Shown here: in pieces, positions 1-64,000 of the stretch | How positions within the stretch are numbered: the first letter of the stretch is position 1 | How the letters are laid out: the number at the start of each line of letters is the position of its first letter | Assembly: GCA_029213265.1 (NCBI GenBank) | Contig: JARGNG010000014.1 | Span: forward strand, 57,442-121,441 | Direction of reading: 5' to 3' | Source of the DNA: Verrucomicrobiales bacterium | Lineage (GTDB): Bacteria > Verrucomicrobiota > Verrucomicrobiia > Verrucomicrobiales > DEV007 | DNA length: 64,000 bases | Notes under the pieces: generated by a model | Databases searched by the model: none | Told to the model about the DNA's origin: nothing | The model's input: the letters and a program-made list of their open reading frames with translations, nothing else | Program-made: the position numbers and the translations under genes

Positions 1-1
1 C

Positions 2-721
2 AATTCCTATGATTGGATTCACCAGGGCAGCCTGCTTCCCTTTCCTGACGAAACGACTTCGCCTGACCGGGATGAACAATTGTTATCAGCGCTTTTCCAG
101 CGGGATTCGATCGAAAAGGATCTCGCGGCGATCGAGGCAAAGAAGCTGGGAGTCCTTTTCGCTTTCGGTTACGTGAAGCAGGATCTCGCCAAGTACTCCC
201 GTGACGAAAACAGAGGTCATCTATACGGAAGATATATTGCCGATACGATCGCGCTCGTACGTGAAACGCGGCAGCACGCGGAGAAGTTTCAGGAACAGAC
301 GGCCGGGGAGGAGGCGTCCCGTGTCTATGCGACTCAGTTGATCGAGCTCAATAATCAGCATGTCAGGCCGAAGGGACCCGATGCGGTAGCCAGGAAGATC
401 GCACAAATGGTCCGCGAGGAGGGCGTCGATGCGATCTATCTTTTTACGAACGGCTTTACCGGGGGGCATCGCTACGGGATTTGCACTCTCGATGAGGAAC
501 TACTTGAGCTCGCAGTCCGGGAAGCGGGAGTAAAACTGTACATCCGAATGCCTTTCGAAACCTGCCCCGCCCCGATTTCACTGGAGCAGCTTGCGCTCGC
601 CAGTGGGGGCAAAGTTTTTCGGGGAACGCTCGAGGATCCGGATTGGCAAAGAGAATTGCCGGCGCCGGCCTGGCCGGGTGGAAAGATGGACGAAGAGGAA
701 TCCGTTACGATCGGGCGCTAG
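2..721 (+). CDS. Hypothetical protein, 5'-truncated by window edge
   Basis: Frame is open from base 2 (NSYDWIHQGSLLPFPDE...) through the listed ORF to TAG at 719-721; the true start probably lies upstream. Confidence 0.6.
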   Translation, partial: NSYDWIHQGSLLPFPDETTSPDRDEQLLSALFQRDSIEKDLAAIEAKKLGVLFAFGYVKQDLAKYSRDENRGHLYGRYIADTIALVRETRQHAEKFQEQTAGEEASRVYATQLIELNNQHVRPKGPDAVARKIAQMVREEGVDAIYLFTNGFTGGHRYGICTLDEELLELAVREAGVKLYIRMPFETCPAPISLEQLALASGGKVFRGTLEDPDWQRELPAPAWPGGKMDEEESVTIGR

Positions 722-1599
722 TCCTGCATCTCCCTGACAAAATCAGAGAATGGCAGGCCGATTGCGAGTTCCGTCTCGAGGCTTTTCGCAACTTGAAGCC
801 ATTCTTCGGGAGTTCGTTCGATTTCTTTACGGCTCGCGATCACTGCGAGATTGCCCGTCCCGGGTACTCCGAATACCTCCACCGTCGGAAAGACTTCACG
901 CAGTGATTCGAGATCGCCCGGCGTCGTTGACCGGTAGGAAATGAGATTGCAGGCGAGCACTCCCTGTTCGGTCAATTGATCCCGCATCGTCTCCAGAAAC
1001 TCGACTGTTTTGAGCCGGGCTGTTTTTCCATCGGTCTCCTTGTCGACGCTGGGCCGGAGAAAGGCATCGAGGTAGATGGCATCAAAGGGCTGGTGTTCCT
1101 GCTGGAGAAAAACAAAGGCGTCTTCGGTATGAATCACGACCTGGTCGTTTTCTCTTGTCTCGAAATATTCGGCCGCGAGTCGGACCACGGCCGGATCGAT
1201 TTCCACAGCTTCGATGACCGTATCCGGCAGATTTTGATCCACAAAGCGGACCATGCCGCCGCCTCCCAGGCCAATGAGGAGAACCCGGTTTTGTGGACGA
1301 TGAAACAAGAGCGAGGCGAACAGGGTTTTCGTGTAGGCAACCTGCAGTTCGCCCGGCTCGTTCAGATCGATCGTCGACTGCAATTGCTCTGTTCCCGAAT
1401 CAGCGACAAACAGCAGATGCCTCTTCGACTCGGTTCCCCGAACCCGGATTCTCGAAAACGCCGACGTTTCCTCATGCAGGAGCTGACCATAGGAAGCGCG
1501 GGGAAGGTAGGCGCTTTTCGGAATGTAGAGAATGGCGAACAGCACTGCACTGAGCACACAGATGAGGCTGGCGGCACGGGCCGGGGAAGGGGATTTCAT
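718..1599 (-). CDS. Spermidine synthase-like SAM-dependent enzyme with N-terminal membrane/signal segment
   Basis: LLIGLGGGGMVRFVDQNLPDTVIEAVEIDPAVVRLAAEYF motif; hydrophobic N-terminus ASLICVLSAVLFAILYI. Confidence 0.75.
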   Translation of the reverse strand: MKSPSPARAASLICVLSAVLFAILYIPKSAYLPRASYGQLLHEETSAFSRIRVRGTESKRHLLFVADSGTEQLQSTIDLNEPGELQVAYTKTLFASLLFHRPQNRVLLIGLGGGGMVRFVDQNLPDTVIEAVEIDPAVVRLAAEYFETRENDQVVIHTEDAFVFLQQEHQPFDAIYLDAFLRPSVDKETDGKTARLKTVEFLETMRDQLTEQGVLACNLISYRSTTPGDLESLREVFPTVEVFGVPGTGNLAVIASRKEIERTPEEWLQVAKSLETELAIGLPFSDFVREMQD

Positions 1600-1671
1600 G
1601 GAGTTTCGTGAGGCTGCCTCAGAACGTCGATCGATTCAACCCTGTTGAGTCAGTGACCTGACCCTGTTTGC

Positions 1672-3048
1672 TCACGTGAGGATTTCCCGGGGCACGTTTC
1701 CATAGACATCGGTGAGGCGAAAGTCCCGGCCTGCGTAGCGGTAGGTCAGTCTCTCGTGGTCGACCCCGAGTTGATGGAGGACGGTGGCGTGAAAGTCGTG
1801 GACGTGAAGTGGCTTCTCGACGGCTTTGAATCCAAACTCATCCGTTGCTCCGTAGGCGTAGCCTCCGCGAATCCCTCCGCCGGCCATCCACATCGTGAAG
1901 CCGTGGGGATTGTGATCACGACCGTTGCTGTTCTCGGTCACAGGAGTTCGACCGAATTCCCCGCCCCAGACGACGAGGGTGTCTTCGAGCAGGCCCCGTT
2001 GCTTCAGGTCTTCTAACAAAGCCGCAATGGAGCGGTCGATATCGGCGGCGAGTTTCCGGGTTTTTTCATCGTGCCCGCTGTGGGTGTCCCAGGGTTGGCC
2101 GTTTCCATAGTAGACCTGGATGAAGCGAACCCCGCGTTCGGAGAGACGGCGTGCGAGAAGGCAGCCGTTGGAGAAATGGCTGCTTCCATAGGCTTCCCGA
2201 ATGGATTCCGGTTCGCGTTGAATATCGAAAGCATCGGTGGCTTCGAACTGCATCCGGTAGGCCGTTTCCATGGCCTCGATCCTTCCTTCGAGCGCCTGGT
2301 CCAGTCCGCCGCGTGACTGGAGGTGATTTTGATTCAATCGCTTCGCGAGATCGAGTTGCCGTCGTTGGTCATCAGGGGCGATGGACTCATTTCGCAGCCA
2401 CGGGATCATGTGATCCGGATCGATCTTCGAATGATTGATGTAGACGCCCTGATGTTTCGAAGGGAGAAATGCGCTGTTCCAGAGAATCGAAAAGCGGACC
2501 GGTTTTCCGGGGCAGAGAACCATGTAACTCGGGAGATTGCGATTTTCGGTGCCGAGTCCGTAGGACATCCACGCTCCCATGCTCGGAACTTTCGGAGTCA
2601 TTGTCCCGTTGTTCATGAGGAGGAGCGCGGGCCCGTGATTCGGATTGTCGGTGTAGCAGGAACGCAGAACACACAGGTCGTCCGCATGCTTTGCGGTCAG
2701 CGGAAGGAGTTCGCTGATGGGGAGTCCGCTTTGGCCGTGATGGCTGTATTGATAGGGCACTCCCATGAGTCCACCGGTGGGACGTTCGGTGCGCAGGTCG
2801 GCTCCTTCGGGGCGCTGTCCGGCGTATTTTGTCAGCGCCGGTTTGGGGTCGAAAAAGTCGGGGCCGAACGGGCCGCCGTTCATGAAGAGGTGAATGACCC
2901 GCTTGGCTTTTCCGGGGAAGTGGCATCCGGCGGGCAGCTCTCCGGCAGCTTGCAGTGCCGAGGCAAAACCAAGGGAGCCGAGCCCTCCACCGAGCGTCGA
3001 GAGAGCGGTGCGTCGATCGACGAGAGGTTGAGTAAAAGGATGGCTCAT
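1672..3048 (-). CDS. DUF1501 domain-containing protein
   Basis: Signal-like N-terminus DRRTALSTLGGGLGSLGFASAL; LFMNGGPFGPDFFDPKP, GGEFGRTPVTENSNGRDHNPHGFTMWMAGGGIRGG typical of DUF1501. Confidence 0.9.
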   Translation of the reverse strand: MSHPFTQPLVDRRTALSTLGGGLGSLGFASALQAAGELPAGCHFPGKAKRVIHLFMNGGPFGPDFFDPKPALTKYAGQRPEGADLRTERPTGGLMGVPYQYSHHGQSGLPISELLPLTAKHADDLCVLRSCYTDNPNHGPALLLMNNGTMTPKVPSMGAWMSYGLGTENRNLPSYMVLCPGKPVRFSILWNSAFLPSKHQGVYINHSKIDPDHMIPWLRNESIAPDDQRRQLDLAKRLNQNHLQSRGGLDQALEGRIEAMETAYRMQFEATDAFDIQREPESIREAYGSSHFSNGCLLARRLSERGVRFIQVYYGNGQPWDTHSGHDEKTRKLAADIDRSIAALLEDLKQRGLLEDTLVVWGGEFGRTPVTENSNGRDHNPHGFTMWMAGGGIRGGYAYGATDEFGFKAVEKPLHVHDFHATVLHQLGVDHERLTYRYAGRDFRLTDVYGNVPREILT

Positions 3049-3051
3049 CGA

Positions 3052-5028
3052 TCAATCAAGGTAGAGAAATTCATTTCCCGTCAGCAACACCTGGGTGTAG
3101 CGCTCGAGAGGTTCGCCGCTGGCGAGGAATTCGAGGCCGAGGCTGCGCTCGGTGGCGGTCGGTTCGCGCTGAAAGAGGAGGCGGTAGGCAAGATCAACCC
3201 GGCTTTCCGTTTTTGGCTCCGCGGTGGTGAGCCGGTTGGCGAGAGCCTTGCTTCGCTCGATCACGAAAGGGCTGTTGAGAGAAAAAAGCTGCTGCAGGGG
3301 AGTCGACGTTTCCGGCCGCGCCGGGCTGTGGGCCGTCGGGTCGGGGAAGTCGTGCAGGCGGAGCATCTTGTTGATGTCGCGCCGGTGAACCTTTCCATAG
3401 ATCGTCCGCCGGACGAAGCTGGTGGATTCGAGATCCCCGGGCGCTCCGCCGATGGAAGGATCCAGTTCACCGGTTGCCGCGAGCATGGCATCGCGCCAGA
3501 CCTCGACATCGAGCCGTCGTCTTGGCATGTGGGAGTAAAGCTTCCCTCCGGGGTCGCTTCTCAGGGCCGCTTCGGTCGCGAGGGAGGTCTGCTGCCAGGT
3601 CGCGGAAGAAAGGATTTCGCGGTGAAGCCATTTCAGCGACCATCCATTCTTGATGAACCGGAGAGCGAGGTCGTTGAGTAGTTCCGGATGCGTTGGCTCC
3701 TCACCTGCCCGCCCAAATTCGCTGGGAGTGCCGACGATTCCTCTTCCGAGGTGATGGCGCCAGACCCGATTCACGATGACGCGAGCGGTGAGAGGAGCCG
3801 CTTCATCCACCAGGGAATGCGCCAGGTCGAGTCTTCCGCTTCCGTTGGTGAATGGGCGCGGTTTCCCTGCCTCGGTGGGAAAGGCAGAGAGAAAGCGCCG
3901 GGGAACGATGTCTCCGACGTTGTTGGGATCGCCGCGTTTGTGCATGGCAAGGTCCCGGGCTTCACCATCGTGGTAATCGAGCTTGGTACCGTGCTTTCCG
4001 TCGTCCTTTCCCGTCACAAACAGGGCAGCCTCTTCGACTCCATTGACGGTAGCCACGTTGTAGTGCGGGGTGGCCATTTTGATACCGTCGACCTTCTCCG
4101 TCAGTGCTGCGAGTTGCTTGTCCAGATCCTCAGGGGCCGGCTTCTTCTTTTTCAGCGCTTTCTGCTGTTCCTCCAGCTTCCCGACGGCCTCTCTTGCTTT
4201 GGCGATGGGACGCCATTCCGCTTCCGGAATGGTGGGGCGGGAGGCCAGTTTGACGCTCGCGAAGACACCGGCGATGGCGTAGTAATCTTCGGCCGTGATG
4301 GGGTCGGTTTTGTGATCGTGACAGCGGGCACAGGCCAGGGTGATCCCGAGAAAGGTTCGGCCGACCGCGTCGATTCGTTCCTCCCATTCATCGGCTACGG
4401 TTGTCTTGATGATTTCCGGAGGGAGCTGAAGTTCCTTCCAGTAGGTGGGGCTCAATCCGAGAAACCCAATCGCAGCGTTGTCGATCGGCGGAGTTTCGGG
4501 CATCAGGTCGGTCGCGAGTTGCCGCTTGATGAAATCATCGTAGGGCATGTCCTGATTCAGCGCGTCGACGACCCAGTCCCGATAGAGAAAGGCGGAGCTT
4601 GTCGAGTCGAGCCAGGACGCGGTCGTGTCGGTGTAGCGGGCCAGATCGAGCCAGTGGCGACCCCAGCGTTCGCCGTAGTGGGGAGAGGTGAGCAGCTTTT
4701 CAATCGTTTCGGTGATCTTGTCAGGATCGAATGCGGCAACTTCCTCCGCTGTGGGTGGCAATCCTGTCAGGGTGAAATGAAGACGCCGCAGGAGTTCCCG
4801 CTTACCCGCTTTCGGGGAAGGCTGGAGTTGGTTGCTCTCCAGCTTGGCGAGAATGAAGGCGTCAATTTCCGTATTCGGCCACGCTGAGTTTTTTACGACG
4901 GGAACGGCCTGCTCCGTCAGCGGCGTAAAGGACCACGGAGCCTCCGCACCAATGGAAAGTAGGCCTGCCCCGACTACGAAGAACAGGGAGCCGGTGATAC
5001 CTTTCCTCAACTGTGAGATCGCTTTCAA
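3052..5028 (-). CDS. DUF1549/DUF1553 domain-containing protein
   Basis: ERWGRHWLDLARYTDT, LACARCHDHKTDPI, VNRVWRHHLGRGIVGTPSEFG; likely TTG start overlapping the upstream DUF1501 stop. Confidence 0.88.
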   Translation of the reverse strand: MKAISQLRKGITGSLFFVVGAGLLSIGAEAPWSFTPLTEQAVPVVKNSAWPNTEIDAFILAKLESNQLQPSPKAGKRELLRRLHFTLTGLPPTAEEVAAFDPDKITETIEKLLTSPHYGERWGRHWLDLARYTDTTASWLDSTSSAFLYRDWVVDALNQDMPYDDFIKRQLATDLMPETPPIDNAAIGFLGLSPTYWKELQLPPEIIKTTVADEWEERIDAVGRTFLGITLACARCHDHKTDPITAEDYYAIAGVFASVKLASRPTIPEAEWRPIAKAREAVGKLEEQQKALKKKKPAPEDLDKQLAALTEKVDGIKMATPHYNVATVNGVEEAALFVTGKDDGKHGTKLDYHDGEARDLAMHKRGDPNNVGDIVPRRFLSAFPTEAGKPRPFTNGSGRLDLAHSLVDEAAPLTARVIVNRVWRHHLGRGIVGTPSEFGRAGEEPTHPELLNDLALRFIKNGWSLKWLHREILSSATWQQTSLATEAALRSDPGGKLYSHMPRRRLDVEVWRDAMLAATGELDPSIGGAPGDLESTSFVRRTIYGKVHRRDINKMLRLHDFPDPTAHSPARPETSTPLQQLFSLNSPFVIERSKALANRLTTAEPKTESRVDLAYRLLFQREPTATERSLGLEFLASGEPLERYTQVLLTGNEFLYLD

Positions 5029-6431
5029 AACAACTCGGTCAGGGCGTTGCCTTCGGAAAGAAGATTGATGGGGCGTCCCGCGCGGTCGGTGGCGTTCAGA
5101 TCGGATACCCCCATGGCGTGATACACGGTTTTGGTAATGTCTTCGGGGCCGACCACGTTTTCCACCGGAAGTTCCCCGTATCGATCGGTTTTGCCGAAGG
5201 TCTGGCCTCCCTGAATGCCGCCTCCTGCCATCACGATGCTCTGGCAGGCCGTCCAATGATCTCTTCCGGCTCCGGAAACGCCTCCGGAGCGACGGTCTCC
5301 GATCTTCGGCTTCCGGCCCATTTCGCTGGAAACCAGAACCAGAGTTTCATCGAGCATTCCGCGCTGGGAGAGATCTTCGATCAGTGCCGAGTATCCCCGG
5401 TCAAACTCGGGTAGGAGATATTGAGAGAGGCAGTCAAAATTGTTCCCGTGGGTATCCCATCCTCCCGCGCTCCGGCATTTCGATTTCAGCGAAAGGTTTT
5501 CCCTCCAGAAAACAGTGATGAAAGGCACTCCCGCTTCGGCGAGACGGCGCGCCATCAACAGGCTCATGCCGTTGGTAGTCTTTCCGTAACGCTCGCGTGT
5601 GGCTTCGCTTTCCTGTTGCAGGTCGAATGCGGAAGTGGTTGATGCGGAGGAAAGCAAATCAAAGGCCTGGTTTTGATATTCCCCGAGATCGTGAATCGAA
5701 GAGTTGGCGTCGAGATCCGCGCGGGCGTGGTTCATCGCTTCAAGGAGGGCCTGACGGTCTTCGAGTCGGCCTTTGCTCGTCTGGAGTCGCAGGGACGGAG
5801 CACTGATTTCCATCGGCTCGGCATCGTTTCCGATGAGATAGAGTGGGTCATGCAGGGGACCCAGCTTCCCGGAAAATTGACCCGGGCGCGTGTAGGGAGG
5901 CCGGCTCGGCTTGTGGGGCAGGGAAATCACCTGCGGCAGGTCGGGATGGGGCGGACGTCTCGATCCAATGACGCTGCCCATAAAGGGCCAGTCGTTCGGT
6001 TGGGGGCGTCGATCATTTCCCTGCGTTCGAAAGGACTGATCAGGAGGGTGCCCCGTGAGATTGTAGTAGTAGCCGGCATGATGATCGCCGGTGGCTCTTC
6101 CCGCATCGGTCACCGAGCGGACGATGGCAAGTTTGTCGGCCACTTTGGCCGTCATCGGAAGGTGTTCGCAGAGATGAATCTCAGGAGCCGCTGTCGGGAT
6201 CGTTTGAAAGAGACTTCGATATTCTGAAGGGGCGTCCGGTTTTACATCCCACATGTCGACATGGGAAGAGCCCCCGCAGAGAAAGAAGAGGATCGTCGAT
6301 TTGGCCGGGGAGGAAACCGGTGCCTTTTCGGTGCCACCTGCTCCAAACATGGAGGTGCCAAAGCGGAATCCGGCAATTCCGGTTGTCGATGCAACCAGGA
6401 AATCACGGCGGGATGATGAGAAAGCAGCCAT
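5025..6431 (-). CDS. DUF1501 domain-containing protein (Tat-like signal)
   Basis: SRRDFLVASTTGIAGFRFG; LFFLCGGSSHVDMWDVKP; SSEMGRKPKIGDRRSGGVSGAGRDHWTACQSIVMAGGGIQGG. Confidence 0.9.
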   Translation of the reverse strand: MAAFSSSRRDFLVASTTGIAGFRFGTSMFGAGGTEKAPVSSPAKSTILFFLCGGSSHVDMWDVKPDAPSEYRSLFQTIPTAAPEIHLCEHLPMTAKVADKLAIVRSVTDAGRATGDHHAGYYYNLTGHPPDQSFRTQGNDRRPQPNDWPFMGSVIGSRRPPHPDLPQVISLPHKPSRPPYTRPGQFSGKLGPLHDPLYLIGNDAEPMEISAPSLRLQTSKGRLEDRQALLEAMNHARADLDANSSIHDLGEYQNQAFDLLSSASTTSAFDLQQESEATRERYGKTTNGMSLLMARRLAEAGVPFITVFWRENLSLKSKCRSAGGWDTHGNNFDCLSQYLLPEFDRGYSALIEDLSQRGMLDETLVLVSSEMGRKPKIGDRRSGGVSGAGRDHWTACQSIVMAGGGIQGGQTFGKTDRYGELPVENVVGPEDITKTVYHAMGVSDLNATDRAGRPINLLSEGNALTELF

Positions 6432-6480
6432 TTACGGAGGGAAAGGTATCACAATCTCCCTCCGGGCAGAGTCCCGTCAT

Positions 6481-8034
6481 TCAGTAACCCGCGTCCTGCA
6501 CCTGCTGAAGCAGTTTCTTCAATTCGGAAACTACTTCCGGTTCTTCGTCCCAGAGATTTTTTGCCTCGGAGGGATCGTTTTTAAGGTGATAAAGCTGCCC
6601 TTCCGGCCCTCCCACTTTGGCAGGATCCAGTTCCTTCGGAAACGTGAATCCCCCGGATCCGCGATGGGGAATCATTTTCCAGGGCCCCTGACGAATGGCG
6701 AAAACGCCCCAGAGAGAATGGTGCACGGCGAAGTCGCGAACCGGAGATTCCGGTCGTTCCGAAAGCAGGGCGGGAAGGATATTTCGACTGTCGCTCCCGA
6801 CTTCTCCGGGAAGGGCTGTTTCAGTGATGGCGGCACAGGTGCGTAGGAGATCGGTTAATTCGATCAGTTCATCGCTGACGGTTCCTTTGGGCGTTTTTCC
6901 AGGCCATCGAACGACAAAGGGAACGCGGTGACCGCCCTCCCAGATGTCCGCCTTGGTGCCGCGAAGGTGCGCATTTCCCTGGTGCCCGAATTCCTTCATG
7001 GCCGCGCCGCGCCCCCGCAGTTGGTAGTTCGCGACGTCGTCCGCCTCTTCCGGTTCCCACCAATGGTAGAGGCCTCCGTTGTCCGAGGTGAAAATTACGA
7101 GCGTGTTCTCTGTCAACCCGGTGCGGTCGAGCGCTTCGAGAATCGCTCCGGTGAAAGCATCGGTTTCGACGACGAAATCTCCGTATTCTCCCGCTTCGCT
7201 TTTGCCGCGATATTCTTCGTTGGGAACGACCGGCAAATGGGGAGAGGAGAGGGGGGCGTAGAGAAAGAAAGGCCGGTCGGGGTGGTTTTCGGCCTGCTCT
7301 TCGATAACTCGAACAGCTTCCCCCGCAAAGCGCGGCATCACACCGTAGATGGAGAAGTCCGGTGATCGCACCCCTTCATCGACAGCAATGAACTCGGTGC
7401 GGATCTTTTCCTGTTTGAGCGTCGGAAGCCGGTAGGGCCGATCATTCACCAGGTAACAGAAGGGCGACATGTTGAGGGAGGCAGAGATGCCGAAGTAGGT
7501 GTCGAAACCGACGTCGATCGGGCCTCCGGTGACAGGTCGGGAGAAGTCGATGTTGAACCCGGGACGGGGAGGTGCCTTCCGGTCAATCGGCACCGCGGGA
7601 ACAGCCGCACCATTGCGATCTGTCCACTGCATGCCGAGATGCCACTTCCCGACGCAGTGGGTATCGTAGCCGGCTTTGCGCAACAGGGTCGGGACGGTGA
7701 CCTGTGCCGGTTCGATCAGGGGCGGGTCAAATCCGTCGAGGACGCGGTATTTCAATCGGGTTCGCCAGCAGTAGCGGCCGGTCAGGATTCCGTATCGGGT
7801 CGGGGTGCAAACTGCCGAAGGCGTATGGGCATCCGTGAAGCGCACTCCCTCCGCCGCCATCCGGTCGACGTGAGGTGTCTGGATTTTTGACTCCGGATTG
7901 TAGCAGGAGAGATCTCCGATCCCGAGATCGTCCGCGAGAATGTAGATGATGTTTGGATGCTTCGACGCTGCTTCCGCCGAATCGAAAAACAGAAGGCAGA
8001 AGAGAAGGGCGGGAAGCAGGAGAAGTCGGGGCAT
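6481..8034 (-). CDS. Secreted sulfatase (arylsulfatase family)
   Basis: PNIIYILADDLGIGDLSCY; formylglycine-type motif CTPTR in PSAVCTPTRYGILTGRY; GKWHLG. Confidence 0.95.
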   Translation of the reverse strand: MPRLLLLPALLFCLLFFDSAEAASKHPNIIYILADDLGIGDLSCYNPESKIQTPHVDRMAAEGVRFTDAHTPSAVCTPTRYGILTGRYCWRTRLKYRVLDGFDPPLIEPAQVTVPTLLRKAGYDTHCVGKWHLGMQWTDRNGAAVPAVPIDRKAPPRPGFNIDFSRPVTGGPIDVGFDTYFGISASLNMSPFCYLVNDRPYRLPTLKQEKIRTEFIAVDEGVRSPDFSIYGVMPRFAGEAVRVIEEQAENHPDRPFFLYAPLSSPHLPVVPNEEYRGKSEAGEYGDFVVETDAFTGAILEALDRTGLTENTLVIFTSDNGGLYHWWEPEEADDVANYQLRGRGAAMKEFGHQGNAHLRGTKADIWEGGHRVPFVVRWPGKTPKGTVSDELIELTDLLRTCAAITETALPGEVGSDSRNILPALLSERPESPVRDFAVHHSLWGVFAIRQGPWKMIPHRGSGGFTFPKELDPAKVGGPEGQLYHLKNDPSEAKNLWDEEPEVVSELKKLLQQVQDAGY

Positions 8035-8037
8035 GCC

Positions 8038-8733
8038 CTAGTTGACCTTCTTTTTGAAGCGGAGGAAATAATTTTCCTCAAAGAGATCGAGTTCCTCCTC
8101 CAGTTTAAAACCGGCCGCTTCCACTTCGCCTTGAAAGACTTCTTTCCCGGCACGGACGTGACCGAGGATCCAGTCGGAGCTTTTCCCTTCGATTCGTTCA
8201 AAATCGAGAAGGTAGAGTCTTCCATCGGGTTTCAGAGCCTCGTGGATGGACTTCATTGTTTTCGCCGGATACTCGAAGTGGTGATAGGTGTCGCAGAGAA
8301 AAACAACATCGACGGAGTTGGGCGGGAGCTTCGCGTCATCCTGAGCACAGACAATTCCTTCAACCTGTTTCATTCCGCGAACGCGACAGCTCATCACGGT
8401 ATGGTCGACAAAGGACTTCGCGATATCGACGGCGTAGACTGTTCCTTTGGGCCCGACCCGGGGAGCGATGAGACGGGTGAAGAGGCCCGTTCCCGCTCCC
8501 ACATCTGCGACGACCATTCCCGGTTTCAAATCGAGGTGCGTGACGATGGACTCGCGATTGTCATATACTTCGCGCCCTTCCTTTTCAAAACGCTCCACGA
8601 ACTTCTCCGGCTCCGGATTCTGGAAGGAATCATTGATGCCCGGATTTACACTTTCGTCCTGGCCGGAAGAGAAAGTGACGGCGAGAACTGCGGCAACGGC
8701 AAGGACGGAACTTCGGGTCAGGATCATATTCAA
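8038..8733 (-). CDS. Class I SAM-dependent methyltransferase with signal peptide
   Basis: VVADVGAGTGLFTRLIAPRVGPKGTVYAVDIA; N-terminal MNMILTRSSVLAVAAVLAVTFSSGQ. Confidence 0.85.
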   Translation of the reverse strand: MNMILTRSSVLAVAAVLAVTFSSGQDESVNPGINDSFQNPEPEKFVERFEKEGREVYDNRESIVTHLDLKPGMVVADVGAGTGLFTRLIAPRVGPKGTVYAVDIAKSFVDHTVMSCRVRGMKQVEGIVCAQDDAKLPPNSVDVVFLCDTYHHFEYPAKTMKSIHEALKPDGRLYLLDFERIEGKSSDWILGHVRAGKEVFQGEVEAAGFKLEEELDLFEENYFLRFKKKVN

Positions 8734-8748
8734 TGGAGAGGAAACTCA

Positions 8749-9360
8749 CTATTTATGAGCCTGTTTTCTGTCGACGTCTACCCGGATTACCCCGCGCAAT
8801 TCTCCCAGCGAATACCCAGTCGCCTGATCTGAGGGATACAGATTTGCGAGGGTGGTTTTCAACTCCGGGGAAAAAGATTCCGGTTTGCCGTGGCAGTTCA
8901 GGCATACCTCCTGGATCATGAGAGGTCGATAGTAGCGGGCGACCTTCTCTTCCCAGATGATTTTGGATTCCGGTGGGGCTTCGGTGTTGTTCGCTGCCTG
9001 CTCCAGTTCGAGAAGGACGGCCCGGTCCGTTTCGTCCGGTGTGTTGGCCGGATTGCGGGGCTTCAGAGTCGTTCTCCTGATCTGGACTCCTTCGAACTGG
9101 TTTCCCGTTTCTGCCGTCGAAGGGAGCGCGACGAGTTGGCAGACTTGAATGGCCGCGACGGGGCCACCCGACTGCAGGGCGCTTTTTAACTTGCCGCCCA
9201 GTGATTTCATCAAGCTATCGGCAGCCGATGTTCCGATTTCCTGAACGGATTGCATCTCCTTCTCCCCGGGATCAATCGAGGAGGTGTTCGATCCCGTGCG
9301 ACCACAGGAGGTCGCGAGGAGAAGGAGCGCAAATGAGGCTGATAGAAAAAAGTAATTCAT
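8749..9360 (-). CDS. DUF3365/Tll0287-like heme-binding domain protein
   Basis: YYRPLMIQEVCLNCHGKPESF (CxxCH), YPSDQATGYSLGELRGVIRVDV; lipobox-like LLATSC. Confidence 0.75.
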   Translation of the reverse strand: MNYFFLSASFALLLLATSCGRTGSNTSSIDPGEKEMQSVQEIGTSAADSLMKSLGGKLKSALQSGGPVAAIQVCQLVALPSTAETGNQFEGVQIRRTTLKPRNPANTPDETDRAVLLELEQAANNTEAPPESKIIWEEKVARYYRPLMIQEVCLNCHGKPESFSPELKTTLANLYPSDQATGYSLGELRGVIRVDVDRKQAHK

Positions 9361-9863
9361 CGAGCGGCAGGATGGGTGGCATGCATTTCGGAGGATCCGT
9401 TTTTCACAAACTTACTGATGACGGAGGCATGGTTCCGGGCCGCGGCAATCGCCCCCGGAGTGGAACCGGTGACACTCACAGCAACTCCGTTTTTGATGTT
9501 CTGAATTTGCATTTCGAGATCACCGTAGTGTTCACGAAATTCGCGAAAAGCGGGATCCCACTGGCGAACTCCGAGTCCGGAGTTCAGGTGTGTTTTCATC
9601 TGCTTGACGTGTTTTTTTAGTTGGGAAACAACTGCTGGATCGCTGGAAGTGGTTTCCGCGGTGTAGCCTTTCGGAGTCAGTTTGACGGCGCGTGTAATTT
9701 TTTCGTGTTGGCCAAACAGGTCGTGGATTACAGATTTTGACTCCTCCGGCATTCCGCGATGGCCACCATGTCCTTTCCCGTGATGCCCTTCCTCCCCGGG
9801 ACCGCAGTGGGCAGGCATGGGGAGGGTGGCAAAGAGGAATATAGAAAGAAGTAAGATTCTCAT
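9357..9863 (-). CDS. Secreted His-rich hypothetical protein
   Basis: Signal peptide MRILLLSIFLFATLPMPAHCG then GEEGHHGKGHGGHRG; ATGA overlap with downstream gene; promoter directly upstream. Confidence 0.7.
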   Translation of the reverse strand: MRILLLSIFLFATLPMPAHCGPGEEGHHGKGHGGHRGMPEESKSVIHDLFGQHEKITRAVKLTPKGYTAETTSSDPAVVSQLKKHVKQMKTHLNSGLGVRQWDPAFREFREHYGDLEMQIQNIKNGVAVSVTGSTPGAIAAARNHASVISKFVKNGSSEMHATHPAAR

Positions 9864-9875
9864 TTCCTTATTATC

Positions 9876-9904
9876 TCTATATTCCCATCTAGTGATACAG
9901 TCAA
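9876..9904 (-). promoter_or_regulatory. Sigma-70-type promoter for the 9863->8749 gene pair
   Basis: Minus strand TTGACT (9899-9904), 17-nt spacer, TATAGA (9876-9881). Confidence 0.65.
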
Positions 9905-10128
9905 GAGGTATCTCCTGTGTCGAACCCGAATGCGAAGTCATTCTTGAGTTGCTTGAATGAAGGTGTGTCCTGGAGTGCGGGGCACACGGGAAGATGGGGA
10001 CGTGCGAAAAGGCGTCGTAGAAAAAATACAGGAAGCTGCCTACAGAAGTCTTTTCACTCCTGCTGGAATGAGATAAGGAAACAGACGCGAATGCTACCTT
10101 TTCTGCCGTTCAAAATATCCAAACTCCC

Positions 10129-11451
10129 ATGAAGGTTCTTTTCCCGATTTTTCTTTTCGCCCTGCTCTCGCCACTCCAGGCGCAAAACCCGCCCTATGAC
10201 AAAGCTCCGCCGGTGGAGGCTCCCTATTTTCGCGTTCGCTACGAGGCCTCTTCCGAAATGGGTGAACTGATCTTTCCGGTGCAGTACACTGTCTGGATTC
10301 CTTCCGGAGTCGAAACACTGCGCGGCGTGGTTGTGCACCAGCATGGTTGTGGGGAGGGCTCCTGCAAGTCAGGACAGACGGGAGCCTTCGATTTGCACTG
10401 GCAGGCACTGGCCGAAAAGCACGGTTGCGCGCTTTTGGCCCCCTCCTACGAACAGCCGCAGGACGCCGACTGTCAGATGTGGTGCGATCCGCGAAACGGA
10501 TCCGGCGAAGCGTTTCAGAAAGGACTCGCTGAACTGGGTAAACTGTCAGGTCATCCCGAGCTCGCCACGGTTCCCTGGGCGCTGTGGGGACATAGCGGAG
10601 GTGGTCACTGGGTTGGCGGGATGACCTTGCTTCATCCTGAAAGAACGGTCGCTGTCTGGCATCGTTCCGGAGTCCCGCTGGTGGAGACGAATCCCGACCG
10701 CCCCTCTATCAAAACACACACCATTTCGGATGCCGCGCTCGGCGTGCCGATGATGTGCAATCCCGGTACCAAAGAAGGCGTCACCGTAAAAGACGGCCGC
10801 TTCGCCGGAGTGTGGCCTGCCAATGAAGCCTTTTTTGCGGCAGTGAGAGGGAAAGGCGGCCTTATCGGAATTGCGGTCGATCCCCTCACGGCCCACGAAT
10901 GCGGGAACCAGCGCTACCTCGCAATTCCCTGGCTCGATCACTGTCTTTCCGCACGATTGCCGGAACAGGCTGGCGATCCTCTGCGCCCCATGCCGACGGA
11001 GAGTGCCTGGCTTGCGACCGTTCTGGAAACCACCGCCGTTCCTGCTGCCGACTATACCGGAAATGCAAAGGAGGCGGTTTGGCTTCCGGACGGATCCCTT
11101 GCCAAAGCGTGGATGCACTACGTCACCGACACCGTCGTTCCTGACGAGACTCCGCCTCCGGCACCGGAGAAGCTTTCTGTAAAAGGAGATCAACTTTCCT
11201 GGGGGGCGAAAGCCGATCTCGAGAGTGGCATCGCTCACTTCGTAATCGAACGGGACGGAACAGAAATTGCAACGGTTCCGGAGAAGCCGAAGAATCCTTT
11301 TGGTCGCCTCATTTTCCAGGGACTGCAATACAGTGACACGCCCGCCGCTCCGCTGGTCGAGATGAAGTTCACGGATGCAACCGCAGAGGAAGGAAAGGAC
11401 TATCGTTACCGGGTCATTTCCGTGAATACCGTGGGATTGAAGTCCGAGTGA
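10129..11451 (+). CDS. Secreted alpha/beta hydrolase-like protein
   Basis: Signal peptide; [38 protein letters not shown] nucleophile elbow. Confidence 0.65.
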
Positions 11452-11456
11452 GTGGC

Positions 11457-12326
11457 TCAAAGAAATTGATCCAATTCTGAAAACGCCCCGGCATTTTCCC
11501 ATTCCAGTGCGGTGAACGCCTGGTCCAGATGCGCAACGGTTCTTCCTCCGACGAGGACACAATCGATTTCAGGCTGATGAAGCACCCACGCGAGGGCGAG
11601 GTGGGCCTGGTCGCATCCGAAGCGTGACGCAACTTCCCCGAGGTGGGCCAGCCTCTTCCAGGCCTGCTCATGAAAATAGACATCCTGGTGTCCCGGGATT
11701 ACTTCGAAGCGTGAGCCGGACTCGACTCCGCGCTTGTGTTTGCCGGTCAGAAACCCTGCACCAAGCGGGCTGTAGGTAATTACATCGACGCTTTCTGATT
11801 GGTAGAATCGAAAATCGTCCTTATCGAGGTCGCGAACGGCGTAGTTGAAATTGTTCTGCAAAGCGGAAAAACGGGCAAACCCATTCTCGTCCTGACAAGA
11901 CAACACCTTCGAAAAGGCCACTCTGTCCACATTGCTGATTCCCAACTTTTTCACGACTTCTTTCTGAACCAACTCATCCAGCGCCGCGAGGCAGTCAGGG
12001 GAAGCCGCACTCGATTCCCAGCTGTGAAGATAGAGCAGATCAATGGTCGCGACTCCAAGCCGCTCGCGGCTTTGCTCCACATTCTCCGCAATCGATTTGG
12101 CTTCGAATGGAGGAAGAATCTTTGTCGCGACACAAATTTCACTCATGCCACGAGCACAAAGCCATTCGCCCAGGATGGTCTCCGACGCCCCGTCTCCATA
12201 GGCGGCGGCGGTGTCGAACATGGAAATGCCTCGATCTGCCGCCTCGTCGAGCAGGGCGAAGGAGGCGTCACGATCGATCTCTCTTCCAAATGTGACGCAG
12301 CCGAGTCCAATTTTGTTCGTGTTCAT
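11457..12326 (-). CDS. Aldo/keto reductase
   Basis: FDTAAAYGDGASETILGEWL; DLLYLHSWE; ITYSPLGAGFLTGKHK; start MNTNKIGLGCVTFG. Confidence 0.88.
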   Translation of the reverse strand: MNTNKIGLGCVTFGREIDRDASFALLDEAADRGISMFDTAAAYGDGASETILGEWLCARGMSEICVATKILPPFEAKSIAENVEQSRERLGVATIDLLYLHSWESSAASPDCLAALDELVQKEVVKKLGISNVDRVAFSKVLSCQDENGFARFSALQNNFNYAVRDLDKDDFRFYQSESVDVITYSPLGAGFLTGKHKRGVESGSRFEVIPGHQDVYFHEQAWKRLAHLGEVASRFGCDQAHLALAWVLHQPEIDCVLVGGRTVAHLDQAFTALEWENAGAFSELDQFL

Positions 12327-12453
12327 CGAGGTCGTTTCGGGAAAGTTTCCCAGGGAAGCAGGGTGTCTGCATTTCTGAAAGAGAAAAGAGACGCGTTCGC
12401 GAATCCTTGAGTGGCCTCTTGCCATTTTCCTGTTCGCCTCTCATGATTCGCAC

Positions 12454-12990
12454 ATGAGCCAATTTGCGATCCGCAAATATGAAGAATCAGATGCCGGGGA
12501 ATTTTTCGAGGCCATCGAAGAATCACGGGACCACATCAGCCACTGGATGAGTTGGCTCACTCCGGAATTTTCCCCTTCCGATGTTCACGAATGGATCGCC
12601 GAATGCAGACGTGATTTTGAAACCGGAATCAAATACGAGCACCTCATTGTGGATCGCGGGAACGGACAGATTGTCGGCGCCTGCGGACTCAACAGTTTCG
12701 GCCGCCTCGACAAGCTCTGCAATCTTGGTTACTGGGTGAGGGCCTCCCGCCTCGGGGAGGGCGCTGCGACGAGGGCTACCGAATTGCTGCGCGATCTCGC
12801 CTTCGAGGAACTCGACATAATTCGTATTGAAATCGTGATCGCGGTCGGAAATGAAGCGAGCCATCAGGTCGCCCGTCATGTCGGGGCGATTGATGAAGGA
12901 ATACAAAATGCGCGACTCCTTATCGGTGAAGTGGCTCACGACGCGCGAATGTATTCGATGATCAATCCGCGGGTCCGTCGGAGTGGGTGA
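12454..12990 (+). CDS. GNAT family N-acetyltransferase (RimJ/RimL-like)
   Basis: IVGACGLNSFGRLDKLCNLGYWVRASRLGEGAATRAT. Confidence 0.8.
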   Translation: MSQFAIRKYEESDAGEFFEAIEESRDHISHWMSWLTPEFSPSDVHEWIAECRRDFETGIKYEHLIVDRGNGQIVGACGLNSFGRLDKLCNLGYWVRASRLGEGAATRATELLRDLAFEELDIIRIEIVIAVGNEASHQVARHVGAIDEGIQNARLLIGEVAHDARMYSMINPRVRRSG

Positions 12991-13056
12991 TCACCCCCCG
13001 AAAACGCCCCCTCTGCGGGCTGGCCAGCATCGGTTTGCACCGGTATTGTCCGGAGT

Positions 13057-14433
13057 ATGACTGAATCGAAAGCTCCCATCCCCAACTCCCGCCGCAATTT
13101 TCTCAAGACTTCCGCCGCGCTCGGTGCCGGAGTTCTTGCCTCGAATGCGGCCACGGTTCGCGCGGCAACGAACAAGAACAGCAAGCTTCGTATTTTCCAG
13201 ATCGGAACCGGCGGTATTGGTGGAATGCAACGCAAGGGTTTGAAGGGGCATCCGATGGTCGAGTTCGCCGGTTTCTGCGACACCGATGAGACCATGTTCA
13301 GCCGGATCGAAGACTACCATGGGGATTACTGGACCGTGACGGACTATCGCGAGGCCTTCGCCAACAAGGTCGATGATTTCGACGCCGTCATCGTCGACGT
13401 GCCTGACTTTCACCACTGCCCGATGATGGTGACCGCCTTGAAACATGGCAAACACGTCTATGGCCAGAAGCCGCTCGTTCATCAGCTCGACGAGCTCCGG
13501 ATCATTCGCGAAGCGGTTGCGGCGCGCCCGAAACTGTTCACCCAGATGGGAAATCAGCGGGCCTGCACCACCGGTCGAATGCAGGCGGTGGAAATTCTGA
13601 AGTCGAATACACTCGGTCGCCCCGTCGAAGCACACATCTGGGTCGGAGGCATGAGCCGCGGAACTTATTTCGTCGATCCCTGGAGCCCTTACGGCGAAGC
13701 ACAGGAAAAGCCGGACACGATCCATTGGGACCTCTGGCATGGAGCTCTCACCGAAAAGCTTCCCTACAGCGAAGACCTCCACCCGCGACGCTGGCGTTCC
13801 TACTGGGAAACCGGAGGTGGCATGCTCGCTGATTGGGGCTGTCACGTGATCGACGTGCTCTACTTTGCCTATGACCTGGCTGCCCCGACTGCAGTGCAAA
13901 CCAATACGATCAAGCCTGCCGGTGTTTGCCACTCCGGCTACAACCAGTCTGTCGTCACGTATCCGGGCGGAGACAAGTTTGCGGGTGATACTTTCCCGCT
14001 TCACTTCAACGACAGTGGAATCAAGCCTTCCTTTGCTTCCCTTGGACTCCCTGAGCCCAAGACGATCAAGGGGACCTGCACGCTGATCGTCTGCGAAGAG
14101 GGGGCTCTTTTCGTGGAGCCGGGCGGCAAGATGGAAATTTATCGCAAAGGAAAGCTCGTCGAGAACGAGCCCATGCCGGAAGTTGGTCCCCGCGACCACT
14201 GGAAGGACTGGGCCGATTGTTGCCTCGGTGATGTGAAGCCGCTCTGGACTCAGTTTGACATTGGTTCACGAATCACCGAGCCAGCTCTCCTCGCGACCAA
14301 GGCCACCCGCTTTCCGGGCGCGGAGCTGAAATGGGATGCAGAAAACTATCGCTTCACCAATCACGAGGAAGCGAACAAGACGATTCTTTCCCGGACCTAC
14401 CGCGACGGTTTTGCTCCGCCTGAGATCGGATAG
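13057..14433 (+). CDS. Gfo/Idh/MocA family oxidoreductase with Tat-like signal
   Basis: SRRNFLKTSAALGAGVLAS; LRIFQIGTGGIGGMQRKGLK; HCPMMVTALKHGKHVYGQKPL. Confidence 0.9.
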   Translation: MTESKAPIPNSRRNFLKTSAALGAGVLASNAATVRAATNKNSKLRIFQIGTGGIGGMQRKGLKGHPMVEFAGFCDTDETMFSRIEDYHGDYWTVTDYREAFANKVDDFDAVIVDVPDFHHCPMMVTALKHGKHVYGQKPLVHQLDELRIIREAVAARPKLFTQMGNQRACTTGRMQAVEILKSNTLGRPVEAHIWVGGMSRGTYFVDPWSPYGEAQEKPDTIHWDLWHGALTEKLPYSEDLHPRRWRSYWETGGGMLADWGCHVIDVLYFAYDLAAPTAVQTNTIKPAGVCHSGYNQSVVTYPGGDKFAGDTFPLHFNDSGIKPSFASLGLPEPKTIKGTCTLIVCEEGALFVEPGGKMEIYRKGKLVENEPMPEVGPRDHWKDWADCCLGDVKPLWTQFDIGSRITEPALLATKATRFPGAELKWDAENYRFTNHEEANKTILSRTYRDGFAPPEIG

Positions 14434-14450
14434 GCCCGCCCATTCATTCC

Positions 14451-14479
14451 ACCCTGTTGGGTCAAACGCTCAACAGGGT
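14451..14479. terminator. Bidirectional terminator-like hairpin between convergent genes
   Basis: ACCCTGTTG (14451-14459) / CAACAGGGT (14471-14479), perfect 9-bp stem, 11-nt loop. Confidence 0.55.
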
Positions 14480-14495
14480 TGGAAAACGGTTTGTC

Positions 14496-15368
14496 TCACT
14501 CCAACCAGCCTAACTCGACCAGAAACTCGTCGAGCTGCTTGAGTGTCTGAGGGAGTGCGGGCTCATTTCCCTCCGCCGGTTTGCGACCTGCGTTGAAAAA
14601 GCCGTGCCTTTCTCCTTCGTAGCCCTCGAGGACGCAATTCACTCCGGCCGCTTTCATTTTTTCCGCGAAAACTTCTGCGGTGGCATAGGGGACGGTGTCG
14701 TCCGCTTTCCCGTGAAAGATGATACAGGGCGGAGCTTTCGCGGAGACGTGGTGAGCCGGTGACAGGGCCTTCGGATCGACGCCCATGCGTTCCGTCAATT
14801 CTTCCGAACGATCTTCGAGCCAGGGCATTTTTCCGTCAATAGGTGCCAGCACGCAGGCAGGATTGAACAGGGCCAGTGCATTCGGCTTTGAGGCTGCGTC
14901 GTCCTCGATCACGCCGAGGCAGGCGGCAATGTGCCCACCAGCGCTTCCGCCCCCGGCGGCAAGGCGATTCGGATCCACTCCCAGTTCAGACGCGTGAGAT
15001 CGTACATACCGCATGGCGTCACGAGCGTCAGCGACACAGTCCTTTGCTTTGGTTCCGTGCCGCGAGGAAACCCGGTAGTCCGCGACGAAGGCAACCATGC
15101 CCCGCTTTGCGAGATATTCGGACTGGGAAATGAACTGACCGGGCGACCCTCCCTTCCAGCCTCCTCCGAAGAAGAAAATAATGGCCGGTCGCGAATCGGC
15201 GGCTTTCCCGTCATCGGGGGAAAACATCCACAGCTTCAACTTAGTTTCGCCAATTTCTTTGTAGACGATCTCTCTGGTTCCTTCGATCACCGGCGGGTAG
15301 TTTTTCTGCGCAAAACCGCTAAAGGTTCCGAGGAGAAAAATGGCAGCGAGGCTGGTGATGAATTTCAT
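14496..15368 (-). CDS. Secreted alpha/beta hydrolase (esterase/BD-FAE-like)
   Basis: IIFFFGGGWKGGSPGQF; LAAGGGSAGGHIAACLG; IIFHGKADDTVPYATAE. Confidence 0.85.
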   Translation of the reverse strand: MKFITSLAAIFLLGTFSGFAQKNYPPVIEGTREIVYKEIGETKLKLWMFSPDDGKAADSRPAIIFFFGGGWKGGSPGQFISQSEYLAKRGMVAFVADYRVSSRHGTKAKDCVADARDAMRYVRSHASELGVDPNRLAAGGGSAGGHIAACLGVIEDDAASKPNALALFNPACVLAPIDGKMPWLEDRSEELTERMGVDPKALSPAHHVSAKAPPCIIFHGKADDTVPYATAEVFAEKMKAAGVNCVLEGYEGERHGFFNAGRKPAEGNEPALPQTLKQLDEFLVELGWLE

Positions 15369-15497
15369 GGTTCCAGAATAGGCCGTCTCGAAGAACGGAC
15401 AAGGCCGCTCTCGCGTATTGACTTTCCGGTCTGTTTCGCCGAAAGAAGCTCTGCCAAACCGCAAGTGGTGGCTTTTTAGGAAGTCACCCAATGTGCT

Positions 15498-15556
15498 GAA
15501 ACCTCGTTCCAGGAATTACGGTGTTCTCCCGCCGCCGGGAGCGGGGTTTCTTTTTT
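15498..15556 (+). terminator. Intrinsic terminator / candidate structured RNA 3' end
   Basis: GAAACCTCGTTCC (15498-15510) pairs with GGAGCGGGGTTTC (15538-15550), then T6 (15551-15556); competing inner hairpin CTCCCG-CCGC-CGGGAG. Confidence 0.5.
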
Positions 15557-15558
15557 GT

Positions 15559-15996
15559 CTAGGACTTCCCGTCGAGGTACTTCCAGGCTCCCTTGTATTT
15601 TCTGAAGCGGGAAAGTTCATGAAGCTCGTAGGGCTCCTCTTCGAAGTAGTATTCGGCAACGAATTCGACTTTCCCAACCTTGTCGCCCTTTCCTCCCTTG
15701 GCGGTATCGAGGATGGTGAGATTGCTCCAGTTGACCTGGTGAATGGTGCGTTCCAGTTCTTTCTTCAGCGTTTTGGTGCGCGTGTCAGGGTGAGTCGTCT
15801 CGACAAGGTAATCAACAAGACGGAAGAAGTAGGCGCTGTATCGGGAGCGCATCAGTTGCTCGGCCGTTTCCGGTTTGGCCCGTCCGTAGTGAAACGGCAT
15901 GCAGCACACGGCGTATTCTTTCCAACTTTTGCAGGGACAGAGAGAAATCTCCCGTTCTCTCGGAATCCAATCATCAGGTATTTCTTCTTCACTCAT
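15559..15996 (-). CDS. YchJ/SEC-C motif family protein
   Basis: SLCPCKSWKEYAVCCMPFHYGRAKPETAEQLMRSRYSAYFF. Confidence 0.88.
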   Translation of the reverse strand: MSEEEIPDDWIPREREISLCPCKSWKEYAVCCMPFHYGRAKPETAEQLMRSRYSAYFFRLVDYLVETTHPDTRTKTLKKELERTIHQVNWSNLTILDTAKGGKGDKVGKVEFVAEYYFEEEPYELHELSRFRKYKGAWKYLDGKS

Positions 15997-16062
15997 CAAA
16001 AATCTGGGCAGAAGCACAAATCGTTGCGCATTCTGCTTTGGCAAGAGTATCCTTTTCACCCG

Positions 16063-16899
16063 ATGCCGACACGATATGCCATCATACTCGCCTACGACGG
16101 CACTGACTTCTGTGGATGGCAGCGACAGTTGGGAACGGGAAAGCATGCCAATCCGAAACCAAGTATAGAAGGAACCATTGCCGACGCGATTGATTCGTTG
16201 TGCGGAGAAACGATCAGCGTGGTCGCGAGCGGGCGCACTGATGCCGGCGTCCACGCGAGTGGCCAGGTAGCCCATTTCACCTTGTCGGACGCTTATCATG
16301 CGGAAGATCATTTTCTCGACGGACTCAACCGGCTTCTTCCCAACAGCGTCCGGATTCATCAACTCGTTCCCGTATCGGAAGCCTTCTCAGCGAGGGATGC
16401 CACGGAGAAGCAATACAGCTACTACTTTCAGCAAGGGCTGGCAAACCTTCCCCATCTGGAGCGATATTCGATGTGGAACCGGCATCCGCTTGAGGTTGAA
16501 TGGATGCAAGAGGCGACCCGTTGTCTCCTCGGTGAGCATGATTTTTCCGGATTTGGAAATTCCAGTGATGCGGTGACCAGCACCGTTCGGACGGTCCGTG
16601 AGGTCGAGGTTACGGAAGAGCCAATTCCTCTGCCCGGCAATTTTTGTCCCGAACGCCAATCCGTCATTCGGTTTCGAATTCGTGGAACCGGTTTCCTCAA
16701 ACAAATGGTTCGCAGCCTGGCCGGAACCCTCAAGCAAGTGGGAGAAGGCAGGCGCCCTCCCTGTGATATGGAAATGATCCTCCAAAGCTGCGATCACTCT
16801 CAAATCGGCCAAGTCGCTCCCGCAACTGGACTCTGGCTCGACCAGGTCTGGTATGAAACCGGGCCGGGAATCGATTCTCTCAATCAATTCGGAAGGTAG
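16063..16899 (+). CDS. truA: tRNA pseudouridine(38-40) synthase TruA
   Basis: YAIILAYDGTDFCGWQRQ; VVASGRTDAGVHASGQVAHF; FRIRGTGFLKQMVRSLAGTL. Confidence 0.95.
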   Translation: MPTRYAIILAYDGTDFCGWQRQLGTGKHANPKPSIEGTIADAIDSLCGETISVVASGRTDAGVHASGQVAHFTLSDAYHAEDHFLDGLNRLLPNSVRIHQLVPVSEAFSARDATEKQYSYYFQQGLANLPHLERYSMWNRHPLEVEWMQEATRCLLGEHDFSGFGNSSDAVTSTVRTVREVEVTEEPIPLPGNFCPERQSVIRFRIRGTGFLKQMVRSLAGTLKQVGEGRRPPCDMEMILQSCDHSQIGQVAPATGLWLDQVWYETGPGIDSLNQFGR

Positions 16900-18290
16900 C
16901 CAAAGAATCCCCGGGATTTGATTACCTCGGCTACTTCATGGGGAACCATTTCCTCCCACGAGTCATCTCCTTCTGCGATCTTCTCGAGAACGTCGCGCGA
17001 GAATACATTCTGGCAGCCCTCATCGTGATTGTAGAGTTGCTCAATATTTCCATGGGCAATGAGGTAATCGAAGAGATGCTTCAAATCCCCTGCAATTTCC
17101 AGGTTCTCGATCGTCGTTAGTTTATCCGAGTCCTTTTCGTTCAGAGGGTAGATGTACAATTTGATGTCGTTCTTAAAAAGGCGCCCGAATGATTCGAGGA
17201 TTCCTCCGTCTAGCTCTGTGTAATATTTCTCGTCGAACAATTCACGAAGACTGCCGATTCCCATCGTGATTCCGACCTTGGCTTTTGTATAGCGGCGCAG
17301 GTAGGCGGCCAGCCGATAGTATTCGAAGTAATTTGAAATCAAAACTGTCATTCCACTCGCGACCAGCATGTCGGCTCGTGCCAGGAAATCCCGCGTGTCG
17401 ATCTGACCACCTGCCATCAGATTCTTCATGGTGATCTCCATGATTTGAAGAGTGGTGTCAGGGTCCACGTCCGGTTCTTCGCAAAACCGCTCCGAAGCAC
17501 TCCTCATGATATCGATGTTGGCATTGCAAACCGGCCGAAAGCTTCCGCGTTCCACGAGAACGGCTCTTTTTCGCAAGACTTCGGAAGGCTGCAGCACCTT
17601 GCCCTCCGCTCCGAACATGGCAGCGTTTGTGAGTCCCAACTGAACTAGTTTCAGGCTCATGAGCCGGTTGTCGACGCTCCGGAATTCGATCCCGCTGAAC
17701 TCAATCATATCGATCTCAATTCGAGAGGTCGAAAGGTTATCGAGCAGAGACTCGATCAGTTGCTCAGGGCTGTGGTGGAGTTTGCAGGCCCCGTAGATCA
17801 GGTTCACTCCGACAACTCCCAGAGCATCCTGCTGACGCGCATTCGTCTTATCCAGCATTCTGACATGGATCAGGATTTGGCTGCTTTCGTCCCGGGGATG
17901 CGCTTGAAACCGGAACCCAAGCCATCCGTGACATTCATTAGTCCCGTGATAGTTCCTGGCGGATACCGTATCGGCAAAGGAAAAGAAGGCAGTGGTATCT
18001 CCCCGATGAGCCTGGAGCCGTTCCATGTTTAAATCCTGCTCATACTTGAGCATGCTCTCGAGACGGGCGCGGCAGACATAGCGCTCGCATTGGCCATAGA
18101 TGGCATCGCTGACTTGCATATCGTAGGCCGAGATGCTTTTTGAAATCGTCCCGGCAGCGCCCCCGGCGAGAAAGAACCAGCGTACTACCTCCTGGCCGGC
18201 CCCGATTTCCGCAAACGTTCCATATCGCCGCGGGTCAAGATTGACCTGCAGCGCCTTTTCCACAGTTGAGAGAGTTTCAGATTCAGTCAC
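16884..18290 (-). CDS. Conserved protein of unknown function (about 468 aa)
   Basis: Long ORF, likely GTG start (VTESETLSTVEKALQVNLDPRRYGTFAEIGAGQEVVRWFF); convergent overlap with truA. Confidence 0.7.
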   Translation of the reverse strand: MTESETLSTVEKALQVNLDPRRYGTFAEIGAGQEVVRWFFLAGGAAGTISKSISAYDMQVSDAIYGQCERYVCRARLESMLKYEQDLNMERLQAHRGDTTAFFSFADTVSARNYHGTNECHGWLGFRFQAHPRDESSQILIHVRMLDKTNARQQDALGVVGVNLIYGACKLHHSPEQLIESLLDNLSTSRIEIDMIEFSGIEFRSVDNRLMSLKLVQLGLTNAAMFGAEGKVLQPSEVLRKRAVLVERGSFRPVCNANIDIMRSASERFCEEPDVDPDTTLQIMEITMKNLMAGGQIDTRDFLARADMLVASGMTVLISNYFEYYRLAAYLRRYTKAKVGITMGIGSLRELFDEKYYTELDGGILESFGRLFKNDIKLYIYPLNEKDSDKLTTIENLEIAGDLKHLFDYLIAHGNIEQLYNHDEGCQNVFSRDVLEKIAEGDDSWEEMVPHEVAEVIKSRGFFGYLPN

Positions 18291-18399
18291 AATGAAAACA
18301 AGTAAGCAGGAATCGTGCGCGCCGATAAGAAAACACTGCCCGCATGGACACACTTCATTTTCTCCTTTTGCAAAGAAACGCTTTCGATAGGCTACCAAA

Positions 18400-19149
18400 G
18401 TGAACTGGAGCGAAAAACGAGTCCTTGTAACCGGGGGCACCCACGGCATCGGACGAGCCATCGGAAAAGGCCTGCAAACTAGCGGTGTCACTTCACTCGT
18501 CATCGCGGCGGAGGAGGAAACGCCTCATAGATGGGAGGAGTTCGAGCGATCCGGAGCTCTCTACCTGCGGGCAGATCTTGAGACCGAAACAGAGGCTTTT
18601 GAATTGGTGAGGAGATCTGCTGAACTCCTCGGCGGCCTCGATGGTCTCATCCACTGCGCGGGGGTTTATCTGGAGGGGAATCCGGGAGATCAAAGCGAGG
18701 TGGGAATTTGGAATACAACGATGAACATCAAGGCGCGAGCGGGCTATTTGCTCGCCTCGGAGTTTGCGCGTTGCGCGAGCGACGGCGCCAGCTTCGTCGG
18801 GGTGACCTCCATCAATGCAGAGCAATCGGAACCGGATCATCTCGCCTACGATCCCGCGTGTGCTGCGTTGGGCGGAGTCATCCGGGCGTTTGCGGTCCAC
18901 TATGCACCGCGACTTCGCTTTAATGCTCTCGCGCCGGGATTGATTCACACGCGACTGACCGAAGGCGTTGCCAACTCGGAATCGGCTCGTGAGCACGCCG
19001 GTAGAAACATTCCTATGAGATCAATGGGGAAACCGGAAGACTGTGTTGGCACGGCACTGTTCCTTCTCAGTGACGACTCCGCCTACATCACCGGCGAGAC
19101 CATTTTCGTCGATGGCGGAATACGGGCGAATCAAATGTCGCGGGAGTGA
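18400..19149 (+). CDS. SDR family oxidoreductase
   Basis: VLVTGGTHGIGRAIGKGLQ; YDPACAALGGVIRAFAVHYAPRLRFNALAPGLIHT; GTG start. Confidence 0.88.
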   Translation: MNWSEKRVLVTGGTHGIGRAIGKGLQTSGVTSLVIAAEEETPHRWEEFERSGALYLRADLETETEAFELVRRSAELLGGLDGLIHCAGVYLEGNPGDQSEVGIWNTTMNIKARAGYLLASEFARCASDGASFVGVTSINAEQSEPDHLAYDPACAALGGVIRAFAVHYAPRLRFNALAPGLIHTRLTEGVANSESAREHAGRNIPMRSMGKPEDCVGTALFLLSDDSAYITGETIFVDGGIRANQMSRE

Positions 19150-19151
19150 GT

Positions 19152-20435
19152 TCAGGCTTCGCTTTCGCTTTCCACACGGAATCTCAGAAGGAAGACGATC
19201 ATCCCCACCAGCGAGATCGCCCCGAGCGAGTACCAGAAGGGGCGAAACTCGGCGAGGACGAACATTTTCCCACTCGCGAAAAAGTGGGCCAGTACCCAGT
19301 TGAGCGCGACGGCAAGAAGCGGCCCGATTCCATACCAGATGAAATTGAAGACGGATTGTGCCGTGTTGGCGACATCTTTGGAGGCGACTTTGTTGATGTA
19401 AATGAAGCAGGTGCTGGTAAAGAAAGCATAGCAGACTCCGTGAACTCCGAGACCGATCAGGATCACCCACATCGGAATTCCGACGGTTCCGAAAAGAAAG
19501 AAGCGAAAGGCGTAGGCACCGATGCCGATCGCAAGAACGGCTTTGAATCCGATCTTTGGAAGGAGCCGGCCGAGTACCGTATACATCACGATTTCGCAGA
19601 TCTGTCCGATGGCCATGGCGGGCAGTAAATACGCACTGTCCAGCCCCGCCTCGCCAAGATATTTCGCGCACTGCATGAAATAGATGGTATTCATCGGGCT
19701 GATGATCAGCGTCACGAAAAGGAGCACCGCGATCGACGGCACCTTCAAAAGAGCAAAGGCATCCGCCACGGCCGGTCGCTGCGACTGAGAAGGAATCGGA
19801 GGCGTGTTGGGTAGAAAGAAGAAAGCCCAGGCTCCGTATCCGAAGGCCATGATCCCGGACCACATCACCGACTTTTTCATTTCCCCCATCACCATGGGAA
19901 CGTCATCCCCTTTGAAAAACGGGGGCAGCCAACTGCCGGTCACATTCGTCTTGAGAACGAGCAGGGAAAAGGTCCATCCCATCAGAACCCAGCCCACCGC
20001 CGTCCAGAGTCGGACATTCGGGAACTGCCTCGCCGGTTCCTTCAGATGCCGCATTGCGAGCGCGTTGCAGATGGCCGCCGCGGGCATAAACATGAGCGTG
20101 AACGAGACGGAGAGGAGAAGCCAGGCTACGAAGGTGGATTGCGGATACACTGCGATCTTGAGGAGCCCTCCGATCATCATGAGAATTCCGAGGACGCGCT
20201 GGGCAGGGAATCTTCGATCAGCGAACTGAACGAGGAAAGGGGAGCAAAGCGCCCCGACGGAAGCCGCGATTCCAACGATCGCACCCATCTGCGTTTCGGA
20301 GAATCCGAGCCCGCCCACGGACGGATCGGCGGTCAGGAATTTCCCCGCGATCGGAAGCCACAATCCGTAGATGCCGAATTGAAGAAACATCATCGCACAG
20401 AGGCGGATGTAGTTGGGGGGGAGTTTCGTGTTCAT
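19152..20435 (-). CDS. MFS transporter, nucleoside:H+ symporter-like
   Basis: Multiple TM segments; MNTKLPPNYIRLCAMMFLQFGIYGLWLPIAGKFL. Confidence 0.82.
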   Translation of the reverse strand: MNTKLPPNYIRLCAMMFLQFGIYGLWLPIAGKFLTADPSVGGLGFSETQMGAIVGIAASVGALCSPFLVQFADRRFPAQRVLGILMMIGGLLKIAVYPQSTFVAWLLLSVSFTLMFMPAAAICNALAMRHLKEPARQFPNVRLWTAVGWVLMGWTFSLLVLKTNVTGSWLPPFFKGDDVPMVMGEMKKSVMWSGIMAFGYGAWAFFFLPNTPPIPSQSQRPAVADAFALLKVPSIAVLLFVTLIISPMNTIYFMQCAKYLGEAGLDSAYLLPAMAIGQICEIVMYTVLGRLLPKIGFKAVLAIGIGAYAFRFFLFGTVGIPMWVILIGLGVHGVCYAFFTSTCFIYINKVASKDVANTAQSVFNFIWYGIGPLLAVALNWVLAHFFASGKMFVLAEFRPFWYSLGAISLVGMIVFLLRFRVESESEA

Positions 20436-20509
20436 ATCGTATGTCTGCCGCAGCAGCGTGGCCGCCTTCGCAAGAAGGTGGCTTCTCAACCACGCTTCAG
20501 CGGTCGTGG

Positions 20510-21760
20510 CTACACCGTCTCAAAAAAATCGATCATTTGCACGGTCTCTCCGCCCTCGTCAATCGACTTGAGGGCCGCGAGAATCATCCGGGTCGCTTCC
20601 AGCCCGTATTTTCCATCGACCGGTGAGTCCCCCCCCCGTGCAAAAGCGGCGATCTCCCGGACCAATCTCTTGTCCGCACCGAAATGAGAGCTCTCGAAAT
20701 CATCGGACTTGCAGTGGATAACTTCGTGGCTCCTGGTTCCGTAATCGGTAACGATATCGATTTCGCCGCGAAGCCTCGTCAGGATAATTCTACCTTTTGT
20801 CCCAACCAGTTCCAGGGTCTCTTCATCCTCCGCCTGCGGCCCGTAGACAGCGTAGAAGATCGAAGCAACGATTCCGTTGTTGTATTGATAGTGAATCGAG
20901 GCGTGGTCAAAAATATCGGCTCCCGATTTGTAAACGCAGTTGTCTTTCCGCTTCAAGGGATCCGTTTCCGTCTCGTAGCTGCGATCCACCGCCCCCTTCA
21001 TCTGGTCCTGCGTATCCGGCATCGCCACTTCCGCGCGGTAGGGGCAGTCCCGATCACAGACCGAGCAGAATTCCGGGGCATCCTTTTCCTCCTCAAAAAC
21101 ATGGCGTCCGCCAAAGGCATTGACCCGGTTCGCCCGCGCATCCCCGGCGAACCAGTTGAAGACATCGGTGTAGTGCGAGCCTTTGTCGTTCAGGGCGCCA
21201 CCACTCACGGCCCGGGTGCGATGCCATGTCTGAAAGTAGAAAGAGTAGGGGAGAACCGCCCGAATCAGCATCATCTTGAGATCGCCGATGACCCCGCTTT
21301 CGACGATCTCGTGCAACTTGAGCCAGGGCGTCTCGTAACGCCTCGTGAATCCCATGATCATCGGATTGCCCGCTTCTTCCTCCGCCTTTCGAATCGCGAT
21401 CGAATCCTCCATTGTATGGGCGATCGGCTTGTCGAGGTAGACCTTCTTCCCGGAAAGGAGCGCCGGAATGGTTGCCTCGGCGTGGGCTGCGGTCGGGGAG
21501 GTGATCACGATCAGGTCGACGCCGGGATCATCGATGAGACCCTGCGCTTTGGTATAGAACCGGGGGGAAAAGGGTTCGTTCCCCGCTTTTGCCGCCGCCT
21601 CATTGACATCGTCCAGTGCAATCTGCATCCGGCTTTCCGTTCGATTGCAAAACGCCGTGATGACTATATCGAGCTCCCGGCTTTGCTCCGCAATCTGACG
21701 GCCGATGCAGGTAATGCCGCGACTGCCCGTTCCAATGATTCCAACTCGCAGGGTACTCAT
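20510..21760 (-). CDS. Gfo/Idh/MocA family oxidoreductase
   Basis: MSTLRVGIIGTGSRGITCIGRQI; GKKVYLDKPIAHTMEDS. Confidence 0.9.
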   Translation of the reverse strand: MSTLRVGIIGTGSRGITCIGRQIAEQSRELDIVITAFCNRTESRMQIALDDVNEAAAKAGNEPFSPRFYTKAQGLIDDPGVDLIVITSPTAAHAEATIPALLSGKKVYLDKPIAHTMEDSIAIRKAEEEAGNPMIMGFTRRYETPWLKLHEIVESGVIGDLKMMLIRAVLPYSFYFQTWHRTRAVSGGALNDKGSHYTDVFNWFAGDARANRVNAFGGRHVFEEEKDAPEFCSVCDRDCPYRAEVAMPDTQDQMKGAVDRSYETETDPLKRKDNCVYKSGADIFDHASIHYQYNNGIVASIFYAVYGPQAEDEETLELVGTKGRIILTRLRGEIDIVTDYGTRSHEVIHCKSDDFESSHFGADKRLVREIAAFARGGDSPVDGKYGLEATRMILAALKSIDEGGETVQMIDFFETV

Positions 21761-23292
21761 TTTCTCAAAAATACGGGGGAACTCCAGGCCCACTGATCAT
21801 TCAATTGCCGGACGCGGACATAGTAGAATCCATCGTCTTCGCTCCCTTCATCAACGAAAGAGAAATTCCAGTTCCATTCGTGCGGAAGCGGTGCCCGGTG
21901 GAATCTCCACGAGGGCGCGTCGGTGTGATCAAGGCTTCCGCTTCGGGCTCCTTTGAGTAAATCTTCGAGGCTATGTTCGGCTCGAACGCCGTTCATGACG
22001 GCATACGCTTTGGCATGGCGTGGCATCTCCACTTCGAGACACATTCCCTGCGTAGTGGGCGTCGAATTGGTAGGGTTTCCACTGGATTCGGTTTCAAAGA
22101 AAACAGCGTCATCCCCGCTGGAAACCACGCGTGATCGATAGAACGACTCGCCATCTTCGGTGTCCCGCTCGGAGGGCGAAACGACTTCGAGGCCACGGAA
22201 TCTGGGTTCGACGCCAAGTATTCTCCCTTCTTCGATTCCGAATTCGACTTCCCATTCCGCAGTCCGGTGCTTCGCCCCCCAACCGAGTTCGAGGAAAAGC
22301 TTCGTGCGAATCAGTTCGGAATCATCCGCGAAAGGTTCCACATCCGTTTGTGAAAACCGTTTCCACAAGGCTCCGTCCTTGATGACATCGACGCAGTCAA
22401 TCGGTCCTCCGGCGCGAACGTCAATTTCGATCTCCCGGTTCTTCGAGGCTGGAAGCACGGAACCAAGCGGATTTCCGTTCACGGCGAATTGCAGTTCGAT
22501 TCGATCCCCCGTCAGCGCGATGAGCCGGCGATCATAGAGAGCCTTCCAAATGGCTTCCCGGGAGCCGTTTTCAGACCAAAGCAAAGTCCGGCCGTGTCCA
22601 TAGCTTCCCGGATGTCCACTGTGATGGTCGGTGCCACCGGAAAAGCCGAAGATGTGTCCCTTTTCCAAACCACAGGCAACCGTGCTTTCCCAGTCCGACG
22701 GTCCCATCGAGTGGAGAAAGGGGCGGGTGTTTTCACTGGTTTCAGAACATCCGTGCATCGAGAGCATTTCCACAAAGGGAGCAAAGCGGGGATCAAAGGT
22801 ATCCCAATCGATTCCCCGGGTTCCCTTTCGATATCCGACATGGTGCGGCTGTGCGATGCTGTCCTTTCCCTGATTCCGGAGTTCCTGCAACTGCGCATGG
22901 AGATCCTCCAGATTCTCCGGATACAAGAGGTCTCCTTCGAGGTTCTTGTAGAGCATATTCCGATCGCCTGACTCGCAGGAATGAACTTCGAATCCCGGAA
23001 AGATCACGAATTGACCCTCCCGGTTTCTTTCCCGCATGGTTTCCAGCGCACTTTCCCAAACAGACTTGAGCCGGGCGAAACCCTCTTCGTGGAAATCAAT
23101 GATGTATTGAATGCGTTCGCTCGGCTCCGGCATGTCGGGCCAATGAGCATGACCGGTGATCGAAACAAAATCCAATTGCTCCTCCGCATTGGAAAGCGCG
23201 TCTTCGAGGGAGCCGTGGCCATAGGAAATGCCACAATGATTGTGCATATCGCCGTAGAGCGGCTTCAGGGGCTCGAAGGAAGGTAGACTCAT
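21757..23292 (-). CDS. PHP-like/DUF3604-like metal-dependent phosphoesterase domain protein
   Basis: PLYGDMHNHCGISYGHGSLEDALSNAEEQLDFVSITGHAHWPDMP. Confidence 0.7.
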   Translation of the reverse strand: MSLPSFEPLKPLYGDMHNHCGISYGHGSLEDALSNAEEQLDFVSITGHAHWPDMPEPSERIQYIIDFHEEGFARLKSVWESALETMRERNREGQFVIFPGFEVHSCESGDRNMLYKNLEGDLLYPENLEDLHAQLQELRNQGKDSIAQPHHVGYRKGTRGIDWDTFDPRFAPFVEMLSMHGCSETSENTRPFLHSMGPSDWESTVACGLEKGHIFGFSGGTDHHSGHPGSYGHGRTLLWSENGSREAIWKALYDRRLIALTGDRIELQFAVNGNPLGSVLPASKNREIEIDVRAGGPIDCVDVIKDGALWKRFSQTDVEPFADDSELIRTKLFLELGWGAKHRTAEWEVEFGIEEGRILGVEPRFRGLEVVSPSERDTEDGESFYRSRVVSSGDDAVFFETESSGNPTNSTPTTQGMCLEVEMPRHAKAYAVMNGVRAEHSLEDLLKGARSGSLDHTDAPSWRFHRAPLPHEWNWNFSFVDEGSEDDGFYYVRVRQLNDQWAWSSPVFLRK

Positions 23293-23396
23293 CGCAGATA
23301 TCGAGGCTACGCCGGATCTTGTCCTTTGCAATTTTATTATACAATTAATTTACATTTTGATTTTGCATAATGATGATGGAACAATGAAGGCATCGA

Positions 23397-24425
23397 ATGA
23401 AAGCGCCCACGATGACAGATGTTGCCCGATGCGCGGGCGTCTCTCACGCGACTGTCTCCCGAATCATCAACGGGCGACCGGGCGTGAGTTCGCGGGCCGA
23501 GGAAGCCGTTCGCAAGGCCATGGCCGAATTGCAATACCTGGCTCCTCCGAGTGAACAGAGGCCGGGTCGATCGGCAAAACCGCGTAAAACCAGACTGCGG
23601 CATCATGTTGCCCTGCTTACCTTTGATGGGGCATTGACTGATCACAGTGCCTTCGTCGCTTCGATTTATGAAGGCGCCCGGCGAGCAGCGAGGGCACATG
23701 ATTTCGTCGTATCGCTGCTTTCGCTCGATGATTTTGATACTGTCCCGAGCTGGATTCACCCGGACAATCTCGATGGCCTTCTTCTCCACGGACTTCGATC
23801 GCGCGATCACCTCGCCCGAACGGCGGCGGAAATTCCCTCTCTCTGGTTGACGACTCACGAAGATGGCACAGGCGATTCGGTCCTTCCGGGCAATGACGCG
23901 GTTGGCCGGATCGCCGCGAAGTTTCTGAAAGAGCGGGGCCATCAAAATGTTGCCGCTCTTTGCATCGAATCCGACAATCCATCCTACTCGGTTCGACTGG
24001 ATTCGTTTGTGCAATCTGCGAGAAAGGAGAAAATGAAAGCCGCCTCGATTGCACTTACGAAGCGCGAGCAGAATTTGCCCGAGGCCGCTGATAGGATGCG
24101 ATGCCTCATTCAGAAATTGGCGGGGCTGAAAAAGAAGGACCGTCCCACGGGGCTTTTTCTTCCCTCGGATTTTATGACGGCACTCGCGCATGCAGAATGC
24201 CGCCGATTGAACCTGCGTCCGGGAATAGATTTCGAATTCGTTTCCTGCGATAATGAAACCGCCTATCTTGACGGGCTCTATCCCCGTCCTGCCACGATTG
24301 ATCTGGGGACTGAAGCTCGGGGAAAGCTTGCCTTTGAAATGCTCTTCTCCCGAATTCAGGACCCGGCCCGCGATCGAAAATCTACCTTACTACTCGATCC
24401 TGTTCTGGTGCCCTCGCGGGATTGA
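23397..24425 (+). CDS. LacI family transcriptional regulator
   Basis: TMTDVARCAGVSHATVSRIINGRPGVSSRAEEAVRKAMAELQY helix-turn-helix. Confidence 0.92.
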   Translation: MKAPTMTDVARCAGVSHATVSRIINGRPGVSSRAEEAVRKAMAELQYLAPPSEQRPGRSAKPRKTRLRHHVALLTFDGALTDHSAFVASIYEGARRAARAHDFVVSLLSLDDFDTVPSWIHPDNLDGLLLHGLRSRDHLARTAAEIPSLWLTTHEDGTGDSVLPGNDAVGRIAAKFLKERGHQNVAALCIESDNPSYSVRLDSFVQSARKEKMKAASIALTKREQNLPEAADRMRCLIQKLAGLKKKDRPTGLFLPSDFMTALAHAECRRLNLRPGIDFEFVSCDNETAYLDGLYPRPATIDLGTEARGKLAFEMLFSRIQDPARDRKSTLLLDPVLVPSRD

Positions 24426-24428
24426 GCG

Positions 24429-25916
24429 TCATGCAATCCAGTCCGTGATCACTTTCCCACCGACGTCGGTAAGCCGGAAGTCTCGTCCCTGGAAGCGATA
24501 GGTCAGCTTCAGGTGATCGAGACCGAACTGATGCAGCATCGTCGCATGGAGATCATTCGCGTGGACCGGCTTGTCGACAATGTTCCAGCCGATTTCATCG
24601 GTTTCCCCGTAGGTCATTCCTCCCTTGAGTCCACCTCCGGCAAGCATCATGGAGTAGGCAAAAGGATGATGATCACGGCCGGTTACACCGGCACGTCCAC
24701 GGCGGTTCTCGCCGAGCGGAGTCCGTCCAAATTCCGAGCCCCAGACCACCATGGTCGAGTCGAGGAGACCCCGCTGTTTGAGGTCCTTGATCAACGCGGC
24801 GATGGGCTGATCCACGGCACCGGCGTTGTAGCCTAGCTGAGTATCAAGATCGGAATGTTGATCCCAGCTTGCGTGAACAATATTGATAAAGCGGACCCCT
24901 CTTTCCACCATTCGTCGGGCGAGGAGGCAATTCCTCGCGAAGGTGTCGTAGGTTTGCTTCCCGGGTAGAGAACCCCGGAAATTACTTCCTTCCGGTTCGG
25001 GCCGTCCGATTCCGTAGAAATCGAGCGTCTTTTGCGATTCCCCTGACAAGTCCACCAGTTCAGGCGCGGCTGTTTGCATGCGATTGGCCAGCTCGTAGTT
25101 GGCAATGCGGCTCGCGATCTCCGGGTCACGGATTTCGGCATACTTCCGTTCATTCAAATCCTTGAGGGCGTCGAGCCCGCCGCGCTGCAGTTCGTCAGGG
25201 AGGCCTTCGGGGTTTTTTAAATTGAGAACCGGCGATCCCTCGTTCCGAAACTGAACCCCGGAATACTTCGAAGGGAGAAAACCCGATTGCCAGAGCGTCG
25301 ATCCGCCGGAGGAACCGCGTCCTGCGGTAAGAACGACGTAGCCGGGGAGATTTCGCGATTCCGAACCGAGACCGTAGTTCAGCCACGATCCCATGGTCGG
25401 CATGCCGAACCGGGAGACGCCGCATTGCATCAGTAACTGGCCGGGATGATGATTAAATTCTTCGCTGTGCATCGAGCGGACGAGGAGCATGTCATCAGCG
25501 CATGTCCCCAGATTCGGAAGAAGATCAGACAGCTCCATTCCGCACTCCCCGTGGCGTTTCCACTTGCGAGGAGAGCCCATGATGGTGGCTGTGTCAGGCT
25601 GGAGAAAAGCGAAGCGGGCTTTGTCGGTGAGCTCCTTCGGCATTTTCTCCCCATCGAGTTCATTCAGCTTTGGCTTGTGATCGAAGAGGTCCAGTTGCGA
25701 GGGCGCACCCGCCATGAAAATGAAGATGCATGCTTTAGCCTTCGCTTCCTGATGGGAGTTCAAAGCATTGAATTGATCCGGATCCTTTGCCGTTGCGGCG
25801 TTGAGCAATCCATCCTGGCTCAACATGGATCCGAGGGCGATGCCTCCGAGACCTGATGCGGAAGTGGTCAGGAATTCGCGTCGCGAGTGATTCAATTTGG
25901 ATTCAAATGGATTCAT
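24429..25916 (-). CDS. DUF1501 domain-containing protein
   Basis: NHSRREFLTTSASGLGGIALGSML; WGSEFGRTPLGENRRGRAGVTGRDHHPFAYSMMLAGGGLKGG. Confidence 0.92.
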   Translation of the reverse strand: MNPFESKLNHSRREFLTTSASGLGGIALGSMLSQDGLLNAATAKDPDQFNALNSHQEAKAKACIFIFMAGAPSQLDLFDHKPKLNELDGEKMPKELTDKARFAFLQPDTATIMGSPRKWKRHGECGMELSDLLPNLGTCADDMLLVRSMHSEEFNHHPGQLLMQCGVSRFGMPTMGSWLNYGLGSESRNLPGYVVLTAGRGSSGGSTLWQSGFLPSKYSGVQFRNEGSPVLNLKNPEGLPDELQRGGLDALKDLNERKYAEIRDPEIASRIANYELANRMQTAAPELVDLSGESQKTLDFYGIGRPEPEGSNFRGSLPGKQTYDTFARNCLLARRMVERGVRFINIVHASWDQHSDLDTQLGYNAGAVDQPIAALIKDLKQRGLLDSTMVVWGSEFGRTPLGENRRGRAGVTGRDHHPFAYSMMLAGGGLKGGMTYGETDEIGWNIVDKPVHANDLHATMLHQFGLDHLKLTYRFQGRDFRLTDVGGKVITDWIA

Positions 25917-25920
25917 GGCT

Positions 25921-28900
25921 TTACCCTCTCGTTAAAAATTCATCGAGGTTCAAAATCACGCGCACCGTGGCGGCCCAACTGGCGGCTTCCTCTGCAGAGA
26001 CTCCTTCCGGCAGGTTTGCACCGGCGAAGGCGAGCGCATCCTGCCCGTTGTCCCGATAGTAGGAGCGGGCATTCTCAAGAAGGCTCGCGAGCCGTTCGCG
26101 TTCGGGATCCTCCGGTGCCCGGGAAAGGCAAAGATGAAAGGCGCGCTCGAGTCGGGCGGCGTCGCTTTCTTCTTTCACTTCCCGCAGGACCCGGGCCGCG
26201 AGCGCCTGCGCCGACTCCGTGAAGGTCTCGTTGTTCAAGGTGATCAGAGCAGCGAGCGGGGTGTTTGACCGGGTCCGCTTCACGTTGGTGACGTTGGAAT
26301 CAGGACAGTCGAAGGTCATCAGATTCGGATGGGGCGCGGTTCGTTTGAAGAACGTGTATAATCCACGTCGAAACCGGTCTTCGCCGGGGCTGACGACCCA
26401 TTTGAATGCGGAGTTGTAGTTGGCATCCGTGACCCCCGGAGGGATCAAAGGAAACACGCTCGGTCCGCCTGTTTTCTGGGAAAGCAACCCTGCTGCCGAG
26501 AGGGAAATATCACGAACGATCTCCGCCTCAACCCGGAAGCGATTTTGCCGGGCGAGGAAGTGATTTTTCGGGTCGATGTCGACAAGGTCCTGCCGGTGCG
26601 CTGAGGATCGCTGGTAGGCCCCGCTGGAAACGATCTCGCGGATGAGCTTCTTTCGAGACCAGCCGTTTTGAATGAATTCGGAAGCGAGCCAGTCAAGCAA
26701 CTCCGGATGGGTCGGCCGATCTCCGCGAACGCCGAAGTCATTCACCGTTCTCACGATCCCTTCACCAAAAAGGTGTCCCCAGATTCGATTGACGATGACA
26801 CGGGGCGGCAAAGGATTCTCACCGCTTACGAGCCACTTCGCGAAATCGAGTCGGTCTCCGTGTTCTCCACGATGTTCGACGGCGGGAAGGGAGGCAAAGG
26901 TTCCGGGGCTGACCTCGTGAAGCGGTTCTTTGAATTCGCCCCGGCGAAAGACGTGAGTGCGGCGGCGGTCCGTTTCCCGTTCCGTCAGGACCCGGATGTC
27001 CATTTCCGGCTTCCCGGGAAGTTCCGCTTCGAGCCTGGCTACCTTGGCTTTCAGCCCGGAAACGGAAGGATCCCATCGCGAATAGAAACGACTTAACGGG
27101 GCACTGTCCTGTTGGGTGCCGGCCGGTTGATTTTTCGTCAGGATGTTCCGGAGTTCCGGAGGGGCGACCAGTCGGGTCGGGGAAGTCAAAACGCTGAGCC
27201 GGAATTTTCCGATCATGTGCTTTGTGCCGTAGTTCTGGACCAACGCGATGATGTATTTCTGCGCCTTGTCACTCTGGACGGGATGAACGAGGCCAAACAC
27301 AGCATGATTCGCTTTCCCATACTGCGGCCCGATGGCCCAGCCGCTTCCTTCGTTTTTGGGCTTCACATTGTCATCGATCGCGCCGGTCACCTTCCAGGTC
27401 TTTTCCTGCGAATGAGTGGCCTCGGCATCGCCGAAGGGCTGCGGCTTGCCGCCGACCTGAAAGACAAGTTGATTCAAAACGAAGTTCCCGTGCTCCACCC
27501 GACCGGGGCCACCGGAGGGGAGGGAATCGTCGGGGAGCACTTCCAGTTTAAATCCGGTGATCTGCATTCCGGCGGGGATTTCCCCCTCGATCCGATAGGT
27601 TCCGGAATCGGGACTGGTTCCGCCGACGAGAACGGATTGGTCTTCTTTGTTCTGTGTGAGGGTAACTCCTTTCGGCCCCGACATTTTCTGAATCGGGAGA
27701 GGGGCGAAGACCTCCTCTTCCGATGCTGCCGCAAGTTTCTGTTTCGTCTCCGCGACCAGTTCGGGGATCCGGGGCAGTAGGTCGGCTTCCGCTTTGGTCA
27801 GCAATTTTTTCGCTTCCTCCAATTGGGTTTGTTTCCCTGCGAGGGCGGTTTTCCAGCGTTCGACATCCGCCGGAGGTGCGGACAGCTTTTGCGCGGTTTC
27901 ATCGCCGTTGTTGAAATAGGCAAAGAGTTCGTAGTATTCGTCGACCGTGATTTCGTCGTACTTGTGAGTGTGACAGCGGGCGCATCCGACGGTCAGGCCG
28001 AGCCAGACGGTGCCGGTTGTTTCGACTCGATCCATCACTGCGGCAACCCGCCACTGCTCCTTGTCCGTTCCCCCTTCGGTGTTTGTCAGGGTTTGCCGGT
28101 TGAAGGCGGTCGCGAGAAGCTGGTCCTCGCTTCGATCGGGAAGCAGGTCTCCCGCAAACTGTTCGATGGTGAACTGATCGAAGGGCAGGTCTGCATTGAA
28201 CGCATTGATGACCCAATCGCGATAGCGCCACGCGTTCATGCGGTTGTTGTCCTTTTCATAGCCATCGGAGTCGGCGTAGCGGGCATGGTCGAGCCAGTGG
28301 CGTCCCCATCGTTCCCCAAAGTGGCGCGAGGCAAGCAGGTCACTGACAAGTCGATCAAGAGCTTCGTTCCGGTTTTTCTGAAAACGCGGCAGATGATCGG
28401 CCACCTGCTCCGGAGTCGGGGGCAGGCCGATGAGGTCGTAGAAAAGGCGTCGGATCAGGGTGATGTCGTCCGCCGGCGGGGAAGGCTCGATCGTTTTTTC
28501 ACGGAGCTTTTCCGAAATGAAAAAGTCGATCGCTGATTGGCCCTCCGACAGCTTTCCTGAATCGAAGGACGCGAGCTCGCGATAGGCCCAGTGTTTGGGC
28601 CAGTCGGCGCCTTCCGCGATCCACTGCTCCAGTTTTTCTTTCTCTTTTGCGGTGAGCGGCTCCGCCTTGTCCGGTGGCGGCATGACCTCATCCGGATCCT
28701 CCGAGTGAATTCTTGCGAGCAAATGAGAAGCCAGCACATCTCCGGGAACAATGGCTTTCTCGCCGGATTTCAGCTCCTGCGAGGCGAATTCAATCGAGGT
28801 CAGTCGAAGTCCGGCCTTTTTGTCATCGGGTCCGTGGCAAAGAGTGCATTTCTCGGCAAAGATCGGCTGGATCTCATTTACGAAGTCGACCTCTGCGGCA

Positions 28901-28956
28901 ACAGGCAGAATGCCGGCAACAAAGCCAAGGGAGGAGATCACAACGAACCTTTTCAT
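25921..28956 (-). CDS. PSCyt1 (cytochrome c-like) + DUF1549 + DUF1553 protein
   Basis: IFAEKCTLCHGPDDKKAGLRL; GERWGRHWLDHARYADSDGYEKDN; VNRIWGHLFGEGIVRTVNDFG. Confidence 0.93.
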   Translation of the reverse strand: MKRFVVISSLGFVAGILPVAAEVDFVNEIQPIFAEKCTLCHGPDDKKAGLRLTSIEFASQELKSGEKAIVPGDVLASHLLARIHSEDPDEVMPPPDKAEPLTAKEKEKLEQWIAEGADWPKHWAYRELASFDSGKLSEGQSAIDFFISEKLREKTIEPSPPADDITLIRRLFYDLIGLPPTPEQVADHLPRFQKNRNEALDRLVSDLLASRHFGERWGRHWLDHARYADSDGYEKDNNRMNAWRYRDWVINAFNADLPFDQFTIEQFAGDLLPDRSEDQLLATAFNRQTLTNTEGGTDKEQWRVAAVMDRVETTGTVWLGLTVGCARCHTHKYDEITVDEYYELFAYFNNGDETAQKLSAPPADVERWKTALAGKQTQLEEAKKLLTKAEADLLPRIPELVAETKQKLAAASEEEVFAPLPIQKMSGPKGVTLTQNKEDQSVLVGGTSPDSGTYRIEGEIPAGMQITGFKLEVLPDDSLPSGGPGRVEHGNFVLNQLVFQVGGKPQPFGDAEATHSQEKTWKVTGAIDDNVKPKNEGSGWAIGPQYGKANHAVFGLVHPVQSDKAQKYIIALVQNYGTKHMIGKFRLSVLTSPTRLVAPPELRNILTKNQPAGTQQDSAPLSRFYSRWDPSVSGLKAKVARLEAELPGKPEMDIRVLTERETDRRRTHVFRRGEFKEPLHEVSPGTFASLPAVEHRGEHGDRLDFAKWLVSGENPLPPRVIVNRIWGHLFGEGIVRTVNDFGVRGDRPTHPELLDWLASEFIQNGWSRKKLIREIVSSGAYQRSSAHRQDLVDIDPKNHFLARQNRFRVEAEIVRDISLSAAGLLSQKTGGPSVFPLIPPGVTDANYNSAFKWVVSPGEDRFRRGLYTFFKRTAPHPNLMTFDCPDSNVTNVKRTRSNTPLAALITLNNETFTESAQALAARVLREVKEESDAARLERAFHLCLSRAPEDPERERLASLLENARSYYRDNGQDALAFAGANLPEGVSAEEAASWAATVRVILNLDEFLTRG

Positions 28957-29020
28957 GGTTAGTAAGCGTGATGAAATTTTCGAGTCAGGTCAAGAGACGC
29001 AAGAAGGTGAAGATCGGCGG

Positions 29021-29728
29021 CTACTCCTTGCTCCAGATCTTGACGTCGTCGACGTAGACATTGCGAGGCACCGCGAGACGGAGAAGGCGCTTGGTGGGAT
29101 GCGCAATCCCTTCCGACTGGAAGCGGCCCACTTCCCCGCCATCGATGGTGACGGTCAAAGTGTCTCCGGAAATTTGCACGAGAAGATCGTGCCACTCCCC
29201 AAGTTCGAGGACATTCGGAAATGTTTTTTGCTTCCCCTTCAGTAGCTTCTTTTGCTCCGCCGTAAGCTGGTTCGCCTGCCGGGCCTCCCGCATTTTCAGA
29301 TCCATGTTCCCGGTTTTGAGATCGTGAATCCCGACCTGCTTCGGACTGATTTTTGCAACGAAGAGATGGCCCGCGTGCACTTCCTTGAACTGCAGATCAG
29401 CAAAGTTGAGTCCGATGCTGTCTTTGGGGTCATCCAGTTTGAATCGGAGGCTGACCGCTCCGTCGGTAAACTCAGCCGGATGAGTGACGGAAACGGCGTG
29501 ATCCGCTTCTTCGTGAAGGTAGATGTACATGGCACCGTCCCGCAAATCGACCTGCTTGTTTCCTTTTGCCCGGGTGCGGCTGTTGCTTCCCCATCCTTTG
29601 CCGATTTCGTCCTTTTCCTCCTGGGATTCCTGTCTCTCGAAGTCGTCGGAAAAAATCAAGGTTCCGTGTTCGTCCGCGGAAAGGGAGAGGCTTGCGAGAA
29701 GAAGGAAAAAGGGCAGGAATCGTTTCAT
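29021..29728 (-). CDS. Secreted DUF1080/LamG-like (3-keto-disaccharide hydrolase-like) protein
   Basis: LIFSDDFERQESQEEKDEIGKGW; GEWHDLLVQISGDTLTVTIDGGEVGRFQSEGIAHPTKR. Confidence 0.6.
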   Translation of the reverse strand: MKRFLPFFLLLASLSLSADEHGTLIFSDDFERQESQEEKDEIGKGWGSNSRTRAKGNKQVDLRDGAMYIYLHEEADHAVSVTHPAEFTDGAVSLRFKLDDPKDSIGLNFADLQFKEVHAGHLFVAKISPKQVGIHDLKTGNMDLKMREARQANQLTAEQKKLLKGKQKTFPNVLELGEWHDLLVQISGDTLTVTIDGGEVGRFQSEGIAHPTKRLLRLAVPRNVYVDDVKIWSKE

Positions 29729-29856
29729 AGAAGCTTCCGGGATTGTCGCCTTCACCCAAACCGTTTACAGTCGATTTTTAACCGATTCGCGCGCCGGATG
29801 TCACAACAGTCACGGCGAGGTCAAAGAATAGGGAGACTCTTGTCTTTCGAACTATT

Positions 29857-31920
29857 ATGAAGCCCCCCCCATTTCTCCTCGCTTTCGCGGCGGTTCTTTC
29901 TTTCCCCTTCGCGGCAAGTGGTGCGAATTTTACTCTTTCGAGCCTCGACGACGACGGTAGCGGATCGTTGCGGAAAATTTTGCAGAGCGCCGGTAGCGTC
30001 GGAGTCGATTTGATTCGCTGCGATCCATCCATCAACGGGGGCGTCCTGACGTTGACCACGGGAGAGTTGGCGGAGGCCGTGGCGGCAGGACGCACGATCG
30101 AGCTGGACGCTTCAAACCTGCGCAACGGGCTCACGATCACGGCCGACGACAACAGCCGGCTTTTCCGGTTCACAGGTTCCGGACGGGTCATTCTTCGAAA
30201 CATCACACTCACTGCCGGGAAACCGGGAAGCGGCGACCCATCGGCCCCGGACGGGGGAGCGATCCATACTTCAGTTGATCTGGAACTCTACGATTGCATC
30301 ATTACTCAGAATTCCTGCGCAACTTCCTCAGCGGGAGCGGATGGCGGAAGAGGAGGTGCGATCTTTTCCACGGCCGATATCACCCTGGAGAACACCGTTT
30401 TCTCCGGCAACCAGGCTGCCTCCGGTGGCGACGGAACAGGAGCGGCGGGAGGAAATGGCGGCGATGGCGGGGCGATTTACACGACGGGGAGCATTCTCGC
30501 GATCGACACCGATTTTCGCCTCAACCGGGCCGGCGACGGGGGAAGCGCGGATGCTGCCAACAACGGCGGTGATGGCGGCTCGGGAGGTGCTGTTGTCGCT
30601 TCGGGGATGGTCACTTTGGAAGGATGTGAGTTCTCCAGCAATCGCGCTGGATCAGGCGGTTCGCCGGCGGATATGGGCTCCGGCGGGAATGGAGGATTGG
30701 GGGGAGCGATTCGACTCGAATCGGGTGCGGATTTGTCGGTCATCCAGACCTCCTTTGCCCTGAATAAAGCAGGAGACGGTGGCGACGGCGGAATCAATTC
30801 GGGTGATGGAGGAGATGCAGGGGATGGCGGCGCCATTTTCCAGACTGGAACCGCCGGAACGATTGAACGATCCGCTTTTGTAAACAACGAGACCGGGGAC
30901 GGCGGCGCGATGGGGCCGGCCGGGACGAACGGACTCGGAGCGGACGGGGGGGCAATTTTTGTCGCGGCCCTATCCAGTGACGACACTCTTGATATTGTGA
31001 ACACTCTGGTTGCTTCGAACGGAGCATCGGACAACGGAGGGGGGATTTATCAGTCCAGCACGAGTGGGCCGTCCATTACGATTGTATCTCTCGTTCATGT
31101 TACGGTGACCGAGAATGTGTCCGTCGGACCGGGCGGGGGATTGGATGGCGATTCCGGAAGGCTGGACTTCGAAAGCACGATCGTGGCACGAAATTTCGTT
31201 GGTTTCCCCCCGGGGATACCTCTCGATCCTAACAATACCCATTCCAACACGGGAAATTCGGGGGCGACGATTTCACCGGTGAATCAGAACCACATTTCCG
31301 ACAATCCCGGACTCGGGTCCGCGGGGATTTTTGGGGGCGACATCATTGCGATGCTTCCCCAGGCAGGCTCCCCGGTCCTCAATGCTGCGGGTGTTTCTCT
31401 CAACACGCCAGCAACGGATCAGCGTGGGTTTACACGGAACTTCGGAGCGGCTCCCGATATTGGTGCGGCGGAAATCAGCTTTCAGGCAGACAATCGGATC
31501 GGGCTCAAATCGAACTCATCCACCCATCGTCTCGATGATTTCTACACAAGCACCGGAAAGAGACAGGAGATCACCGTCCGGACGAAAGGGCGAAAGAAAG
31601 GCAATTCCTACCTCTCGATGGAAAATGACGGGGACCGGGATGTTCTTCAGCTTCGGAGTACCAATCCGGGAGGGAAATTGAATTTCCGGGTTTTCCGCGT
31701 CACCGGTGGTCGGAAGAATCTCACCTCCGCTGTCAAATCGAGGGGATACAGCTCCGATCCTCAGGACCGGGGTCGAATCGTAAAGATCGAAACCCAGGTC
31801 GGCAGCAAATCGAAGAAGCGAAGCATACGCAAAAAAATCGCCTATACGGTCAACTCAGCCGCCACCCCTTCGGCGATTGATGTGAGTATTTTGAAGGTGG
31901 TGACGAAAAAGCAGAAATAG
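29857..31920 (+). CDS. Secreted Gly-rich right-handed beta-helix protein with GGAI/FxxN repeats
   Basis: Signal peptide; repeated GGAI/GGAV (GGRGGAIFST, GGDGGAIYTT, GSGGAVVAS, GLGGAIRLE, GDGGAIFQT, GADGGAIFVA) and FSGN/FRLN/FSSN/FALN/FVNN. Confidence 0.8.
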   Translation: MKPPPFLLAFAAVLSFPFAASGANFTLSSLDDDGSGSLRKILQSAGSVGVDLIRCDPSINGGVLTLTTGELAEAVAAGRTIELDASNLRNGLTITADDNSRLFRFTGSGRVILRNITLTAGKPGSGDPSAPDGGAIHTSVDLELYDCIITQNSCATSSAGADGGRGGAIFSTADITLENTVFSGNQAASGGDGTGAAGGNGGDGGAIYTTGSILAIDTDFRLNRAGDGGSADAANNGGDGGSGGAVVASGMVTLEGCEFSSNRAGSGGSPADMGSGGNGGLGGAIRLESGADLSVIQTSFALNKAGDGGDGGINSGDGGDAGDGGAIFQTGTAGTIERSAFVNNETGDGGAMGPAGTNGLGADGGAIFVAALSSDDTLDIVNTLVASNGASDNGGGIYQSSTSGPSITIVSLVHVTVTENVSVGPGGGLDGDSGRLDFESTIVARNFVGFPPGIPLDPNNTHSNTGNSGATISPVNQNHISDNPGLGSAGIFGGDIIAMLPQAGSPVLNAAGVSLNTPATDQRGFTRNFGAAPDIGAAEISFQADNRIGLKSNSSTHRLDDFYTSTGKRQEITVRTKGRKKGNSYLSMENDGDRDVLQLRSTNPGGKLNFRVFRVTGGRKNLTSAVKSRGYSSDPQDRGRIVKIETQVGSKSKKRSIRKKIAYTVNSAATPSAIDVSILKVVTKKQK

Positions 31921-31924
31921 GCCC

Positions 31925-31996
31925 GGTCGGAAGCTGCTCCGTCCGACCCGCCTGCCCGGGAAAAAGGCTGCGCAGCATTTCACCTCCGCAGCCTTT
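31925..31996. terminator. Tandem hairpins; bidirectional terminator between convergent genes
   Basis: GGTCGGA/TCCGACC (31925-31948) and AAAGGCTGCG/CGCAGCCTTT (31963-31972/31987-31996, perfect 10 bp). Confidence 0.7.
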
Positions 31997-32016
31997 CCCT
32001 GGCGGTTGAGGGGAAC

Positions 32017-33819
32017 CTACTGGCGTGAATTCCGATTCCGGTTGCTCTTTTTCCGGTTCTTGCTCTGCTTCTTTTTTCGAACCACAGGGTGTGGAGCCGG
32101 ACTTTCAAAATCCTGAAATACCGATGCTCCGGGAAGGAACACATTGTCAGGAAGCTCATCGCCGATCTCCGTATTTCGACGGATGATTTTGGCGAGGCTC
32201 TGCTGTTCGATCATTTCGATGAGGGGACGGGGGAGATAGTTGCGATAGTAGAAGCGATCTCCGTCGCGAAGGCGGCGAAATTGATCTCCGAGAACGATGG
32301 AAAGCGTCTCTCCTACCATGGCTCCTTCGAGATGCGTCTCCGCCAGCATGCCAACCCAGCAATCGATCCCATCGACTGAGCCGTAGACCGAAGCCAGGTT
32401 GGCAACCACATCCGCGTCCTCACTGATTTCTTGAAAGCTCGCGACGGCGGGAAGTCCGAAGTCTACTCTCATCTGATTGTAGTCCGGAAGACCATGATCT
32501 CTTCCGCGCTGAATATTGAGAGAGGCGAGGTCGAATCCGCCTGCTCCGGGAGGGCCGAAGAGAAAGTTGCGAACCTCATCAATCAGTTGTGCATCGATGC
32601 TTTGGCAGTTCTGAGCAGCGAGCCCGCGCAGGATCGGAGCGATTCCGAAGTCGAGGATCTCGCCGGGATTGAAAAACGCATCGGCGAGGGAAACGTGTCC
32701 CCCGGATATTTCATCTCCATTGGCATCAACCCGAAGCAGGGTAGGGGAAAGCATGGTGTGCCCGACGCGATAGGCGGCTGCAGCGAATTCATTCCCGATC
32801 GCGGGATTCACCTGGGGTTTGTATCCCGAATAGGCGGGGAGGCCTTTCCTGCCAAGCAGAAGCGGAAGGAATTCCCGGTAGGTGATCGACTGCATCTCGG
32901 AGGACACAATGATTCGCGCCATCTGGTAGAGTTCTTCGTCGCTCAGTGTGGGATCTGCCGTAGCAAGGGTTCCGGCCCAGTGGTTATGCTCCCGCACAAA
33001 CAGGGTATGCATCGCGACCAGTCCCAGTTGCTCATTTGCACGGACGTCGCCGGCGAGGAAGAAGGCAGAACTGGTTGAGCCGGCATTGGGAAGTTCCTCC
33101 TCATTGAAGGGAAGAAGATCGCCATCGCTAGTTTTCAGCATTCCGGTTCCGTCCAGGGTTCGAAGGGCAAAGGAGCGTTCATCATCCGAGCCGTAGACAT
33201 TCGAAGCGTCGATGTAGGAGGTAATCGCATTGACCTGTTCACGAACGCCGTCGACGACCTCGTAGAGAGATCGATTCAACGCGATGGTCTGCGTTCCGGT
33301 GTGGAAAGGATCAAACCAGGAATCGCCCGTGGGAACTTGAATATCGAAGGCCTCCTCCGGGCTGATCGTCGGTGTTTCGACAATGTCATGATCGAGGAAC
33401 TGGCCCCACTGCCACAGATAGTCGGTTGCACCGTAGTCATTTTCCACTGCTGCGCCCTGTGCGAAAATTGCATTGCTCACCTCCCGTGCACTGGGACGGC
33501 CTTCTCCGGCAGGGCTGTCGAGGCCATCGGTGTAAGCGATCGAAGCGAGGCGAAGAACGGTGGTCTCTGCTGAACCCCAGGTCGGATTGGTGAGATTGTT
33601 CCCCGCGCCATCGATCGTTCTGGTTTCCAGCGGAAACTCCATCATGACTTCGTTTTCCTCCGGCACAGGAGCAGGCGTGCGGGATGCCGGGTGTTCCCGT
33701 CTCTCCATCGGCCGCGGAATTCCGGCGGGGCGTCGGTCGCTACCCTGACTCTGGGCGATGTTTGAGATACCCGGGCAAATGCCGAGGGCAAGGACAAGCA
33801 ATTGGGTTTTAATTTTCAT
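32017..33819 (-). CDS. Secreted animal-type heme peroxidase family protein
   Basis: [63 protein letters not shown]; Lys/Arg-rich C-tail. Confidence 0.92.
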
Positions 33820-33979
33820 CTCTCTATTGGGGTTTGGGTTGCTCTTTCGTTTGTCTTTTTCGCTCGCGGAATGAGAGCGACTTTTTCTTTTCATCCCCAG
33901 TTTCCCCCCTTCGAATGAAGAAAGTGCCTTCGATGGCATTACAATTCTGTAATCGGGCGAAGGAATCCTTCCTTCGGGA

Positions 33980-33996
33980 CTGGCACGACCCTTGCT
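33980..33996 (+). promoter_or_regulatory. Sigma-54 (RpoN) -24/-12 promoter
   Basis: CTGGCACGACCCTTGCT: GG (33982-33983), 10 nt, GC (33994-33995); matches YTGGCACG-N4-TTGCW. Confidence 0.75.
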
Positions 33997-34022
33997 ATAT
34001 AGGGCTCGAACAGAGCCCCCCC

Positions 34023-35459
34023 ATGTTCGACAATTATCAGAAAGAAAACTTCTTTGACGAGATGTTCGCCAATTCCACCGGGCGACCCTTTCCTCACTAT
34101 GAACAGTTGAAAGATCGATTCGCCGGACTCGGGATCGACGAACTGGAGGAAAAGCAGCATCGCGTCGACAACGGCTTTCTTCAGCAGGGCGTTACCTTCA
34201 CGGTCTATGGCGACGACGAAGGAACCGAGCGGATTTTCCCTTTCGACCTGATTCCACGCATCATTCCCGATTCAGAATGGAAGCTTCTGGAGCAGGGATT
34301 GACGCAGCGAATCATCGCCCTCAACCTCTTCCTGAACGACATCTATCACGGGGAGAAAATCATCAAGGATGGAATCATTCCCGAAGACGTCGTGAAAACT
34401 GCCGCCCACTATCGGCCGGAGATGATCGGGGTGGATGTGCCGGGTGATATTTACATTCACATCTGTGGCAGTGATTTGATCCGCGACGGAGATGGCAACT
34501 ACCTCGTTCTGGAAGACAACGGGCGATGCCCTTCGGGAGTTTCCTACCTTCTCGAAAACCGGGAGGCGATGAAACGCGCTTTTCCCCGCCTCTATCGCCA
34601 GTGCGGTGTTCGGGCGGTGGACCGTTATCCCGACCTGCTCCTCGAAACACTCCGGCACCTCTCGCCCCGACCGGGACAGACACCGGTTTGTGCCCTGCTC
34701 ACTCCGGGGGTCTACAACAGCGCCTACTTTGAACACACCTTTCTCGCTCACAAAATGGGAATTGAGATCGTGGAGGGACGCGATCTCATCACGTCAGACG
34801 GCTACGTCTACATGCGCACGACGAAAGGCCTCGTTCAGGTCGATGTGATTTATCGGAGACTCGACGACGATTTTCTGGATCCCACTGTTTTCCGGAAAGA
34901 CTCCATGCTGGGGGTGCCCGGACTGATGGATGCCTATCTGCGCGGAAACGTGGCTCTCGCCAATGCCGTTGGAACCGGGGTCGCTGATGACAAGGTGACC
35001 TATGCCTACGTTCCTGACATGATTCGTTACTACCTCGACCAGGAGCCGATTCTGGGGAATGTTCCGACGTATCTTGCGTGGAGAGAGGAAGACATGAAGT
35101 TTATGCTGGAGAACCTTCCGACCCTTGTCGTTAAAGCCGCCAACGAATCCGGCGGCTATGGAATGCTGATGGGGCCCGCCTCGACCAAGGAGGAACAGGA
35201 TGAGTTTGCGGACAAAATCCGGGAAAACCCGAGAAATTACATTGCCCAGCCGGTGGTTTCCCTTTCCCGCCACCCCACCATTTGCAACGAGCACATCATT
35301 GAAGGCCGTCACATTGACCTTCGCCCGTTTATCCTGTATGGGCAGGATATCAACATCATTCCCGGTGGACTCACCCGGGTCGCTCTCAACAAAGGTTCCC
35401 TCATCGTGAACTCCTCCCAGGGAGGCGGAAGCAAAGACACCTGGGTTCTCAACCACTGA
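34023..35459 (+). CDS. Circularly permuted type 2 ATP-grasp protein
   Basis: [69 protein letters not shown]-like region; [20 protein letters not shown]. Confidence 0.93.
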
Positions 35460-35469
35460 TTCACACGAT

Positions 35470-36450
35470 ATGCTTTCCCGCGTCGCCAACAGCCTTTACT
35501 GGCTCAGCCGTTACCTCGAACGGGCAGAAAATCTTGCCCGGATTGTCAATGTCAGCAGCTACGCTTCTCTCGATGCGGGAGGTGATGAATATGTGTGGAG
35601 ACCGGCGTTATTGGCCACCTGCAGCGAGGAAATTTTCGAAAAGGCGCAGGAGGAAGAAAGTGGAACGCTTGACGTGGGCAGGTTTATCACTTTTTCAAAT
35701 TCCAATCCGGACTCCATCGCAGCCTGCATTGGTCATGCCAGGGAAAACGCGCGCATGGTTCGCGATCAGATTTCGGAAGAAATGTGGCTGGAAATCAACA
35801 GTTTCCATCTCTTCATGCGATCGCGGGATGCGCGGGAACTTTTTTCCCGGCAGCCCGAGGCGCTCTATCGCGAGGTCATTAAATTCTGTCTCCTCTACGA
35901 AGGTCTCATCGAGGCAACCATTCTTCATGACGAAGGCTGGCAATTTATTCAGGTCGGTAAATTTCTGGAGCGATCCGACAAGACGAGCCGGATTCTCGAC
36001 ATGTTGACCTATCACGATTCGATCGACCGGAATCAACTCGTCTCCGTTCTTCGCTCCTGCTCAGGATTCGCCGCCTTCCGAACGGAATTCCGGGGAGATG
36101 TCATGACGGAAAATGTCGTGTCCTTTCTCCTCTTCTCCCAAACGTTTCCCCGTTCGATTCGCTTTTGTCTTCGGCAACTAGACAGCGTTCTTCACAAAAT
36201 TTCGGGCATGCCAAGCGGTTCTTTTGCCAATGAAGGGGAGCGACTTACGGGCAGTATCCTTGCTCAAATGAATTTCTCAAATGCACACAGCGTGTGGGAA
36301 GTGGGGCTCCACAGTTACATTGACGACCTTCAGGGACAGCTCAATCAGATTGGACAAAAGGTGTTTGAAACATATGTACTGCTTCCTTCCGAAGTTCGGA
36401 ATGTAGTCCGCGTCGACTCGTTGCAGATGCAGTGGCAGCAGCAGCAATAA
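35470..36450 (+). CDS. Alpha-E domain-containing protein
   Basis: MLSRVANSLYWLSRYLERAENLARIVNV, ENARMVRDQISEEMWLEINSF, RSIRFCLRQLDSVLH. Confidence 0.93.
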   Translation: MLSRVANSLYWLSRYLERAENLARIVNVSSYASLDAGGDEYVWRPALLATCSEEIFEKAQEEESGTLDVGRFITFSNSNPDSIAACIGHARENARMVRDQISEEMWLEINSFHLFMRSRDARELFSRQPEALYREVIKFCLLYEGLIEATILHDEGWQFIQVGKFLERSDKTSRILDMLTYHDSIDRNQLVSVLRSCSGFAAFRTEFRGDVMTENVVSFLLFSQTFPRSIRFCLRQLDSVLHKISGMPSGSFANEGERLTGSILAQMNFSNAHSVWEVGLHSYIDDLQGQLNQIGQKVFETYVLLPSEVRNVVRVDSLQMQWQQQQ

Positions 36451-36456
36451 GTCATC

Positions 36457-37311
36457 ATGCGCCTGCACGTCCATCACCGCACCGAATACCGCTACTCCGA
36501 TTTCGCTACGGAGAGTGTCAACGAGTTGCGATTGACACCGCCGACAACGAAATACCAGTCCTGCGAGTCCAGCTTTATCTCTGTCCTTCCTGCGGTTCGA
36601 CTCACTCACTACGAGGATCTGAACGTGAATCGGGTTCATCACTTTGAGATACCCGAACCTCACAGTCGACTCGTTATCGAAAGCCGGGCAACGGTTTCGA
36701 CCCGTAGTAAAGTGGATTTTGAGGACCTGCCCTACGGCTTTCCCCATTCCCGTCTCGGCATCTGCCGGAGACTTGAAGATTGTCACCCCTTTTTGCAGGA
36801 CAGCACCTTCATTGAGCGGACTCCTCAGGTCTGGCGCGAGGCTCTCGATGTGCAGGCTTTTTCCACAGATGTCTTCCAAACCAGTTATACGCTGATGGAA
36901 TATATCTACGAGAATTACGAGTACGACGCGGATGCGACAACGGTTTCCACTCACGCAAATGAAGTCATTCAGGAAAAGAGAGGGGTATGTCAGGATTTTG
37001 CCCACGCGATGGTGGCGCTCTGTCGTTCCATTCAAATTCCGGCCCGCTATGTGAGCGGCTATTTCTTTGATGCGACACGTGATCAGCACCTCCGGGGTTC
37101 CGAGGCCTCCCATGCCTGGGTAGAGGTCTACATCGACGGGCACGGATGGATCGGGCTCGACCCGACCAACAACAAAGTGGTCGATGAAACCTACCTCATT
37201 TTGGCACGTGGTTGCGATTATCGGGATGTGCCGCCCGTTTCCGGCACCTATTCGGGATCGGGGCATAGCGCGCTGGTTGTGCACGTCCAGTTGACCCGGC
37301 TCGGAGATTGA
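36457..37311 (+). CDS. Transglutaminase family protein
   Basis: MRLHVHHRTEYRYSDFATESVNELRLTP; RGVCQDFAHAMVALCRSIQIPARYVSGYFF; ASHAWVEVYIDGHGWIGLDPTNN. Confidence 0.95.
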   Translation: MRLHVHHRTEYRYSDFATESVNELRLTPPTTKYQSCESSFISVLPAVRLTHYEDLNVNRVHHFEIPEPHSRLVIESRATVSTRSKVDFEDLPYGFPHSRLGICRRLEDCHPFLQDSTFIERTPQVWREALDVQAFSTDVFQTSYTLMEYIYENYEYDADATTVSTHANEVIQEKRGVCQDFAHAMVALCRSIQIPARYVSGYFFDATRDQHLRGSEASHAWVEVYIDGHGWIGLDPTNNKVVDETYLILARGCDYRDVPPVSGTYSGSGHSALVVHVQLTRLGD

Positions 37312-37381
37312 GAAAAATCGGTTCCCCACTTGGCAATCCGCCCGTTTCGTCGAGAATATTGGCAGGGAATACCAACGCCTT

Positions 37382-38908
37382 ATGTTTGATACCGCCGAAC
37401 TGGATCGCAAAGTTTCCAAGCACGACTACGCCGAAAAGGCCCCGCCGCTTCGTCAGGAACTCCTTGAAACCCAAATTCAACTGACAAAAGAACCGTTCCC
37501 GGTCATTGTCCTCTTTGGAGGTGTCGACGGAGCCGGGAAAAGTGAAACCATCAATCTGCTGCACGAGTGGCTCGACCCCCGTTGGCTCATTGCCCGCGCG
37601 TATGGTGAACCGACTGAAGAGGCCGCCCAACGCCCCGCCTTTTGGCGTTACTGGAGAGACCTGCCGCCCAAAGGACGCATCGGTTTTTTTCTGAGTGCCT
37701 GGTATTCCGACCCCATCCTGAACCGGGTCCAGAACGCAACGACCGAAGCGGAGTTCGATGAATCGCTGGATCAAATTCTGACCTTCGAAAAAGCGCTCGC
37801 AGACGACGGTGCCCTGGTCGTGAAATTCTGGATGCATCTCGGTCGGGAGGCCCAGCACAGGAGGCTTAAGCAACTGGAAGATGATCCTCTCACCCAGTGG
37901 AGGGTGAAGGAAAAGGACTGGGAAAACTGGGAGCGTTACGATGATTTTGCCGATGCGGCGGAGCGGGCCATTTCGAAAACGAGTCGCGGCCCTTCCCCCT
38001 GGCACATCGTTGAAGGCGCCGACGAGCGCTACCGGACGCTGTCTGTTGCCGGAACACTCCTGGAGCGAATTCGCAGGCATCGAAAAGTGCTGGAAGCAAA
38101 AGCGATCGGCGAAGCCGAAGCCTTGAGTGCTCCTGTAGATGTCGATCGTGTTCCCGAGCTATCCTACAATCCCACTCCGGAGGTTACCATTCTGAGCCAA
38201 CTCGACATGTCGTTGGCAATTCCCAAGCCGGAATACAACGAACGCCTCGAAAAATTGCAGGGGAGGCTCGATCAGCTCTCCCGCGAAGCGAGGGATCGTG
38301 GCGTTTCCACCGTATGTGTCTTTGAGGGATGGGACGCCGCAGGCAAAGGGGGGGCGATTCGCCGGATCATTCCCGGCCTCGACGCACGCCTTTCTCAGGT
38401 CATTCCGATTCAAAAACCGAGTTCGGAGGAAAACAAATATCACTACCTTTGGAGATTCTGGCGCCACATACCGCTGGCGGGAAGGGTTACCATTTTCGAT
38501 CGTTCCTGGTACGGTCGTGTTCTCGTGGAACGGGTCGAAGGCTTTGCGACCGAAGTGGAATGGATGCGGGCCTATGCTGAGATCAATGACTTCGAAGATC
38601 AGTTGATCCACAATCAGACCGTTCTCTGTAAATTCTGGATGAACATCACCAAGGAGGAACAGGAAAAGCGTTTCGAACGCCGTCAATCACTTGCCCACAA
38701 GCAGTGGAAGCTGACCGAGGAGGACTGGAGGAATCGTGAGAAATGGGATGCTTACGAGGCTGCCGTCAATGAGATGGTGGAACGTAGCAGCACCCATCGT
38801 GCCCGCTGGACACTCGTGGAGGCGAACGATAAACGCTATGCGAGGATCAAGGTTCTCGAGACGATTTGCTCGGGGCTGGAGGATGCCCTCGAGAACGTGA
38901 GAGATTGA
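37382..38908 (+). CDS. Two-domain PPK2 family polyphosphate:AMP phosphotransferase-like protein
   Basis: Two kinase modules: GVDGAGKSETINLLHEWLDPR...SAWYSDPI and EGWDAAGKGGAIRRI...DRSWYGRVLVERVEGF. Confidence 0.9.
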   Translation: MFDTAELDRKVSKHDYAEKAPPLRQELLETQIQLTKEPFPVIVLFGGVDGAGKSETINLLHEWLDPRWLIARAYGEPTEEAAQRPAFWRYWRDLPPKGRIGFFLSAWYSDPILNRVQNATTEAEFDESLDQILTFEKALADDGALVVKFWMHLGREAQHRRLKQLEDDPLTQWRVKEKDWENWERYDDFADAAERAISKTSRGPSPWHIVEGADERYRTLSVAGTLLERIRRHRKVLEAKAIGEAEALSAPVDVDRVPELSYNPTPEVTILSQLDMSLAIPKPEYNERLEKLQGRLDQLSREARDRGVSTVCVFEGWDAAGKGGAIRRIIPGLDARLSQVIPIQKPSSEENKYHYLWRFWRHIPLAGRVTIFDRSWYGRVLVERVEGFATEVEWMRAYAEINDFEDQLIHNQTVLCKFWMNITKEEQEKRFERRQSLAHKQWKLTEEDWRNREKWDAYEAAVNEMVERSSTHRARWTLVEANDKRYARIKVLETICSGLEDALENVRD

Positions 38909-38993
38909 AATAGCGAGGATGGATTCGGAACGCGTGATGGACAGAGCGGGAGTTCTGTTCGGTTTGACGCCTCCGCCAAGCGCAAATCCGCGA

Positions 38994-39022
38994 TTGAGTT
39001 CACCGCCGCCTGAACTCATACT
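38994..39022 (+). promoter_or_regulatory. Possible sigma-70 promoter with operator-like dyad (or terminator of upstream operon)
   Basis: TTGAGT-N17-CATACT; GAGTTCA-N8-TGAACTC perfect dyad inside the spacer region. Confidence 0.4.
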
Positions 39023-39030
39023 TTATTTCT

Positions 39031-39912
39031 ATGAGTCACTGCGGCCCCAGGTTTTTTTTCCTTATCCTCTTTGTTCTCGTCGGCTCAACCTCAGTAATTC
39101 CCGCAGAAGAATCCCGGGTCGTCCATAAGGACCTTGTCTTTGCCACGGTCGACGGAACTGACCTGAAGCTGAATTTGTTTCTTCCTGACAAGGCGGTCCA
39201 TCCTCCGCTCGTGATCTACATTCACGGAGGCGGATGGAGAAACGGCAGCTATCAGAAAAATCTCGTGCCCTGGATGACCGATCACGGTTTTGCTCTCGCA
39301 AGCGTGAGCTATCGGCTTACGGACAAAGCGACGTTCCCGGCGCAAATTCACGACGTGAAAGCCTCGGTGCGCTGGCTGAGGGCTCACGCAGAAAAATACG
39401 GATTCGACGCCACCCGGATCGGTGTTTGTGGAACTTCCGCCGGAGGGCATCTCGCCATGCTGCTCGGAATGAGCGGTGATGTGGAAGCTCTCGAAGGCAA
39501 CGTCGGCGGGCAAGCCGACCAGAGTTCCCGTGTTCAGGCGGTCGTCAATTACTACGGCCCCTCGGATTTTGTGCTCCGCTCGAAAACACAACCTGCCAAA
39601 ACCGAATCACCGGACGGCTCGGCCTATCTCCTCCTCAATGGCAAGGCGAGTGAACAACCAGACAAGGCGAAGCTCGCTTCTCCGGCGTGGCAAGTCAGCC
39701 AGGATGATCCACCGCTTTTAATTCTTCACGGGGAAAAGGACGCCACTGTCTTTCTTGATCAGGCGGAAAGGATTCGCGATGCCTATGACGCGGCCGGACT
39801 TCCGGTTGCCTGTCACTTCCAGAACTGCGCCGGGCACGGTGGTGCTGTCTTCTTCCAGGGGCCCAATCGAACACGGGTTGTCGACTTCTTTTCCAAACAC
39901 CTCTCCCCATGA
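39031..39912 (+). CDS. Secreted alpha/beta hydrolase (esterase/lipase-like)
   Basis: LVIYIHGGGWRNGSYQKN; IGVCGTSAGGHLAMLLG; LLILHGEKDATVFLDQAE. Confidence 0.88.
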   Translation: MSHCGPRFFFLILFVLVGSTSVIPAEESRVVHKDLVFATVDGTDLKLNLFLPDKAVHPPLVIYIHGGGWRNGSYQKNLVPWMTDHGFALASVSYRLTDKATFPAQIHDVKASVRWLRAHAEKYGFDATRIGVCGTSAGGHLAMLLGMSGDVEALEGNVGGQADQSSRVQAVVNYYGPSDFVLRSKTQPAKTESPDGSAYLLLNGKASEQPDKAKLASPAWQVSQDDPPLLILHGEKDATVFLDQAERIRDAYDAAGLPVACHFQNCAGHGGAVFFQGPNRTRVVDFFSKHLSP

Positions 39913-40790
39913 AAACACGAATTCAATTTCTATACGGACTGCTGTTACTTTCCACGCTGCATGGTGGCGAACTCCGTGTCCCCGGAGATTTCGCGACGGT
40001 TCAGGAGGCAATCGATGGGGCCACCGCCGGCGACACGGTTCTTGTTGCTGCTGGCGTTTGGAAAGAAAAGATCCGTTAGAAGCCCGGGATCCAGCTTCGG
40101 AGTGCCGGGAATGCCGAGGAGAATGCCGAAGGGATACTGCTTCGCGCTCAAAACACCATCCTCGACGGTAGCGAAGGTGACCCGGGTCTGCCGGGAGTCA
40201 CGCTCGCTGAAGGAAGCTCTCTCGACGGTTTCAGCGTTACGGGGACAGGCTCCTACGATGATGTACTTTGGAAGAAGCAATGGGGCGAGAGGGGAAAGGG
40301 ACAGGCTCACGATGACATCGCCCATTTCGGTGTTCCCGCAGTTGCCATTGCGGGGTTTCAATGCCGGATACTCAACAATGTTGTCCATCACAATGGCGGC
40401 ACCGGCATTGCGATTCGTTCCGTTGATGACCAGCCCTGTTCGCCGCTCGTGACAAACAACCACTGCTTCCGAAACATGGGGGTAGGCATTGGCTCGATGA
40501 ACGGTTCCTCGGCGATCATCCAGAACAATACCTGCTACGAAAACGAGGCTTCAGGAATCGGGGCTCAATCGGCGAACCCGACTATTCTTCACAATGAGAT
40601 CGAAGGAAATAAGACCGCCGGAATTGGAATCAATGGGGAATCGGACGCTGTTCTCATCGGCAATGCCCTCGAAGGAACGGGCGGCGGGACCGGAGTCTTC
40701 GCCCGTGAAGGCTCCCGTGTGATTCTGTCCGAAAACAAATTCACCGGATACCGGAGGGAGACTTCCGGAAGCGTAACTATCAGTGAGTAG
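39909..40790 (+). pseudogene. Right-handed parallel beta-helix protein interrupted by one in-frame TAG (40077-40079)
   Basis: ATG overlaps upstream stop (ATGA); MKTRIQFLYGLLLLSTLHGGELRVPGDFATVQEAIDGATAGDTVLVAAGVWKEKIR*KPGIQLRSAGNAEENAEG..., frame then open to 40790. Confidence 0.8.
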
Positions 40791-40802
40791 CGATCTGTCC
40801 TC

Positions 40803-42125
40803 CTATCCGAAGAGCGAAGTGACCGGCTTTCCGTGATTGCCGAAGACAAAGGGACGTCCGGACGGCGAGTAGATCGCGTGTTCGAGATCGATTCCGAGTC
40901 CGTATCCGATCGTGGCATGGAAGTCCTCCACGCTGACGGCCTTGTCAGCGACGCGACGCCCTTCGTTGTCGGACGATCCGTAGACCTGACCACCTTTGAT
41001 GCCGCCTCCGGCAAAAACCGTTGAGAACACAGCGGGCTGGTGATCACGACCGGCCCGGTCATTGATCCGGCTGGTCCGGCCGAAGTCGGAACTCACCACG
41101 ACCATGGTGGACTCAAGCAGGCCGAGTGATTCGAGATCTTCGACGAGGGAGGAAAGCGCCTGGTCGAACGGAGGAAGACGGGTTTCGCAACTGCCGACCA
41201 CATCGTTGTGCATATCCCATCCACCACTGTGAACTTCGATGACACGAACCCCGTTTTCGACGAGACGTCGCGCAAGGAGGCATCCCTGACCGAGGCTGTT
41301 CATGCCGTATTTTTCCCGTTCTTCCACTTCGGACAGATCAAACACTTTCAGCTCTTCGCTGCGAAGCAGGCGGGAGGCCTGGTCGTAGAATTCCACGTAG
41401 CCTTTCGGGCTCGTGTAGTGCTTGTACTTGTCGATAAAGTTCTGGCCGATATCGAGCGACATTTCCATGCGCTTGGAAAAACGCTCTTCCGTCGTGGTCA
41501 GGCTCGCATTTGCAATCCCGGACTCGGGATTTGCGACCGGAAGCGGGCTCATCGCCGGGTCAAGGTATCCCGAATTCGAAGTTCCCCGGTTGATCACAAC
41601 GCTGTCGGGAAGGAGGTCGCCGCGCTTTCCGAAATACTTTTCGGCAAACGGCCCGATGTGCGGATGCACGATCGTCGCCCGCTGGTTGTAGCCGGTCATC
41701 ATCTGGTAACGCGCCTGTGCATGGGCGCCGTTCCGGCTCGACATGCTGTTCACGACCGCAAATTTGTCAGCGTTCTTTGCGATGCCTTCGAGCTGGCTTC
41801 CGAACCGCATTCCATCGACACTGCCGTTGATGACCTTCGTGTCTCCCATGACCTCCTTGTTTTCCTTCGGGTCAAAGGTGTCGAGATGAGTCATGCCGCC
41901 GCTGCAGTAGATGTAGATCAGGCTCTTGGCGGATCCGCCGCCTTCGGGAGTCTTGGCTTCTTCGGCGCGAAGCTGACCGGAGAGAGCGGAGCCAAAGGTG
42001 GTAGTAAGACTCACCCCGAGCGAGGTGCGGGCGGTTTGTTCGAGGAAATGACGGCGGCTGAAATCAGAGTTTCCCGCGAGGTGTTTGATGTCCATTTTGA
42101 AAAGTGAGTGAAATGAGAAAGGCAA
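40803..42125 (-). CDS. DUF1501 domain-containing protein
   Basis: SRRHFLEQTARTSLGVSLTTTFG; SLIYIYCSGGMTHLDTFDPKE; SSDFGRTSRINDRAGRDHQPAVFSTVFAGGGIKGG. Confidence 0.92.
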   Translation of the reverse strand: MPFSFHSLFKMDIKHLAGNSDFSRRHFLEQTARTSLGVSLTTTFGSALSGQLRAEEAKTPEGGGSAKSLIYIYCSGGMTHLDTFDPKENKEVMGDTKVINGSVDGMRFGSQLEGIAKNADKFAVVNSMSSRNGAHAQARYQMMTGYNQRATIVHPHIGPFAEKYFGKRGDLLPDSVVINRGTSNSGYLDPAMSPLPVANPESGIANASLTTTEERFSKRMEMSLDIGQNFIDKYKHYTSPKGYVEFYDQASRLLRSEELKVFDLSEVEEREKYGMNSLGQGCLLARRLVENGVRVIEVHSGGWDMHNDVVGSCETRLPPFDQALSSLVEDLESLGLLESTMVVVSSDFGRTSRINDRAGRDHQPAVFSTVFAGGGIKGGQVYGSSDNEGRRVADKAVSVEDFHATIGYGLGIDLEHAIYSPSGRPFVFGNHGKPVTSLFG

Positions 42126-42156
42126 CAGGGTTGGGTGGGGGATTCAAGAGGGTTGA

Positions 42157-44229
42157 CTATTGAACGAAAAGAAATTCAGGAGTATTGAGAAGAACCCAGG
42201 CAAGGTCGCGAATCCCGTCGTCTCCGTAGTCTTCGAGAATAGCGAGGCCTTTCTTCAGTTCTGTTTCCGTGGGGTAACGGGAAAGCATCGTAAAAAAGAC
42301 TCCGCGAACCTTGTCGTCCGGTCCGTCGAATTCTTCGAGATCTTCCACAATCTTCGACTCGCCACCGGTAAGACGATCCGTGACCGGTCCGTTCATGAGA
42401 GCGAGCACCTGTGGCACCGTCCCATCGTAGGTGTGGTTGTCAGTCACCATTCGGTCCGACTGACCGAAGGAACTCAGTAAGGAGGACGCTGAGGCAGGCT
42501 GGGCAATGCGGGAAGAACGAAGCATCGGAATCCCGGCGACCTGCGGAATCTCCGGATCCTTCGCATCGAGCGATCCGGTATCGACGAGGATTTTGGATCC
42601 CACGTTGCGAACGCTCTTGTAGGCTTTGAATTTCTCGAAGACTTCCTCCATCGAGTCCTCTTCAAAGTTGACGTTCATAAGCTCGCGGAGAAACGATCCG
42701 TCGCCGCCGTAGATGGAATCGATTTCCGATCCGTAGGCCAATGTCAGCAGGGAATCCCATGCCTGCTCGGCTCTCATGCGGCGCAGGACCGGTCCCTGAA
42801 AAAGGTAGTGATCTCCTTCATCAATGGCCCGGTCGTAAGTGGAGTATCCCTGGTAGGCCTGAGTGTAGTAGAGGATTCGCATGAACTCCCGCAGGTCGAA
42901 ATTCACTCGCGCCATTTCCTGACCGAGAAACTTGAGCACCTCAGGCTGGCCGGTCTGCTTTTCCCAGTCCATTGGGAAATCGATGACCGGCTCGACGAGA
43001 GCTTTTCCGAAAGCGCGCTCCCACATGCGGTTGGCAATGTTGACGGCAAAACGTTCGTTGGTCGAATTGGTGAGCCATTCAGCGAGGGCCTCGCGACGGG
43101 TCATGCTGCTGCCGGCTGCATCTTCCCCGTAGAGCGTCGCCGGTGTCACGACCTGGCCGCCGAGATCGTCGATCGTTTTCGGAATGCGAATCTCGATCGC
43201 CTCGTTGTCTGCAACATTGAGTCCGAGTGCTCCGAGATAGTAGTTAAACGTCCGCGACTGGCGGCGGTCTTTCATGTCGACTCCGTTCTTGGCCGCGTAT
43301 TTTTTGAAATTCGAAGCCCAGTCTTTCGGGGCGTTGGGAATTCCGACCGATACACTTTTCTCGCTGCCTGCGGCCGCATACCGGCCGGTGGAGCGTTGTG
43401 TCTGGCCGAAGAAAGCAGCCATCTGATAAAAGTCGTTCATCGTCCAGTCCTCGAAAGGATGGTCGTGACACTGGGCGCAGGAAACGTCGATTCCCATCAT
43501 GACCTGGCCGAAGTTGGAAAACGCGTCAAACTCCATGCCCTCGTCCCGCTCCAGGAACCCGATTGCCGGATTGTGGCCGATATTTCCCGTCGCAGTCACC
43601 ATTTCCCGGACCATCTCATTGTAGGAAACATTCTCCTCCAGGGAGTCACGCCACCATTCCAGGTAGGGAGCGTAGTCGAGTTCGCGAGCGACGCCGGAGC
43701 CCTTGAGACGATACATGTCCGCAAAATAGTTGAAGAGATGACTGGACCGCCCCGAACTCGCGAGCAATTCGTCGACCAGCATGGCGCGTTTGTCTTTCCG
43801 GGCGCTTTCCGCAAACTTCAGGAATTCTTCGCGTGTGGGAATGCGGCCAATGATGTCGAGGTAGACCCGGCGAACAAAGAGATCGTCAGGAAGCCTTTCG
43901 TTGAAAGAACGAATCCCGTTCTTGGCGAGATTGGTCGCGAGCAGATAATCGATTTTTTTTGCCGAAAACACCGTCATCGCATCGTCCCCGACCAGGGAAA
44001 AGCGCTCAGCGGCTTCCTTGTCTTCCTTGACGAGGCGTGAAACCGGGAATTTCACACTGCGCCCGTTCTTGAGCTTCATTTGGATCGTTTCGCCGTCGAA
44101 ACTTTCAAATATGGCATCCAGTTTCTTACCGTCCGTGCTCGTCCAGGTGCGGGCATCGAGGTGAGAAGGGAACAGAAGGAACGCTGCGACGGGCAGCACG
44201 AAGGCGACAAAGCGATGGGTGGAATTCAT
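42157..44229 (-). CDS. SHD1-like domain + DUF1549 + DUF1553 protein
   Basis: ARTWTSTDGKKLDAIFESFDGETIQMKLKNGRSVKFPVSRLVKEDKEAAERF; VSCAQCHDHPFEDWTMNDFYQMAAFF; NRMWERAFGKALVEP. Confidence 0.88.
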   Translation of the reverse strand: MNSTHRFVAFVLPVAAFLLFPSHLDARTWTSTDGKKLDAIFESFDGETIQMKLKNGRSVKFPVSRLVKEDKEAAERFSLVGDDAMTVFSAKKIDYLLATNLAKNGIRSFNERLPDDLFVRRVYLDIIGRIPTREEFLKFAESARKDKRAMLVDELLASSGRSSHLFNYFADMYRLKGSGVARELDYAPYLEWWRDSLEENVSYNEMVREMVTATGNIGHNPAIGFLERDEGMEFDAFSNFGQVMMGIDVSCAQCHDHPFEDWTMNDFYQMAAFFGQTQRSTGRYAAAGSEKSVSVGIPNAPKDWASNFKKYAAKNGVDMKDRRQSRTFNYYLGALGLNVADNEAIEIRIPKTIDDLGGQVVTPATLYGEDAAGSSMTRREALAEWLTNSTNERFAVNIANRMWERAFGKALVEPVIDFPMDWEKQTGQPEVLKFLGQEMARVNFDLREFMRILYYTQAYQGYSTYDRAIDEGDHYLFQGPVLRRMRAEQAWDSLLTLAYGSEIDSIYGGDGSFLRELMNVNFEEDSMEEVFEKFKAYKSVRNVGSKILVDTGSLDAKDPEIPQVAGIPMLRSSRIAQPASASSLLSSFGQSDRMVTDNHTYDGTVPQVLALMNGPVTDRLTGGESKIVEDLEEFDGPDDKVRGVFFTMLSRYPTETELKKGLAILEDYGDDGIRDLAWVLLNTPEFLFVQ

Positions 44230-44283
44230 AAAACAAGCCGGTCAGATGAAAAAGACCAGCGCGAATTCGCTACGGCCCTTTCT

Positions 44284-44351
44284 TTGTATTACATCGGAAT
44301 TCCAATGTGTTACAGAAAATCAGTGACTGTGGCAAGAACACAGTAATACAA
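44284..44351. promoter_or_regulatory. Operator-like dyads upstream of the 44229->40803 gene pair
   Basis: TGTATTACATCGGAATTCCAATGTGTTACA near-perfect 30-bp palindrome (12/15 half-site pairs); TTGTATTAC / GTAATACAA inverted pair. Confidence 0.5.
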
Positions 44352-44427
44352 GGGGCCGGATTAAATTCCGGTCTGGAAAGAGGTAAGGGGGGGGTGGAAG
44401 GCAGTCCCCGGTACAACGCCAGCGGAT

Positions 44428-44628
44428 TTAGCTATGCGCCTGCTCGACCTTTTTCGGGTGCTTGAGCAATGTCAGAACGTCGCGGGATGTCAGCTTGGTA
44501 ACTTCCTCTTCCGGCATTCCGAGAGCAACCAGGCGGCGCTTTTGCTCGAGACGACGACGGTTTTTCGCGGCCCCTTTTTTACGGGGACGAGTCAAAGGCG
44601 TTTTCTGAGTCGTTCTACGTTTGCGCAT
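44428..44628 (-). CDS. Small basic protein of unknown function (66 aa)
   Basis: AGGAG Shine-Dalgarno upstream of ATG (CAGAACAGGAGCCAATATCATG); Lys/Arg-rich N-terminus. Confidence 0.6.
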   Translation of the reverse strand: MRKRRTTQKTPLTRPRKKGAAKNRRRLEQKRRLVALGMPEEEVTKLTSRDVLTLLKHPKKVEQAHS

Positions 44629-44781
44629 GATATTGGCTCCTGTTCTGTCTGGAAAAATAACCCCCGAAAATGAAGGGCGGAACAGATAGGCCCAACCGGA
44701 CCATCGGTCAACCCGATTTCACGTGAATCCGGACAATGCAGCTTCGACGGAAAACGGGTGCTCTGTCAGTCTCGTCCCCCT

Positions 44782-45765
44782 ATGAACCGTCATATTTTTG
44801 CCATCCTGTTCGGACTATCAACCTTTGCCACGGCCGCGTCGGCCGCCCCCAGGCTAGTTTCAGTGCAGAAAATCTGGGATCAGGCGGCTCACAACGCCTT
44901 TACCGACTTGCTGTTTCACGAAGGGCGTTGGTATTGTGTCTTTCGCGAGGGGAGCGCCCACGTTTCACCGGATGGGTCAATTCGGGTCATTTCTTCGGAT
45001 GATGGGGACAGCTGGGAGTCTCTCGCCCTCGTGACTCATCCCGTTGAAGATCTTCGCGATGCGAAGCTCACAGTGACCCCGGACGGTCATTTCATGCTCA
45101 ATGGAGCGGGAATGCAGGCGGAGAAGCCCATCCGGTATCATTCCTTTTCCTGGTTTTCTGAAGATAAAGGGAAAACCTGGAGTGAGGCCAATTCAATTGG
45201 CGATCCCGGTTTCTGGCTTTGGCGGGCTCAATGGCACAAAGGTCACGTTTATAGTATGGGATACCGGACCGACCGCGAGCGGACCGAGAGAATCGCCCGA
45301 TTCTATCGAAGCAAAGACGGAAAAACCTACGAAGCTCTGATTCCCGAATTGAATCTCGACAAAGGTGTCGGCGAGGACCGTATTCTCTTCCTCCAAGACG
45401 ATTCAGCACTTTGTCTCTTCCGACACGAGACCGGTGACAAGATGGCCTTTCTCGGAAAAGCGAATCCACCGTATGACCAGTGGACCTGGACCAAGTTGAA
45501 TCAACGTATTGGAGGCCCCAACATGATCCAGCTTCCCGACGGCAGGGTTCTTGCCGCGACGCGGTTGTACGATGGGGGAGCGAGAACTTCCCTGTCCTGG
45601 CTCGATCCGGACAAAGGAACCCTGATGGAATGCCTCAAGCTTCCCAGCGGAGGCGACACCAGCTACGCCGGAATGGTCTGGAAAGATGATATCCTCTGGG
45701 TGAGCTACTATTCCTCGCACGAGGAAAAGACCTGCATCTATCTCGCGAAGGTGGCGTTGGAGTGA
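44782..45765 (+). CDS. Secreted sialidase/BNR-repeat beta-propeller protein
   Basis: Signal peptide MNRHIFAILFGLSTFATAASA; Asp-box-like SSDDGDSWESL, SEDKGKTWSEAN. Confidence 0.82.
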   Translation: MNRHIFAILFGLSTFATAASAAPRLVSVQKIWDQAAHNAFTDLLFHEGRWYCVFREGSAHVSPDGSIRVISSDDGDSWESLALVTHPVEDLRDAKLTVTPDGHFMLNGAGMQAEKPIRYHSFSWFSEDKGKTWSEANSIGDPGFWLWRAQWHKGHVYSMGYRTDRERTERIARFYRSKDGKTYEALIPELNLDKGVGEDRILFLQDDSALCLFRHETGDKMAFLGKANPPYDQWTWTKLNQRIGGPNMIQLPDGRVLAATRLYDGGARTSLSWLDPDKGTLMECLKLPSGGDTSYAGMVWKDDILWVSYYSSHEEKTCIYLAKVALE

Positions 45766-45969
45766 CGTCATCGCAAACCAGACCCAGACGCGGTCGCCGG
45801 GCTGAATTTGATCGCCGCGTCCCCACCATCCATCGATACGAATGTCCGCGTCGGGAGCGAGCTGCCATGCTGACTCCGCTTTCCCTGCGACCTGCTTCGG
45901 CTTCTCTTCTTCTGGAAGTGCGGAGCCACCCATTGCCACAAGAAGGCCGAGACAGAAGAAAGCGCGCAT
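45766..45969 (-). pseudogene. 5' fragment of a secreted protein gene, truncated at the 3' end of the sialidase-like gene
   Basis: MRAFFCLGLLVAMGGSALPEEEKPKQVAGKAESAWQLAPDADIRIDGWWGRGDQIQPGDRVWVWF then runs into antisense of sialidase CDS. Confidence 0.45.
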
Positions 45970-46088
45970 GAAAGGGGGGTAGCGACTTTCGGCTGATCCG
46001 AGAAACGGGAATCCGCCAAGCGCCGGGGATGCGGATTACCATGATGACGGGATTTCTCTACCCGGGCTCAATCCCTAGAGTGCTCGAC

Positions 46089-47483
46089 ATGAGAATGTTA
46101 TCGGTCCCAGCCTTTGTCCTTATTTCCTGTATGGCTCACGCCGATCCGATTGACATTGGCAATCGTCTTGAGCTCTTCGCGGATGATTATCTGATTTCGG
46201 AAATGGGAGAGGGCGTGACGCGGAAGGTGCACCAGCCGGAGCCGAAGGGTGTGGTTCTCACGGCGGACGCGGGTTGGGAGGGGAACACCTCCGGCTACTA
46301 CACCGTTTTCAGGGACAATGATCTTGTCAAAATGATCTACCGGGGTTGGGCGCACCAACCGGACAAGATTGTAAAAGAACTCCATCGGGAATTCACCTGC
46401 TATGCGGAAAGCAAAGACGGGCTCACCTTTACAAAACCTGAGTTGGGCTTGCATGAATGGGAGGGCTCAAAGGCGAACAACATCATTCTCGATGACAATT
46501 CGACTCACAATTTTGCAGCGTTTAAAGATGCCAACCCGGATTGCCCCCCGGAAGCCCTTTACAAGGGAATTGGCGGGGAGAAGAAGGTAGGTGGATTGTT
46601 TGTCTATCAATCACCTGATGGAATTCACTGGAAGAAGATCAAAGAGGAGGCGGTGATCACGGATGGAGCTTTTGATTCCCAGAACATTGCCTTCTGGGAT
46701 AATCACGCGAAGCTCTATCGCGCATACTACCGCATCTTTTCGGAAGGCGGAACCGAAGGCGGGGAATGGAAGCCGAAGGGCGTTCGTGCGATCCGGACTT
46801 CTACTTCAAAGGATTACGTCAACTGGGAACCGGGGACGAACGTGACCTATCCTAAGGGGACGCCACACCAGCATCTCTACACGAACGCCGTTCAACCCTA
46901 TTTGCGGGCGCCCCATCTTCTGGTCGGTTTCCCGACTCGATACCTGCCCGACGAGGGTCAGCGGGTTGAGCCGATCTTCATGATGAGTCGTGACGGAGTT
47001 CACTTTCGGAGATACAACGACCCCGTTGTCCCTGAATCCGCTCCCAGTGATCGCGCCGGCAATCGAAGCAACTACATGGTCTGGGGAATGGTCGAATTGC
47101 CAAGCGAGCCCGGAAAACTGTCGGTCTACGCGACGGAGGCCTACTATGGTCCGGTGCCGGGACGGGTCCGCCGGTTTGTCTACCGTGCTGACGGCTTTGT
47201 TTCCCTCCGGGGGAGTGAGAAAGGCGGACGCGTAGTGACGAATCCGTTCCAAGCAGGGAAGGGATCTCTTGTTCTGAACTATACGGTCCGGAAGGGTGGT
47301 TCCCTTCTCGTGGAACGCCTGAACGAAAAGGGCGAAGTGTTGGCCAAATCAAAGCCACTCAAGGGAGACTCGATTGCAGCCCCGGTTGAGTGGGCGAATG
47401 GGACACCGTTTCAGGAAGGCGGAGCGAGGAAACTTCGGTTTACCCTTCGAAACGCTGATCTTTACTCGATGAAATACGAATAG
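46089..47483 (+). CDS. Secreted glycoside-hydrolase-like beta-propeller protein
   Basis: MRMLSVPAFVLISCMAHADPIDIGNRLELFADDYLI; YQSPDGIHWKKI; MSRDGVHFRRY. Confidence 0.65.
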   Translation: MRMLSVPAFVLISCMAHADPIDIGNRLELFADDYLISEMGEGVTRKVHQPEPKGVVLTADAGWEGNTSGYYTVFRDNDLVKMIYRGWAHQPDKIVKELHREFTCYAESKDGLTFTKPELGLHEWEGSKANNIILDDNSTHNFAAFKDANPDCPPEALYKGIGGEKKVGGLFVYQSPDGIHWKKIKEEAVITDGAFDSQNIAFWDNHAKLYRAYYRIFSEGGTEGGEWKPKGVRAIRTSTSKDYVNWEPGTNVTYPKGTPHQHLYTNAVQPYLRAPHLLVGFPTRYLPDEGQRVEPIFMMSRDGVHFRRYNDPVVPESAPSDRAGNRSNYMVWGMVELPSEPGKLSVYATEAYYGPVPGRVRRFVYRADGFVSLRGSEKGGRVVTNPFQAGKGSLVLNYTVRKGGSLLVERLNEKGEVLAKSKPLKGDSIAAPVEWANGTPFQEGGARKLRFTLRNADLYSMKYE

Positions 47484-47495
47484 TCCGATTCGCTG

Positions 47496-48068
47496 CTACT
47501 GATACAGAAAGTTCTCAAGCTGCTGTCGAGTGGTGACATTGAGCAGTCGATATCCGGCATTTCCGAGGGAGGTGGCGCCTTCGGGATCGTTGGTCGGAGT
47601 GTTCGCCGCTTTGGCGAGCAGCTGTTTGATCATATTCCCGTCGCGGCTTTTAACTTCCTTGACGAGGTGTCGAATTACCTTGTTGTCCTGGAAGTAAATT
47701 CGCTGTTCGCGTCCGGTGTCGATCGTGGCGCCTTCGCCACCGGAGGGATCAAAGGACCAGCCGCCGGCACTCTGGTAAATAAAGTAGAGTTGTCCGTTTT
47801 TAAAGTAGTACTGATCGGTCGCGGCTCCGTGATCTCCTCCGCTGGTGAAAACCATCTTCACAAGAGTGTCCCCGCGGTAGTATTTCGTGAGCTCGGCAAC
47901 TTCGGGACCGTCATCCAGCTTGATGGAGCGCTTCGTCAAACTGGCGCTCTCCGTTGCGTTGTAGTCTGCCCGGATTTGCTTTACGGCGTCTTCGATCCAG
48001 TCGGCCCGGGTGTTGAGTGGAAAGCCGAAAGACAGGGCGAGGGCGATAGTGGTGGAGAGTAATTTCAT
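47496..48068 (-). CDS. Secreted hypothetical protein
   Basis: Signal peptide MKLLSTTIALALSFGFPLNTRA; soluble remainder. Confidence 0.65.
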   Translation of the reverse strand: MKLLSTTIALALSFGFPLNTRADWIEDAVKQIRADYNATESASLTKRSIKLDDGPEVAELTKYYRGDTLVKMVFTSGGDHGAATDQYYFKNGQLYFIYQSAGGWSFDPSGGEGATIDTGREQRIYFQDNKVIRHLVKEVKSRDGNMIKQLLAKAANTPTNDPEGATSLGNAGYRLLNVTTRQQLENFLYQ

Positions 48069-48124
48069 GAGATTTGTGGGTTCAGAAAGGACGGAGGAGG
48101 AGCAGGCAATATGCCACGATTTTC

Positions 48125-49645
48125 CTATTTCTCGATGAAAACGCCTTTCTCTACGGTTGGGCCCCAGGGGCGCGGTTTCGGCTTCCGGTAGTCGGGGTGA
48201 TCGGGCGGAGCGTGATGGCGGCGGGCCTTGGAGCGTCCGCCGTTCCAGATATCGTATTCCGGATCTGCGTAGTCGTCGAAAAATTTGACTAACATAGCCG
48301 CCATCTTTTCCTGTGTTTCGCCATAGCCGTCCTGTCCGAAGAGGTTGAATCGCTCCATCGGATCAATCTCCATATCATAGAGCTCCCCGGGCCCTTCAGG
48401 GGAGCGTCGTTCGACATATTTCCATTTCTCGGTTCGGACCGAGCGGCAACTTTCCATCTCGTAGTATATCTCGGTTTCCCAGTCGACCTCCTCCCCTCGC
48501 AGGATGGGAGTGAAATTCCGCCCCGGAAGTTTTGGCCCGCCCTGCGGGATACGGTCCTCGAGGCCCAGGTAGCTGAGCACACTGGGGAGAAAATCGTAGT
48601 TGGTGACCATGGCATCGCTTTTGCCCTCTTTGATTCCTTCGGGGTGCCAGAAGAGAAACGGCACCTGCATCATCATGTCGTGGGCGGCCATGGGCTTCGT
48701 GTGATCCCCCATGCCGAAAAATCCATTCTGGCCACCCATCCAGCCCTGGTCCCCGGCGAAAACGACGACCGTGTTCTCATCAAGGTCGTGTTTGCGAAGG
48801 GTTTCAAAAATTTCTCCAACTCCATCATCCACTCCGCTTACCTCGGCGGCGACTCTCCGGATGCTGACGATATTGTTGTGAAAGTTGAGATTGGAATATT
48901 GCCAGGGATGGGCGGTATCTCTCGGGAAAGAGGGGAGATATTTGTCCTCGTAGTATTCGGCCCATCGATTTTTGGAAGGACGGAGGAGCAGGTTGCTGAG
49001 ACAGTAGGGGCCGTTGTAAGCGAGATAGAGAAAGAAGGGTTTATCGCCGTCCTTGTTTTTCTCGATGAATTCGATGCCGCGCTCCGTCCAGAGGTCGGTC
49101 ATGTATTTGGGCGATTTGTCGAGCAGCTCTCCGTCGAGAATGACCGGATCATCGTACATGCTGCTTGTGCCTCCGCGTGGCATCGTCGCCCAGTAGGAGA
49201 ATCCGTCCTGCGGATTCATATTGTCACCGAGATGCCATTTTCCACTGAGGCCGCAAACGTAGCCTTCGTCGTGGAGGATTTCAGGAAGCGTTTCAAATTC
49301 CTCGAGTGCGTAGTAGGCCTCCGGTCCCATCATGTATTTCCCGTCGAGAAAGGAATGCACACCGTGCTGGGAAGGAAGGAGACCTGTCAGGTAGGTCGCT
49401 CGAGTCGGAGAGCAAACCGGGTTGCTTGCCATCCCGCGCATGAATTGCATTCCCTCCGCTGCCATTCGATCGAGGTGGGGCGTCTTAATATCCTTGTTTC
49501 CATAACATCCGAGTGTCCAGGCGCCGTGGTTGTCTGTCAGGATGAAGATGAAATTCGGTTTTTCTTTCGTGCCGGCCGCTTGCGCGGGAAGTCCGGAGAA
49601 GAGGAAAAGCGCAGCGAGAAAGGCGAGTGAACAGAGTTTGGTCAT
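48125..49645 (-). CDS. Secreted sulfatase
   Basis: PNFIFILTDNHGAWTLGCYGN; SNPVCSPTRATYLTG; GKWHLGDN. Confidence 0.95.
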   Translation of the reverse strand: MTKLCSLAFLAALFLFSGLPAQAAGTKEKPNFIFILTDNHGAWTLGCYGNKDIKTPHLDRMAAEGMQFMRGMASNPVCSPTRATYLTGLLPSQHGVHSFLDGKYMMGPEAYYALEEFETLPEILHDEGYVCGLSGKWHLGDNMNPQDGFSYWATMPRGGTSSMYDDPVILDGELLDKSPKYMTDLWTERGIEFIEKNKDGDKPFFLYLAYNGPYCLSNLLLRPSKNRWAEYYEDKYLPSFPRDTAHPWQYSNLNFHNNIVSIRRVAAEVSGVDDGVGEIFETLRKHDLDENTVVVFAGDQGWMGGQNGFFGMGDHTKPMAAHDMMMQVPFLFWHPEGIKEGKSDAMVTNYDFLPSVLSYLGLEDRIPQGGPKLPGRNFTPILRGEEVDWETEIYYEMESCRSVRTEKWKYVERRSPEGPGELYDMEIDPMERFNLFGQDGYGETQEKMAAMLVKFFDDYADPEYDIWNGGRSKARRHHAPPDHPDYRKPKPRPWGPTVEKGVFIEK

Positions 49646-49781
49646 GGAGCAAACAGGGGTGGATTTCGTCTTTTATGACAGGCCGGTTCGGATCCAACAA
49701 TCATGGATTGTGTTTTTGGTTCACGTAATCACACCGGAATTCCCGGCAGACAGGAGCGGGTTCGACCGATAGAATGGGACG

Positions 49782-51320
49782 ATGAAACTGATTCTGCCGC
49801 TTTTCCTGTTCCTCGCCCTTTCGCTGGCGGATGCCGCCCCGAAGCAACCTAATATCATGGTTTTCCTCGTCGATGACATGGGCGTGATGGACACCTCGGT
49901 GCCTTTCCTGACCGACGAAAACGGCGAGCCGAAAAAATATCCGCTGAACGAGTTTTACCGGACGCCTTCGATGGAGCGCCTCGCGGCGCAGGGCATTCGC
50001 TTCAATCAGTTCTATGCGATGAGCGTTTGCTCCCCAACCCGGATTTCGATCATGACGGGCCAGAATGCGGCCCGCCACCGGGCAACGAACTGGATCAATC
50101 CCTGGGAAAATAATGCCGGCAAGAACGGCCCCGCCCAGTGGGACTGGGAGGGGCTATCCTACGGCGACATTACTTTGCCGGGAGTCCTCAAAGAGAAAGG
50201 CTACCGAACGATTCATGTGGGAAAGGGGCACTTTGGTCCAAAGGACTACCCCGGAGCGGATCCCGCCAAACTGGGATTTGATGTGAATGTGGCAGGACGT
50301 TCGATTGGGGCTCCGGGGAGCTATTTCGGAGAGAAAAATTATGGAGCCGGGACGAAGCGGGAACGGAGTTCGGTTCCCCATCTCGATCAATACCACGGCA
50401 CGGAAACATTTTTAACCGAAGCTCTGACGATCGAAGCGCAGAAGCACGTCGCTGAGACGGTTGCTTCGGGCGATCCGTTTTATCTCTATTTTTCCCACTA
50501 CGCCGTCCACGCGCCGTTCGAGTCGGATCCCCGCTTTGCAGCTCACTACGCCGATTCGGACAAGCCAAAAAACGCGCAGGCCTTTGCCACTCTGGTGGAA
50601 GGAATGGATAAGTCTCTTGGCGATATGTTAGATCAATTTGAATCTCTGAAAGTCGCCGAGAATACTCTCGTGTTTTTCCTGGGGGACAACGGTTCCGATG
50701 CGCCGCTGGGTGATCAGCACGTTGTGGCCTGTGCCGCTCCACTCCGGGGAAAGAAAGGGGCTCACTACGAGGGCGGAATGCGAGTCCCGTTCATCGCGGC
50801 CTGGGCGAAGCCAAATCCGGAAAACGAATGGCAGAAAAAGCTGCCCATCCCGGCGGGTGCGATTCAGGGGCAGGTGGCCTCGATAACCGATTTGTTTCCG
50901 ACTCTACTGCAATTGACGGGAGCAGAAGCCGCCGCCTCTCATCGCGTGGATGGAAAGCCCTTGCAGACGCTTCTGAAGGGGAAAGCGGACCCGCGGCGCC
51001 CCGAGCAGTTTTTGATGCACTATCCTCACGGCATTCATCGCAGCAACTATTGGACGAGCTGGCGGGATGGGGACTGGAAAGTGGTTTATCACACTCTTCC
51101 GGAGATTCCGGCGACCGGAAAGCATATGCAGTTTGAAGGCGGCCACTATGAGCTGTTCAATCTCGCCAGCGATCCATTCGAGTCGAAGAATCTCGCGGAT
51201 GCCGAGCCCGAGGTGCTTCAACGCATGATGGCCGGATTGAGTTCTCAATTGCAGCTTCACGAAGCCGTCTATCCAGTTGATGATGAAGGGAATCTGCTGA
51301 TGCCCGTCGTGCCGAACTAG
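49782..51320 (+). CDS. Secreted sulfatase
   Basis: PNIMVFLVDDMGVMDTSVPF; AMSVCSPTRISIMTG; HVGKGHFGPKDYPG. Confidence 0.94.
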   Translation: MKLILPLFLFLALSLADAAPKQPNIMVFLVDDMGVMDTSVPFLTDENGEPKKYPLNEFYRTPSMERLAAQGIRFNQFYAMSVCSPTRISIMTGQNAARHRATNWINPWENNAGKNGPAQWDWEGLSYGDITLPGVLKEKGYRTIHVGKGHFGPKDYPGADPAKLGFDVNVAGRSIGAPGSYFGEKNYGAGTKRERSSVPHLDQYHGTETFLTEALTIEAQKHVAETVASGDPFYLYFSHYAVHAPFESDPRFAAHYADSDKPKNAQAFATLVEGMDKSLGDMLDQFESLKVAENTLVFFLGDNGSDAPLGDQHVVACAAPLRGKKGAHYEGGMRVPFIAAWAKPNPENEWQKKLPIPAGAIQGQVASITDLFPTLLQLTGAEAAASHRVDGKPLQTLLKGKADPRRPEQFLMHYPHGIHRSNYWTSWRDGDWKVVYHTLPEIPATGKHMQFEGGHYELFNLASDPFESKNLADAEPEVLQRMMAGLSSQLQLHEAVYPVDDEGNLLMPVVPN

Positions 51321-51333
51321 GGGCAAGAAGTAG

Positions 51334-51387
51334 CACAGGCATCCTGCCTGTGAAATGAGCATCCCAGGCTCGAGCCTCTGTGCTGGG
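51334..51387. repeat. Palindromic intergenic repeat unit
   Basis: CACAGGCA-TCC-TGCCTGTG (51334-51352), AGGCTCGAGCCT perfect palindrome (51366-51377), CCCAG...CTGGG. Confidence 0.5.
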
Positions 51388-51548
51388 AAGGCACCACTTG
51401 TTTCCGCTCGCTCGTATTCTTCTTCGTTGAAGAATGCCTCTCACGCCGGTAGATTGCGGTGCCCCGGTTCACCCGTTTCCCATTGAGCTGAACACCCTTT
51501 TTGGGCCACTTTGAATGCTAGGTTCCCGGGACTGGCTTGTTGTTCTGG

Positions 51549-51881
51549 TTAGGTCGGGATTGATCGGAGCGAAGGCGTAGCCGAAGCGGAGATCAATCCC
51601 GGATTTCTTTTTGTAGCAAACTGATCCGGACTCTGAAAGCCCAATTTGCTGTGAGGATGTATGCGTTTGTATAGGAGCATCCATTCTTCGATGACGACGC
51701 GCGCTTCGGTCACACTCGGGAACAGCTCCTGATTAAGGCACTCATCCCGCAGCCGGTTGTGAAAGCTCTCCACGTGGCCGTTTTGCCATGGGCTGCCGGG
51801 ATCAATGTAAATGGTCCCAATGCCTAGCTCTGCGAACCACTCCTGGACCTCCTTCGCAATAAACTGATTCGCTTTGCTCAC
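51549..51881 (-). pseudogene. IS3-family transposase OrfB C-terminal fragment (rve/integrase core)
   Basis: DPGSPWQNGHVESFHNRLRDECLNQELF. Confidence 0.85.
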
Positions 51882-52239
51882 CCTCCGGGCAGCACATTGT
51901 GCTGTCTATGTCCGCATAGCTTCCATTCGCTTCCATTGTCGCTGCGGATGTATTCAGGAGCTCCCCGTTGCGCCATGACTTCTGCCAGAGCGCCTCCTCC
52001 AACACCCTCGCCTTCAGCATTTCATCGGCGAGCATCTTCTTGAGCTCTGTGTTTTCGTTTTCCAGCTCCTTATATCGTTTCGCATCCGCCATCTCCATGC
52101 GGCCATATTTCCTGCGCCATCGATAGAATGTTTGCTCGCAGATGTTTGCCTCCCGGCAGACTTGTTCCACGGTTTGGCCTCCATCGGCCATTCGCAAAAT
52201 ACGGATAATTTCTTCGGTCTTGTGTCTCTTTCCTTTCAT
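51802..52239 (-). pseudogene. IS3-family OrfA fused by deletion to interior OrfB sequence, frameshifted
   Basis: MKGKRHKTEEIIRILRMADGG... HTH; joins out-of-frame MAQRGAPEYIRSDNGSE segment. Confidence 0.75.
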
Positions 52240-52306
52240 TTTCGGTTCTCGGGTTTCGGCCCAGGAACCTAGCATAAGATCTGGCTCAGATTTCGGGGGT
52301 CAGCTC

Positions 52307-52557
52307 ACCTCCATGCACAGGGAAGTAAGTATCTCCTCCGAATGGGAGCCTCTGACTCTGTGGAGTCGCTGGTAAAGGAGATGGGGGACGAACCGCCTGA
52401 AATTCTCTCCGGCACAAAACGTGATACGCTTGCTTCGCTCTACGCCGCCGGAGCAAATCCCGATTTCGTTTCGTATGGCAAACCGCGCCGAACACGGCGT
52501 GTCGAGCTGCCGGGTTATCCATTCCAGCGCAAATATTACTGGCTTCCGAAATCATGA
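52307..52557 (+). pseudogene. 3' remnant of a polyketide synthase (C-terminal end of acyltransferase region)
   Basis: YLLRMGASDSVESLVKEMGDEPPEILSGTKRDTLASLYAAGANPDFVSYGKPRRTRRVELPGYPFQRKYYWLPKS; VxLPxYPFQRxxYWL is the post-AT linker signature; starts at IS edge. Confidence 0.7.
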
Positions 52558-53357
52558 GTGAGAAACAGGTAGTGGTAGTGACAGGCGCTTCCTCCGGCTT
52601 TGGCGAGCTGACGGCGAACCGGTTGGTGGAAGACGGTTTTGAAGTCATCGGGACAAGCCGGAACCCGGAGGCTGCTGCGGAGAATTTTGAAATGCTTACG
52701 CTCGATGTCACTTCGGACGAGTCCGTGGAGACTTTTGTTTCACAGGTCAAAGAGCGTCATTCCCGGATCGATATTCTTATCAACAATGCGGGCCAGTCCC
52801 ACAACAGCCTTCTCGAGGAGACGTCACTCGAGGACGCCCGTCAGATCTTTGAAACGAATTTCTGGGGTATGGTTCGGATGAATCAAGCGGTGTTGCCTCT
52901 GATGCGCGAGCAGGGCAGCGGGTTGATCGTAACGATCAGTTCTCTCGCCGGGCTTGTCGGAACTCCCGGTCAGGGGTTCTACGGGGCCGCGAAGCATGCC
53001 ATCGAAGGATATACCGAAACTCTCCGGGCCGAACTCGGTCTTTTCCCTGTCGAAGTGGCACTCATTGAGCCCGGGTTCTTCCGGACGAAGTTGGGAGACT
53101 CGATGGTGAGGAACGCAAATGCGATTTCTGATTATGACTCCGTTAGGGAGTTGGTGGCCGGAAACCTTGATGATGAGTTCGCCGGAGGTGGGGATCCTGC
53201 AGAAGTTGTCGAAGCGATTGTGAAAACGATCGGTGAAGGAGGAAACAAGCTGCGCTGTCTCGTCGGTTCCGACGCCAAGACAATTACGCGATTGAAGAGC
53301 TGGCTACCGGAAGGCTGGTTTTTGGACGGGCTCCGAAAACAATTCGGTCTCAAGTAG
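52554..53357 (+). CDS. SDR family oxidoreductase
   Basis: VVVVTGASSGFGELTANRLVEDGFEVIGTSRN; ILINNAGQS; FYGAAKHAIEGYTETLRAELG; ATGA overlap with PKS remnant. Confidence 0.93.
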   Translation: MSEKQVVVVTGASSGFGELTANRLVEDGFEVIGTSRNPEAAAENFEMLTLDVTSDESVETFVSQVKERHSRIDILINNAGQSHNSLLEETSLEDARQIFETNFWGMVRMNQAVLPLMREQGSGLIVTISSLAGLVGTPGQGFYGAAKHAIEGYTETLRAELGLFPVEVALIEPGFFRTKLGDSMVRNANAISDYDSVRELVAGNLDDEFAGGGDPAEVVEAIVKTIGEGGNKLRCLVGSDAKTITRLKSWLPEGWFLDGLRKQFGLK

Positions 53358-53362
53358 CGGGA

Positions 53363-53935
53363 TTAGGATTTCTTCTTGAGAAACTGAACGGCGTCGGCGA
53401 TCACAACTTTGTTCGGCTCGGTTCCTTCGGTGGAAATGACGACGGATCCGGACTGTCCCTTTTCGAACGGGAACACTCCCAGGGAACGAAAGAGCCGACC
53501 GTGCGCCGGTGTTTCCTGCTGATTGATTCGAATCGTGGTTGAGCCCTTGGCATGGTGGATCGTAACGGGCGTGTTCGTCGATCGGCGGACGTTGTAACAA
53601 TGGGCCACACGAACTTCGTATTCCCCCGCTTCGGGGAACACCGGTCTCCAGGTAACCGACTTTTCTCCTTTTGCTGACTTCTGGTCATGCAGATACCCGA
53701 TCCCAACGTAAGGCGGCGTGTGCGTCGAGTACTGCCATTTTCCCACCAATTCGGCATCGACTTCATCCAGAACGATTCCATCAAGGTTTTTTGGATCTGC
53801 GATGACATACCGCAGATTTTTCTCCACATCGACTTCCCCGGGTGCGTGGGAGTTGGGAACGGCTTCCGGATGCGGGTCGATCCCGAAACTGGCACTGGTT
53901 GATAAGAAGAGGAGCAGGCAAAAGGTAATTTTCAT
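53363..53935 (-). CDS. Secreted golvesin C-terminal-like domain protein
   Basis: GKWQYSTHTPPYVGIGYLHDQKSAKGEKSVTWRPVFPEAGEYEVRVAHCYNVRRSTNTPVTIHH. Confidence 0.7.
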   Translation of the reverse strand: MKITFCLLLFLSTSASFGIDPHPEAVPNSHAPGEVDVEKNLRYVIADPKNLDGIVLDEVDAELVGKWQYSTHTPPYVGIGYLHDQKSAKGEKSVTWRPVFPEAGEYEVRVAHCYNVRRSTNTPVTIHHAKGSTTIRINQQETPAHGRLFRSLGVFPFEKGQSGSVVISTEGTEPNKVVIADAVQFLKKKS

Positions 53936-53948
53936 GGGAACGATGCGG

Positions 53949-55400
53949 CTAGAGTGCAACCAACCGGTTCCAGATCCGAACGATCTGTGACTTCACGGTT
54001 CCGAGATCGCCGGAGTAGTTGTTTACGAAAAGTGCAAACGCGTATCGCTTCCCGGAGCGGGTATTGACGTAGCCTGCGTAGTTGCGAACCCGGTCGATCG
54101 TTCCGCTCTTGGCGACAACACGACCTTCAGAAGAGGAGCCGCCGCCAATGCTGCGGAGGGTTCCGGAACGGCCGGCAACAGGTAAGGTGCCGTGGAAGGT
54201 GTCGAATGAATCCCCTTTCGCAGCGTGATAGAGAATCATGGCCATCTGCCGGGGAGTCACCGTATTGGCGCGTGCGAGACCACATCCGTCATCCATGAAA
54301 AATCCGGTCATATCGACACCCTTTGCCGACCAGTGATCACGCACCGCTTTTGCCGCGGCTTTGATCGAGCCTTCGTCGCCTTTTTTGACCCCGATCATGC
54401 GATGGATGCATTCCGCACGGAGGTTGTTCGACTTCATGTTTGTGATATTCATGATTGAGGCCAGCGTCCCGGATTCCTGCGAGTGAATCACTTTCCGTGC
54501 CGCGAGCGATTCGCCCGCGATGGTCATGAGGCGAACCGTTGTCGGGTCACCGGACACGGAGAGGTCGTTCTCATTGAGATATTTGGAGAAAGCCCGGGCG
54601 CAGAAAAAAGCGGGATCCGGAAGGGCTCCTTTGATGGTGAAGGATCCTTTTCCCGCAGGAACCGAACCGCGAAGATAATACACTTTTCCATAGGGAGCCC
54701 CGTAGACGTATCCCTGATCGCCTGAGCTGGAGGATCCGACCCGCATTTCGTTGATGAACTCGACGCCAGGCAACTTGGGGTCGGTCCAGGAGAGCGGCGC
54801 TTTCCCTCCCACTTTCGGAGTCTTGAAATTGCAGTGGAAAAGGTTCTGATGAAAGGTCAGCCCGCAGGGGCCGGCCGCATAGTAATTCCCCATGTCATCC
54901 CACTGCCAGGAGTTGGGGACCATCTGGTTGTGAAAGATCGTGGCATCTCCGACAATAGACCCCTCGATGGATTGAATCCCCGCTTCCTTCATCGCCGTCT
55001 GCCATTTCGAAAAGGTCGCGGCAATGTTGGAGGAACCGAGAGTGGGATCTCCGCCTCCGCGAATGACCAGATTTCCCTTGAGGACGCCTTCTTCGGAAAG
55101 AACACCGGCGGTTTGGAGTTCCGTCGTAAATCGGAAGTCGCCCCCGAGAACTTCGTTCGCAGTCGCGGTGGTAATCGCCTTCATCGTAGAGGCGGGAATC
55201 AATCCTGTGTCAATGTGGTAGCCTTTCGCGTCCGAGGGCTCTCCGTCGATGGGGACAAAGCAAAGTCCGAGGGAAGCCGTCCGGGTGGCCGACTCGCTTT
55301 GGATCTTTTCCATCTCCGCAATCACGTCTTCGGGTGCGGAGTGGGAAAGGGTGGAGAACACGAATACGGACAGGAGCGAAAATGCGAAGGGACGGAGCAT
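53949..55400 (-). CDS. dacB: D-alanyl-D-alanine carboxypeptidase/endopeptidase (PBP4/S13 family)
   Basis: TGLIPASTMKAITTATANEVLG (SxxK); MTGFFMDDGCGLARANTVTPRQM; VVAKSGTIDRVRNYAGYV. Confidence 0.9.
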   Translation of the reverse strand: MLRPFAFSLLSVFVFSTLSHSAPEDVIAEMEKIQSESATRTASLGLCFVPIDGEPSDAKGYHIDTGLIPASTMKAITTATANEVLGGDFRFTTELQTAGVLSEEGVLKGNLVIRGGGDPTLGSSNIAATFSKWQTAMKEAGIQSIEGSIVGDATIFHNQMVPNSWQWDDMGNYYAAGPCGLTFHQNLFHCNFKTPKVGGKAPLSWTDPKLPGVEFINEMRVGSSSSGDQGYVYGAPYGKVYYLRGSVPAGKGSFTIKGALPDPAFFCARAFSKYLNENDLSVSGDPTTVRLMTIAGESLAARKVIHSQESGTLASIMNITNMKSNNLRAECIHRMIGVKKGDEGSIKAAAKAVRDHWSAKGVDMTGFFMDDGCGLARANTVTPRQMAMILYHAAKGDSFDTFHGTLPVAGRSGTLRSIGGGSSSEGRVVAKSGTIDRVRNYAGYVNTRSGKRYAFALFVNNYSGDLGTVKSQIVRIWNRLVAL

Positions 55401-55495
55401 GCGGGAAGAAACGCTCTCTTTCGGGATCCTTCAATGCGGGAATTCGTCCGGGATGGTTCTTGTCAGCAGACCGGGATCAGGGTTTGGATGAATGA

Positions 55496-56527
55496 ATGAA
55501 GAATTGGAAAACGATTTGCTGCGTCATCCTGGGTCTGGCGTGCCAGCCTGGTAGAAGCGAGGAAACCTGGAGGCCGGAGCGGTGCGAACTTCTTCCTCTC
55601 CCCCGCCAGCAGGTGGCCTTTGAGGTCGACGGGGAGGAAAAGTTGAGCTGGCATTTCGGATCGGAGTATCCGCGGCCGTTTTTCTATCCGCTCAAGGGCC
55701 CTTCCGGAGTTTCCCTGACACGCATGGGACACCCCGGTGCCCAGAATCATGACCATCATCGTTCGGTCTGGTTCGCCCACCATGATGTGAACGGGGTCAG
55801 CTACTGGGCGGATTCCTCGAAAGCTACGATTCGTCAAAAACACTGGTATCGATACCGTGACGGCGACGAGGAGGCGGTCATGGCCTCCCTTCTCGGTTGG
55901 TATGACGAGGAGGGGCAGGAAGTCATGGAGCAGGATGTATTCGCAGCCCTTCTGCCCGGAGAGGGAGGGGAATACTTTCTCGAAATCCAGACCAACTGCC
56001 GACCTTCTCCGGGAGCGAAACCGGTGGAATTGGGCAAAACGAATTTCGGGTTTTTCGCGGTTCGGGTATCGAAGTCACTCTCCCACTATTTCGGGGGAGG
56101 GGTGATTTCCAATAGCGAGGGGCAGGTCGGGGAGAAGGATATTTTCGGCAAGGCTGCGAAGTGGATGGACTACTCCGGGCCGGTAGCCACGGGTGGCGGA
56201 CCGGACCGGAAGGTCGTCACGGAGGGAATCACCTACTTTGATCACCCACACAATCCGCGCTACCCGACGAAGTGGCACGTGCGTTCAGACGGATGGATGG
56301 GGGCTTCGTTCTGCATGGACGAAGGTATGACTTTGTCGGAGGAATCACCGATCACTCTTCGATATCTTCTTCATGTTCATTCAGGCGCTTACGACTCGAA
56401 AGTGGCCGGCGGGGTCGCGGAAAGATTCGGAAAACGAAAGTCGTTCGTAGTCGCCAAGTCCAAGCAACCCCATCGCCAATACGAAGTCTGGAGAGAAGGA
56501 CAGATGCCGGAAGCGGAGAAGAAGTGA
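55496..56527 (+). CDS. DUF6807/PmoA-family secreted protein
   Basis: RPFFYPLKGPSGVSLTRMGHPGAQNHDHHRSVWFAHHDVNGVSYWAD. Confidence 0.82.
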   Translation: MKNWKTICCVILGLACQPGRSEETWRPERCELLPLPRQQVAFEVDGEEKLSWHFGSEYPRPFFYPLKGPSGVSLTRMGHPGAQNHDHHRSVWFAHHDVNGVSYWADSSKATIRQKHWYRYRDGDEEAVMASLLGWYDEEGQEVMEQDVFAALLPGEGGEYFLEIQTNCRPSPGAKPVELGKTNFGFFAVRVSKSLSHYFGGGVISNSEGQVGEKDIFGKAAKWMDYSGPVATGGGPDRKVVTEGITYFDHPHNPRYPTKWHVRSDGWMGASFCMDEGMTLSEESPITLRYLLHVHSGAYDSKVAGGVAERFGKRKSFVVAKSKQPHRQYEVWREGQMPEAEKK

Positions 56528-56533
56528 GGACGG

Positions 56534-58072
56534 TTACTCGGTCACCCGGATCAGTCGGCTGTCCTTGTGCAATCGATCGTAGGCATCGGTTGCTTCCACC
56601 TCAATTTGCAGGCTTCCAACGGGAAGGCTCTCCGGCAACATTGCTTTCCAGAGGTGCCCGGACTGGATCGGTCCGTTGAGGTGCCTTTTGGATTCGGGAT
56701 CCGCTGCGATTTCCCTGTCCCTCGTTTGCACGTAGAAGGGGTCTTCTTCGAGGACCTTCTTCAGAGTCACCCACTCACTCTCTCCCACTTTCATGCGAAC
56801 TTTTGATTTTTCCGATCCATTGAAAACATTGACGTAGACAGGCGTCTTTTCCGTTTCGGCAGAAGCAATTTCGTCGGGGGCGAAAATGGTCATCTGATAG
56901 GATGCCGGTTGGCGGGCCGCTTTGAAATCGAGAGTGTGATTCACCCCGTCAAATGTGATGATGGAATACCCGTTGGGAGCGCCGTCTCTCATCGTTGCGT
57001 GAGGAATGCCGACTTCGTCCTTCTTTCCCTTCCACCAGGTGCCTGACACAGTCACATTGACAATGTGATGATGTGGCTCCTTCCCCTGCCATCCATCTTC
57101 CTTGGTGATATACTGGTGAGCATGCCAGTGGGTGTGTCCGGAGATACTCAGGGAGTAGGGGCGCTTTTCGATGAGCCGATAGAGTTCCGTTCGGTTTTCC
57201 ACTCCGGTGAGGGGGATGTGCATCATCAGCATGATGAGTTTCTCTTCGGGAACGAGAGCGAGATCGTTCTTTACGAAGGTCAGTTGATCATCATCGAGCC
57301 CGCCAACGTAGGTCATCTTTCCACTGGAGCTCTGCCGTCCCCATTCGACATCGTCGAGCACGATGAAATGTACGGCCCCGTAGTCGAAGCTGTAGTAATT
57401 CGGGCCGAAGTGGCGGTGAAAGGTTTCATCGGAGTTGACGTCCGTCGGGGAATCAAAATTGATGTCGTGGTTACCAACAACATTGTACCAGGGGATTCCG
57501 ACCAGGGCGACATTGGCATTCGAAGGCTCGAAGAGATTGAGCTTGTCGAACATGATGTCCCCTAAAGTGACTCCGAACTTGGCATCCGTTCCAATCAACT
57601 CGGCAATCACGTCGTGAGCGATGTAGTTGATCTGTTCGATATTGGAAGGCTGCGGGTCACCGAAGAAAATGGCTTTGAAGGTGTCCGGTTCCTCGGAGGG
57701 GGAGAGGGGGAAATTAATCGAGTCCGGCAAGGGCCCGGTCGGATCAACACCCGGGTAGCGTAGGTTGGGAGGCGAGCCGTTTGGTTTGTGAATGTAGTAG
57801 AACCGGGGGAGTTGGCTTTCGCTAACCGGTGTTTTCCACCCCGCCGGCTTGATGACAAAGAAAATCGTGTCGTCGTCGCAGGGGAGCGTCCATCGGCCTT
57901 CGGCATCGGTCGTCACCACCTCCCGTTGATTCGAAACACCAATGCCGGGGACACCGGATTCACCCTCGTCGTACCTTTCGTTGCCATTTAAATCATGAAA
58001 GACACGACCAGTTGCCTCCTCGCCAAAAGAGATTCCGGTGGCGAGAAAGAGGAGGAGAACGATTCGAAACAT
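56534..58072 (-). CDS. Secreted calcineurin-like metallophosphoesterase with N- and C-terminal accessory domains
   Basis: GRVFHDLNGNERYDEGESGVPGIGVSN; FFGDPQP...GDIMFDKLNL; NVVGNHDINFDSPTD; LSISGHTHWH. Confidence 0.9.
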   Translation of the reverse strand: MFRIVLLLFLATGISFGEEATGRVFHDLNGNERYDEGESGVPGIGVSNQREVVTTDAEGRWTLPCDDDTIFFVIKPAGWKTPVSESQLPRFYYIHKPNGSPPNLRYPGVDPTGPLPDSINFPLSPSEEPDTFKAIFFGDPQPSNIEQINYIAHDVIAELIGTDAKFGVTLGDIMFDKLNLFEPSNANVALVGIPWYNVVGNHDINFDSPTDVNSDETFHRHFGPNYYSFDYGAVHFIVLDDVEWGRQSSSGKMTYVGGLDDDQLTFVKNDLALVPEEKLIMLMMHIPLTGVENRTELYRLIEKRPYSLSISGHTHWHAHQYITKEDGWQGKEPHHHIVNVTVSGTWWKGKKDEVGIPHATMRDGAPNGYSIITFDGVNHTLDFKAARQPASYQMTIFAPDEIASAETEKTPVYVNVFNGSEKSKVRMKVGESEWVTLKKVLEEDPFYVQTRDREIAADPESKRHLNGPIQSGHLWKAMLPESLPVGSLQIEVEATDAYDRLHKDSRLIRVTE

Positions 58073-58183
58073 GGCGGCATTCTTCTCAGTGAGGCTTTCC
58101 GGTTCAAGCTTTCCCGCTGGCTCATACGCGGCCAGCGGAATCTTGTCGGAAGGTTTCCGGATTTCTACGATTCGCTCGTTTCC

Positions 58184-59362
58184 ATGACATCGTTCCGACA
58201 TCTTCTTTACTGCGGTTTCGCTCTCTTTCCGGTGGCTTCGGTTGCTCAAATCGAAGTCCATTCCAATTTCCCGGGGGGATCCGGAGAAGTGGAATCGATC
58301 GAAGTGGAACAGAAGCGCATCGTCCTCAATCCTGCCGATCATCCGGACCGGGGCTGGCGGTGCTGGTGGTATGTGAAACTGACCGGGCTTCCGGTAGGGG
58401 AAAGCTGGACTCTCGATGTAGGAGACGCTCCCTGGGCCACTCCCGATCAGGCGACGGTAAGCAGGGATAATGGAAAAACCTGGCAGCACACCGAACCGGG
58501 AGATCGGGAGGGAAAGCGAATCCGATATCCCTTGAAGTTTGAATCAGAGAGTCTTCTCGTCGCGTGGGGGCCGCCCTTTGTTCCGGCGGATGGAAAGGCT
58601 TTGGTGGATTCACTGGCGGCCAGTCTAGCGGAAGCCGAAGAATTTTCCCTCTGTCAAACCCTGGAGGGCCGTGATACCCCCGCTTTGCGAGTGGGTGCGG
58701 GCTCGAAGAAACCTCTCGTCTGGATTCAGGCCCGACAGCATGCCTGGGAGTCGGGCGCCAGCTGGGTCGGGAAAGGATTTTCCGAATGGCTCGTCTCCGG
58801 CGCACCGGAAGCAAAGAAATTCCGGGAGCAGGTTGAGGTGGTCTTTGTGCCCATCATGGATATCGACAATGTCTTTCGAGGTGCGGGAGGCAAGTCGCAG
58901 AAACCGCAGGACCACAACCGGGACTGGACCGAGGAGCCTCACTGGAACGCGGTGACGGCGGCACAAAAGGAAATCGGAGAAGCGGCCGCGGCAGGTCGGC
59001 TCGCGGCGTTTGTGGACCTTCACAATCCCGGAGCGACGAACCGGTTTCCCTATTTCTACGTTCCGCCCCGGGAGATTCTCACTCCAGCTGGAAAGGCCAA
59101 TCAGGATCGCTTTCTGAAACTGGTGAAAGAGAAAATGACCGGTCCACTTCGTTTCACCGGCGGCACCATTGAATCCGGCGCCAAATATGATCGCAAAGCG
59201 TGGAAGGCGATCAGCAAAAACTGGGTCGCCTCGTTGGAGTCGGATGCCATTTCCGTGACCCTCGAAACCGCCTGGAATACATCGGCCAGCACAACGGGAG
59301 GATACCAAGCCGTCGGGCGTCAGCTCGGCCAGGCGCTCGCCCGCTACTGTAGCGGAGAGTAG
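58184..59362 (+). CDS. M14-type zinc carboxypeptidase-like protein
   Basis: LVWIQARQHAWESGASWVGKGFSEWL; VEVVFVPIMDIDNVFRGAGGKSQKPQDHNRDWTEEPHWNAV; FVDLHNPG. Confidence 0.85.
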   Translation: MTSFRHLLYCGFALFPVASVAQIEVHSNFPGGSGEVESIEVEQKRIVLNPADHPDRGWRCWWYVKLTGLPVGESWTLDVGDAPWATPDQATVSRDNGKTWQHTEPGDREGKRIRYPLKFESESLLVAWGPPFVPADGKALVDSLAASLAEAEEFSLCQTLEGRDTPALRVGAGSKKPLVWIQARQHAWESGASWVGKGFSEWLVSGAPEAKKFREQVEVVFVPIMDIDNVFRGAGGKSQKPQDHNRDWTEEPHWNAVTAAQKEIGEAAAAGRLAAFVDLHNPGATNRFPYFYVPPREILTPAGKANQDRFLKLVKEKMTGPLRFTGGTIESGAKYDRKAWKAISKNWVASLESDAISVTLETAWNTSASTTGGYQAVGRQLGQALARYCSGE

Positions 59363-59368
59363 TTTCCG

Positions 59369-60805
59369 CTACTCTGCCAACCATCCGCCCGGTTGAGGGG
59401 TCGCGGTCGCCTGGGTTTCGGCAAACCATTGCTTCAGATGCTCCAGCATCGAAGCTGCCTGGTCGGGGTGCTTTCCGGCGAGATTGACGGATTCGGAAGG
59501 GTCCCGATCGAGGCGATAGAGTTCCACGGTTTCATTTTCGAAAGTGCCGGGCCTGGCTTTGGGATGCAGGACGACCAATTTCCAAGGGCCTTCTCTCATT
59601 GCTTCAGACCGGTTTCCTCCGTTGCTGAGAGAGGCCCAGAAGAGAGGGCGCGGTGAAAGCGTCGCACTATTGATGAGCAGTTTGGAAAGATCCAGACCGT
59701 CCAATGGCTGAGGCGGGACCTTCGCTCCGGCAAGCGAGAGAAGCGTCGGCATCACATCAAGACTCAACAGGGTTTGGTCACTGACGGAACCCTTTTGAAT
59801 GATTCCCGGCCACCAGGCAATGGCCGGGACTTTGTGTCCCCCTTCGTAAACGGATCCTTTGTTGCCGCGGAAGCGGGGACTGCCACTCGGAAAATCTCCG
59901 GACGCACCGTTGTCGGAGAAGAAGAGCACGAAGGTGTTTTTTTCGATGCCCAGTTCCAGGATCGTTTTCCGGAGCTGACCGACCCCTTCATCGATCGGGA
60001 GAGTCATGCCCTTGTATTTTTCGATCCGTTCTTCTTCGGAAACTTCCCTCCACTTCCAGCGAACCCAGTTGTCGAGAGTTCGACGAACCGGATCTCCCGG
60101 CACCTGCACCGGATTGTGAATTGCTTCGTGCGCGACATAGAGGCAGAAGGGCTCCTTTTCCTTCGCGTGACGCCGGACAAAGTCATCGGCATACTCATTG
60201 ATCAGGTGTGTGGAATAACCCTCTTCCGGAGTCTCCGTTCTGCCATGCCACCAGTCGTGTTCGTAGTGGTCGCCGACGTGGCTGACAAAGTCGATGTTGC
60301 CGCTGTGGTAGCCGAAAAACTCATCGAAGCCGTGGTTCTGCGGATGGAAATCATCCGAGTTCACGGGATAGCCCTGGTGCCATTTCCCGATCAGGCCGGT
60401 GGTATAGCCGGCTGCTTTCAGGCTTTCGGCAAAAGTGGTTTCCGCGAGTTGCAGGCCCTTTCGGTGCTCGGGATGATCGGATACCGGGTGAATTACCGCT
60501 TCAATCCCGGCCCGTTGTTGGTATCTCCCTGTGAGAAGCCCGGCCCGGGTCGGAGAGCAGACCGTTCCGGAAGAGTGGAAGTCGGTCAGGCGCATTCCCT
60601 CCTGAGCAAGGCGATCGATTTCCGGCGTTTGGAAATAGGGATTCCCGAAGCAACTGACTCCTTCGTAGCCCATGTCGTCAACCATGATGACGATGAAATT
60701 GGGTTGGTCGGCAGCGTCCGACAAAGGAATGAAACACAGCAGAAGGGTGAATAGGAAACGAAAATCCATACGGAAAGAGTAACAGAGGTCAGTGCGGTAG
60801 GGCAA
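59369..60805 (-). CDS. Secreted sulfatase
   Basis: PNFIVIMVDDMGYEGVSCFGN; SSGTVCSPTRAGLLTGRYQQRAGIE; GKWHQGY. Confidence 0.95.
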   Translation of the reverse strand: MPYRTDLCYSFRMDFRFLFTLLLCFIPLSDAADQPNFIVIMVDDMGYEGVSCFGNPYFQTPEIDRLAQEGMRLTDFHSSGTVCSPTRAGLLTGRYQQRAGIEAVIHPVSDHPEHRKGLQLAETTFAESLKAAGYTTGLIGKWHQGYPVNSDDFHPQNHGFDEFFGYHSGNIDFVSHVGDHYEHDWWHGRTETPEEGYSTHLINEYADDFVRRHAKEKEPFCLYVAHEAIHNPVQVPGDPVRRTLDNWVRWKWREVSEEERIEKYKGMTLPIDEGVGQLRKTILELGIEKNTFVLFFSDNGASGDFPSGSPRFRGNKGSVYEGGHKVPAIAWWPGIIQKGSVSDQTLLSLDVMPTLLSLAGAKVPPQPLDGLDLSKLLINSATLSPRPLFWASLSNGGNRSEAMREGPWKLVVLHPKARPGTFENETVELYRLDRDPSESVNLAGKHPDQAASMLEHLKQWFAETQATATPQPGGWLAE

Positions 60806-60826
60806 CCCGGGTGCGGGGGCGAAGGC

Positions 60827-61765
60827 CTATTTACGCAGGGCTTCAACATGATGCCGGACCGCCTTGGCCAGGCCTGCTTGATTGTATCCTCCCTCAAGAA
60901 CCGAAACGAGTCGGCCTTCGGCATATTCGCCTGCCATTTCGACCAGGATCTCTGTCAGGGTGGCAAAATCGTCATCGGACAGGGTCAGATTTCCCAGCGG
61001 ATCTCCCAACCGGCTGTCGAAGCCGGCGGAGATGATGACGAGGTCCGGTTGGAAGTCTTTCATCTTCGCGGTAAACGCTCCGCGGAAAGCAGCTCCGATT
61101 TCGTCCATGCCGCAGCCTGCGGGGAGGGGAACATTCAGTGTCGTTCCTCGGCCTTTGCCAATGCCGGTTTCGGCCTTGGCTCCGGTTCCCGGATACCAGG
61201 GATGCTGGTGGGTTGAGAAGTAGAAGACGCTGCCGTCGTCGTAGAAAATATCCTGGGTTCCGTTACCGTGGTGCACATCCCAGTCGATGATCGCGACGCG
61301 CTCGAGGCCATGCTTTTTCTGCGCGTAACGGGCTGCGATGGCGGCGTTGTTGAAAATGCAGAAGCCCATGCCCCGATCCGGAGTCGCGTGGTGTCCGGGC
61401 GGGCGCACCGCGCAGAAGGCATTGTCGAGTTCGCCGCCGACTACGCCGTCGACCGCGTTGAGCAATCCACCGGCAGCATGGCGTGCGACGGTGAGGGATT
61501 GGGGGCCGAACTGGGTGTCGCCGGTGCTGAGCTGACCGGAGCTTCCGTCAATCTCGCGAAGGACCGTTTTCAGATAGCCATCGGTGTGGGCGAGGAGCAC
61601 TTCCTCGTCGGTGACAATTCGTTCGTCAAGGGAGGGGCAGGATTGGTCGAGTCCTTCTTTCGAGAGTTCCGACAGAATGGCTTCGATTCGTCCGGGCGCT
61701 TCGGGATGGTGATCGCCCGGATCGTGATTGCAAAAGTCGCGGTCGAGAAGAAGTCCTGTTTTCAT
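60827..61765 (-). CDS. Histone deacetylase-like / AcuC-type amidohydrolase
   Basis: RPPGHHATPDRGMGFCIFNNAAIAARYAQ; AIIDWDVHHGNGTQDIFYDD; LVIISAGFDSRLGDPLG. Confidence 0.95.
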   Translation of the reverse strand: MKTGLLLDRDFCNHDPGDHHPEAPGRIEAILSELSKEGLDQSCPSLDERIVTDEEVLLAHTDGYLKTVLREIDGSSGQLSTGDTQFGPQSLTVARHAAGGLLNAVDGVVGGELDNAFCAVRPPGHHATPDRGMGFCIFNNAAIAARYAQKKHGLERVAIIDWDVHHGNGTQDIFYDDGSVFYFSTHQHPWYPGTGAKAETGIGKGRGTTLNVPLPAGCGMDEIGAAFRGAFTAKMKDFQPDLVIISAGFDSRLGDPLGNLTLSDDDFATLTEILVEMAGEYAEGRLVSVLEGGYNQAGLAKAVRHHVEALRK

Positions 61766-62268
61766 TTTCGAAACAAGGCTGACAGAATCATGCCTGCTCC
61801 GCCAATCACAAAGAGGCACGGAAACCAAATCGAGTAGAGCGCTGCCTTCGTGTCCTTCTTGAGGACCGCCTCATTGGGAGACTTCGGGTCCACATGGCAA
61901 ACCGTTTGGGAGCCGACCTCGAGCTCATCGAGCTTTGCTTTCACTTTGCGGGGATCGCTCGCTTCGGAGGGGAGGCGCTTGAAGCGGCCTCCCTCGAATT
62001 TCTTCCCTTCGAATTCATACTCGTAGGAAACGAACAGGGTGTATTTGGGCATTCCCTTCTGGTTTCGACCGGTGTCATCCATTGAGGTGGAAAGGATCGT
62101 GCAGGGCGTTTCCACCCAGGAATCCATCAGGGCAGCGCGCTGATAGGCACCCCAGAGGTAGCTGACAAAAACCGAGCCGACGACCATGAGGAGCGCACCC
62201 ATGGCAATTTTCCAAAGTCGGCCGCCGAGGTTGGTGCGGGGAGTGGGAGAGGGGGATTCGTTTTTCAC
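61762..62268 (-). CDS. DUF3592 domain-containing membrane protein
   Basis: Two TM segments flanking WVETPCTILSTSMDD...YEYEFEGKKFEGGRF...VCHVDPKSPNEAVL. Confidence 0.8.
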   Translation of the reverse strand: MKNESPSPTPRTNLGGRLWKIAMGALLMVVGSVFVSYLWGAYQRAALMDSWVETPCTILSTSMDDTGRNQKGMPKYTLFVSYEYEFEGKKFEGGRFKRLPSEASDPRKVKAKLDELEVGSQTVCHVDPKSPNEAVLKKDTKAALYSIWFPCLFVIGGAGMILSALFRK

Positions 62269-62302
62269 GTCGCGAAATAGGGGTTTGCGGGTAGCTTAGC
62301 GC

Positions 62303-62758
62303 ATGAGCGAACTTTCCCAACAGATTACGGAAGATATGAAAACAGCGATGCGTGCAAAAGACACCGTCGCCCTCAATACGATCCGGATGCTGAAGTCTTC
62401 CATCAAGAACGCGGCGATTGAAAAGGGAGGGGCGGATGCCGAACTGGACGACACCGAGATCTCCAATGTAATCCGCAAGGAAGTCAAAAAACGTCAGGAT
62501 TCGATCGAGCAGTATGAAGCGGCAGGTCGGCAGGAGTTGGCGGATCAGGAGAAGGTCGAGATCGAAGTTCTCAACGGATACCTTCCGGAGCCTCTTGCCG
62601 AAGAGGAGATTGCCAAAATCGTTGACGAAGCCATTGCCGAAGTGGGTGCCACTTCCCGTAAGGAAATGGGTCAGGTCATGAAGATCGTTCAGGAAAAGAC
62701 GGCTGGACGTGCCGATGGAAAGACCCTTTCCCAGGCGGTCATGAGCAAGTTGAGCTGA
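62303..62758 (+). CDS. GatB/YqeY domain-containing protein
   Basis: LSQQITEDMKTAMRAKDTVALNTIRMLKSSIKNAAIEKG; MGQVMKIVQEKTAGRADGKTLSQAV. Confidence 0.95.
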   Translation: MSELSQQITEDMKTAMRAKDTVALNTIRMLKSSIKNAAIEKGGADAELDDTEISNVIRKEVKKRQDSIEQYEAAGRQELADQEKVEIEVLNGYLPEPLAEEEIAKIVDEAIAEVGATSRKEMGQVMKIVQEKTAGRADGKTLSQAVMSKLS

Positions 62759-62773
62759 GACCTTTCAGGCCTC

Positions 62774-63454
62774 TTGAAAATCTCCGCGATCATTGTCGCC
62801 GCCGGAAGCAGTCGGCGGATGGGCTTCGACAAGCTCGAGGCCGATCTTGGTGGCGAGAGCGTCTTGGTTCGTTCGATCCTCGCTTTCGAAAATTGCGATG
62901 CCGTGTCAGAAATTCGGGTCGTCACTTCTTTGGAGAAATTTCCGGCCGTAGAATCCGCCGCGAAGCGGCTGCAGATCGATAAATTTGTGGAAGCGGTCGA
63001 AGGCGGAGCCGAGCGGCATCTTTCGGTGAATGCCGGCCTTGAGCGGGTCGGGGCTCATTGTGATCTCGTTGCGGTTCATGACGGAGCCCGGCCTCTCGTG
63101 ACTCCTGCGGCCATTATTCAATGCGGGCAAGTCGCCGAACGCACCGGTGCCGCTGTCCTCGCCCATCGGGTTGCCGATACGTTGAAGCGGGGCAATGACG
63201 CGGGCGAGGTGTGCGGTTCCGTGTCCCGGGAGGATCTGTGGGCCATGGAGACTCCGCAGATTTTCCAGGTCGATCTACTTCGCGAAGCCTACTCCGCTGT
63301 TCTGGCAGCTGGTGATGTCGTGACCGACGAAGTCTCCGCGATCGGCAAGCTGGGACGTCCGGTTTCTCTGGTCGAAAACCGGGAAGCGAACGGAAAAATT
63401 ACGGTCCCCGGAGATCTGGTGGTTGCCCGGGCCGTGATACGCGAGCGGAGCTGA
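62774..63454 (+). CDS. ispD: 2-C-methyl-D-erythritol 4-phosphate cytidylyltransferase
   Basis: SAIIVAAGSSRRMGFDKLEADLGGESVLVRSI; VAVHDGARPLVTP; ETPQIFQVDLLREAY; TTG start. Confidence 0.93.
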   Translation: MKISAIIVAAGSSRRMGFDKLEADLGGESVLVRSILAFENCDAVSEIRVVTSLEKFPAVESAAKRLQIDKFVEAVEGGAERHLSVNAGLERVGAHCDLVAVHDGARPLVTPAAIIQCGQVAERTGAAVLAHRVADTLKRGNDAGEVCGSVSREDLWAMETPQIFQVDLLREAYSAVLAAGDVVTDEVSAIGKLGRPVSLVENREANGKITVPGDLVVARAVIRERS

Positions 63455-63461
63455 GAAAGTT

Positions 63462-64000
63462 TCAAGGCGTCCCGCGAAAGCCCACTCCGCTCGTCACCAG
63501 CGCGTCCCGTTCATCCGTCACCACCATGACCCAGGTGTTGGCGTCTTCTGGAAGGCCTTTTGCGACCGCCTTGCCGTCTCCGAGACGGGCTGCGATTACT
63601 TTCCACTCTCTTTCCGTTCGTGGCCCTTCGTCCGACGTGTAGTGGAGTTCGGCTTTCACCAGTTTGGTTTGCGAAGATACAGGGACGAAAACGGTGCCGT
63701 CCTCTGCCACCATCATCTCCCCGACGGAGGGGAGGGGGACTCCGCCTTTGAGAATTGAGTCAACATACATCGCAATTTCCTGAGGAGCCCACCCGGCCCC
63801 GTGGCTGTGGCCCATCCGCGGTTCGATGCGGAAAGTCTTCGGTCCCTGGACTTGTGAATACGATTTTGCATAGCTGTCGAGAACGTAGTGCTTGTCGTGC
63901 GTACCGTTGACCCAGAAGGTTGGCACCGTGCATTTGCCGAGATGACTTCCCGGATCGTAGGCGTCGACCCAGGCCTGACGCCGATCACCGAGCGCATCGA
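63462..64000 (-). CDS. Alpha/beta hydrolase (acetylxylan-esterase-like), 5'-truncated by window edge
   Basis: ...DALGDRRQAWVDAYDPGSHLGKCTVPTFWVNGTHDKHYVLDSYAKSY; frame open past window end. Confidence 0.65.
   Translation of the reverse strand, partial: DALGDRRQAWVDAYDPGSHLGKCTVPTFWVNGTHDKHYVLDSYAKSYSQVQGPKTFRIEPRMGHSHGAGWAPQEIAMYVDSILKGGVPLPSVGEMMVAEDGTVFVPVSSQTKLVKAELHYTSDEGPRTEREWKVIAARLGDGKAVAKGLPEDANTWVMVVTDERDALVTSGVGFRGTP

Follow-up and report, generated by a model that had tools for sequence, protein, structure and literature searches.

The window, i.e. the whole stretch of 64,000 nucleotides which was analysed, contains an operon encoding a circularly permuted ATP-grasp amidoligase, an Alpha-E protein and a transglutaminase-like protein. 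Its features, along with those of the upstream region, are reported in Table 1. The order of the three genes is retained in all 10 relatives examined. Neither the PPK2 gene, a possible fourth member of the operon, nor the divergent haem peroxidase gene is found beside the cassette in any of these relatives; PPK2 is private to the source genome, and both genes were discarded as parts of the conserved unit. The adjacent ATP-grasp, Alpha-E and transglutaminase genes are those of an Anbu-type operon; no Anbu protease gene was found in the operon of the window, where PPK2 and then an alpha/beta hydrolase gene come next. Protein tagging and peptide synthesis have both been proposed as roles of such cassettes, and the cassette probably serves in making or modifying peptides.

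Table 1. Features of the amidoligase operon and of its upstream region, in window positions.
Feature	Position	Strand	Remarks
Animal-type haem peroxidase, divergent	32017..33819	-	PF03098; start set at signal peptide, 33819
6-bp dyad ATTACA-ATTC-TGTAAT	33938..33953	.	Arms 33938-33943 and 33948-33953; private to source genome
8-bp perfect dyad CGAAGGAA-TCC-TTCCTTCG	33958..33976	.	Arms 33958-33965 and 33969-33976; private to source genome
-24/-12 (sigma-54) element TGGCACGACCCTTGCT	33981..33996	+	Exact consensus match; conserved in orthologs
GGGCTC-GAACA-GAGCCC dyad across predicted +1	34002..34018	.	Arms 34002-34007 and 34013-34018
Predicted transcription start (+1)	34007	+	Placed from GC at -13/-12
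Predicted 16-nt leader without Shine-Dalgarno	34007..34022	+	ATG at 34023
Circularly permuted ATP-grasp amidoligase (CP_ATPgrasp_2)	34023..35459	+	Pfam PF14403, E 4e-161
Alpha-E protein	35470..36450	+	Pfam PF04168, E 3e-86
Transglutaminase-like protein	36457..37311	+	Pfam PF01841/PF08379
Polyphosphate:AMP phosphotransferase (PPK2), possible fourth operon gene	37382..38908	+	TIGR03708, above cut-off

The first-pass annotation of this DNA had proposed a sigma-54 promoter, CTGGCACGACCCTTGCT, upstream of the ATP-grasp gene, with GG and GC 10 nt apart. The sequence was located at 33980-33996, with the -24 GG at 33982-33983 and the -12 GC at 33994-33995, and all other sequences quoted in that annotation were also found in their places, including the ATG at 34023. 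The element matches TGGCACG-N4-TTGCW exactly, with the GG-N10-GC spacing, and is the single exact copy of this pattern in the window, where looser -24/-12 matches are as many as expected from shuffled sequences (81 vs 81.0). Over the full 5.87 Mb of the genome, 8 copies of TGGCAC-N5-TTGCW were counted, vs 3 for the reversed control, while the looser TGGCAY-N5-YTGCT is uninformative (15 vs 13). The match taken by itself goes only modestly beyond chance and is no more than suggestive; for this reason, the promoter call rests on conservation.

Homologues of the ATP-grasp gene were detected in 62 of 96 genomes, and 58 orthologous starts were scored. In the procedure, the 150 nt upstream of each start are compared to a weighted -24/-12 consensus, whose weights, chosen by hand, give GG and GC the greatest influence, and a cut-off of 18.5 out of 22 is applied. 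A near-consensus element was found within 150 nt of the start in 54 of the order's 58 ATP-grasp orthologs, against 1.03 on average (at most 5) in 60 dinucleotide shuffles, 1 on the opposite strand and none in reversed sequences, so that the GG-N10-GC conservation which the first-pass annotation had named as a check is borne out. The GG, the C following it and the TGC are invariant in the 54 elements, an invariance partly selected for by the hand-set weights, and the spacer positions are free to vary. The distances between element and start codon span all three frames in the orthologs; coding conservation is therefore excluded, also for an upstream-extended reading frame (33834-35459) which had been considered.

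Among the exceptions, the ATP-grasp gene of genome G065 lies behind a DUF2126 gene, whose own start has an element, and the second copy of G006 is internal, behind a transglutaminase gene. G041 has a weaker site, with a score of 18.0, and G016 is a cassette carrier without a nearby element, for which no explanation was found. Taken together, a sigma-54-type promoter upstream of the amidoligase operon has most likely been kept by nearly all relatives in the order.

The position of the element within operons was also evaluated. The DUF2126 gene is preceded by an element in all 10 scored genomes, source genome included, where it does not follow the ATP-grasp gene, and in none of the 13 where it lies downstream of the ATP-grasp gene in the same operon. 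ATP-grasp genes inside other operons (G065 and the second copy of G006) lack it as well. Presence at operon heads and absence from internal genes is what a promoter should show.

In a set of named genomes, a few records of which duplicate genomes of the first set, the element was found in 15 of 25 Verrucomicrobiota (0.5 in shuffles) and in 4 of 53 genomes from other phyla (0.8 in shuffles); cyanobacteria and Chloroflexi contributed none out of 11. Scores of at least 20 were reached by 4 of 10 plasmid-borne homologues (Burkholderia, Caballeronia, Halomonas, Acinetobacter); the distances of these sites vary, and their number is too small for a conclusion. A search of plasmid DNA with the promoter region gave no match.

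An extended -10, TGCTATATA, had been offered as an alternative reading of the same stretch. This sequence does occur at 33993-34001, but it is not conserved: four or more of the six TATAAT positions are matched at the corresponding place in only 12 of the 54 orthologs, and A at position 2 together with T at position 6 is found in 9, while GG and TGC are kept. A scan for sigma-70 promoters reported none on the + strand at this site, and the shuffle control rules out chance for the element of the ortholog family. It is very improbable, therefore, that the operon is driven by a sigma-70 extended -10 and that its -24/-12 match is fortuitous.

The two stacked dyads described in the first-pass annotation are present upstream of the element, but neither is conserved, both being missing from all of the other 53 orthologous promoters, including those of orthologs 84-86% identical at the protein level; for this reason they were rejected as activator sites. 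They may be taken as the regulatory core, where a protein binding within 33938-33976, be it a repressor or an activator, would control the operon or the divergent peroxidase gene. The 8-bp dyad is indeed locally unlikely by chance (P about 0.012 over 110 mononucleotide-shuffled nt, as compared to about 0.12 for the 6-bp one) and, since it lies at about -40, a protein bound there would obstruct the polymerase. Against this reading, which we hold to be improbable, stand the lack of the dyads in the other orthologs, the peroxidase neighbour being likewise private to the source genome, and a position too near to -24 for an enhancer site of the usual kind. Both dyads are probably incidental and outside the mechanism. 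Enumeration of dyads upstream of the ATP-grasp genes (44 sequence clusters) and of the glnII genes revealed no family-wide motif, and no conserved dyad was found upstream of the operon by this search, which short, degenerate or far sites would escape.

The sequence of the GGGCTC hairpin, also noted previously, is present, but it cannot fold in the predicted RNA because its 5' arm, at -5 to +1, begins upstream of the predicted start. A start near 34007, with a leader of about 16 nt devoid of a Shine-Dalgarno sequence, agrees with the position of the GC at -13/-12, as already predicted in the first-pass annotation. Predicted leaders in the relatives are mostly between 0 and 45 nt, many of them 2-5 nt; roughly half of the 54 genomes would have leaders of no more than 5 nt, frequently followed by a GTG start. 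Should the starts map as predicted, leaderless or near-leaderless messages would be produced from a sigma-54 promoter. Predicted leaders of 2-5 nt with a GTG start at the ATP-grasp gene are found in much of the genus, at L026, L034, L036-L038, L050-L056 and other loci; at some of these, only a few nt separate the end of the upstream gene from the -24 element.

A single rpoN gene was identified in the source genome (Sigma54_DBD match, E 2.7e-60, in a 469-aa protein), and rpoN is found in 90 of the 96 genomes, the rest being mostly incomplete. The source genome also encodes four proteins with strong sigma-54 AAA matches. Three of them (C142, C64 and C139) have an intact GAFTGA loop, which is required for contact with sigma-54; the loop is missing from the fourth, a protein of the NtrC family (G000:C121, L005), which is probably no longer a sigma-54 activator. 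The presence of rpoN and of enhancer-binding proteins, another check named at first pass, together with the retention of GG-N10-GC in relatives, upholds the proposal of a sigma-54 promoter for the operon. The NCBI ntrC model is the best match for two of the activators, with about 437 bits, below the equivalog cut-off of 558.6.

The C142 NtrC-like activator (G000:C142:24875-26305) was found in 47 of 57 genomes searched, and in every cassette carrier among them except for one genome which is 52% complete. The f2 family has the C139 activator but neither the C142 activator nor the cassette, and both P-II and a close glnII are missing from it. G020, the sole well-assembled member of the genus without the C142 activator, is 96% complete. 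Both rpoN and the C139 activator are present in this genome, but the cassette is missing, and none of its two glnII genes and P-II gene examined has an element. G020 is a single natural case and the association is correlative only. On the basis of this phyletic pattern, the C142 protein is the leading candidate activator for the operon.

In the source genome, elements of the same type are found in front of the genes for glutamine synthetase II and P-II, and of one for an ABC binding protein of the urea/sulfonate type. The DUF2126 cassette, a porin-like gene in divergent orientation, dnaK and an hsp20-type gene are likewise preceded by one. In front of glnII the element was found in 30 of 30 genomes, plus 7 of 7 further genomes, and in front of the P-II gene in 25 of 29. 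The operon, glutamine synthetase and P-II have this promoter type in common, as expected of members of one nitrogen regulon. The elements before the hsp20-type gene and dnaK (L044 and L046; G000 C80 and C120) are near-exact, hinting at sigma-54 control of these chaperone genes. For glnII, most of the promoters in the genus (L236-L265) have TTGACAA or TTGACAAT directly 5' of the -24 TGG, which suggests an overlapping sigma-70 -35 element.

The P-II promoter (L188/L080, G000:C64:4884-5258, and L003) features a dyad, TGGTAA-N5-TTACCA, which is conserved and in many cases tandem. It lies about 92 nt 5' of the -24 element and adjoins a divergently encoded NtrC-like activator gene. The dyad is likely an activator site. 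It was evaluated as an enhancer common to the P-II promoter and the operon, and discarded, as it occurs only at P-II. Its absence from the operon implies that the P-II-linked activator is not the obvious one for the operon.

The explanation which best accounts for these data, and which we consider probable, is that 33981-33996 is the sigma-54 promoter of the operon, responding to nitrogen through an activator of the NtrC family and belonging to one regulon with glnII and P-II. Sigma-54 RNA polymerase would bind the element as a closed complex, to be remodelled by an NtrC-family ATPase active when nitrogen is short, and transcription would start near 34007, yielding an mRNA with a very short leader. 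Besides the operon, the regulon would comprise the genes for glutamine synthetase II and P-II, the gene of the ABC substrate-binding protein and a second amidoligase cassette, that of DUF2126. An upstream activator-binding site is usual at such promoters, although not strictly required, and some activators act without binding DNA. Because no conserved upstream activating dyad was found at the operon, a point which counts against the explanation, the C142 NtrC-like protein may act from solution or through a site which escaped recognition. The carriage of the cassette by G016 without a nearby element also counts against it.

The occurrence of the element before dnaK and the hsp20-type gene, a further counterpoint, leaves room for a wider stress signal. 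The promoter may be a genuine sigma-54 promoter answering to envelope, protein or general stress through C139 or the P-II-linked activator, in which case the operon would share only the sigma factor with glnII and P-II. This alternative is judged unlikely, even if the P-II promoter and the operon have no activator site in common and the biochemical role of the operon is only putative. In fact, C139 is also present in genomes of the f2 family, devoid of the cassette, while the C142 activator, the cassette and the glnII element vanish together, and a homologous operon of Pseudomonas putida is induced by nitrogen limitation (PMC8050072, PMC7801951). A nitrogen-responsive sigma-54 promoter is accordingly the preferred reading, by which the cassette would probably be part of the response to nitrogen shortage.

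The P. putida genes in question, PP_2685-2688, form the Anbu operon. They are upregulated under nitrogen limitation, the effect is attributed to NtrB/NtrC, and a reporter with the PP_2688 promoter responds when nitrogen is depleted (PMC8050072, PMC7801951). The first-pass statement that no description of RpoN control was known for this cassette has consequently to be revised, at least to the extent that such nitrogen induction had already been reported for a homologous operon. The two operons have the same ATP-grasp, Alpha-E and transglutaminase genes; that of the window differs in lacking the Anbu protease gene, in belonging to another phylum and in its very short predicted leader. In addition, nitrogen induction of PP_2686-2688 and urtA persisted in an rpoN mutant (PMC7801951; column order inferred from text), which counts against the explanation preferred here and is a caveat on the sigma-54 reading in that species. 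The proteasome-type protease COG3484 (Anbu) is enriched for sigma-54 promoters in Proteobacteria (PMC12316311); the text of that report names neither the ATP-grasp and Alpha-E COGs nor the Verrucomicrobiota operon.

Classical NtrC/sigma-54 promoters, such as that of enteric glnA, share with the operon the -24/-12 architecture, the presence of NtrC-family activators and the co-occurrence with glutamine synthetase and P-II promoters. They differ in that no recognisable upstream activator site was found at the operon, the synthetase is of type II, and the activator of the source genome is only NtrC-like, below the ntrC equivalog cut-off. The conservation at the level of the phylum, the putative regulon and the very short predicted leaders appear to be new, the first two not having been found described. 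To our knowledge, few sigma-54 targets have been tested in Verrucomicrobiota. An order-wide promoter common to glutamine synthetase and P-II indicates nitrogen starvation as the condition in which the product of the cassette should be sought, and the analysis provides a candidate activator, C142, and a natural comparison genome, G020.

A broader generalization may be put forward tentatively, and with rather less confidence than the assignment of the promoter itself. Across Verrucomicrobiota, amidoligase cassettes, glnII and P-II might form a sigma-54 nitrogen regulon under one NtrC-like activator, with no recognisable enhancers at the cassettes, and in much of one genus the cassette mRNA might be leaderless or nearly so (0-5 nt, often with GTG).

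A second sigma-54-like element, TGGCATATTGCCTGCT, was noticed on the - strand of the window, at 48101-48116. Its predicted start lies about 22 nt before an open reading frame of 190 aa for a small secreted protein.
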